This document shows positions 1 through 33,538 of a DNA stretch of 33,538 nucleotides, in pieces. Origin of the DNA: an uncultured Alphaproteobacteria bacterium (GTDB lineage: Bacteria > Pseudomonadota > Alphaproteobacteria > Bin95); assembly GCA_938083135.1 (NCBI GenBank), contig CALLKY010000078.1, positions 1 to 33,538 on the forward strand. Reading direction: 5' to 3'. The translations under genes and the position numbers were made by a program. The first letter of the stretch is position 1, and each line of letters starts with the position of its first letter. The notes below the pieces were generated by a model, which made no database searches, was not told where the DNA came from, and saw only the letters and a program-made list of their open reading frames with translations.

Positions 1-316
1 CCAACACCTCGGCCTCCCCATTTACCCACCCGAACCAGCCCAAAAGCCAACCCAAACAAACAAACAAAAAGACCAGATGCAAACGACCAAACGCCGACCA
101 CGTCTCCCCTCTCAAGTCTTATTCTCTATGTCCAAAAACGATGTCGCAGGAAGCATTAGCTGCCCGCGACAGACCTATGAATATATCCGTTCAAAACGAT
201 TCTGCAAGTCTTTTTTGCAGTGCAGCGCAATTATTTTCGACACAATGGCGAAAGCTTCTGCCGCCCCAGGCGCAAGAATGGCCTGGAAGTGGCAGAAGCC
301 TTAGCATTATGAGCGT
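1..316. other. Non-coding left edge, no gene recognised
   Basis: I see no convincing gene here. The short open frames have no recognisable motif and no good ribosome binding site. The first 70 bases are rich in C and A on the plus strand and nearly free of G and T, ending in a short CAAA repeat (about 55-66), unlike the coding DNA that follows. A hairpin lies at 254-299 (listed separately). The stretch is probably the region downstream of the minus-strand dehydrogenase. Confidence 0.6.
254..299 (-). terminator. Possible terminator hairpin after the SDR gene
   Basis: Nine bases at 254-262 (GCTTCTGCC) are perfectly complementary to 291-299. An inner CCAGG/CCTGG pair lies at 266-270 and 282-286. 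The hairpin begins 18 nt beyond the stop codon of the minus-strand dehydrogenase. The T tract expected of a strong intrinsic terminator is weak on the minus strand (only a short CTTTC), so efficiency is uncertain. Confidence 0.45.
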
Positions 317-1090
317 TTACATAGCGGTAACGCCGCCATCGATGGTGATGTTCTTGCCCGTAATATAGGCAGAACCCGGGGCCATCAGGAAGCAGCAGGT
401 GGGTGCGACTTCCTCTGGATCGGCATACCGACCGAGGGGAATCCGCGCTTTAGTTTGCGCTGCAAACTTCGGTCCGCGAATCACTTCGGTCATTGGAGTA
501 GCCACGGTTCCAAAGGCGACGGAGTTCACAGAAACCCCGTAACGCGCCCATTCCTTGGCGGCACTCATGGTCATGCCGAGCACACCCGCCTTGGCAGCGC
601 CGTAGTTGATCTGGCCAATCGTGCCAGCTGTGCCTGCGATTGAAGACACATTGACGATCTGACCGTTACAAACGCCAGCTTCCGGCGATTCGGCCCGTGC
701 TTTCATGTGGCGACCAACCGCTTGCAGCGTCAGATAAACACCCGTCAGGTTCACTTCGATGACCTGGTCCCAGGTTTCACGCTCCATTTTATGGATCATC
801 GCCGCGCGAACGATGCCGGCATTGTTGAACAGGCCGTCGCATCCGCCCCATTCATTGGTCATCGCTTCGATGGCAGCTTCAGTCTGGCCCTGGTCCGTGA
901 CGGAGCCTGTGAAGGTCATCACGCTATCGCCGAGCTCATCACCCAGCGTTTTCAGACCATCGCCATTGAGATCAATAGCGGCAACGCGCCCGCCCATCTG
1001 CACGGCAAGCTGGGCGACGGCACGGCCAATGCCCTGCGCAGCCCCTGTAACGATGATCCGGCGATTTTCCATGCTGTATGGATTTTGCAT
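317..1090 (-). CDS. Short-chain dehydrogenase/reductase (FabG-like)
   Basis: A classical SDR of 257 residues, the usual length. It oxidises or reduces a hydroxyl or keto group with NAD(P)H in the cytoplasm. Visible elements are the nucleotide-binding motif TGAAQGIG (residues 15-22), an acidic residue after the second strand (D40, favouring NAD over NADP), NNAG (89-92), catalytic N114, S150 and Y163-x3-K167, and a C-terminal IDGG. The start at 1090 follows a purine-rich AGAGAGGAAC site; Met7 is an alternative. It is divergent from an acyl-CoA dehydrogenase, and a MaoC hydratase lies nearby. A 3-hydroxyacyl-CoA or 3-oxoacyl reductase role is therefore plausible, but the substrate is inferred from context only. 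Confidence 0.93.
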   Translation of the reverse strand: MQNPYSMENRRIIVTGAAQGIGRAVAQLAVQMGGRVAAIDLNGDGLKTLGDELGDSVMTFTGSVTDQGQTEAAIEAMTNEWGGCDGLFNNAGIVRAAMIHKMERETWDQVIEVNLTGVYLTLQAVGRHMKARAESPEAGVCNGQIVNVSSIAGTAGTIGQINYGAAKAGVLGMTMSAAKEWARYGVSVNSVAFGTVATPMTEVIRGPKFAAQTKARIPLGRYADPEEVAPTCCFLMAPGSAYITGKNITIDGGVTAM

Positions 1091-1211
1091 TCTTAATGTT
1101 CCTCTCTCTTAGGATTCTAGATATTGCCAAAATCATAGTGGCGCCGCGTCTTGTCGAGCGCCAGAGGCGGGCGCTAGCATGGGCCACCCATCATGCAAGC
1201 GAGGCCATGCA
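1091..1211. promoter_or_regulatory. Divergent intergenic region, SDR / acyl-CoA dehydrogenase
   Basis: This 121-bp gap separates two genes transcribed away from each other, so both promoters should lie here. No clear operator palindrome or strong sigma-70 pair was recognised. Confidence 0.4.
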
Positions 1212-2351
1212 ATGCCGTTAGACCGCCCGATCTTCGAAACTGAGCACGATCTATTCCGCGAAACCTGCCGCCGTTTCATGGAGAAAGAAGTGACGCCATT
1301 TCATGCCCAGTGGGAGAAAGACGGCCAAGTTCCGCGGGAGGTCTGGACGAAAGCGGGCGAAGCCGGGTTGCTCCTGCCCACAACATCTGATGCTTATGGC
1401 GGTGCTGGCGGCGATTTTCGGTTCGGTGCTGTATTGACCGAGGAAGTTGGCTACGCCAGTGCGTCCGGCCTCGGCATTCCACTGCACAATGACATCATCG
1501 CGCCCTATATCGAGCATTATGGCTCGGAGGAGATCAAGCAGAAATGGCTGCCTCGCATGGTGCGGGGTGAATCCATCGGCGCTATCTGCATGACGGAACC
1601 GGGAACCGGGTCTGACCTACAGGGCGTGATGACGACGGCAAAGAAGGATGGCGATGATTACGTCATCAATGGCCAGAAGACGTTTATTACCAACGGTCAG
1701 AACGCTGACATTCTGATCGTTATCGCGAAGACAGACCCTTCAAAGGGGGCCAAAGGCACGTCTTTGATCCTGGTGGAAGGCGACCGGGAAGGCTTTAAGC
1801 GCGGGCGCAATCTCGACAAGATTGGTCTCAAGGCGCAGGACACGTCCGAGCTTTTCTTTGAAGATGTCCGCGTCCCCCAAGGCAATTTGTTGGGCGAAGA
1901 GAACCAAGGCTTCCGCTATCTGATGGAGCAATTGCCCCGGGAACGCCTGCTCTCCGCACTCCGCGCGATCGCCACCGTGGAAGCGGCCCTTGATTGGACC
2001 GTGGAATACACGAAGGAGCGCAAAGCGTTCGGCCAGGCGATCTTTGATTTCCAGAACACCAAGTTCAAGCTGGCTGAAGTGCGGGCGAATGCCGTCGTTG
2101 GCCGGGCATTCATTGACCGCTGCATCCAAATGCAGGTGGACGGTACGCTTGATCTGGAAACAGCCGCTATTGCAAAGCTCTGGGCCTCTGAAGTGCAAAG
2201 CAAAGCGGTGGATGAGTGTCTGCAGCTATTTGGTGGCTATGGCTATATGTGGGAATACCCGATTGCGCGGCTGTATGCAGACGCGCGTATCAACCGCATC
2301 TACGCCGGGTCGTCAGAAGTGATGAAGCTGATTATATCAAGGCATCTATAA
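1212..2351 (+). CDS. Acyl-CoA dehydrogenase, long-chain (LCAD) type
   Basis: A 379-residue FAD flavoenzyme that introduces the alpha-beta double bond into acyl-CoA and passes electrons to ETF. Both family signatures are present: CMTEPGTGSD (126-135) and QLFGGYGYMWEYP (338-350). The position that carries the catalytic Glu in medium-chain enzymes (near the C-terminal YxGSSE motif) is Ala365. A Glu sits instead at E244 in PRERLL, the helix-G site used by long-chain and isovaleryl-CoA dehydrogenases, so the enzyme should be active. ATG 1212 is preferred to the ATG at 1179 because AGCGAGG precedes it and the family N terminus begins there. It may be first in a run reaching 6194. Confidence 0.94.
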   Translation: MPLDRPIFETEHDLFRETCRRFMEKEVTPFHAQWEKDGQVPREVWTKAGEAGLLLPTTSDAYGGAGGDFRFGAVLTEEVGYASASGLGIPLHNDIIAPYIEHYGSEEIKQKWLPRMVRGESIGAICMTEPGTGSDLQGVMTTAKKDGDDYVINGQKTFITNGQNADILIVIAKTDPSKGAKGTSLILVEGDREGFKRGRNLDKIGLKAQDTSELFFEDVRVPQGNLLGEENQGFRYLMEQLPRERLLSALRAIATVEAALDWTVEYTKERKAFGQAIFDFQNTKFKLAEVRANAVVGRAFIDRCIQMQVDGTLDLETAAIAKLWASEVQSKAVDECLQLFGGYGYMWEYPIARLYADARINRIYAGSSEVMKLIISRHL

Positions 2352-2391
2352 GGCGCGACCGCGCCGGTCCGCTTCAGAAAGTTTGGTCCCA

Positions 2392-3579
2392 ATGGCGCCG
2401 TTAACGGCTGCGATTATCGCGATGCTGATTCAGCAGTCGCTGATGACCATGTCGACGACTGCGATCCCAAATCTTTGGAAGTATATCGGCCCAGACTTCG
2501 GTTTGGGTGACGGCATGATCGCTGTCTATTCGCTGATGGTTTACGGCATTGGGTTCTTTGCCTCCAGCGCGGCGGGTAGCACCATCATTAAGATAGGCCC
2601 GCTTCGGGCGAGCCAAGTCTGCCTGATAGGCACTGCATGGGGCATGCTTATTTTCAGCTTCGGCGCGATTTGGCTGATTGTGCCAGTAGCGTTAATGCTT
2701 GGCATTGGCATGGGACCGTCAACGCCTGCCAGCTCACAGATATTGGCGCGATTCTCTACGCCACGGCGCGCACCGCTTGTTTTCTCAATCAAGCAAACGG
2801 GCGTTCCCGTAGGCGGAGCGCTGGCTGGGTTCGTGCTGGTGCCAATTGCCGAATACGTCTCCTGGCAAGCGGCATTATTGCTCTGCGGGGTCGCTGCTTG
2901 GGCAGCTGCGATTTGGATGCAACGGTTCCGGGACCGGTTTGACGACGAGCGAGATCATAACCGCCGGATATCAGTCAGTGATGTCGGCACGTCCTTCCGT
3001 GCGGCGACAGCGACGCCAGCGCTACGAAAGCTCGCGTTTGCAGGCATGGCGTATTCCGGCCTTCAAGTTGGTTTCATGTACTATTTCATCACTTATTCTG
3101 TTTCAGAAATGGGACTGACTGAAATCGCTGCTGGACAAATTTACGGAATTTCCATGGGCCTTGCGATCGCAGGCCGGATATTCTGGGGATGGCTCGCAGG
3201 CGGCGTGTTTTCGTCTCGCGCACTGCTTGTGTTCCTTTCGTTCAGCATGTTCGCCGCCACAGCCGCGCTTGGTTTAGCGACACCAGAATGGGGTGCTATG
3301 GGCCTTAGCGCAGCAGCCTTCGCGTTCGGCGCAACAGGCGTATCCTGGAACGGTGTGCATTTGGCAGAGGTCGCGCGTCATGCACCGGCAGGGCAAGTCG
3401 CAGTTGTCATGGGCGGCGTGATCTCATGCTGCTTCCTCGGCCTGATCGCGCTTCCAGCATTGCTTGGTTTCGTTTTCGTAACGCTTGATCTCTTCGGTAT
3501 CGGCTTCATCGTGATCGCACTGCCATCTTTGCTTTGCGGATTTTTGTTCATGTGGCCCGATCGGCAGCCCAGCCCATGA
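2392..3579 (+). CDS. MFS transporter, first of a tandem pair
   Basis: About 395 residues with roughly twelve hydrophobic segments in two blocks, separated by a charged cytoplasmic loop (about 178-200). This is the classical major facilitator layout in the inner membrane. A conserved FSIKQTGVP (131-139) follows a PSTPASS motif near the fourth and fifth helices, and the next gene carries both at equivalent places. ATG 2392 is chosen; TTG 2383 is possible. The gene starts 40 nt after the acyl-CoA dehydrogenase. The substrate cannot be read from the sequence; the context of acyl-CoA enzymes suggests an organic acid, but this is inference. Confidence 0.9.
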   Translation: MAPLTAAIIAMLIQQSLMTMSTTAIPNLWKYIGPDFGLGDGMIAVYSLMVYGIGFFASSAAGSTIIKIGPLRASQVCLIGTAWGMLIFSFGAIWLIVPVALMLGIGMGPSTPASSQILARFSTPRRAPLVFSIKQTGVPVGGALAGFVLVPIAEYVSWQAALLLCGVAAWAAAIWMQRFRDRFDDERDHNRRISVSDVGTSFRAATATPALRKLAFAGMAYSGLQVGFMYYFITYSVSEMGLTEIAAGQIYGISMGLAIAGRIFWGWLAGGVFSSRALLVFLSFSMFAATAALGLATPEWGAMGLSAAAFAFGATGVSWNGVHLAEVARHAPAGQVAVVMGGVISCCFLGLIALPALLGFVFVTLDLFGIGFIVIALPSLLCGFLFMWPDRQPSP

Positions 3580-4943
3580 CCGCAGCACTCTACGTCGTCA
3601 TTGTCGCCATGCTGTTTCAGCAGGCGATGAGCTATATGGCAGCGCAGGTATTGCCAAGCGCAGCCCCGCAAGTGGGCGAAGCGCTTGGCCTCGCAGCAGA
3701 ACTGGTGCTGTATCACACGGCTCTGTTCTACGCAGTTTCCGGCATTTTCCAGGCCAGTGTTGGCGGGTTGATTATCCGCTGGGGTGCGATCAGAGCCAGT
3801 CAGATCTCCCTCATCACACTGGGGGCTGGGCTGATGCTCAGCATGGTCGGTGAGGTCTGGGCCTTCACCGTCGCAGCGATCATTATGGGGTTTGGGAACT
3901 CTTTTTCGACACCCGCAAGCTCACATCTGCTGGCGCATCACAGCCCGAAAAAGTTTGCACCGCTGATATTCTCGATCAAGCAAACCGGCGTTCCCGTGGG
4001 CGGCCTGATCGCGGTTGTGATGGTCCAAGTGCTGGTTGATGACGACAACGTTGCGACCTGGCCGGATGCATTCCTGGCGACCGGGCTAATTTGCCTCGCG
4101 CTGATGGTCATTTTGCAGCCGATGCGGCGACAATTCGATGCCAACAGACAACCAGGATATCCTGTTCGTTTCAGCGATGGCATTCGGAATATTCGCACGG
4201 CCTCCGGCGACCCAAACTTGCGCAACCTTTGTATGGGCATGTTCGCTTTTGTCGGCTTACAAGGGCTGTTCAATTCTATCTTCGCGACATTTGCCCAGCT
4301 TGATCTTGGCATGGATAAACGGACGGCGCTGGATATTCTGGTCGTTGTAAATATTACGGCGGCCCTTTCCAGAATTCTGTGGGGCTGGATTGGATCCTCA
4401 CTCGCCCCATCTCGGATCGTGCTTTCGGCTCTGGCCTTCCTGATGGGCATTGCGACGATTGCACTTGGTGCATCAACGGCAGAAGTCCCAGTGTGGCTCA
4501 TCGCGACGGCTGCCCTTGCATTTGGCGCTTCGGCCCTATCCTGGCACGGGCTGCTGTTATCTGAAGTCGCGCGCATGGCACCACCAGGTCAGGTTGGGCC
4601 TGTCACTGGTGGCGTACTCTTCTTTGGCGCACTTGGGATGCTCTCATATCCCTTCATGGCCAAGCAATTTTTGAACTTGGGCATCGGCTATGATGTGATT
4701 TTTTATGTCGCATCTATCCCTGCGCTATTCATGGGCTTCAAGCTGCTGTGGGTTAAGAAACCCAAGCCTGCGCCCCAACCCGAAACGGCAGAAGCGCCAA
4801 CGGTCATGCAATCGCCGATGCGCCCAGCCAAACGCGTTTATCCTATTCTGGATGCAGCGGACGCAGAGCTACTCTGGCCAACACCGCCTTTCCTATCGAC
4901 AAACGCCAGTTGGCAACGGTTGCGTGGCAAGCGGCGGCGGTAG
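3576..4943 (+). CDS. MFS transporter, second of a tandem pair
   Basis: A 455-residue paralogue of the preceding transporter. It shares the N-terminal pattern (a hydrophobic helix ending in AMLFQQ versus AMLIQQ), the STPASS motif and FSIKQTGVP (132-140). The start at 3576 gives an ATGA overlap with the previous stop codon, a usual sign of translational coupling; an upstream ATG at 3534 would only add residues inside the earlier gene. It differs by a proline- and basic-rich cytoplasmic tail of about 60 residues after the last helix. The two have clearly diverged, so the duplication is old. Substrate unknown. Confidence 0.91.
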   Translation: MTAALYVVIVAMLFQQAMSYMAAQVLPSAAPQVGEALGLAAELVLYHTALFYAVSGIFQASVGGLIIRWGAIRASQISLITLGAGLMLSMVGEVWAFTVAAIIMGFGNSFSTPASSHLLAHHSPKKFAPLIFSIKQTGVPVGGLIAVVMVQVLVDDDNVATWPDAFLATGLICLALMVILQPMRRQFDANRQPGYPVRFSDGIRNIRTASGDPNLRNLCMGMFAFVGLQGLFNSIFATFAQLDLGMDKRTALDILVVVNITAALSRILWGWIGSSLAPSRIVLSALAFLMGIATIALGASTAEVPVWLIATAALAFGASALSWHGLLLSEVARMAPPGQVGPVTGGVLFFGALGMLSYPFMAKQFLNLGIGYDVIFYVASIPALFMGFKLLWVKKPKPAPQPETAEAPTVMQSPMRPAKRVYPILDAADAELLWPTPPFLSTNASWQRLRGKRRR

Positions 4944-4981
4944 ATAACGCAGCCATGCCAACATCACAGGAGACTGTGCCT

Positions 4982-5200
4982 ATGAAATTTCGCATCGAAT
5001 ATTGCGGCGCTTGAAACTACGAACCCAGAGCCCGCCGTGCGCGGGATGTTCTACAAGGCTTAGCGCCCGATACCGAGGTTGAGATTATCCGTGGCGGCGG
5101 CGGCGTGTTCGAGATTGAACGGGACGGCGCGCTCGTGTTTTCCAAAAAGGCGCTGGGGCGCTTCCCTGAGGAAAGCGAAATCAAAGCGCTGATTGGCTAA
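4982..5200 (+). CDS. SelW/Rdx-family selenoprotein with in-frame TGA (Sec)
   Basis: A 72-residue protein read through one TGA codon (5012-5014) at residue 11. It has the Rdx (SelW/SelT/SelH) thioredoxin-like layout: strand MKFRIEY, then the redox motif C8-G-A-U11, a helix rich in Arg and Ala, the glycine stretch RGGGGVFEI, RDGALVFSKK, and GRFPEESEI near the end. The TGA falls exactly where relatives have the second Cys of CxxC, and the frame stays open with family residues for 61 more codons to TAA 5198-5200. An AGGAG site (4968-4972) lies 9 nt before ATG 4982. It starts 38 nt after the MFS pair and precedes the MaoC pair, same strand. The role is probably a thiol/selenol redox protein, partner unknown. 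A plain stop or a decayed gene is unlikely given the intact downstream half. Confidence 0.9.
5021..5051 (+). promoter_or_regulatory. Candidate bacterial SECIS hairpin
   Basis: Six bases after the TGA (5012-5014) the mRNA can fold into a hairpin. An outer GAAC/GTTC pair (5021-5024 with 5048-5051) encloses a perfect CCCGC/GCGGG stem (5031-5035 with 5041-5045) and a five-base apical loop CGTGC. The loop G at 5037 is 23 nt after the TGA. A short apical loop with G at its first or second position at about this distance is what SelB-recognised bacterial SECIS elements usually show. The inner bulges are larger than in E. coli fdhF, so the exact fold is a proposal. Confidence 0.65.
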
Positions 5201-5287
5201 TCAGCAATCGTACTTCCAGCGCTTGCGAACCCGGCCCCGAACCGTCCATAGTTCGTCCCGCACTGTTGCAATAACTGGGAGGAAACC

Positions 5288-5773
5288 ATGGCTGATAAAG
5301 TCACCATGCCGGTGGAAGCGACGCATATCATGATGTTTGCGCGCTCCGTCAATGACGACAACCAAGTCTACTACGATGCTGATCATGCTGCGAAAACGGA
5401 AGTGGGCCATATTCTGCCGCCGCCAACGTTCTATCGCTCGGTCGCACAGTTTGATCCCGATTACTTCCTGCGCCCGAAGGTTGGCGAAAAGTGGTTCGGT
5501 TCTGCCAAAGGCCCGTCCGGCATTGACGAAAAGCCTGCCTCATCCGGCGGCCTGCATGCGGAACAGCATTTTGAATATCATCATCCGGTGAAACCCGGCG
5601 ATGTCCTGACCGTGACGACTCGGGACGGCGAGAAATGGGAGAAAGTCAGCGCGCGTGCTGGTAAGCTCATGTTCTCAGAAACCATTCAGGACTACCACAA
5701 TCAGGACGGCCTGCTTGTCGTCACGTCCCGGTCTGTCGGCGTGAAGACAGAGCGCCCGGTCGATCAAGGTTAA
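5288..5773 (+). CDS. MaoC-like hydratase subunit (FAS1-type dehydratase N-terminal domain)
   Basis: A 161-residue hotdog-fold protein resembling the N-terminal, FAS1-like half of MaoC dehydratases, the HadA/HadC-type subunit in mycobacterial pairs. It has PPPTFYRS near residue 45, a GGLHAEQHFEYHHPVKPGD segment in the middle and no hydratase-2 catalytic motif of its own. That is expected of the substrate-binding partner. A GGGAGG site sits just before ATG 5288. The active partner begins 13 nt after its stop. Together they should hydrate trans-2-enoyl-CoA or dehydrate 3-hydroxyacyl-CoA. The chain length accepted is not evident. Confidence 0.85.
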   Translation: MADKVTMPVEATHIMMFARSVNDDNQVYYDADHAAKTEVGHILPPPTFYRSVAQFDPDYFLRPKVGEKWFGSAKGPSGIDEKPASSGGLHAEQHFEYHHPVKPGDVLTVTTRDGEKWEKVSARAGKLMFSETIQDYHNQDGLLVVTSRSVGVKTERPVDQG

Positions 5774-5786
5774 AGGGAGAAGAGCA

Positions 5787-6194
5787 ATGGCGTTATCCGC
5801 ATCCAATCTCAAAGTCGGCGACACCCATGAAGAAGTCGTCGCTGAAAACCTCTCCCGCGGGCTGCTGGTTATGTATGCCGGCACATCGGGCGACTACAAT
5901 CCGCTCCACACGGATGAAGTCTACACCAAGGAAGTCGCTGGTTACCCAAGCGTCTTCGCCCACGGCATGCTGACCATGGGCCTGACCGGCAAAATGCTGA
6001 CAAACTATGTCGGCGACGGGCGGCTGAAGAAATATGGCGTCCGTTTCACCAACCAAGTGTGGCCAGGCGATACGCTGACATCGAAGGCGACTGTCGTCGA
6101 AATTCGGGACGGCGAATGCGACATCGAAGTCGCGACGACGAACCAGGACGGCAAAACCGTCGTCATGGGCAATGCGACAGCGCGCGTCGACTGA
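5787..6194 (+). CDS. MaoC-like (R)-specific enoyl-CoA hydratase, catalytic subunit
   Basis: A 135-residue single hotdog domain carrying the hydratase-2 motif YAGTSGDYNPLH (30-41), with the presumed catalytic pair D36 and H41, followed by FAHGML (57-62). Length and motif match the HadB-type subunit. The gene is preceded by AAGGGAG and lies 13 nt downstream of the FAS1-like subunit, so the two likely form a heterodimer. With the acyl-CoA dehydrogenase (1212) and the SDR (317) the neighbourhood supplies dehydrogenation, hydration and a second dehydrogenation of an acyl-CoA. No thiolase is visible in the window. Confidence 0.91.
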   Translation: MALSASNLKVGDTHEEVVAENLSRGLLVMYAGTSGDYNPLHTDEVYTKEVAGYPSVFAHGMLTMGLTGKMLTNYVGDGRLKKYGVRFTNQVWPGDTLTSKATVVEIRDGECDIEVATTNQDGKTVVMGNATARVD

Positions 6195-6249
6195 AGGTGC
6201 GCACACCCTCCTCACCCTAAAGCGCGTGTAGTCATAAATAGGCAGCCCG

Positions 6250-6300
6250 CGTGAGGGTCTCCTCTCCTCCCAACGGGGGGAGAGGGATCAGGGTGAGGGC
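6250..6300 (+). repeat. REP-like palindromic arm, pair A left
   Basis: The arm begins CGTGAGGGTCTCC and contains an internal hairpin in which CCTCT and C-rich bases pair with GGGGGGAGAGG around an AAC loop. It then ends AGGGTGAGGG. The first 38 bases are identical to 12644-12681. It is inverted relative to the arm at 6381-6440. Confidence 0.85.
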
Positions 6301-6380
6301 GGGGGTGCCTGCTACGCTAATAGAAATACGCAGGCGGAGAGAAACATCCGTTCTCTAATCTCCCGCCGCCTCCTGACCGA

Positions 6381-6440
6381 GACATCCCCCCTCACCCTCC
6401 CCTCTCCCCCCGCTGGGGGGCGAGGAGACCTGGGAGTGAG
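6381..6440 (-). repeat. REP-like palindromic arm, pair A right (inverted)
   Basis: This arm reads GACATCCCCCTCACCCT, then a C-rich half and GGGGGG half around GCT, then CGAGGAGACC. It is an imperfect reverse complement of 6250-6300 and closely matches the arm at 12764-12812. Confidence 0.85.
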
Positions 6441-6475
6441 GCCTCATTCTCTCATCCATACAGAGCATTCGCCCT

Positions 6476-7369
6476 ATGTCCCAAATCCGCCTTGGCGACC
6501 TAACGATTGACCGCGTTGTTGAGGGCGAGGGCAAAGCCTTTTTCCCCGGCTATATCTTCCCGGATGCTGATGACGCTGGCGTCGCTGCTGAAAAGCATTG
6601 GATGGAGCCGAATTTCCTGGACACATACTCTGGTCGCTTGCTCCAGGGCAACGCCACTTTTGTCGTGCGCCGCCCAGGCATGGTGCTGCTGGTCGATACC
6701 TGTGTCGGCAATGACAAAGACCGCCCCTCCTCCAAGACCTGGCACAAGCTGAGCACCGATTGGATGGACCAACTGAACGCCCTTGGCGTGCAGCCGGATG
6801 ACGTCACTCATGTGTTCAACACGCATCTTCACGTCGATCACTGCGGCTGGAATACGCGGCTGGACGGCGACCGCTGGGTCCCGACATTCCCCAATGCCAA
6901 ATATCTGTTCCCCAAAGACGAATTCGACTTCTGGGCCAATCCCGCCAATGACACCGTAACCGGCACCGGTGCCAATGATGGCTCTTATGCCGATAGCGTG
7001 CTACCGGTCTATGATGCAGGCCTTGCAAGATTGATTGAAGCTGGAGGGCGTGGTGGCGATGGTGCGTTCTGGTTCGAATCCGCCGCCGGTCACGCCCCAG
7101 GCCAACTCACACTGCATATGGACGCCGGGACGGAACAACTGGTCTTCACGGGCGACCTATTCCACAGCCCGCTCCAAATCGCGCGGCCCGAATGGTCCAG
7201 CAAGTTTGATGTAGACCGCAGTGGCGCCGCAGACGCCCGCCGCCAGTTCATCGCCAAACACGGTGACGCCGACAGCATGATCCTCTCCGCCCATGTCTGC
7301 ACACCGAACGCGGGGCGCATTGTTACGGAGGGCGGCAAATCCATCTTCCGCCTGCTGAAAGACCTGTAA
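6476..7369 (+). CDS. MBL-fold metallo-hydrolase (lactonase-like)
   Basis: A 297-residue metallo-beta-lactamase-fold protein with a complete dinuclear zinc site: HLHVDH (117-122) preceded by NT, GHAPGQ (H206), TGD (D227) and H273. The fold covers the whole length, as in the subgroup that includes N-acyl-homoserine lactonases and related esterases. There is no signal peptide, so it should be cytoplasmic. Its TAA shares one base with the ATG of the next gene (TAATG), so it is translationally coupled to a glutathione-transferase-like protein. The substrate is unknown; lactonase, glyoxalase-like or thioesterase activity would all fit the fold. Confidence 0.88.
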   Translation: MSQIRLGDLTIDRVVEGEGKAFFPGYIFPDADDAGVAAEKHWMEPNFLDTYSGRLLQGNATFVVRRPGMVLLVDTCVGNDKDRPSSKTWHKLSTDWMDQLNALGVQPDDVTHVFNTHLHVDHCGWNTRLDGDRWVPTFPNAKYLFPKDEFDFWANPANDTVTGTGANDGSYADSVLPVYDAGLARLIEAGGRGGDGAFWFESAAGHAPGQLTLHMDAGTEQLVFTGDLFHSPLQIARPEWSSKFDVDRSGAADARRQFIAKHGDADSMILSAHVCTPNAGRIVTEGGKSIFRLLKDL

Positions 7370-8010
7370 TGGAGCTTTTTTGGACGCCCGCATCCCCCTT
7401 CACCCGCAAAGTCTCCGTCGCGGCGCGGGAGCTTGGGCTTTGGGATGGGATCAAAATCCATAAAACCACCTGGCCCCATGATTGGGGCTACGCGACGGTG
7501 CCGTTCACCCCAGGATTGGCGGAGAATAATCCCATCGCCCGCATTCCAACACTGATCACGGATGATGGTGTGCCGCTCAGCTGCTCAACGCTGGCCTGCC
7601 AGTATCTGGACAGTCTCTCCGGCGGTCAGCTAACGGCACCAGATGCCTGGAAGATGTGGTCTCTCTACGCCATCGCCGACGGCCTAATTGAAGCGCAAAT
7701 TTTGATGCGGGCAGAAATGTTACGTCCCGCTGAGAACCGGATGGAGAGCTTCCTGCAAAAGCAGCGGGATCGGATCGACCGCTGCTTCGACGCTATCGAA
7801 GCCCGCGCTGGGGAGCTGCAATGTGGGGCTGAAGGCGGCCTGCCGAACCTTGCCGAAATCACCGTCGGCATAGCCTGCGGCTATCAGGATTGGCGCGAAT
7901 GGCTGCATGAATACCGGGATGAGCGGCCTCGGCTGACTTTCTGGTACACAGACTTCGCCAAGCGCCCGTCCATGGCCATTACTGAGCCCGCTGAAACGCC
8001 AGAGCGTTAA
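7369..8010 (+). CDS. Glutathione S-transferase family protein
   Basis: A 213-residue two-domain GST. The N-terminal thioredoxin-like part has the glutathione-site sequence TPASPFTRKVSVAAREL (about 6-22, Ser9 the likely activating residue) and the cis-proline loop RIPTLITDDG. The C-terminal half is helical. It starts on the last base of the upstream hydrolase stop codon, so the two are coupled. This suggests joint handling of an electrophile or glutathione conjugate (inference). Its TAA overlaps the stop codon of the convergent acetyltransferase by 3 nt. Confidence 0.88.
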   Translation: MELFWTPASPFTRKVSVAARELGLWDGIKIHKTTWPHDWGYATVPFTPGLAENNPIARIPTLITDDGVPLSCSTLACQYLDSLSGGQLTAPDAWKMWSLYAIADGLIEAQILMRAEMLRPAENRMESFLQKQRDRIDRCFDAIEARAGELQCGAEGGLPNLAEITVGIACGYQDWREWLHEYRDERPRLTFWYTDFAKRPSMAITEPAETPER

Positions 8011-8498
8011 AGGTCCCGCGCCCAGTACTCGCCAATAAGATCATGACCGTAGCTGTGGTGCGGCTCTTCCTTGATAAGCTCAAATCCGCTGGTCTCGTAA
8101 ATTCGCCGGGCTGCAATCAACACTGAATTTGTCCATAGCGTCATGCGGCAATAGCCCATCTGGCGGGCATAAGCGATGGCTTCATTAACCAGCGCCCGCC
8201 CAAGGCCAGAGCCGCGCGTTTCCGGCTCAACATAAACCATGCGCAATTTGGCTGTCTCCGCATCCTCGCGCACGACGGTCGCCGAGCCGACGACGGCGCC
8301 ATCAGATTCCGCGATCCAGCAACGCTCGCAATTTGGGTCGCGGGTTTTGATAAAGTCTGCCGCGATCTCCGCGACCATCGCCTCAAACGTTGCGTCCCAG
8401 CCATATTCAGCGGCGTAGAGAACCCCGTGGCGATGGGCGATCCACGCCATATCGCCAACGCGAGGCTCCCGGAAGGTGAAGGTGGCGGGCTTTGGCAT
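8007..8498 (-). CDS. GNAT family N-acetyltransferase
   Basis: A 163-residue acetyl-CoA-dependent acetyltransferase. Motif A with the acetyl-CoA pyrophosphate loop is seen as EPETRGSGLGRALV (91-104), followed by the usual YETSGFE near the end. The N-terminal part, with GDMAWIAHRHGVLYAAEYGW (15-34), closely resembles the GNAT half of MarR-GNAT fusion proteins, but no MarR domain is attached. Start 8498 is chosen: it lies 4 nt beyond the ATP12 gene stop, whereas the longer frame (to 8657) would run inside that gene. Last gene of the minus-strand run; acceptor substrate unknown. Confidence 0.9.
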   Translation of the reverse strand: MPKPATFTFREPRVGDMAWIAHRHGVLYAAEYGWDATFEAMVAEIAADFIKTRDPNCERCWIAESDGAVVGSATVVREDAETAKLRMVYVEPETRGSGLGRALVNEAIAYARQMGYCRMTLWTNSVLIAARRIYETSGFELIKEEPHHSYGHDLIGEYWARDL

Positions 8499-8502
8499 CG
8501 GC

Positions 8503-9195
8503 TTACTCCAGCAATGCAAGAAAATGCCCGATCTCTTCCAGATCGGACCGACGGCGAACCATAAGCTCACGCGCCTCCTCGTCCTCACCCCATTGTTCCA
8601 GCTGCCAATCATCATCGATTTGGGCGGCGTCCGCAGCGGTGGTTGGCGTGATCTCACCCTCGACCAACGCCAGTGCGATCACTGCAGACCCTGCTGCTTG
8701 GGATGCGACGTGGGCTGCTGTGAGCCGAAACGGATCAAGTGCAGCAAAGGCCTGACGGATAGCGGCGATCGCGCTCTCTGGCTGCTCTACCGGCATGATA
8801 CCTTCTGCCAAAATTAACCGCGCGCCGTAGCGTTCCAGCAACCAGGCCAATAACGGGTCCCAGGCACCCGCTTGCCGCGCCACAAGCTTAGCGGGCGTTG
8901 GCGCGCGGTAGCATAAAAGGTCCGTTTCGGCGAAGCGGGTGACATCATCCACGAAGCGGCCTGGGTCTTCAGCGATCCTGTCTAGCGTCGCATAGGAAAG
9001 TGCTGTGAGCGGCATTGCTGCCATATCAAGCGTCTCGCCTTGGGCGCTCCATTCAGCAGCCGACGCCTCAGCCAGTTTGACGCTTGGGAAAGTCAGCTTC
9101 TGGCGTCCAGGCGTGCGCACAGGGCGATCATCCAGGCTGACTTCATATCCGCCTTCAACTGCGCGGGCTTCAGCTGATTCATAGAACCGTTTCAT
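8503..9195 (-). CDS. ATP12 family F1-ATPase assembly chaperone
   Basis: A 230-residue protein of the ATP12 family, which in mitochondria binds the F1 alpha subunit before hexamer assembly. Recognisable features are the start KRFYESAEARAVEGGYEVSLD, the LDDRPVRTPGRQ strand, AAEWSAQGE, the PLTALSYATLDRI helix, DLLCYRAP, and the acidic C-terminal half with DDDWQLEQWGEDEEA. The length is normal for alphaproteobacterial members. ATG 9195 overlaps the HAD gene stop as ATGA, part of a series of four such overlaps. The family is a useful marker of an alphaproteobacterial genome. Confidence 0.93.
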   Translation of the reverse strand: MKRFYESAEARAVEGGYEVSLDDRPVRTPGRQKLTFPSVKLAEASAAEWSAQGETLDMAAMPLTALSYATLDRIAEDPGRFVDDVTRFAETDLLCYRAPTPAKLVARQAGAWDPLLAWLLERYGARLILAEGIMPVEQPESAIAAIRQAFAALDPFRLTAAHVASQAAGSAVIALALVEGEITPTTAADAAQIDDDWQLEQWGEDEEARELMVRRRSDLEEIGHFLALLE

Positions 9196-9863
9196 GCAGC
9201 GCTGCCCAGAAATTCACGAACAGCGCCCGGCGCATCCGCATATTGGTGGATAATCTTTGTGGCACCATGGGCTTCCAAGTCTGATGGTGCGTGATACCCC
9301 CATGCGACACCCAGGCAATGCGCGCCAGCAGACCGCGCCATCGCCATGTCATAGGCAGTATCGCCGAGCATGACTGTCGTTGCCGGTGACGCGCCTACTT
9401 CCAGCATCGCATCTTCTAGGATCTTAGGGTGCGGCTTGCTTGGGCCGTCATCTGCCGTCTTCAGCACCGCAAACCAATCCAGAATGCCATGGGTCATAAG
9501 CGTCTTGCGCAAGCCACGCCGCCCCTTCCCCGTTGCGACACCAAGCGTAAACCCATCATCCCGAAGTGCTGCGAGTGCTTCTAATGCGCCCTCATACAGC
9601 GGCTCGTCATAGGCGGGATTAGATTCCTGCGCATGGAATATCGTCCTGAAACCCTCGACCAATTCCGCCAATTCTAGAGCATTCGCACTCGGTGCCAGTT
9701 TTTGCAGCGCCTGTGGCAATGCCAAGCCGACTATGCGCCGGATAGGCTCATCCTCTGGCGGTGTCATGCCTGCACCGGCCCAAGCGCCCCGCACGGCATC
9801 AATGATCCGTCGTTGGCTATCGACCAAGGTGCCGTCGCAATCGAATACAGCGAATTGCGTCAT
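9192..9863 (-). CDS. HAD hydrolase, phosphoglycolate-phosphatase-like
   Basis: A 223-residue haloacid dehalogenase-superfamily phosphatase with a helical cap after motif I. Motifs in order are DCDGT (nucleophile D8, acid/base D10), T111 in VATGKG, K143 in SKPHPK and the metal-binding GDTAYD (D168, D172). The sequence is closest to Gph-like phosphatases acting on small phosphate esters such as phosphoglycolate; the exact substrate is not certain. ATGA overlaps join it both to the pseudouridine synthase upstream and to ATP12 downstream. The same HAD-ATP12 neighbourhood is common in Alphaproteobacteria. Confidence 0.92.
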   Translation of the reverse strand: MTQFAVFDCDGTLVDSQRRIIDAVRGAWAGAGMTPPEDEPIRRIVGLALPQALQKLAPSANALELAELVEGFRTIFHAQESNPAYDEPLYEGALEALAALRDDGFTLGVATGKGRRGLRKTLMTHGILDWFAVLKTADDGPSKPHPKILEDAMLEVGASPATTVMLGDTAYDMAMARSAGAHCLGVAWGYHAPSDLEAHGATKIIHQYADAPGAVREFLGSAA

Positions 9864-10861
9864 CGGAAGTCCTCATCGAGCAAGCGGTCGCCCGCTTCAC
9901 CCGGCACAAAGCCAAAGGTCGACATCGCCTCGTGGAATGCTGCTGGCAAGTCCGCGTGTATCCGTAATCTGCCACGCTCCGTTGGGTGCGGAATATCAAG
10001 TGCGCGGGCATGCAACATCATGCCTTTTGGCAGGCCCATACCTGGCACTCGCGCATCTTCTCCGCCATATTTACCGTCACCCAAAATCGGATGGCCAATA
10101 GCAGCCATGTGCGCGCGAAGTTGATGTGTGCGGCCCGTTTGCGGCAATAGCCCCACGAAAGAGGCGGCCTTGCCTGCCTTTTCCAGCGTTGCATAAAACG
10201 TAATTGCCCGGTCGCCTTCAGGGTCATCCCAGACCATGCGCTCATTGCCGCGACTACCGGCCTTCTTCAGCGCAAGATCAATCTTGCCGCGCGCCGGATC
10301 AGGCACGCCAGCAACCAGCGCCCAGTACAGCTTCTTGGCGGACCGGTCCCGGAAAGACGCCGTTAGCTTCGCCGCAGATTTCTGCGTCCGCGCTAGCAGC
10401 AGCACGCCAGACGTATCCCGGTCGAGCCGATGGACCAGCCGTGGCCGTTCACCGCCCTCTGCCAGCGCATCCAGCATCCCATCCACATGACGCGTCGTGC
10501 CAGTGCCGCCTTGCGCCGCGAGGCCGGGCGGTTTGTCGATGGCGATGGCCGAAGCGTCCTGATAGATCACCGCCGACTGGATCATGTCAGCGTCCGCGTC
10601 TGATACTTCCTTGCGTTTGGGCGCTGGCGGCGGTTTGGCGCGGAATGTCTGCGCATCGCCAAGCGGCGGCACACGAACAATCTGGCCCTCTTCCACCCGG
10701 TCGCCCGATTTGACGCGCTTGCCGTCCAGCCGGATCTGGCCAGAGCGTGCGAGCTTCTGCAAACGCCCATGGGTCAGGTCCGGATACCGGCGCTTGAACC
10801 ATTTATCGATCCGGAGCCCGGCTTCCGCCGCGCGCACCGCCAATTGCTGTACGCCGCTCAT
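9860..10861 (-). CDS. RluC/RluD-family 23S rRNA pseudouridine synthase
   Basis: A 333-residue protein with an N-terminal S4 RNA-binding domain (about 15-65: LRIDKWFKRRYPDLTHGRLQ onward) and a pseudouridine synthase domain bearing HRLDRDTSG (144-152) with the presumed catalytic D147. Later family motifs FVGLLPQTGRTHQLR and HPILGDGKYGG are also present. It converts uridines in 23S rRNA to pseudouridine. RluC is the best match by layout, but RluD cannot be excluded. It overlaps crcB upstream and the HAD gene downstream by 4 nt each. Confidence 0.92.
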   Translation of the reverse strand: MSGVQQLAVRAAEAGLRIDKWFKRRYPDLTHGRLQKLARSGQIRLDGKRVKSGDRVEEGQIVRVPPLGDAQTFRAKPPPAPKRKEVSDADADMIQSAVIYQDASAIAIDKPPGLAAQGGTGTTRHVDGMLDALAEGGERPRLVHRLDRDTSGVLLLARTQKSAAKLTASFRDRSAKKLYWALVAGVPDPARGKIDLALKKAGSRGNERMVWDDPEGDRAITFYATLEKAGKAASFVGLLPQTGRTHQLRAHMAAIGHPILGDGKYGGEDARVPGMGLPKGMMLHARALDIPHPTERGRLRIHADLPAAFHEAMSTFGFVPGEAGDRLLDEDFR

Positions 10862-11247
10862 ACCGCACCCCGCATTAATTTCAGTCCCAATACAAATCCG
10901 CCAAGCCCCGCCGCGACGGAGCCCAGCACATAAAAAGCCGCCAGTGCCGCCTCACCCCGTTGCCAAAGCGACAAGGCATCCAGCGAGAATGACGAGAACG
11001 TTGTGAAGCCGCCGAGCAGACCAACAGCCAGCAGCAACCGCGCATCCTGCGCCCGTCCGCTATCGCCCATCAGCCCATGCGCCATTGCACCGACAAATAG
11101 CCCCATAGCGAGCGAGCCCGCCACATTGCAAATCACTGTACCCCACGGAAATCCCATCCCGAAGGCACGCATCGAGGCGATCCCGACGCCATAGCGTAGG
11201 CCGGCCCCCACACCGCCACCTATCATGACAAAAAGCAGGCCCTTCAT
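10858..11247 (-). CDS. crcB: CrcB/FluC fluoride channel
   Basis: A 129-residue four-helix inner-membrane protein of the Fluc family, which exports fluoride as a dual-topology dimer. Diagnostic motifs are GGGVGAGLRY (10-19), FPWGTVICNVAGS (33-45) with the conserved Asn, and GGFTTFSSFSLDAL (about 79-92) with the phenylalanine/threonine stretch lining the pore. It is a single full-length copy, as expected for a homodimeric channel. It overlaps rarA and the RluC-like gene by ATGA. No fluoride riboswitch could sit directly upstream because the start lies inside the rarA coding end. Confidence 0.95.
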   Translation of the reverse strand: MKGLLFVMIGGGVGAGLRYGVGIASMRAFGMGFPWGTVICNVAGSLAMGLFVGAMAHGLMGDSGRAQDARLLLAVGLLGGFTTFSSFSLDALSLWQRGEAALAAFYVLGSVAAGLGGFVLGLKLMRGAV

Positions 11248-12584
11248 TTGCCTGCTCCTTCATCGTCGTCAATGTCGCGCCCATCTTCGCGTTGCGCACG
11301 TATGCGTTCGAAGTAAGCCAAGCGCTTTGCGGCATCCCGTTCGAAGCCGCGTTCGACAGGCGCATAATATTTGGCGCGGGGCATGCCGTCCGGGAAGTAG
11401 TTCTGGCCGGAAAACGCTTCGTCTGCGTCATGGTCATAGGCATAACCAGCACCATAGCCCAAGTCTTTCATGAGCTTGGTCGGCGCATTCAAAATATGGG
11501 CTGGCGGCGTCAATGATCCGGTTTCCTTGGCGGCCCGCATCGCCTGCCCGTAGGCCTTGTACACGGCGTTCGATTTGGGTGCGATGGCCAGATAGACAAT
11601 TGCTTCCGCAATCGCCAGCTCCCCTTCCGGCGAACCGATGCGTTCATAATGCTCCCAAGCGCTGAGCGCCAGGGGAAGCGCCTGCGGATCAGCGAGCCCA
11701 ACATCCTCAGACGCGAACCGGGCGACACGGCGGGCGATGTAACGCGGGTCTTCACCGCCAGAAATCATCCGCGCGAACCAATACAATGCGGCGTCAGGGT
11801 CCGATCCGCGCATGGATTTATGCAGCGCCGAGATAAGATTGTAGTGGCCTTCTTGGGATTTGTCGTAGATCGGCGCCCGTTTCTGGACGACGGCGGCGAG
11901 GCCCGCAGCATCCAGCACCGGCTTTGGTGGCAGTCGGGCGAGTTCATCCACCAGGTTCAGCAGGTAGCGGCCATCGCCATCAGCCATGGCTTTCAAGGCC
12001 GCACGGGCATCATCGTTCAGCGGCAAGGAATGGCCAGCTTCGTCTTCAGCGCGGGCAATGAGTGTTTCAAGTGCAGCATCATCCAGCCGTGACAGGACCA
12101 GCACCTGACACCGGGACAGCAGCGCGGAATTCAGCTCAAACGAAGGGTTTTCAGTGGTGGCACCGACAAGCACCACCGTGCCGTCCTCAACAAAGGGCAG
12201 GAAGCCGTCCTGCTGGGCGCGATTAAAGCGGTGGATTTCGTCCACGAACAGCAGCGTGCCCTGCCCCATCAACCGGCGCTGCTTCGCCGCCTCAAAGGCC
12301 TTACGCAAATCCGCTACGCCAGAAAACACGGCGGACAGGGACATGAATTCAAGGTCAACCGCACCAGCAAGCAAGCGCGCAATTGTTGTTTTGCCGCACC
12401 CAGGCGGGCCCCAGAGAATGAGGCTGGCGAGGCGCCGTTCGCCGAGCATCCGCGCCAGCGGCCCATCTGGGCCAAGCACGCCTTCCTGCCCCACAACTTC
12501 CCCTAACACGCTCGGGCGCAAGCGATCCGCAAGCGGGCGCGACGTGGACTGCTCCAGACCAGCGGCTTCGAAGAGGCTGGACAT
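11244..12584 (-). CDS. rarA: Replication-associated recombination protein A (AAA+ ATPase)
   Basis: A 446-residue member of the RarA/MgsA/WRNIP1 family, clamp-loader-like ATPases that act at stalled replication forks. Visible are the N-terminal RPLADRLRPSVLGEVVGQE, Walker A GPPGCGKT (59-66), Walker B LLFVDEIH (111-118), sensor GATTENPSFELNSALLSRC and the tetramerisation region with RDPDAALYWFARM-like sequence (here SDPDAALYW). ATG 12584 is chosen; a GTG at 12608 would add eight residues without a better ribosome site. Just upstream lies an inverted repeat pair (12644-12812), so promoter activity or transcript processing there may matter. Confidence 0.94.
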   Translation of the reverse strand: MSSLFEAAGLEQSTSRPLADRLRPSVLGEVVGQEGVLGPDGPLARMLGERRLASLILWGPPGCGKTTIARLLAGAVDLEFMSLSAVFSGVADLRKAFEAAKQRRLMGQGTLLFVDEIHRFNRAQQDGFLPFVEDGTVVLVGATTENPSFELNSALLSRCQVLVLSRLDDAALETLIARAEDEAGHSLPLNDDARAALKAMADGDGRYLLNLVDELARLPPKPVLDAAGLAAVVQKRAPIYDKSQEGHYNLISALHKSMRGSDPDAALYWFARMISGGEDPRYIARRVARFASEDVGLADPQALPLALSAWEHYERIGSPEGELAIAEAIVYLAIAPKSNAVYKAYGQAMRAAKETGSLTPPAHILNAPTKLMKDLGYGAGYAYDHDADEAFSGQNYFPDGMPRAKYYAPVERGFERDAAKRLAYFERIRAQREDGRDIDDDEGAGK

Positions 12585-12643
12585 TAGCCTGTGCCTTGAG
12601 CGTGACACATGTCCGCAATTGCGTGTTCCTTGCAGAAACCCTT

Positions 12644-12696
12644 CGTGAGGGTCTCCTCTCCTCCCAACGGGGGGAGAGGGAACAGGGTGAGGGGGG
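12644..12696 (+). repeat. REP-like palindromic arm, pair B left
   Basis: This arm begins CGTGAGGGTCTCC and is identical to 6250-6287 for 38 bases, then AACAGGGTGAGG where the other copy has ATCAGGGTGAGG. It contains an internal hairpin around an AAC loop. Confidence 0.87.
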
Positions 12697-12763
12697 CTGT
12701 CTCAATTAGCGAAAGACTTGCGCGACAGTACGATGGACCTGGCTGAATCCATGTAACGAGGGC

Positions 12764-12812
12764 GACATCCCCCTCACCCTGCCCTCTCCCCCCGTAGGGG
12801 GGCGAGGATCCC
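12764..12812 (-). repeat. REP-like palindromic arm, pair B right (inverted)
   Basis: It reads GACATCCCCCTCACCCT, a C-rich half, GTA loop, GGGGGG half and CGAGGATCC. It is inverted relative to 12644-12696 and nearly the same as 6381-6426. Confidence 0.85.
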
Positions 12813-12850
12813 TCTTGCAAGGCCGCGATCTTATCTGTCCAACCCATCCC

Positions 12851-14266
12851 CTAACTCACATTCAGCACATGCAACTTATCGCCCCGACGGACAACAAAAC
12901 GCCAGCGGCGGAGGCGCTTGCCTGCTATCTCCAGTAAGTCGCGAACGGACGCAACTGGCGCATCATTCACTTCCACAATCACATCACCGGGCCGCAGCCC
13001 CAGCCGACGGGCAAAGCTGCGGCCTTTTACGTCCAGCACAACAACGCCGTCGCCCTCTACGTTCAGGCCATATTCTTCCTTGACGGCAGGTGAAAGGTTG
13101 GCGACTTCAACGCCATCCAGTGGGCTGCCTGTGTTCAGCGTCACTTGATCCCGCGGAACCGTTTCAGGCGGCGCTTCCAGGCGCACGGAAGCGCTGAAGG
13201 GCTTGCCGCGCCGCCAAAATTCAATCTCCGACTGATCGCCGATCTGCTTCGTGGATATCCGGAATCGCAGTTCTACCGGGTCGCGGATCATGCGGCCATC
13301 AATGGCTAGCACAACATCGCCTTGGGCTATGCCAGCACGGCCAAGTGGGCCTGCAGGGTCCACGGAATCAAGCAGCACACCGCTTGGCGGCGACAGGCCA
13401 ATAGCCGCTGCGATATCGGCTGTAACTTCCTGCCCCTGCGCACCGAGCCACGGACGGACGACACGGCCACCCGTGCGTGCAGCCTCAACCATGCGGCGGA
13501 CAAGGCTGGAGGGTATGGCGAAACCAATGCCCATGCTCCCACCGCTTCTGGAATAAATCGCCGTATTCACGCCAATCACCCGGCCCTGCATGTCGACGAG
13601 CGCACCGCCGGAATTACCTGGATTGATGGCAGCATCCGTTTGGATGAACACGCCAAAATCCGTCAACCCCGGTCGCGACCTCGCAAGTGCGGAGACAATG
13701 CCGCTGGTTACCGTTTGGCCAACACCGAATGGATTGCCGATCGCCAGTACCAGATCACCGACTTCAATCTTCTCAGACGGCCCCAGTTCTGCGATGGGTA
13801 GGCTCTGCCCTTCTGGATCAATACGCAGCACGGCAAGGTCAGAACGTTCATCCGCTTGCACGACCTCCGCCGCAAATTCCCGCCTGTCGTTTAGAACAAC
13901 ACGGATTTCGTCGGCACCCTCAATGACGTGCATATTGGTGACGACCATCCCGTCGCCAGAAACAATAACCCCAGAGCCGAGCGAAGATTCAGACCGCTCC
14001 TGCGCGCCGCCCGGAAAACGGTCCCCGAAAAACCGGCGGAAGAATGGGTCATCAAATAGGGGTGAGGCCCGGCGTTCCCGCACCGTTGTTCGGGTGAAAA
14101 TATTCACGACAGCCGGTGCTACGCGCTTCACAAGCGGAGAAAACGATAGCTGTATCTCTGTGCTTGATTGCGGCACGACGCGCGATTGTGCTTGTGCTTG
14201 CCCAGCGGCAGCAAGCGTTAGGACTGTTGTCAGCGCCAATGCGCTCGATTTGATCCAATGTTTCAT
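12851..14266 (-). CDS. Deg/HtrA family periplasmic serine protease with two PDZ domains
   Basis: A 471-residue exported protease/chaperone. The signal peptide MKHWIKSSALALTTVLTLAA ends near AQA at 24-26. The trypsin-like domain has H113 (TNMHVI), D143 (RSDLAVL) and S219 (GNSGGAL), all intact. PDZ1 covers about 275-365 (GVLLDSVDPAGPLGRAGI) and PDZ2 about 385-471 (GVVVLDVKGRSFARRLGLRPGD). It should degrade or refold damaged envelope proteins. A hairpin-bearing repeat pair separates it from rarA, so it may be transcribed separately from the overlapping genes beyond. It could be called DegP, DegQ or MucD; these are not distinguishable here. Confidence 0.94.
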   Translation of the reverse strand: MKHWIKSSALALTTVLTLAAAGQAQAQSRVVPQSSTEIQLSFSPLVKRVAPAVVNIFTRTTVRERRASPLFDDPFFRRFFGDRFPGGAQERSESSLGSGVIVSGDGMVVTNMHVIEGADEIRVVLNDRREFAAEVVQADERSDLAVLRIDPEGQSLPIAELGPSEKIEVGDLVLAIGNPFGVGQTVTSGIVSALARSRPGLTDFGVFIQTDAAINPGNSGGALVDMQGRVIGVNTAIYSRSGGSMGIGFAIPSSLVRRMVEAARTGGRVVRPWLGAQGQEVTADIAAAIGLSPPSGVLLDSVDPAGPLGRAGIAQGDVVLAIDGRMIRDPVELRFRISTKQIGDQSEIEFWRRGKPFSASVRLEAPPETVPRDQVTLNTGSPLDGVEVANLSPAVKEEYGLNVEGDGVVVLDVKGRSFARRLGLRPGDVIVEVNDAPVASVRDLLEIAGKRLRRWRFVVRRGDKLHVLNVS

Positions 14267-14343
14267 GGGGCCGCACCCTAACCGATTTTACTGTTCAGGG
14301 CATGTGGGAATTCACAAGGACAGCCGCAATAGCGCCTTAGGTA

Positions 14344-15597
14344 TTACGGCAGATCGCCGTTTGCGACAGGTTGTGCGGGTGGATGCGCCAGCGCGCTCAT
14401 GGATTCAGCGTCGATCCCGTCCTGTCGCAGCGCCGCTATTATCCGGGCGAGATGGGCCGCACCTTCGGTTGAAAGAATAAAGTCGATCTGTGTCGCCTTA
14501 ATTGGCACATCGAAGAACAACCGCTCATGGCGAACTTCCAGAACGTTGCCGCCCGCCTCCGCGATAATATCCGCTGCCCGCGCCAAGGAGCCTGGGCGAT
14601 CAGCCGTCTGGACACGAAGGCGAGCGATGCGGCTGTCCCGCGCCAACCCGCGTAGCAGCGCCTGCGCCAGTATTGAAGCGTCAATATTACCGCCGGACAA
14701 AATCAGACAAACACGGCGTCCTCGAAAGCGATCAGGCTCGGCCAGCATGGCAGCAAGGGCAGCAGCACCCGCCCCCTCGACAACGGTTTTTTCGATCTCA
14801 CAGAGCGTCTCGACGGCAATCTCAAGGAAGGCTTCATCAACGAGGATGATCTTGTCGGCGTGGTCCCGGATAATGGGCAGCGTCAACTTGCCTGGCGCTT
14901 TAACGGCAATGCCTTCAGCCAAAGTCGGTGCCGGCCCAGGCGCCTCAAGGCCGTTCAGCGCGGCATGCATGGACGGGTAGAGCGCCGCCTCAACCCCGGT
15001 GAGCCGAGCGTTCGGCATAACCTCTGCCAAAGCCGTCGCGATCCCAGCGAAAAGGCCACCACCGCCGATCGGAATCACCACATCATCGAATGCAGGGCCA
15101 TCTTCAGCGAGCTCGAGACCAATTGTGCCCTGGCCAGACGCAACATGCGCGTCGTCATAGGGATGGATGTAGGTGAGCCCCCGCTCTTGCTCGAGGCGTC
15201 TGGCTTCAATGCCAGCTTCCTCAAGGGATTGGCCATGCAGAATAGCTTCCGCACCAAACCGCTTCACACCTTCGACTTTCGTGTATGGTGTGAATTCAGG
15301 CATGACGATGGTGGCGGGCGCACCAAGCCTTTGTGCGTGATAGGCCACGCCCTGGGCATGATTCCCGGCAGAAGCTGCGATAACCCCAGCCTTCAATTCC
15401 AATTCACTCATCGACAGCAACTTGAACAGGCTGCCCCTGTCTTTGAACGACGCCGTGTATTGCAGATTCTCAAACTTCAGCCATATCTCAGCATCCAGCA
15501 TCTCTGAGAGCGTGCGGGAATGGGTGAGCGGTGTGCGCTCAACCGCGCCTTTAATGGCGGTGGCGGCGGCGCGAATGGTGTCTATCGATATATCCAT
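14344..15597 (-). CDS. ilvA: Threonine ammonia-lyase with C-terminal ACT domain (medium form)
   Basis: A 417-residue PLP enzyme converting threonine to 2-oxobutanoate and ammonia. It has SFKDRG with the PLP lysine K52, SAGNHAQG (76-83), the phosphate-binding GGGGLFAG (178-185) and a single ACT domain from about residue 325 (RLRVQTADRPGSLARAADII), which usually mediates amino-acid feedback. The longer open frame (to 15780) is only the antisense of the next gene; ATG 15597 shares a base with that gene's TAA (TAATG). A biosynthetic (IlvA) or catabolic role cannot be settled, and serine may also be a substrate. Confidence 0.92.
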   Translation of the reverse strand: MDISIDTIRAAATAIKGAVERTPLTHSRTLSEMLDAEIWLKFENLQYTASFKDRGSLFKLLSMSELELKAGVIAASAGNHAQGVAYHAQRLGAPATIVMPEFTPYTKVEGVKRFGAEAILHGQSLEEAGIEARRLEQERGLTYIHPYDDAHVASGQGTIGLELAEDGPAFDDVVIPIGGGGLFAGIATALAEVMPNARLTGVEAALYPSMHAALNGLEAPGPAPTLAEGIAVKAPGKLTLPIIRDHADKIILVDEAFLEIAVETLCEIEKTVVEGAGAAALAAMLAEPDRFRGRRVCLILSGGNIDASILAQALLRGLARDSRIARLRVQTADRPGSLARAADIIAEAGGNVLEVRHERLFFDVPIKATQIDFILSTEGAAHLARIIAALRQDGIDAESMSALAHPPAQPVANGDLP

Positions 15598-15962
15598 TAG
15601 AACAGTATGCGATGGACAACGCGGCCAGGAAACAAAGTTCCTACAAATGCGCCGAGCAATCCCAGATACGTGCAGACCATCCAAATCATATGGCCGCGCA
15701 TATTTCCTCGCCGGATCGCGCGCACGGCGAAGAATAATGAAACAAGAGACCAAACGGAAAGCGCATGAATTGGGCTCCACTGCGATGGATCAAAGGCCGG
15801 TAGGAAGAAGCTGGAGAGTGCGACAAAGGCCATCGTCACGACCCAAGCGCGACCAAGCGCTTTATGCAGGCCATCACCTTTCTGCCGCGTAAGCATTACC
15901 GCCCCAAGTAAAATCGCACCGCTAGCGGCGGCCAAATGCACCCAAACTTCAAACGATGCCAT
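15597..15962 (-). CDS. DUF2306-like integral membrane protein
   Basis: A 121-residue protein with about four transmembrane helices (8-25, 41-57, 66-85, 95-110). The pattern HLAAASGAILLG, then DGLHKALGRAWV and a later MRGHMIWM, is typical of the DUF2306 family, whose conserved histidines lie at helix ends. Its function is unknown. It is squeezed between the penicillin-acylase gene (1-nt gap) and threonine ammonia-lyase (1-nt overlap), so all three are probably on one transcript. I infer nothing further about its role. Confidence 0.85.
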   Translation of the reverse strand: MASFEVWVHLAAASGAILLGAVMLTRQKGDGLHKALGRAWVVTMAFVALSSFFLPAFDPSQWSPIHALSVWSLVSLFFAVRAIRRGNMRGHMIWMVCTYLGLLGAFVGTLFPGRVVHRILF

Positions 15963-15963
15963 G

Positions 15964-18345
15964 CTACGGCTGCTCTGGCTTAAGCGTTAGCACATGACTC
16001 GGGGCCGTGAGCGGACCAAGTGTCAGATATACCCCATCCCGCCATTTCTCCGCCAGGCTCGAGCGGTTATCTGAGAACAGCCGCCCGCTTTGCCCCGGCC
16101 CAATCATGAAACGGGAGCTATCCAAATCTGCCAAATCATATACCGCACGAAGGCCTGGCCCATGGCCCTGCCCATATGGATCAACCTTAGAACTAAAGCG
16201 CATCGCTGCCCGATTGACTGTCTCCTGACCACCGGGCGATGGGATGCGCACATTCAGCAGGTTGCCAATAATCGGAAGTCGGCCGAAGCCCATATGCCTA
16301 AAGCTCACTTGATGGATCGCCCCCCAAGTGGACGCATCACCGCCACCCGCTGCTTCGACTTCCAAGACAGCAGCTTCGAAGGCTGACTTGAGAATACTCT
16401 GGCAAGTTTCTGTCTCAGGCGTCGTGACGTTGTCGCACCAGACCGGGCGCTCCGTCAGCGCACGCTCCAGCACTTCCGCCCGAAGCCCGAACCAACCGGC
16501 AAAATCTTCATCCAGTTCATCGGCGAATATCTGGCGGATCGCTGCGCGCATCCAGGCGAAAAAGACGGCAGGAGACGCATCGTCCATCCGCATCTGATCG
16601 TCCCAAGCGTTAAGCGCCTTGAGCTGAGCAATTGCTGCATCCGTCAAGGCGCTCTCGCCTAGAACAGACAGCATGACAGGCTTCAGGCGGATCGCGATGG
16701 GGGATTTAACATCCGTTTGGATAGCCGCCATGCGGTCTGGCGTGATCAGGCCATCCGCTTGCAATTGATCAACAATCCGCTGCATACGCCCGGCATAGCC
16801 CCATTCGCGGCCAAGCCAGAGCGGATAATCATCGGGCGCTATCTTGTTATTGGCGTTTGCGACCCAGCCCTGGCGAGGTTCAAACACCTGCGGCATGGCG
16901 GAAACATCAGCGAAGCGGACCCAATCACCGGCACCACTGGCACCATCCGCAGGCATATACCCGTCGCCGCTTTTGCGGATCGGCAGTAAACCGCCCGTCG
17001 CCATGCCAACGCCATCTGGCCCAGCATAGAATACGTTCTGCTGCGGGCCGTTGGTGACCTTCAGCGCATCCAGCATATCGCCCCATTCACGGGCGCGGTT
17101 TATGCGATGCAGCGTGACAGCCGCCCTTTCATTCTCCAGCAGGCCAGTATGGGCGAGCGAGAGCACCGCCCCTTCTGGGGCCGTATCATTGCCGTCCGAA
17201 ATCACTGGGCCATGTCGTGTGCGGCGGACAGTGATCTTCCGGTCCTTTGCGAATCGGACGCGAATAACCTGGTCAAGCGTCTCAAAGGGCTTTGGGCCGT
17301 CTGGTGTTAGATATTGGCCCGGATTTTCGGGGTTGATTGTCTCAATGTAGACATCGCTGGTGTCGGCCGTCGCGTTGGTCAGCCCCCATGCCACATGCCC
17401 ATTATGCCCCAGCACAAGCGCCGGCATGCCGGGTGAAGCCGCCCCCGCAAGCAGAAACCCTGGCGCTTCCATGCGCACGAGATGCCACGTCGCGGGTGCC
17501 GTGAGGCCAAGATGCGGGTCATTCGCCAGGAGCGGCGCGCCTGTCGCAGACCTGCCCGCGGTTACGGCCCAAGCGTTTGATCCGTCATCAGGGTTGGACA
17601 TCGCCGCAAGCGCCCGCGCCGTTGCAAGTGCGGCTTCTGCGATCTCTGGCGTTGTAATCGCGCCATCAGCTGGGTAATCCGGCCAAAGGTCCGCCATCTG
17701 ATCCGGCGTCAAACGGGCAGACAAACGAAGCCGCATCAGTTCCGAGCCCCAATTGCTGACAAGGCGAAGGCTCATCAGCCGCGTCCACGCGATGGAGTGC
17801 GCAGGTGTCCAGGGTTCTGGATCCGGCGCCAGGGCCAGGGTCAATTCATCCGCTGCCACGCCATGGCGCGTTTGTAGCCAAGCGTTCACGCCATCGGCAT
17901 AGCGCTGATAAATGGCACGGATATCTGCCGGAAGGTTGGCGACGTCCTTTTCCGCCATCCGGTCAACACCAAGGATGCGCATACGGACATCGAAGCCAGC
18001 CGCTGGCGGGCCAACCACTTCAGCCAAACGCCCAGCTGCCAACCGGCGCAGCATCTCCATTTGGAAAAAGCGGTCCTGGGCGTGGGCGAAACCAAGCGCG
18101 AAGTACGCTTCCTGCTCCGTCGCTGCTTTGATGTGGACAACGCCCAAACTATCCCGTGAAATTGTCGCTTCTGCGCCAAGCCCTGGAACCATGCGCTCGC
18201 CATCAAGTTCCGGCTGGCCAAGCCATACGCGGCCAACCAGCAACGCAACGGCGGCAATGGGTGCAATAATCAGCGCCAGCAAAAGCCATACGCTGCGACG
18301 AAGCCAGCGGGAAAGGCGGGAACGCTGCTGCATGGGAGGCGCCAT
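15964..18345 (-). CDS. Penicillin acylase family (Ntn) amidohydrolase, membrane-anchored
   Basis: A 793-residue precursor of the penicillin G/AHL/cephalosporin acylase family, which cleaves N-acyl amides after self-processing. A basic start (RRSVW) and one hydrophobic segment (19-40) give a signal anchor, so the enzyme faces the periplasm. The alpha chain includes GVVHIKAATEQEAYFALGFAHAQDRFFQMEMLRR (given in part: GFAHAQDRFFQ at 85-95). The predicted cleavage is before S256 in DDGSNAWAV, the new N-terminal nucleophile; NDPHLGL and the later NGPQQNVFYA motif follow. Acyl-homoserine lactones, penicillins or N-acyl amino acids are all possible substrates. It lies 5 nt after an acyl-CoA synthetase gene that could activate the acid it releases. 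Confidence 0.92.
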   Translation of the reverse strand: MAPPMQQRSRLSRWLRRSVWLLLALIIAPIAAVALLVGRVWLGQPELDGERMVPGLGAEATISRDSLGVVHIKAATEQEAYFALGFAHAQDRFFQMEMLRRLAAGRLAEVVGPPAAGFDVRMRILGVDRMAEKDVANLPADIRAIYQRYADGVNAWLQTRHGVAADELTLALAPDPEPWTPAHSIAWTRLMSLRLVSNWGSELMRLRLSARLTPDQMADLWPDYPADGAITTPEIAEAALATARALAAMSNPDDGSNAWAVTAGRSATGAPLLANDPHLGLTAPATWHLVRMEAPGFLLAGAASPGMPALVLGHNGHVAWGLTNATADTSDVYIETINPENPGQYLTPDGPKPFETLDQVIRVRFAKDRKITVRRTRHGPVISDGNDTAPEGAVLSLAHTGLLENERAAVTLHRINRAREWGDMLDALKVTNGPQQNVFYAGPDGVGMATGGLLPIRKSGDGYMPADGASGAGDWVRFADVSAMPQVFEPRQGWVANANNKIAPDDYPLWLGREWGYAGRMQRIVDQLQADGLITPDRMAAIQTDVKSPIAIRLKPVMLSVLGESALTDAAIAQLKALNAWDDQMRMDDASPAVFFAWMRAAIRQIFADELDEDFAGWFGLRAEVLERALTERPVWCDNVTTPETETCQSILKSAFEAAVLEVEAAGGGDASTWGAIHQVSFRHMGFGRLPIIGNLLNVRIPSPGGQETVNRAAMRFSSKVDPYGQGHGPGLRAVYDLADLDSSRFMIGPGQSGRLFSDNRSSLAEKWRDGVYLTLGPLTAPSHVLTLKPEQP

Positions 18346-18350
18346 TGGGC

Positions 18351-20165
18351 TCAGTAAAGGGCTTCCAGGCGCTCAAGATAATGGGCGGTGATGAATTTCC
18401 GGCGAATCTTCATTGTCGCCGTCATCAAGCCATTGTCGGTCGTGAAGGCTTCATCGGCGAAGGCCCAGCGGCGCACCCGCTCGATCCGAGACATTTTCTC
18501 ATTTGCCCGATCCACCGCCGCCTGCACATCGCTGCGGAAGGCAGCATCCTGCAGCAGGCTGGCCTGGTCGACACCATGACTGGCGGCCCAGGTGCGGCAA
18601 AATTCTTCGCCCGGCACGATCAAAGCCACAAGATTCGGGCGTTTATCACCGAAGACCATGGCCTGCTCGATCTCTTCCTCCAGCGCCAAAATGCCTTCAA
18701 CCCGTTGCGGTGCAATATTATCTCCGCCCGCATTGACGATGAGGTCTTTCTTGCGGTCCGTGATCATCAGGCGGCCTTCGGCATCGAAGGCACCAACATC
18801 GCCGGTATGGAGCCATCCGTCTTTCAGGGCTTCAGCAGCATCATCGGCGCGCTTCCAATAGCCTTCCATCAGAAGCGGGCCGCGCACCAGAATTTCCCCG
18901 TCATCGGCAATCTTAATCTCGACATCAATCAGGGCGGGGCCAACGGTATTGAGATTGATTGAGGCCGGCCGATTGCATGTCACGACCGGGCCAGCTTCCG
19001 TCTGCCCATACCCTTGCAGCAAACTCAGCCCGAGCGAGCTAAAGAACATGCCGATATCATAGTTCAGCGGCGCACCGCCGGAGACCAGGGCTTTCAAGCG
19101 TCCGCCAAACCGTTCCCGCACTTTAGATCGCACGAGCGAGTCCAGCGTCGCATCTTCAATCCGTTCCATCATGCTGAGGCTGCCGGTTTCAATCCGCTTG
19201 ACGCCCAGCGCCACTGCCCGGTTGAACAGCTTCCGCTTCAAGTCAGACTCTTTCTTCAGGCCCTGGGTGATGCGCGCATGCAGGCTTTCATAGAGCCTGG
19301 GCACGGCAGTCATAATCGTTGGCCGGGCCTCCGTTAAGTTCTTGGCCAGCTTGTCCGTGCTTTCGGCATAATAGACCTGCGCGCCCACAGCGAGCGGGAA
19401 GAAATGCCCTGCCGTCCGCTCGTAAGCGTGGGAAAGCGGCAAGAAGGACAGGAACACCTCATCGCGAAGATCGCTGACTCCGTCCAGCTCATAAATCAGG
19501 TCTGCTGCACTCTTAGCGTTCGCAAACAACGCCCGATGGGACAGCATGACGCCTTTCGGCGCGCCGCCTGTGCCAGAGGTGTAAATCAGCGTCGCCAAAT
19601 CATCGCGCTTGATAGCAGCGAGCGTATCCGGCGGCTCGGTATTCTCGCGATTGGCCTCAAGTAGATCGCTATAGGCATGAACGCGAGCGGACGAGTCCTC
19701 ACGGTCAAGGGAGATTGAAAACCGGATGTCCGGCCGTTCTGCAGCAGCATTCAGCGCGCGAGCACCGACTTGGCCCTTCGTGACGATCACGCCAATCGCG
19801 TCGGAATCCTCAAGCACATGGGTGTGATCGGCTTCAGTGTTGGTGACATAGGCTGGCACCGTAATGCCGCCTGCCAGTAGGATTGCTATATCAGCAACCA
19901 GCCATTCTGGACGGTTCTCTGCAACCAGAACCACACGTTCGCCAGGCTGAAGGCCAAGCCCAATAAGGGCGTGCGACAGCGCAATTACATCCTTTCGGAT
20001 TTCGGCGAAACTGTGGGAGACGAAGTCGCTGCCACGGGTCGGCTTGTCCCAAAGGAAGGGCGCATCGCCACCTCGCGCCAAGGCATCCAATGCCATTGCG
20101 GGCAGGTTTTCCCATCCATCGATTTCCGCCAATGTCGCTTGGCGGCGGGCGTGATCAATCGCCAT
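18351..20165 (-). CDS. Long-chain acyl-CoA synthetase (AMP-forming)
   Basis: A 604-residue ANL-superfamily enzyme that activates fatty acids with ATP and CoA. Motifs are the P-loop-like YTSGTGGAPKG (195-205), LPLSHAYER, GYGQTEAGP, HTGDVGAFD, DRKKDLIV and the C-terminal catalytic lysine K586 in TATMKIRRK. Size and the LSHAYER signature match the FAA1/FadD15-like long-chain group. The dioxygenase gene precedes it by 3 nt and the acylase gene follows at 5 nt, so it is mid-operon. No membrane anchor is apparent. Substrate chain length is inferred from family, not shown. Confidence 0.93.
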   Translation of the reverse strand: MAIDHARRQATLAEIDGWENLPAMALDALARGGDAPFLWDKPTRGSDFVSHSFAEIRKDVIALSHALIGLGLQPGERVVLVAENRPEWLVADIAILLAGGITVPAYVTNTEADHTHVLEDSDAIGVIVTKGQVGARALNAAAERPDIRFSISLDREDSSARVHAYSDLLEANRENTEPPDTLAAIKRDDLATLIYTSGTGGAPKGVMLSHRALFANAKSAADLIYELDGVSDLRDEVFLSFLPLSHAYERTAGHFFPLAVGAQVYYAESTDKLAKNLTEARPTIMTAVPRLYESLHARITQGLKKESDLKRKLFNRAVALGVKRIETGSLSMMERIEDATLDSLVRSKVRERFGGRLKALVSGGAPLNYDIGMFFSSLGLSLLQGYGQTEAGPVVTCNRPASINLNTVGPALIDVEIKIADDGEILVRGPLLMEGYWKRADDAAEALKDGWLHTGDVGAFDAEGRLMITDRKKDLIVNAGGDNIAPQRVEGILALEEEIEQAMVFGDKRPNLVALIVPGEEFCRTWAASHGVDQASLLQDAAFRSDVQAAVDRANEKMSRIERVRRWAFADEAFTTDNGLMTATMKIRRKFITAHYLERLEALY

Positions 20166-20168
20166 AAA

Positions 20169-21053
20169 TCAGGCGGCAGCCACAATGGCACCGTCAACGA
20201 CGGTTGGGCCAAAATCTGAAATTGTTGTACGGATCATTAAGCGGCGGTCCCCTGTCTCATCATATGGCGTAGCGCGATGAACAATCGCGCGGTTGTCCCA
20301 AATGATCGCGTCATGGGGCGACCACTGGTGGCAATACACCTTGGACGGATGCGTTGCCATAGCCAATAGATCGTCATGCAGTGCCCGGCCTTCAAGGTCT
20401 TCCATGCCATCAATACCCATAACGTGGGATGCGATGTGCAAGGATTTCCGGCCCGTGACAGGATTTGTGCGCAACAAAGCCTGGGGCACTGGCGGCAATC
20501 GCTTCCGCTGTTCTTCGGACGATGCGCCTTTCTGGAATTTTTCCCTAGACCAAGCGATCGAGTGGATCGCAATCAGGCCTTCAAGCCGGGTTCGGGTTTC
20601 CGCAGGCAGCATATCGAATGCCACCGCCGTCGAGGCAAACTCCGTATCGCCGCCACCGTTTGTTGGCAATTCACGGGCTGACAGCATGGAGAATTTCGCT
20701 GGGTGCGCCTTGAATGAGGAATCCGTATGCCACATGAAATTCGCCCGGGTGAACAGTGCCAACTGGCTGTCCGGGTCCTTTAGCGTGCCATCGGCCAGAA
20801 TATTGGTCACACGGACAATTTTGGACCCAGCGCCCACCGCGCCAACAAGCGTTTCCTCCAGCGGGCCAAGCCGTTCACTGAAGCTGACTTGTGTGTCGTC
20901 ATCCAGCGGCTGGTCCGGCATTACGACCAAGCCATAGGTATTCGCCGCCAAATCAATTGCCGCGAAGTCTTCATCCGACAGGCCGTCACGAATGTTGAAG
21001 CCCGTTAGTCTGGCACCAAAATGTGGTGTCAGCGGCTCTACAGTGACAGCCAT
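20169..21053 (-). CDS. TauD/TfdA family 2-oxoglutarate/Fe(II) dioxygenase
   Basis: A 294-residue non-heme iron dioxygenase coupling 2-oxoglutarate decarboxylation to hydroxylation of a substrate. The iron ligands are H109 and D111 (MWHTDSSF) and the distal H259 (NRAIVHRATPYD), with R270/R275 in GDRRLMIRTTIS suited to bind 2-oxoglutarate. Length and order of motifs match TauD/TfdA. ATG 21053 is chosen because GCGGAGG precedes it; the longer frame to 21263 lies antisense-free but inside the lipoprotein gene. The target is unknown: taurine, sulfonate, aryloxyacid and fatty-acid-like substrates occur in the family. Neighbouring acyl-CoA synthetase hints at an acyl or carboxylate compound. Confidence 0.91.
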   Translation of the reverse strand: MAVTVEPLTPHFGARLTGFNIRDGLSDEDFAAIDLAANTYGLVVMPDQPLDDDTQVSFSERLGPLEETLVGAVGAGSKIVRVTNILADGTLKDPDSQLALFTRANFMWHTDSSFKAHPAKFSMLSARELPTNGGGDTEFASTAVAFDMLPAETRTRLEGLIAIHSIAWSREKFQKGASSEEQRKRLPPVPQALLRTNPVTGRKSLHIASHVMGIDGMEDLEGRALHDDLLAMATHPSKVYCHQWSPHDAIIWDNRAIVHRATPYDETGDRRLMIRTTISDFGPTVVDGAIVAAA

Positions 21054-21057
21054 GGGA

Positions 21058-21594
21058 TCAAGCCTCCGCTTCTTTCCGGGACCAGGGTTTGCTGGGCTCC
21101 GGCGCATTTTCGCGGATATCCTTGCGGCGCACATTGCCGTGGGCTTCGGCTGGCACAACGCGGATGTGGTGGCCATAAACCAGCAATGCGGAATCGCCAG
21201 GTTCCAAAGGATCGCCACCTTTGGGCTGCACGACAGCAACGGTCTCGCCATTGTCGAGCTCAACTAGGTACTCAACGCCCTCAGAGCCTGTAACCGCACC
21301 TTCCATGGCTGCCCCCAACAGACCGCCAATCACGGCACCCGCGATTGCACCAATGGCGCCGCCACGGCCTTTACCTGCATAGGAGCCACCAATACCGCCC
21401 GCCGCAGCGCCAGCAACAGCACCAACACCAGAGCGTGTGCCTTCAATCCGCACATTACGCACTGAAATTACGCGGGCGTCTTGAATATCGACCTTGGAGC
21501 CGACTTCATCGCGGCTGTAAACATCCGGCGATAAGTCTCGTGCGCAGCCTGATACGGCAAGCGCTGCAGCAAACACGATGATCATTGCTTTCAT
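21058..21594 (-). CDS. Glycine-zipper outer-membrane lipoprotein (SlyB/Pcp-like)
   Basis: A 178-residue lipoprotein. The signal peptide MKAMIIVFAAALAVSGC ends in a lipobox with lipidated C17, followed by ARDL. A glycine-zipper segment spans about 56-98, with GAVAGAAAGGIGGSYAG and then AIGAIAGAVIGGLLGAA, the 2TM glycine-zipper pattern of SlyB/Pcp proteins. A beta-rich region with VEYLVELDNGETVAVVQ and a charged C-terminal tail follow. GAGGAG lies 8 nt before ATG 21594 (a TTG at 21597 is not needed). Such proteins stabilise the envelope. It sits 4 nt upstream of the dioxygenase gene, probably first in the minus-strand run. Confidence 0.88.
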   Translation of the reverse strand: MKAMIIVFAAALAVSGCARDLSPDVYSRDEVGSKVDIQDARVISVRNVRIEGTRSGVGAVAGAAAGGIGGSYAGKGRGGAIGAIAGAVIGGLLGAAMEGAVTGSEGVEYLVELDNGETVAVVQPKGGDPLEPGDSALLVYGHHIRVVPAEAHGNVRRKDIRENAPEPSKPWSRKEAEA

Positions 21595-21663
21595 CAAGAT
21601 TTCTCCTCAATCGCCAACAGCATACGGTCTGCAGGCAGTATATCCCAAATTATACTGGAAGCG

Positions 21664-22863
21664 CTAATGCCTGATTATGTCAAAGATGGGGCGTACGGCG
21701 GCACTTTCGGGAAAAACTCCGGTGTCGAGCGCTTGCCGGGGTACACGCAGATGGTCACCCAACACGCCCTTCAACAGCGCCCGCATATCCATCGTCGCCA
21801 TCAAGTCCCGCCCCTCGAAGAGCGCCTGCTGGCTCATCCCCGGCCAATCGGTAACAATCTTGCCGCCATTAACAGCACCGCCTGCAATGAACGCAGCGCT
21901 GCCATAGCCATGATCGGTGCCAAGCGCACCGTTCGGCCGGGCCGTGCGGCCGAACTCGGTTGCGGCAACAACAACGGTTTGCCGCCATGCGGGTCCAAGG
22001 CCTGTCTTGATACGTTCAAACGCAGCTGAGAGATCACCGAGCAGCCGCGCCATGCGCCCGCTTGCAACGCCCTGACCCGCATGGGTGTCCCACTGCCCGC
22101 CTTCTAACATCGCGATCCGTGGACCATCCGGACGGGCCAGAAATTCAGCCGCAAGCCCTGCGTTTTCTGCCAAGACCAGCGCACGTCCGCCACGCGCACC
22201 GCCCATGCGCCCATCTGAGCCAGCATTCGCCGACGCCAGCGCATGGGCGTTCAAACCTTCCGCAAATGCCGGCGCAAGCACAGGATCAGCGGAATACATG
22301 ACACTGACACGCTCACTGAGCGTTTCCGGGATCAGCACCACACGACGCGGCGCCCATCCGGCGACTTTGGCAGGGCCGCGCATTGTCAGCGGCTCCGATT
22401 CGGCAATCGCGAGACCCAGGTCCGCCCGGTTGCCGCCCACCGCACTGAGCGCCCTGTTCAGCCAGCCGTCGTGCCTGGCAAACGCCCGCGTGGCACCATT
22501 CTCAAGGATATTCTGGGCATCAAAGTGGGAGCGTGTGCGGTGCGGCGGGGCAATCGCATGAGCCACCAAAAGCTCACCAGATCGATAAAGCGCGTGGGCT
22601 TCGGTCATTGCTGGATGCAACGCGAAGCCGTTGTGAAGCGGCAGTGCGCCCATATCTGGCGTGAATGCAAGACGGCCACGAACACGTGCATAATCTGGGT
22701 CACCAATTGGCGGAACAGCCGCCAGTCCATCCATCGCCCCGCGCAGGAGAATAAAGATGAAGCGCCGCTCACCGGGCGCACGCGCAAGGGTAACGCCAGG
22801 AATGGCAGCACCAGCGGCGGCGGCAGTGGCAAGGAAACTGCGTCTGCTCAGCATTTCACTCAT
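21664..22863 (-). CDS. DUF1501 family protein with Tat signal
   Basis: A 399-residue protein of the DUF1501 family, distantly related to sulfatases and alkaline phosphatases. The N terminus has a twin-arginine signal SRRSFLA (6-12), a hydrophobic stretch and a likely cleavage near LARA, so it should be exported folded. Downstream are FILLRGAMDGLAAVPP, RSHFDAQNILENG, GGQWDTHAGQ, ATEFGRTARPNG and TDHGYGSAAFIAGG, the family's characteristic blocks containing possible metal-binding His and Asp residues. ATG 22863 gives a 4-nt ATGA overlap with the DUF1800 gene. Enzymatic activity has not been established for the family as far as I know. Confidence 0.91.
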   Translation of the reverse strand: MSEMLSRRSFLATAAAAGAAIPGVTLARAPGERRFIFILLRGAMDGLAAVPPIGDPDYARVRGRLAFTPDMGALPLHNGFALHPAMTEAHALYRSGELLVAHAIAPPHRTRSHFDAQNILENGATRAFARHDGWLNRALSAVGGNRADLGLAIAESEPLTMRGPAKVAGWAPRRVVLIPETLSERVSVMYSADPVLAPAFAEGLNAHALASANAGSDGRMGGARGGRALVLAENAGLAAEFLARPDGPRIAMLEGGQWDTHAGQGVASGRMARLLGDLSAAFERIKTGLGPAWRQTVVVAATEFGRTARPNGALGTDHGYGSAAFIAGGAVNGGKIVTDWPGMSQQALFEGRDLMATMDMRALLKGVLGDHLRVPRQALDTGVFPESAAVRPIFDIIRH

Positions 22864-24197
22864 CTCCACATAAAATTCGGGCTGACAAGCAAAAGCGTCA
22901 ATGCCTGGCGCGGGCTTTCAGCGCCTGCGACGGCAAAACGGCTTTCTGGCGATAATTCTGCGCCAAATATCGCCTCTGCGAGGGCTTCAGGCGTCAGGCT
23001 GATCCGGGCGCGCTTGGCCGCGAAAATACTCCATTCCAAGCGACGCATGACAGCATCCGGGCTTGCCCAATCACTGGTTTGATCCGGATATCCAGCAGGC
23101 GACCCGGCCATTAACGGCGCTTGGCCGAACTGAGTTAGAGACGGCAAAGTCTGGCGCGCTTTCAATATCTCCGGCCCGAGTGCACGAACCGTCGCCGCCA
23201 TATGGTCCATCGGTTGACGGTATTTCGGCGCCATCCAGTCTGGTCGGCCCGCCGCAATCTCAATCAACGCCTGAGACATGCGTGCCAAATCACCGCCAGA
23301 TTCGCTATAGCGCCCGGCAATATGGGCGATTGCGGCGGCAGGTGGATCGTCCGCAATAAAGTGCCGCGCCAGTTTCTTGGCCAGGAAATGCGCAGTTTCT
23401 GGCCGTATCGCAAGGTCCCGCAGCGCCCGTTCACCCTCCGCCAGGCCATCGCCATAGCGAATGTTCAGGATGGTCTTTGGACCAGGGTCGTGCCGGTTTG
23501 CGGCAAATAGAAATGGTCGGCTGGCATCGCTCTGCTTCCGGCCTATCGGCACAGTCCAGCCCGTGATGAGCCGCGCCAGTTCAATGACATCGCGCTGGCT
23601 GTAACCACTGCCGACGCCAACCGTATGCAGCTCGAGAATCTCCCGGGCCAAGTTTTCGTTTAGGCCGCGCTTACGATCCCGGCCAGCCCGCGAGCTTGGA
23701 CCTACGGACAGTGCATTATCCAGGTAGATCAACATTGCGGGATGCTGCTCAACCGCGATCAACATATCGGCGAAGCGCCCAAGCACGTGGGGCCGGATCG
23801 CATCCGCAACGAAGCTAACCGCGAATGGCAGAACCCGTGGTTTACCCTTTGCAGAGACAGTAAAATGGTTAGCCCAGAACCACGTTAATCGCTCAACAAA
23901 CGGTGTTGCTGACAGAGCAGCAGCGGCGAATGCGCTGTCAAACTGGGTGCGACTGCTCTGTCGAATGCCTTTGAAAAGCGCGCGCAATGCAGCCTGTCGG
24001 GCAGGCTTATCTTCAATCGTGGCTGCCGTTCGCATCGCAACCAAAGCCCGTCGCAGTACATCTGGGTCAGCTTGGGGGATGCGAATTTGTGTTTGGTACC
24101 AAAGACCGCCAGCGGGGTCCGCCGCCAGCGCCTGCAACTCACCTGGATAAGCGCCAAGACCAAATCTATGCGCCGCAATCGACGGACTTATCGCCAT
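22860..24197 (-). CDS. DUF1800 family protein
   Basis: A 445-residue protein of the DUF1800 family. The N-terminal AAHRFGLGAYPGEL, the central LTWFWANHFTVSAKGK, the ENLAREILELHTVGVGSGY block (typical of the family, 180-200), ARLITGW and a C-terminal SPNFMWR are visible. No signal peptide is evident at its start, unlike its partner DUF1501 which has a Tat signal. The two genes overlap by ATGA, with DUF1800 first. In many bacteria these two families occur as neighbours; the shared function is unknown. Export by association with the partner is possible (inference). Confidence 0.91.
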   Translation of the reverse strand: MAISPSIAAHRFGLGAYPGELQALAADPAGGLWYQTQIRIPQADPDVLRRALVAMRTAATIEDKPARQAALRALFKGIRQSSRTQFDSAFAAAALSATPFVERLTWFWANHFTVSAKGKPRVLPFAVSFVADAIRPHVLGRFADMLIAVEQHPAMLIYLDNALSVGPSSRAGRDRKRGLNENLAREILELHTVGVGSGYSQRDVIELARLITGWTVPIGRKQSDASRPFLFAANRHDPGPKTILNIRYGDGLAEGERALRDLAIRPETAHFLAKKLARHFIADDPPAAAIAHIAGRYSESGGDLARMSQALIEIAAGRPDWMAPKYRQPMDHMAATVRALGPEILKARQTLPSLTQFGQAPLMAGSPAGYPDQTSDWASPDAVMRRLEWSIFAAKRARISLTPEALAEAIFGAELSPESRFAVAGAESPRQALTLLLVSPNFMWR

Positions 24198-24309
24198 TTC
24201 GAAACCATCTCCGCCAGGGTACTAAGCCATACACCTTAACCGCAATGCTTGTGGAAAACAGAGTCGCACCAATGCGTTGGCGGGTTTCCTAACGAAGCCT
24301 ATGGTGGTA

Positions 24310-24338
24310 TTGTTAACGAAATCCTAACAACAGAATAT
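24310..24338 (+). promoter_or_regulatory. Weak candidate sigma-70-like promoter
   Basis: TTGTTA (24310-24315) and GAATAT (24333-24338) are 17 nt apart in the divergent gap ahead of the alpha/beta hydrolase. The match to consensus is partial (4 of 6 and 3 of 6), so this is only a pointer. Confidence 0.25.
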
Positions 24339-24356
24339 GAACAGAATGAGGCGGTC

Positions 24357-25118
24357 TTGAGGCGTTTTCTCGTACTCCCATTCCTGGCGGCAATGCTTGC
24401 GCTCGCCATCATCGCGCAGGACGCACACGCTGCTGTCCAGCGGATTTCTACGTCCTTTCGCCATGAAGGGCGGACTGTGCGCGTTGAAATTTACCGCCCA
24501 ATTGGCTCACACGCCGTTCCAGGCGCGCTTGTTTTGCACGGCGCGTCAGGGCTGGGGCGCGGATGGTTCGTCTACCCATTCGCCAAAGCCATGGCGGAAC
24601 GGGGCATCGCAGCCGCCGTGGTCCATTACTATGACGGCCTTGGCAACCGAAAAGGCAAAGCCAGCCCGCGCATTTTCCAGACCAGGGAACGGATCGTCAA
24701 AAATGCGTTGAGTTTCCTGGCCAGCCGCAAAGATGTGCGCGCTGATTCACTTGGCGTCTATGGGATGTCGCTCGGTGGTTTCCACGCACTGGCACTTGGT
24801 GTTGCAGACAAACGCGTGCGGGCTGTTGTTAGCTTGGGCGGTGGACTTTCAGGCCATATTCCCAAAAGCGCCGTCATTAACTTGCCGCCGACGCTTATCG
24901 TGCATGGATCGAGGGACCGGGTCGTGCCGTTCAAGCGCGCGCTTGCCGTATCCAAAGCAATTGAAAAGGTGGGCGGACCTGTTGAGATGAAGATCTATAA
25001 AGGGGTCGGGCATTCGCTCTCCAGCAAGACCCACAAAGATGCGGTGAATACCATTGCCCGCTTTATGGCGAAGACTTTGCGCGCTAAGCGTATGGTGGCT
25101 GAAGCGCCCCGGCGCTAA
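24357..25118 (+). CDS. Exported alpha/beta hydrolase (dienelactone-hydrolase-like)
   Basis: A 253-residue alpha/beta hydrolase. From TTG 24357, MRRFLVLPFLAAMLALAIIA followed by QDAHA forms a clean signal peptide ending in AHA|AVQ, so it is periplasmic. The fold has an LHGASGLGRG oxyanion region, nucleophile S138 in GMSLGG, D187 in GSRDRVVP and H219 in GVGHSL. The open frame upstream to 24249 is not needed; GAGG lies 5 nt before the TTG. It is divergent from the DUF1800 gene. The substrate is unknown; dienelactone-hydrolase family members act on lactones and esters. Confidence 0.86.
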   Translation: MRRFLVLPFLAAMLALAIIAQDAHAAVQRISTSFRHEGRTVRVEIYRPIGSHAVPGALVLHGASGLGRGWFVYPFAKAMAERGIAAAVVHYYDGLGNRKGKASPRIFQTRERIVKNALSFLASRKDVRADSLGVYGMSLGGFHALALGVADKRVRAVVSLGGGLSGHIPKSAVINLPPTLIVHGSRDRVVPFKRALAVSKAIEKVGGPVEMKIYKGVGHSLSSKTHKDAVNTIARFMAKTLRAKRMVAEAPRR

Positions 25119-25183
25119 ACTGCCTCGCCCGACATGGAGTCGGGTTGGATCGTCATTACAGGGGCTGGATCAAACATACCGCC

Positions 25184-25618
25184 ATGTCCGATGCCAAGAA
25201 CACAAATGTGCCTGCTGATTTTCCGGCGGCCTTTGAGATCAGTGACCCCATTGATCCGCTGGAAACACTGACCGGTCCCTTTTATATGCGGACTGGGGGG
25301 CCAATTGGCGAAATCTATCTTCTGGCGGAAGCCAAGCATTGCAATACCGGCGGATCAATCCACGGCGGATTGCTGATGACCATGGCGGACATGGCGCTAT
25401 GCGCTGCGTGCCGCGATGGACTGGAAGGCGAGCGCGCCATTACGGTCTCCCTGAATTCAGAATTTCTCTCTGCCGGATTTGAAGGTGATTTCATTGTCGC
25501 CAAAGCGGAATTGACCCGGCGCGGCAGGTCTATGGCGTTCGCGCGCTGCCTGATTACCGCTGGCGAAAAGTCTATCCTTTCTGCAAGCGCCGTCACCAAA
25601 CGGGTGCCGCGCACATGA
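25184..25618 (+). CDS. PaaI-type hotdog thioesterase
   Basis: A 144-residue hotdog-fold protein of the PaaI/acyl-CoA thioesterase 13 family. The key segment is GGSIHGGLLMTMADMALCAA (residues 55-74), holding the HGG loop and the helix with the catalytic Asp. The C-terminal strands VSLNSEFLSAG and GRSMAFARCLI follow. ATG 25184 is chosen by the family N terminus, but a TTG at 25145 has a GGAG 5 nt upstream and would give 157 residues, so the start is uncertain. It likely hydrolyses a small acyl-CoA. It overlaps the following gene by ATGA. Confidence 0.87.
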   Translation: MSDAKNTNVPADFPAAFEISDPIDPLETLTGPFYMRTGGPIGEIYLLAEAKHCNTGGSIHGGLLMTMADMALCAACRDGLEGERAITVSLNSEFLSAGFEGDFIVAKAELTRRGRSMAFARCLITAGEKSILSASAVTKRVPRT

Positions 25619-26019
25619 TCCGGCTGGCTACCATATCCATTCTGGCAGTCCTGCTCGCCGCGCCGGCCAAAGCAGGCAGCTTGGATAATCCACAGATTGC
25701 GGATTATAGCGTTTGGTCCTCAAACCGTTGCTATAAGCCGCCACCGCCGCCTGTAAATATCGCAGACGCGCTGTCCTATAATTTGGCTGTAGACGCGTTC
25801 AATCGCTATTTCGCCCAAATGAAAACCTTCATGGAATGCGTCGGGTCCGAGGCTAATCAGGACTACGACGCCCTTCGCAAAGCCCTGGAAACCGGCCTAG
25901 CGCGCGCTCGAACGGAGGCCCTGACAGACCTGGAACAATCCCGCAGCGCCATTGAAGCCTATCGCGGCGCCTATGCTGGCCCAGCCTTGAACGCCGAAGC
26001 GCCCCCGCCGCGTCGATAG
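25615..26019 (+). CDS. Exported small protein of unknown function
   Basis: A 134-residue protein with a signal peptide ending in AKA at residue 20. The mature part begins GSLDNPQIADYSVW, has a Cys before a proline run (C39, CYKPPPPPV), a helix with the second Cys (C75, MECVGSEANQDYDALRKALE) and a charged, helix-prone C-terminal half. The two cysteines could form a disulfide. I do not recognise a family. It is coupled to the thioesterase gene by a 4-nt overlap. It is presumably periplasmic. Confidence 0.75.
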   Translation: MIRLATISILAVLLAAPAKAGSLDNPQIADYSVWSSNRCYKPPPPPVNIADALSYNLAVDAFNRYFAQMKTFMECVGSEANQDYDALRKALETGLARARTEALTDLEQSRSAIEAYRGAYAGPALNAEAPPPRR

Positions 26020-26111
26020 CATTGCAACTGCGCCAATTTCAGATGCTTGCATGGCCTTGCCAGTCATCGCACAATCGTTGCCTCTTATCCTGACGTTGCC
26101 CGGACATTTTC

Positions 26112-27062
26112 ATGCTTGAACAGCACGCGGCCAAGCTGGCCGATATTGACGCGATTACCAATGGTTTCGCTGAACTTGGTTATATCTGCTCCAAGTCTAT
26201 CGCCACCGCGATCTTCATCGCTGGCAATCTTGAGAAGCCAATCCTTGTAGAAGGCCCGGCTGGCGTCGGCAAAACTGAACTCGCGAATACCATGGCGGCG
26301 TTCATGGACCTGCCGATGATCCGCCTGCAATGCTACGAAGGCCTGGATGAAGCCAAGGCGCTGTATGAATGGCGCTACGCCAAACAGCTGCTCTACACCC
26401 AGATTTTGCGTGACAAGATCGGCGAAGTGCTTGGCGGTGCGGAAACACTGGCCGCATCTATGGACAAGCTGCACCAGCATTCAGACCTGTTCTTCTCCGA
26501 ACAATTCGTCGCCCCGCGCCCAATTTTACAGGCAATGCGCGAAGAAGGCGGATCTATTCTGCTCATCGATGAGATTGATAAAGCGGACCATGAATTCGAA
26601 GCATTCCTTCTGGAAGTCCTGTCTGAGTTCCAGGTCTCAATCCCAGAGCTTGGCACGATCAAGGCTAAGCAGAAGCCGTTCGTATTCCTGACCTCCAATA
26701 ACACCCGTGAGCTTTCGGACGCCCTGAAGCGTCGGTGTCTGCACCTCTATGTGCCTTTCCCAGAAGCCAAGCTCGAGCAGCAGATCCTGCGCGCTCGCGT
26801 ACCGGACCTGACCGACGCGCTAATGCAGCAACTGGTCGCTTTCGTCCAAGGTGTGCGCGAGCTGGATCTGAAGAAGCACCCGTCCGTCAGTGAAACGCTG
26901 GATTGGGCCAGGGCGCTGATGCTGCTGAATGCATCGGAGCTTGACGGCGATCTGGTCCGCCAAACGTTGAATGTCATCTTGAAGTTCGAAGAAGACATCA
27001 CGGTGGTAGACCGGCAGGCGCTAGAGCTTGTGCGCATGTCTGAAAAGGCTGTGAGGCGTTAG
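26112..27062 (+). CDS. MoxR/CoxD-like AAA+ ATPase
   Basis: A 316-residue AAA+ protein of the MoxR group. Walker A is GPAGVGKT (48-55), Walker B is ILLIDEID (149-156), and sensor 1 appears in FVFLTSNNTREL; an arginine finger region RRCLHLYVPFP follows. MoxR ATPases work as chaperones with a VWA partner to mature or assemble enzyme complexes. Here the partner (27066) begins 3 nt after the stop. The pair resembles CoxD/CoxE of carbon-monoxide dehydrogenase clusters, but no molybdenum hydroxylase genes are within the window. Confidence 0.93.
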   Translation: MLEQHAAKLADIDAITNGFAELGYICSKSIATAIFIAGNLEKPILVEGPAGVGKTELANTMAAFMDLPMIRLQCYEGLDEAKALYEWRYAKQLLYTQILRDKIGEVLGGAETLAASMDKLHQHSDLFFSEQFVAPRPILQAMREEGGSILLIDEIDKADHEFEAFLLEVLSEFQVSIPELGTIKAKQKPFVFLTSNNTRELSDALKRRCLHLYVPFPEAKLEQQILRARVPDLTDALMQQLVAFVQGVRELDLKKHPSVSETLDWARALMLLNASELDGDLVRQTLNVILKFEEDITVVDRQALELVRMSEKAVRR

Positions 27063-27065
27063 CCA

Positions 27066-28478
27066 ATGGATGGCGGGGCAGCACCTGGCGAGATAGATAA
27101 AACGATCGTCAACTTCATCCGCGTCGTCCGCGGCGCAGACGTTCGCGTTTCCGTCGCCGAGACGCTGGATGCAGTTGCCGTCGTGAATTTCGTTGGCTGG
27201 GAAGACCGGGAAATCCTGAAGCAGGGCCTCGGCCTGGCCGTCGCCAAGACGCCGGAAGAAAAAACCCGCTTCAACGCCTGTTTTGACGCATTCTTCGCCG
27301 CCGTCGCTGACAATGATGATCACGACGAGGATGAAGACCGCCCTGACGGCCCCGTTGAAACAGACGATAAGCTGGCACAAATGCTGCTGGACGCTGACCA
27401 AAGCGAATTGATGGTCGCGATGGAAGAAGCTGCGACAGAAGTTGGCATTGAAAACATCAAGTTCTTCACCCAACGCGGCCTCTATACCCAGCGTATTATG
27501 CGCCAGATGGGCCTTGAAGGCCTGGACGCCGCAATCCGCGAAGCCCAGGCTGGCGAAGGCTCCGGGCAAGGCCAAGGTCAGGGCGAAGGTGGCGATCCAT
27601 CCGGCCAAGGCGGCGGCGAAGCCGCTACGCTGGAGGCTGCGCGTGCACGGCTATTTGAAGCCACCCGTGATCTCGTTGAAAAGCGCCTGTCGCTCTATGG
27701 GTCTGAGACCAGCCGGGATTTGCGGGAAGGTCGTTTGCGCCGCTCCCGCCTTGGCAATCTGGATCGACGTGACCAGGAAGAAATGCGCCGCCTTGTTGCC
27801 AAAATCGCGAAACGGCTGGCTGCCCTGCACTCCCGCAAGCCCAAGCGCCGCAATCGCGGCACGCTTGATCTTCGCCGCACTATGCGCCGCAATTATGCCA
27901 ATGACGGCATCATGTTTGACCTGGAATGGAAGCGGAAAAAGATCGCCAAGCCAAAGGTGATGGCGATCTGTGATGTGTCGGGCTCCGTCGCTACGGTCGC
28001 GCGGTTCCTGCTGCAATTCCTGTATGCGCTGCATGACATTTTGAATGACGTCCGCAGCTTCGCCTTCTCCGGCAAGCTGATTGAAACAAGCGATTTCTTT
28101 AAGCGGCATGATGTCGATACCGCCGTCGATCACGTGATGAACGCCGTTGGTTATATGCCGACAGACTATGGCCACAGTTTCGAGAATTTCCGTGAGCTGG
28201 GCTTCTTGGATGACTTGGATAAGCGGACTACGGTGGTGATCCTGGGTGACGGGCGCACCAACAATACAGAGCCGCGCGCAGATATCCTGAAAGAAATCCA
28301 CGAACGTTCCAAGCGCATTCTCTGGCTGAACCCAGAACCGCCGCCGCTTTGGGGCACTGGCGATTCCGAAATTTTGCGCTATCGACCGTACTGCCATATG
28401 CACCGTGAGGTAAACACGTTGGCGCATCTAGAGCGCTTCGTGAACGAGCTTGTGCATGTGGTGAAAGCCTCATCCTGA
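27066..28478 (+). CDS. CoxE-like VWA domain protein
   Basis: A 470-residue CoxE-type partner of the MoxR ATPase. The N-terminal third is helical, with an acidic tract [10 protein letters not shown] (83-92). A glycine/glutamine-rich linker (about 163-184) follows, then a very basic region ([20 protein letters not shown], 255-274). The C-terminal von Willebrand A domain has a complete metal site: DVSGS (303-307), a Thr in MPTDYG and Asp in LGDGRTNN. The ATPase/VWA pair probably remodels a client protein in a metal-dependent way; the client is not identifiable from the window. Confidence 0.91.
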
Positions 28479-28572
28479 TCTTGACGGCCTGCCGCACAGA
28501 TACCAAATAAGCTCTGATCTACGGCGCAGCTATTTCGGCGCGCCAAAACCAATTCTTGGAGAGGTTCGCCCG

Positions 28573-29451
28573 ATGGGCAGCAGCTACGGTCGCACATTCA
28601 TGCTTGTGGCAGCCATGACAGCGCTATTCGGTGCCCTTGGCTTCATGCTCGGCGGTGCAGGCGGGATGCTTTTGGCGCTCGGCATCGCCGCTGCGATGAA
28701 CCTTTTCGCATATTGGCGTTCCGACAAAATGGTCCTTCGGATGCATGGTGCGCATCCCGTCGACGCTGCATCCGCGCCACAACTCTATAAGATGGTTGAA
28801 AACTTGGCTCAGGCTGCTGATCTGCCAATGCCGAAGGTCTATGTGATCGAGAACCCGCAACCAAATGCCTTTGCGACAGGCCGCAACCCAGAAAACGCTG
28901 CCGTGGCGGCCACGACAGGCCTACTACAAACATTAAACCACGAGGAAACCGCCGGCGTGATGGCGCATGAGCTGGCGCACATTAAGAACCGTGACACGTT
29001 GCTGATGACCATTACCGCCACCTTGGCTGGTGCGATCTCAATGCTGGGTAATTTTGCACTGTTCTTTGGCGGGGGTCGTAACAATCCGCTCGGTATGGTT
29101 GGTGCGATTTTGATGATGATCCTGGCCCCCATGGCTGCCGCTGTTGTACAGATGGCGATTAGCCGAACGCGAGAATATGAGGCCGACAGGATTGGGTCTG
29201 AAATCTGCGGCAATCCGCTTTGGCTTGCATCCGCGCTGAACCGGCTGGACCAAGGGGCGCAGCGGATTGATAATCACGCCGCAGAGGCCAACCCGCAAAC
29301 CGCGCATATGTTCATCGTGAATCCGCTGCACAAACATGCCCGCGATGGCTTGTTCTCTACCCACCCCGCAATGGCGAACCGGATCGCCCGATTACAGGAT
29401 ATGGCGATGCAAATGGGCCTAACCACAACACGCCAAGGCCCCTGGGGTTGA
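28573..29451 (+). CDS. htpX: HtpX membrane zinc metalloprotease
   Basis: A 292-residue M48-family protease of the inner membrane that removes damaged membrane proteins. It has two N-terminal helices (10-25, 29-47), the zinc motif HELAH (132-136), two further hydrophobic segments (145-165, 173-197) and EYEADRIG (201-208) supplying the third ligand. GGAGAGG lies about 7 nt before ATG 28573. The 94-bp gap after the CoxE-like gene may hold its own promoter. The last codons overlap the start of the methyltransferase gene. Confidence 0.95.
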
Positions 29452-30794
29452 ACGCCGCCAAGCCGAGCGGCAAGAAGGGCAAAGTTCAATCGAAGCCCCA
29501 GGTTCAAGGATCATCCCGCCGCGCAGCACTAAGCGTTCTGGATGCTGTGCTTGGCCGTCAAATACCGCTTGATCTGGCGTTTGAACGTGCTGTTAGCCAA
29601 CAAAAGCTGTCTGGCCCTGACCGTGGGTTTGCGCGCGCAATGGCGGCAACCGTGCTACGGCGGCTTGGCCAGATTGATGATGCGGTTGATCCGTTCCTGC
29701 GTCGCCCCTTGCCCAAGCGCGCGATTACACCTCGCAACATCCTCCGCCTTGGTGCAGCGCAGATATTGTTTCTGGAAACGCCTGCCCATGCTGCCGTTAG
29801 CGAAACGACGGACCTCGCATCCGGCAAGAACAAAACCTATCGGGGCCTGACGAACGCTGTCCTCCGCCGCATTGCGGAAGTAGGGCCGGAGCTTCTGGAA
29901 GACCAAAACGCCGCGCGCCTCAACACACCGGAATGGCTTTGGCAAAGCTGGCGGAAAAGCTATGGCAATGAAACGGCACTTGCCATTGCCGAAGCACATC
30001 AGCTTGAACCACCGCTCGATATATCCATGCTGCAAGGCGACCCCGCCGATTGGCCCGAAAAGCTTGAGGCAACACTGCTACCAACAGGCAGCCTTCGCCG
30101 CACGATCAGCGCCGCCGTGCCGGACTTGGCCGGATTTGCAGATGGTGTGTGGCAAGTGCAGGACGCCGCAGCCGCCCTGCCTGCGCGCATGTTAGGCGAT
30201 GTCGCGGGCAAGCGCGTTATTGACCTTTGCGCAGCGCCCGGCGGGAAGACCGCGCAGCTTGTGAGCGCTGGGGCAAATGTCATCGCCGTTGACGCCGGCG
30301 TAGAACGCATGCCGCGCGTCCATGAGAATCTGAAGCGATTAGGCCTAGAGGCGGAAACGGTCATTGCCGACGCGACCGAATGGCGGCCTGAAACGCCGGT
30401 CGATGCGATCCTGCTCGACGCCCCTTGTTCTTCCACGGGCACCATCCGCCGACGCCCAGATGTGCTTTGGTCGAAGCGGCCAAGGGACGTGATGAGCTTG
30501 GCCGAAATTCAGGCCGAATTGCTGCGCGCCGCGGCCGATATGCTGAAGCCCGGCGCAATGCTGGTCTATGCCTGTTGCTCACTGGAGGCAGAAGAAGGAC
30601 CGGAGCAGATCGTGACGTTCCTGGAAGACTGCCCAGAATTCGCCCGCGCACCTTTAGCACCCAGCGAGATTGCTGGCTTGCCAGACGGTGCCATCACCGC
30701 CGATGGTGATCTCCGCACCTTGCCCAGCATGTGGCCGGAGCATGGCGGCATGGATGGCTTTTTTGCTGCCCGCTTGATCAAGCAGATTCAATAG
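29448..30794 (+). CDS. rsmB: RsmB-like 16S rRNA m5C methyltransferase
   Basis: A 448-residue SAM-dependent RNA cytosine-5 methyltransferase. An N-terminal NusB-like RNA-binding domain (about 25-145) is followed by the SAM motif CAAPGGKT (261-268), DAPCSSTG with C327, and the nucleophile motif YACCSLE (C377), all typical of RsmB/Fmu. The start is TTG 29448, giving a TTGA overlap with the htpX stop, so translation is probably coupled. The C terminus overlaps the convergent ligase gene by 17 nt. A related RsmB-like enzyme with a different target site cannot be excluded. Confidence 0.9.
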
Positions 30795-32865
30795 CCGCCA
30801 TCGCCGCGATCGCCTTTGCTGCATCCGGCAATTCGTTGAACACGGCAGCACCCGCAGCAAGCGCCTGCTCCGCATAAGCCTGCTTTTTCGCCTCAACGTC
30901 TGGCTCACCATCAGATCGCAGGACCAGCGCGACATGGCCGCCACCTGCACCGCCTGCCGCCAATCCCGCACTGATCAGCGGACCTAAAATATCAACATGC
31001 TCATAGGTGAGCAGTCCCGGCACATTCATATGCATCACGAATGCATCCCATCCACCGCCAGCCAACGCCGCCTCAACCACCTTCACGCCGAAGCGCCCGT
31101 CTTCGCGCTGGAGGAGATTGCCCGGCACGTCAATCGGATTGGCCGCACTCGCCCCTGCCGGGAGAGCGATTTTGGCAAGTGCCGTCGTTGCAGTTTCACT
31201 GAGCGCACCGATTTCCAGCCCGGACCGGGCAAACGCATCCGCCGCCAGAACGCCCGCCCCGCCGCCATTTCCAAACAGCACAACACGCTTCGTTGGTGCA
31301 TGGTAACGCGGCTTGAACATCTGGCATGCGAGCAAGGCATCAATAAAGCCATCCAGCGTGTCAACGAGCGCAGCACCTGTCTGACGCGCAACGGCGTCCC
31401 ATACACGCCCGTCACTGGCAAGCGCACCTGTGTGAGAGCTTGCGGCGCGGGCACCGGCCTCTGTGCGCCCGCCGATCAGCAGGACGACCGGCTTACGGCC
31501 CTTTGCTTTGGCTAAGGCTTCAAACAGAGCCCGCCCGCCCGGCGCATCCTCCAAATAAAGGCCAATGACCTTTGTTTCAGGGTCATCCAGGAACCAAGGC
31601 AACAAGTCCGCAGGCCCCAAATCCGCGCAGTCACCCATGGTGATGAGGGAGCGGTATGCCACGCCACGCCGCTGCCCTCGCCGCAGGATGTCCATGCTAA
31701 GGCCGCCGCTTTGCGCCAATACGGTCACGCCACCCGCGCGGTTTGATGATCCGGCCATGAAGCTGAGCCCGCTTGCCGGGGCATAGGTGCCCAAACAGTT
31801 CGGCCCGAGCACACGCGCGCCACCCGCTTTACCTGTTGCCGCCAAACCGGCCCGCGCTTCAGCGGTATCAAACCCGCTTGCCATTACTTGAGCAAACTTC
31901 GTGGCCCCATTTGCCGCCGCCAACATATCTGGTGCAGCCTTTGGGCCGACGGCCATATAGGCATAGTCAACGGGCTCCGGCAGCGCTGTCAGGGACGGAT
32001 AGGCCTTAAGGCCTTCAATCGTCTCAGCGTTTGGGTGGATCGGGTAGATAGGCTTAGCGAAACCAAACGCCTTCAATTGCCGGATATATAGGTTTCCGTG
32101 GGCGATGTTATTCGCCGATGCGCCTGCCACCGCGACTGCGTTCGGTGCCAATAGCGCTGTTAGGTTCGGCGCAACGCGCGGCACCTCAGCGGGCGCTTGC
32201 TCAAGCCGCGCCCGCGCGTCGACCGCAACAGCGCCTTTGGTTGAGACAATCAGGGGATTTACGTCAAATTCTGCGATGGTTTCCGCGTGCTGCATTAGCA
32301 GCCCCTCCGGCCCACCGACCGCCATCATCACGTCAATCAATGCATCCCGATCAACGGGTGCTGCACCGCGATAACCGGATAACAGCCGCGCGCCTTTGAG
32401 GCCTGCCAGCATCGCATCTGCGTCCGACCGATCAATCGGGCAAATGCGGAAAGCGATATCGTCTAGAATCTCCACCAGTACGCCGCCGAACCCAGCCATC
32501 AGCACTGGGCCAAACCGCGCATGACGATAACCGCCAATAACCATCTCCACACCCGATGGCGCCATTTCCTCAACGAGATATGCCTCAGCCGCGGGCATGG
32601 TCTGAACGGCGGCTTCAACGGCTGCGGCGTCTTCAAGATGTAGCCGCACCCCTCCGACATCAGACTTGTGCGCGCCTTCAGCAGAGACCACCTTGACGGC
32701 AAACGGCGGGCTCAGGTCCGCTGCTGCGGATGCAAGGCTCGCCGCTGAGCAGGCAACGGCGGACTTTGGCGTCGCAACGCCAAAGCCCTCCAGCAATGCT
32801 TTTGCTTCAGGCTCAGAAAGGGCATGCTTGCCCGCCGCCAGTGCGCTTGCCAGATCACTCGCCAT
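30778..32865 (-). CDS. NDP-forming acyl-CoA ligase (ATP-grasp first)
   Basis: A 695-residue single-chain NDP-forming acyl-CoA synthetase, making acyl-CoA or recovering ATP from it. Domain order is ATP-grasp (about 15-225), CoA-binding Rossmann (about 235-330, with AGASANNIAHG) and succinyl-CoA-ligase-like (about 370-690). VLGPNCLG (352-359), QSGGLS (385-390) and the phospho-histidine site SSHTGA (H478) are present. This order places ATP-grasp at the N terminus, the reverse of PatZ/Pka-like proteins, but it is known in the family. ATG 32865 follows GCGGAG; the longer frame to 32922 lies within the divergent gap. Substrate unknown. Confidence 0.9.
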   Translation of the reverse strand: MASDLASALAAGKHALSEPEAKALLEGFGVATPKSAVACSAASLASAAADLSPPFAVKVVSAEGAHKSDVGGVRLHLEDAAAVEAAVQTMPAAEAYLVEEMAPSGVEMVIGGYRHARFGPVLMAGFGGVLVEILDDIAFRICPIDRSDADAMLAGLKGARLLSGYRGAAPVDRDALIDVMMAVGGPEGLLMQHAETIAEFDVNPLIVSTKGAVAVDARARLEQAPAEVPRVAPNLTALLAPNAVAVAGASANNIAHGNLYIRQLKAFGFAKPIYPIHPNAETIEGLKAYPSLTALPEPVDYAYMAVGPKAAPDMLAAANGATKFAQVMASGFDTAEARAGLAATGKAGGARVLGPNCLGTYAPASGLSFMAGSSNRAGGVTVLAQSGGLSMDILRRGQRRGVAYRSLITMGDCADLGPADLLPWFLDDPETKVIGLYLEDAPGGRALFEALAKAKGRKPVVLLIGGRTEAGARAASSHTGALASDGRVWDAVARQTGAALVDTLDGFIDALLACQMFKPRYHAPTKRVVLFGNGGGAGVLAADAFARSGLEIGALSETATTALAKIALPAGASAANPIDVPGNLLQREDGRFGVKVVEAALAGGGWDAFVMHMNVPGLLTYEHVDILGPLISAGLAAGGAGGGHVALVLRSDGEPDVEAKKQAYAEQALAAGAAVFNELPDAAKAIAAMAAIESA

Positions 32866-32912
32866 GTCTACTCCGCTGTTCCATGAGAACCGCAACGTTA
32901 GGGAAATTCTCC

Positions 32913-33296
32913 ATGAAAACAAAGATCATGCCAGCCAGGATCGCGAAACCCGCCAGCGCCTATGTCCATGGCGTGTTAACAGAAGCACCAGCCAAGCTGC
33001 TGACCCTGTCCGGCCAGCTTGGCATGCGACCAGATGGCGTTTGTGAAGCTGGTGCTGCTGCGCAAGCCGCACGCGCTTGGGAAAATGTGCAGGCAATTTT
33101 GGATGACGGTGGGATGGGGCTTCAGGACATTATCAAGGTCACATCCTACATCGTCGGTCAGGAACATATCAGCGCCTATGTCGAAGCCCACAAAGCGGCC
33201 CTGGGAGACTTAGAGCCACCATGGACTCTGGTCGTCGTACAAGCCCTTGGCGCACCGCAGTATCTGATTGAGGTAGACGTGACGGCAGCAGCCTAA
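32913..33296 (+). CDS. RidA/YjgF family protein lacking the usual arginine
   Basis: A 127-residue protein of the RidA (YjgF/YER057c/UK114) fold. The pattern TLSGQLGMRPDG, ENVQAILDDGGMGLQDIIKVTSYI and the final LIEVDVTA is clear. In archetypal RidA an arginine near residue 105 binds the enamine/imine carboxylate; the aligned place here is W104 (PPWTLVV), so imine deaminase activity is doubtful and this is probably one of the other Rid subgroups. ATG 32913 is chosen because TAGGGAAA precedes it; ATG 32883 is in frame upstream. Divergent from the acyl-CoA ligase gene. Confidence 0.87.
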   Translation: MKTKIMPARIAKPASAYVHGVLTEAPAKLLTLSGQLGMRPDGVCEAGAAAQAARAWENVQAILDDGGMGLQDIIKVTSYIVGQEHISAYVEAHKAALGDLEPPWTLVVVQALGAPQYLIEVDVTAAA

Positions 33297-33312
33297 GCCT
33301 TGCACTATGCAA

Positions 33313-33378
33313 GCAGCGACGGCGGCCCTCGCCCACAGATATTCCTTGAAGGCACATCTGTGGGCCGGCCGCCACTGC
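33313..33378. terminator. Strong hairpin after the RidA-family gene
   Basis: A perfect 10-bp stem (33331-33340 with 33356-33365, GCCCACAGAT) has a 15-nt loop. A further 7-bp stem GGCGGCC/GGCCGCC (33321-33327 with 33367-33373) and an outer GCAG/CTGC (33313-33316 with 33375-33378) extend it. It begins 16 nt after the stop codon, as expected of a terminator, but no T run follows on either side. It may instead be a stand-alone palindrome. Confidence 0.55.
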
Positions 33379-33392
33379 CACGGAGCAAATAA

Positions 33393-33400
33393 TAATCCTT
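33393..33400. other. Possible IS target-site duplication (left copy)
   Basis: The eight bases TAATCCTT lie directly before the IS end. IS1595-family elements usually make 8-bp duplications, but the right copy is beyond the window, so this is unverified. Confidence 0.3.
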
Positions 33401-33538
33401 GGGGCTGGCCTAGATAGCTGAGAAAGGCTATGCAGGTCATATGGTTAGCATGCGTCGGCGGAGTAGGCTTCCGCGAAGTATTCAGATTGAGCTGATCAAG
33501 TATTTCGTTGCAGGTTCGACGGCGCGCTCAGCCGCCGC
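33401..33538 (+). mobile_element. IS1595-family insertion sequence, left end (truncated by window)
   Basis: The sequence GGGGCTGGCCTAGATAGCTG at 33401-33420 has the GGGGCTG-type start seen at IS1595-family inverted repeats. About 40 bp inside it begins a transposase of that family. The element runs off the right edge, so its length, right end and completeness are unknown. Confidence 0.75.
33441..33538 (+). CDS. IS1595-family transposase, N-terminal fragment
   Basis: Only the first 32 codons are in the window. They encode MVSMRRRSRLPRSIQI followed by ELIKYFVAGSTARSAA, the typical start of IS1595-family transposases, in which this helix-turn-helix-like region precedes a zinc ribbon and the DDE-type catalytic domain. 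ATG 33441 and ATG 33450 are both possible starts; AGAAAGG lies upstream. It is partial at its 3' end because of the window edge, not because of a visible mutation. Whether the catalytic residues are intact cannot be judged. Confidence 0.8.
   Translation, partial: MVSMRRRSRLPRSIQIELIKYFVAGSTARSAA

Follow-up and report, generated by a model that had tools for sequence, protein, structure and literature searches.

A SelW-like selenoprotein gene with a covariation-supported SECIS element in an uncultured alphaproteobacterium

Bacterial SelW-like selenoproteins, on record from 2005 at the latest, are the commonest selenoprotein family in marine surveys (PMC1088965, PMC2398784). Published limits for the bacterial SECIS hairpin (bSECIS) are a loop of 3–9 nt with G in one of its first two positions, an upper stem of 4–16 bp, a spacing of 16–37 nt and a minimum free energy of at most −7.5 (PMC13188914). 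Here we describe a gene of this kind in a 33,538-nt stretch of DNA (the window) from an uncultured alphaproteobacterium. By every computational test applied it is a real selenoprotein gene, and its family is already well known and abundant in marine bacteria, which agrees with the initial annotation. Features of the locus are listed in Table 1.

The gene comprises 73 codons including the stop, with a single in-frame TGA as codon 11 and 61 sense codons after it. The TGA occupies the second position of a CxxC motif (C8-G-A-U11). Read through with Sec (U) at position 11, the translation is MKFRIEYCGAUNYEPRARRARDVLQGLAPDTEVEIIRGGGGVFEIERDGALVFSKKALGRFPEESEIKALIG. The initial annotation had given these coordinates, the codon count, the place of the TGA in the motif, a ribosome site ahead of the ATG, and the downstream frame with its blocks RGGGGVFEI, GALVFSKK and GRFPEESEI; the sequence bears it out on each point. 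An unbiased six-frame Pfam Rdx scan across the source genome (99.99% complete; 4.15 Mb in 163 contigs) returned this gene, with one TGA inside, as its sole match (E 5.6e-15), which puts it well outside what chance would give. The read-through protein scores 65.7 bits against Pfam Rdx (PF10262; cut-off 22.6, E 4.4e-18), and the alignment is nearly full length, with residues 4–71 on profile positions 3–72 of 74. Against NCBIfam NF041051 (SelTWH_Campy, SelT/SelW/SelH family (seleno)protein) it reaches 90.4 bits, barely above the equivalog cut-off of 88. When the TGA is left as a stop in a six-frame search this score falls to 81.5, below the cut-off, and routine scans would therefore miss the gene. 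Rfam identified no family within the window.

Table 1. Positions of the SelW-like gene, its elements and its neighbours in the window
Feature	Position	Strand	Remarks
selW-like (Rdx) selenoprotein gene	4982..5200	+	72 residues, Sec at 11, stop TAA
Shine-Dalgarno-like AGGAGA	4968..4973	+	~9 nt 5' of ATG; basis: sequence
CxxU redox motif	5003..5014	+	Cys8 (TGC) Gly Ala Sec11; TGA at 5012-5014
Predicted bacterial SECIS upper hairpin	5031..5045	+	CCCGC (5031-5035), loop CGUGC (5036-5040), GCGGG (5041-5045)
Two MaoC/FAS1-dehydratase-like genes, metallo-beta-lactamase-fold gene, GST	5288..8010	+	Between SelW and GNAT-ATP12; this lineage only, as far as compared loci show
ATP12 chaperone gene	8503..9195	-	Direct SelW neighbour in same-genus G002 (L033)
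HAD, RluC-like, CrcB, RarA/MgsA, DegP/Do-like protease genes	9192..14266	-	Syntenic with L033

The initial annotation had described no SECIS. A candidate hairpin of five base pairs with a 5-nt loop lies 21 nt after the TGA, carries GU at 5037–5038 (G at loop position 2) and folds at −10.8 kcal/mol, all within the bSECIS limits. Covariation was assessed on 24 distinct sequences and 500 shuffles. In the helix 95% of cells are paired and 23 cells are compensatory, both sides having changed with the pair kept; none of the 500 shuffles equals it in percentage paired, in compensatory cells or in covariation score. The signal is lost once the register is slid, every slid register being far lower, and RNAalifold independently returns exactly the same five pairs. 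Codons track one another from arm to arm, Leu CTC going with AGG, AGA or AGC and Arg CGC with CGG or CGA. In 27 of 28 genes GT closes the loop codon, whose residue nonetheless varies between Arg, Gly and Ser, and CGT is rare among the other Arg codons of the same genes (8/151). When genes are recoded with the protein held fixed, hairpin and GU arise jointly in 0.1–2% of cases for nearly all members (P 0.001–0.02), and in 1.1% for the window gene (P 0.011). Covariation and loop-codon conservation thus support the predicted SECIS.

The consensus helix is not kept in full by three divergent relatives: L050 forms two of five pairs and has no GU, L027 forms three and L048 four. Folding energy of the window element is unexceptional against shuffles, with a z of −1.0 for a 44-nt stretch, longer stretches giving values close to or above 0; for the family, the mean z against synonymous recoding is −0.5, which is not significant. 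Energy alone being uninformative, the case for the SECIS is made by the covariation and by the codon test with the protein fixed.

Gene order in the window runs from a short-chain dehydrogenase gene on the other strand through an acyl-CoA dehydrogenase and two MFS transporters to SelW, then two MaoC-type dehydratases, the metallo-beta-lactamase-fold protein and GST; on the other strand there follow GNAT, ATP12, HAD, RluC-like, CrcB, RarA and the DegP-like protease. The initial annotation had drawn attention to a setting inside an acyl-CoA operon. SelW does lie between the MFS and MaoC pairs, all on one strand, with 38 and 87 nt separating it from its neighbours, and no terminator-like site was called on the + strand nearby, all of which would suit a single pathway operon with the flanking MFS, MaoC and acyl-CoA dehydrogenase genes. 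The weight given to this setting is not sustained, since neither MFS nor MaoC genes stand beside SelW at any of the relatives' loci compared. In the same-genus genome G002, SelW instead meets ATP12 tail to tail, HAD, RluC, CrcB, RarA and DegP coming next in unchanged order, and in genus g2 it lies directly 5' of a DegP-like gene. Adjacency in one lineage being weak evidence of function, we regard such an operon as improbable. Recruitment of SelW in this lineage to an acyl-CoA/MaoC/GST operon, where it would be the selenol reductant dedicated to a thiol- or thioester-handling step of that pathway, is likewise improbable.

Because ATP12 adjoins SelW in G002, it would belong to an older SelW neighbourhood. 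The few genomes compared suggest that SelW forms the edge of an ATP12-to-DegP neighbourhood and that the adjacent acyl-CoA genes are lineage-specific. A close relative, G003, keeps the metallo-beta-lactamase-fold, GST, GNAT and ATP12 genes, and its contig stops short of the place expected for SelW; the ATP12 cluster is also present in G001. A search for conserved neighbours across relatives gave as its largest cluster what look like ORFs antisense to SelW itself, and this cluster was discarded.

The initial annotation had proposed looking in the rest of the genome for selA, selB, selC and selD, and would have abandoned the gene had selB or selC been absent from it. All four are present. selA (E 1.3e-159) is followed by selB (E 2.7e-135) on contig 138, the two adjacent with overlapping ends. 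The tRNA-Sec gene (selC) is on contig 98, above the Rfam cut-off, and ARAGORN calls it too, giving TCA as its anticodon. selD is part of an Ndh-SelD fusion, 728 residues long and bearing the motif GGCGAK, its selD domain scoring above its own cut-off; such fusions are already known from GOS data (PMC2398784). Nesting of selC inside selB is known in other Alphaproteobacteria (PMC8124441) and is ruled out here, selC lying on another contig than selA-selB; ARAGORN found no tRNA in the selA-selB stretch. A putative tyrosine-recombinase/phage-type integrase gene (L010:1501-2819, contig 98), so read from the look of its protein and not from a family search, starts ~60 nt after the tRNA-Sec, and with such a neighbour selC may be where a mobile element integrates.

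Relatives gathered by protein similarity comprise 27 distinct genes sharing the CxxU motif. They range from the same genus out to records labelled Gammaproteobacteria, Gemmatimonadetes, Planctomycetota, Calditrichaeota and a Thermohalobacter strain. Cys8, position 11, Tyr13, Ser54, Lys55, Gly59 and Arg60 are invariant. Comparison at the TGA had been suggested from the outset, with frameshifts and loss of conservation after it named as the signs of a false call; the TGA stands at the same codon in all 27, the Rdx frame downstream is intact and conserved, and the Cys-type protein 2fa8 has CTQC. A scan of viral contigs revealed no relatives, and plasmid matches were weaker Rdx relatives, every one below 60% identity. 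Among 387 genomes drawn evenly from the class, selB occurs in 29 of the 30 with a TGA-interrupted Rdx gene versus 2 of the 22 with an uninterrupted one (Fisher P 4e-11; one further genome, with TAA inside its Rdx match, was excluded). The TGA-Rdx genome that lacks a selB match is G174, possibly owing to a fragmentary assembly.

These data bear on two other readings of the TGA. The inserted residue is invisible to computational tools, so that Trp or Cys, say, could be placed there by near-cognate read-through or a reassigned code; the dedicated tRNA-Sec(TCA), selA, selB and selD of this genome, together with the uninterrupted gene of relatives without selB, leave this a very slim chance. That a Cys codon (TGC/TGT), one base away from TGA, was mutated or missequenced in a dead or Cys-type Rdx gene, in what is after all an assembly of 163 contigs, has next to no probability and is refuted by conservation of TGA, frame and protein in relatives from several phyla, the covarying SECIS and the co-occurrence of selB also counting against it.

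The same genome has at least five other redoxin or AhpD-like genes interrupted by a TGA. Three AhpC/TSA-family redoxin genes (L074, L075 and L080, on contigs 1, 4 and 20) have an in-frame TGA as the U of WUPYC and are probably Prx-like (SelL-related) UxxC selenoproteins. A TlpA/redoxin-domain protein (L078, contig 59) has its TGA in WASWUGCR (U-G-C motif), with a GU-loop hairpin downstream, and is probably a selenoprotein too. An AhpD-related protein with a CLYUT motif (L084:565-1638, contig 30) matches the (seleno)protein equivalog NCBIfam NF041238 (E 9e-128) and, judged by its sequence, is another. The full-length formate dehydrogenase homologue of this genome has no in-frame stop. The organism seems to use Sec regularly in its redox proteins. 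Two smaller genomes of the same genus, G001 and G004, keep selB and have no Rdx match; Sec decoding there must serve other selenoproteins.

With frame, TGA, SECIS, machinery, conservation and fold established by computation, the gene almost certainly encodes a 72-residue SelW-like (Rdx) selenoprotein whose UGA is read as Sec by means of the SECIS, giving the redox motif Cys8-Gly-Ala-Sec11. For the actual insertion and redox chemistry we infer the following. SelB with Sec-tRNA-Sec would bind the hairpin downstream of the UGA, and selenocysteine would be inserted there, which would put the motif where the first strand of a thioredoxin-like fold ends. Sec11 would most likely form a selenenylsulfide with Cys8, electrons being passed to or from a partner protein. 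By analogy with its family the protein is probably a small thiol/selenol oxidoreductase, most likely cytosolic.

An ordinary gene caller can be expected to overlook or cut short a gene of this type, whose host genome reads UGA as Sec in several redox proteins. To the SelW-like family the gene adds a well-supported case with a covariation-backed SECIS within the coding region, and it leaves the general picture of selenoproteins unchanged. An AlphaFold2 model built with 26 relatives has a pLDDT of 96.6 and places C8-G-A-U11 after strand 2–8. The best PDB matches found by Foldseek are Cys-type SelW-related chains, with mouse SelW also among the matches. Agrobacterium Atu0228 (2fa8), a Cys-type Rdx protein, shares the fold (TM-score 0.85, 40% identity) and carries a Cys where the window protein has Sec, at the second position of the motif. 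Mouse SelW (2npb) has the same fold at a TM-score of 0.69 and 32% identity. With the bacterial SelW-like (SELENOW-like, PF10262) proteins of the Sargasso Sea and GOS data (PMC1088965, PMC2398784) the window protein shares a small Rdx domain, CxxU and a bacterial SECIS after the UGA; it differs from them only in organism and gene neighbourhood, the mechanism being alike as far as seen.
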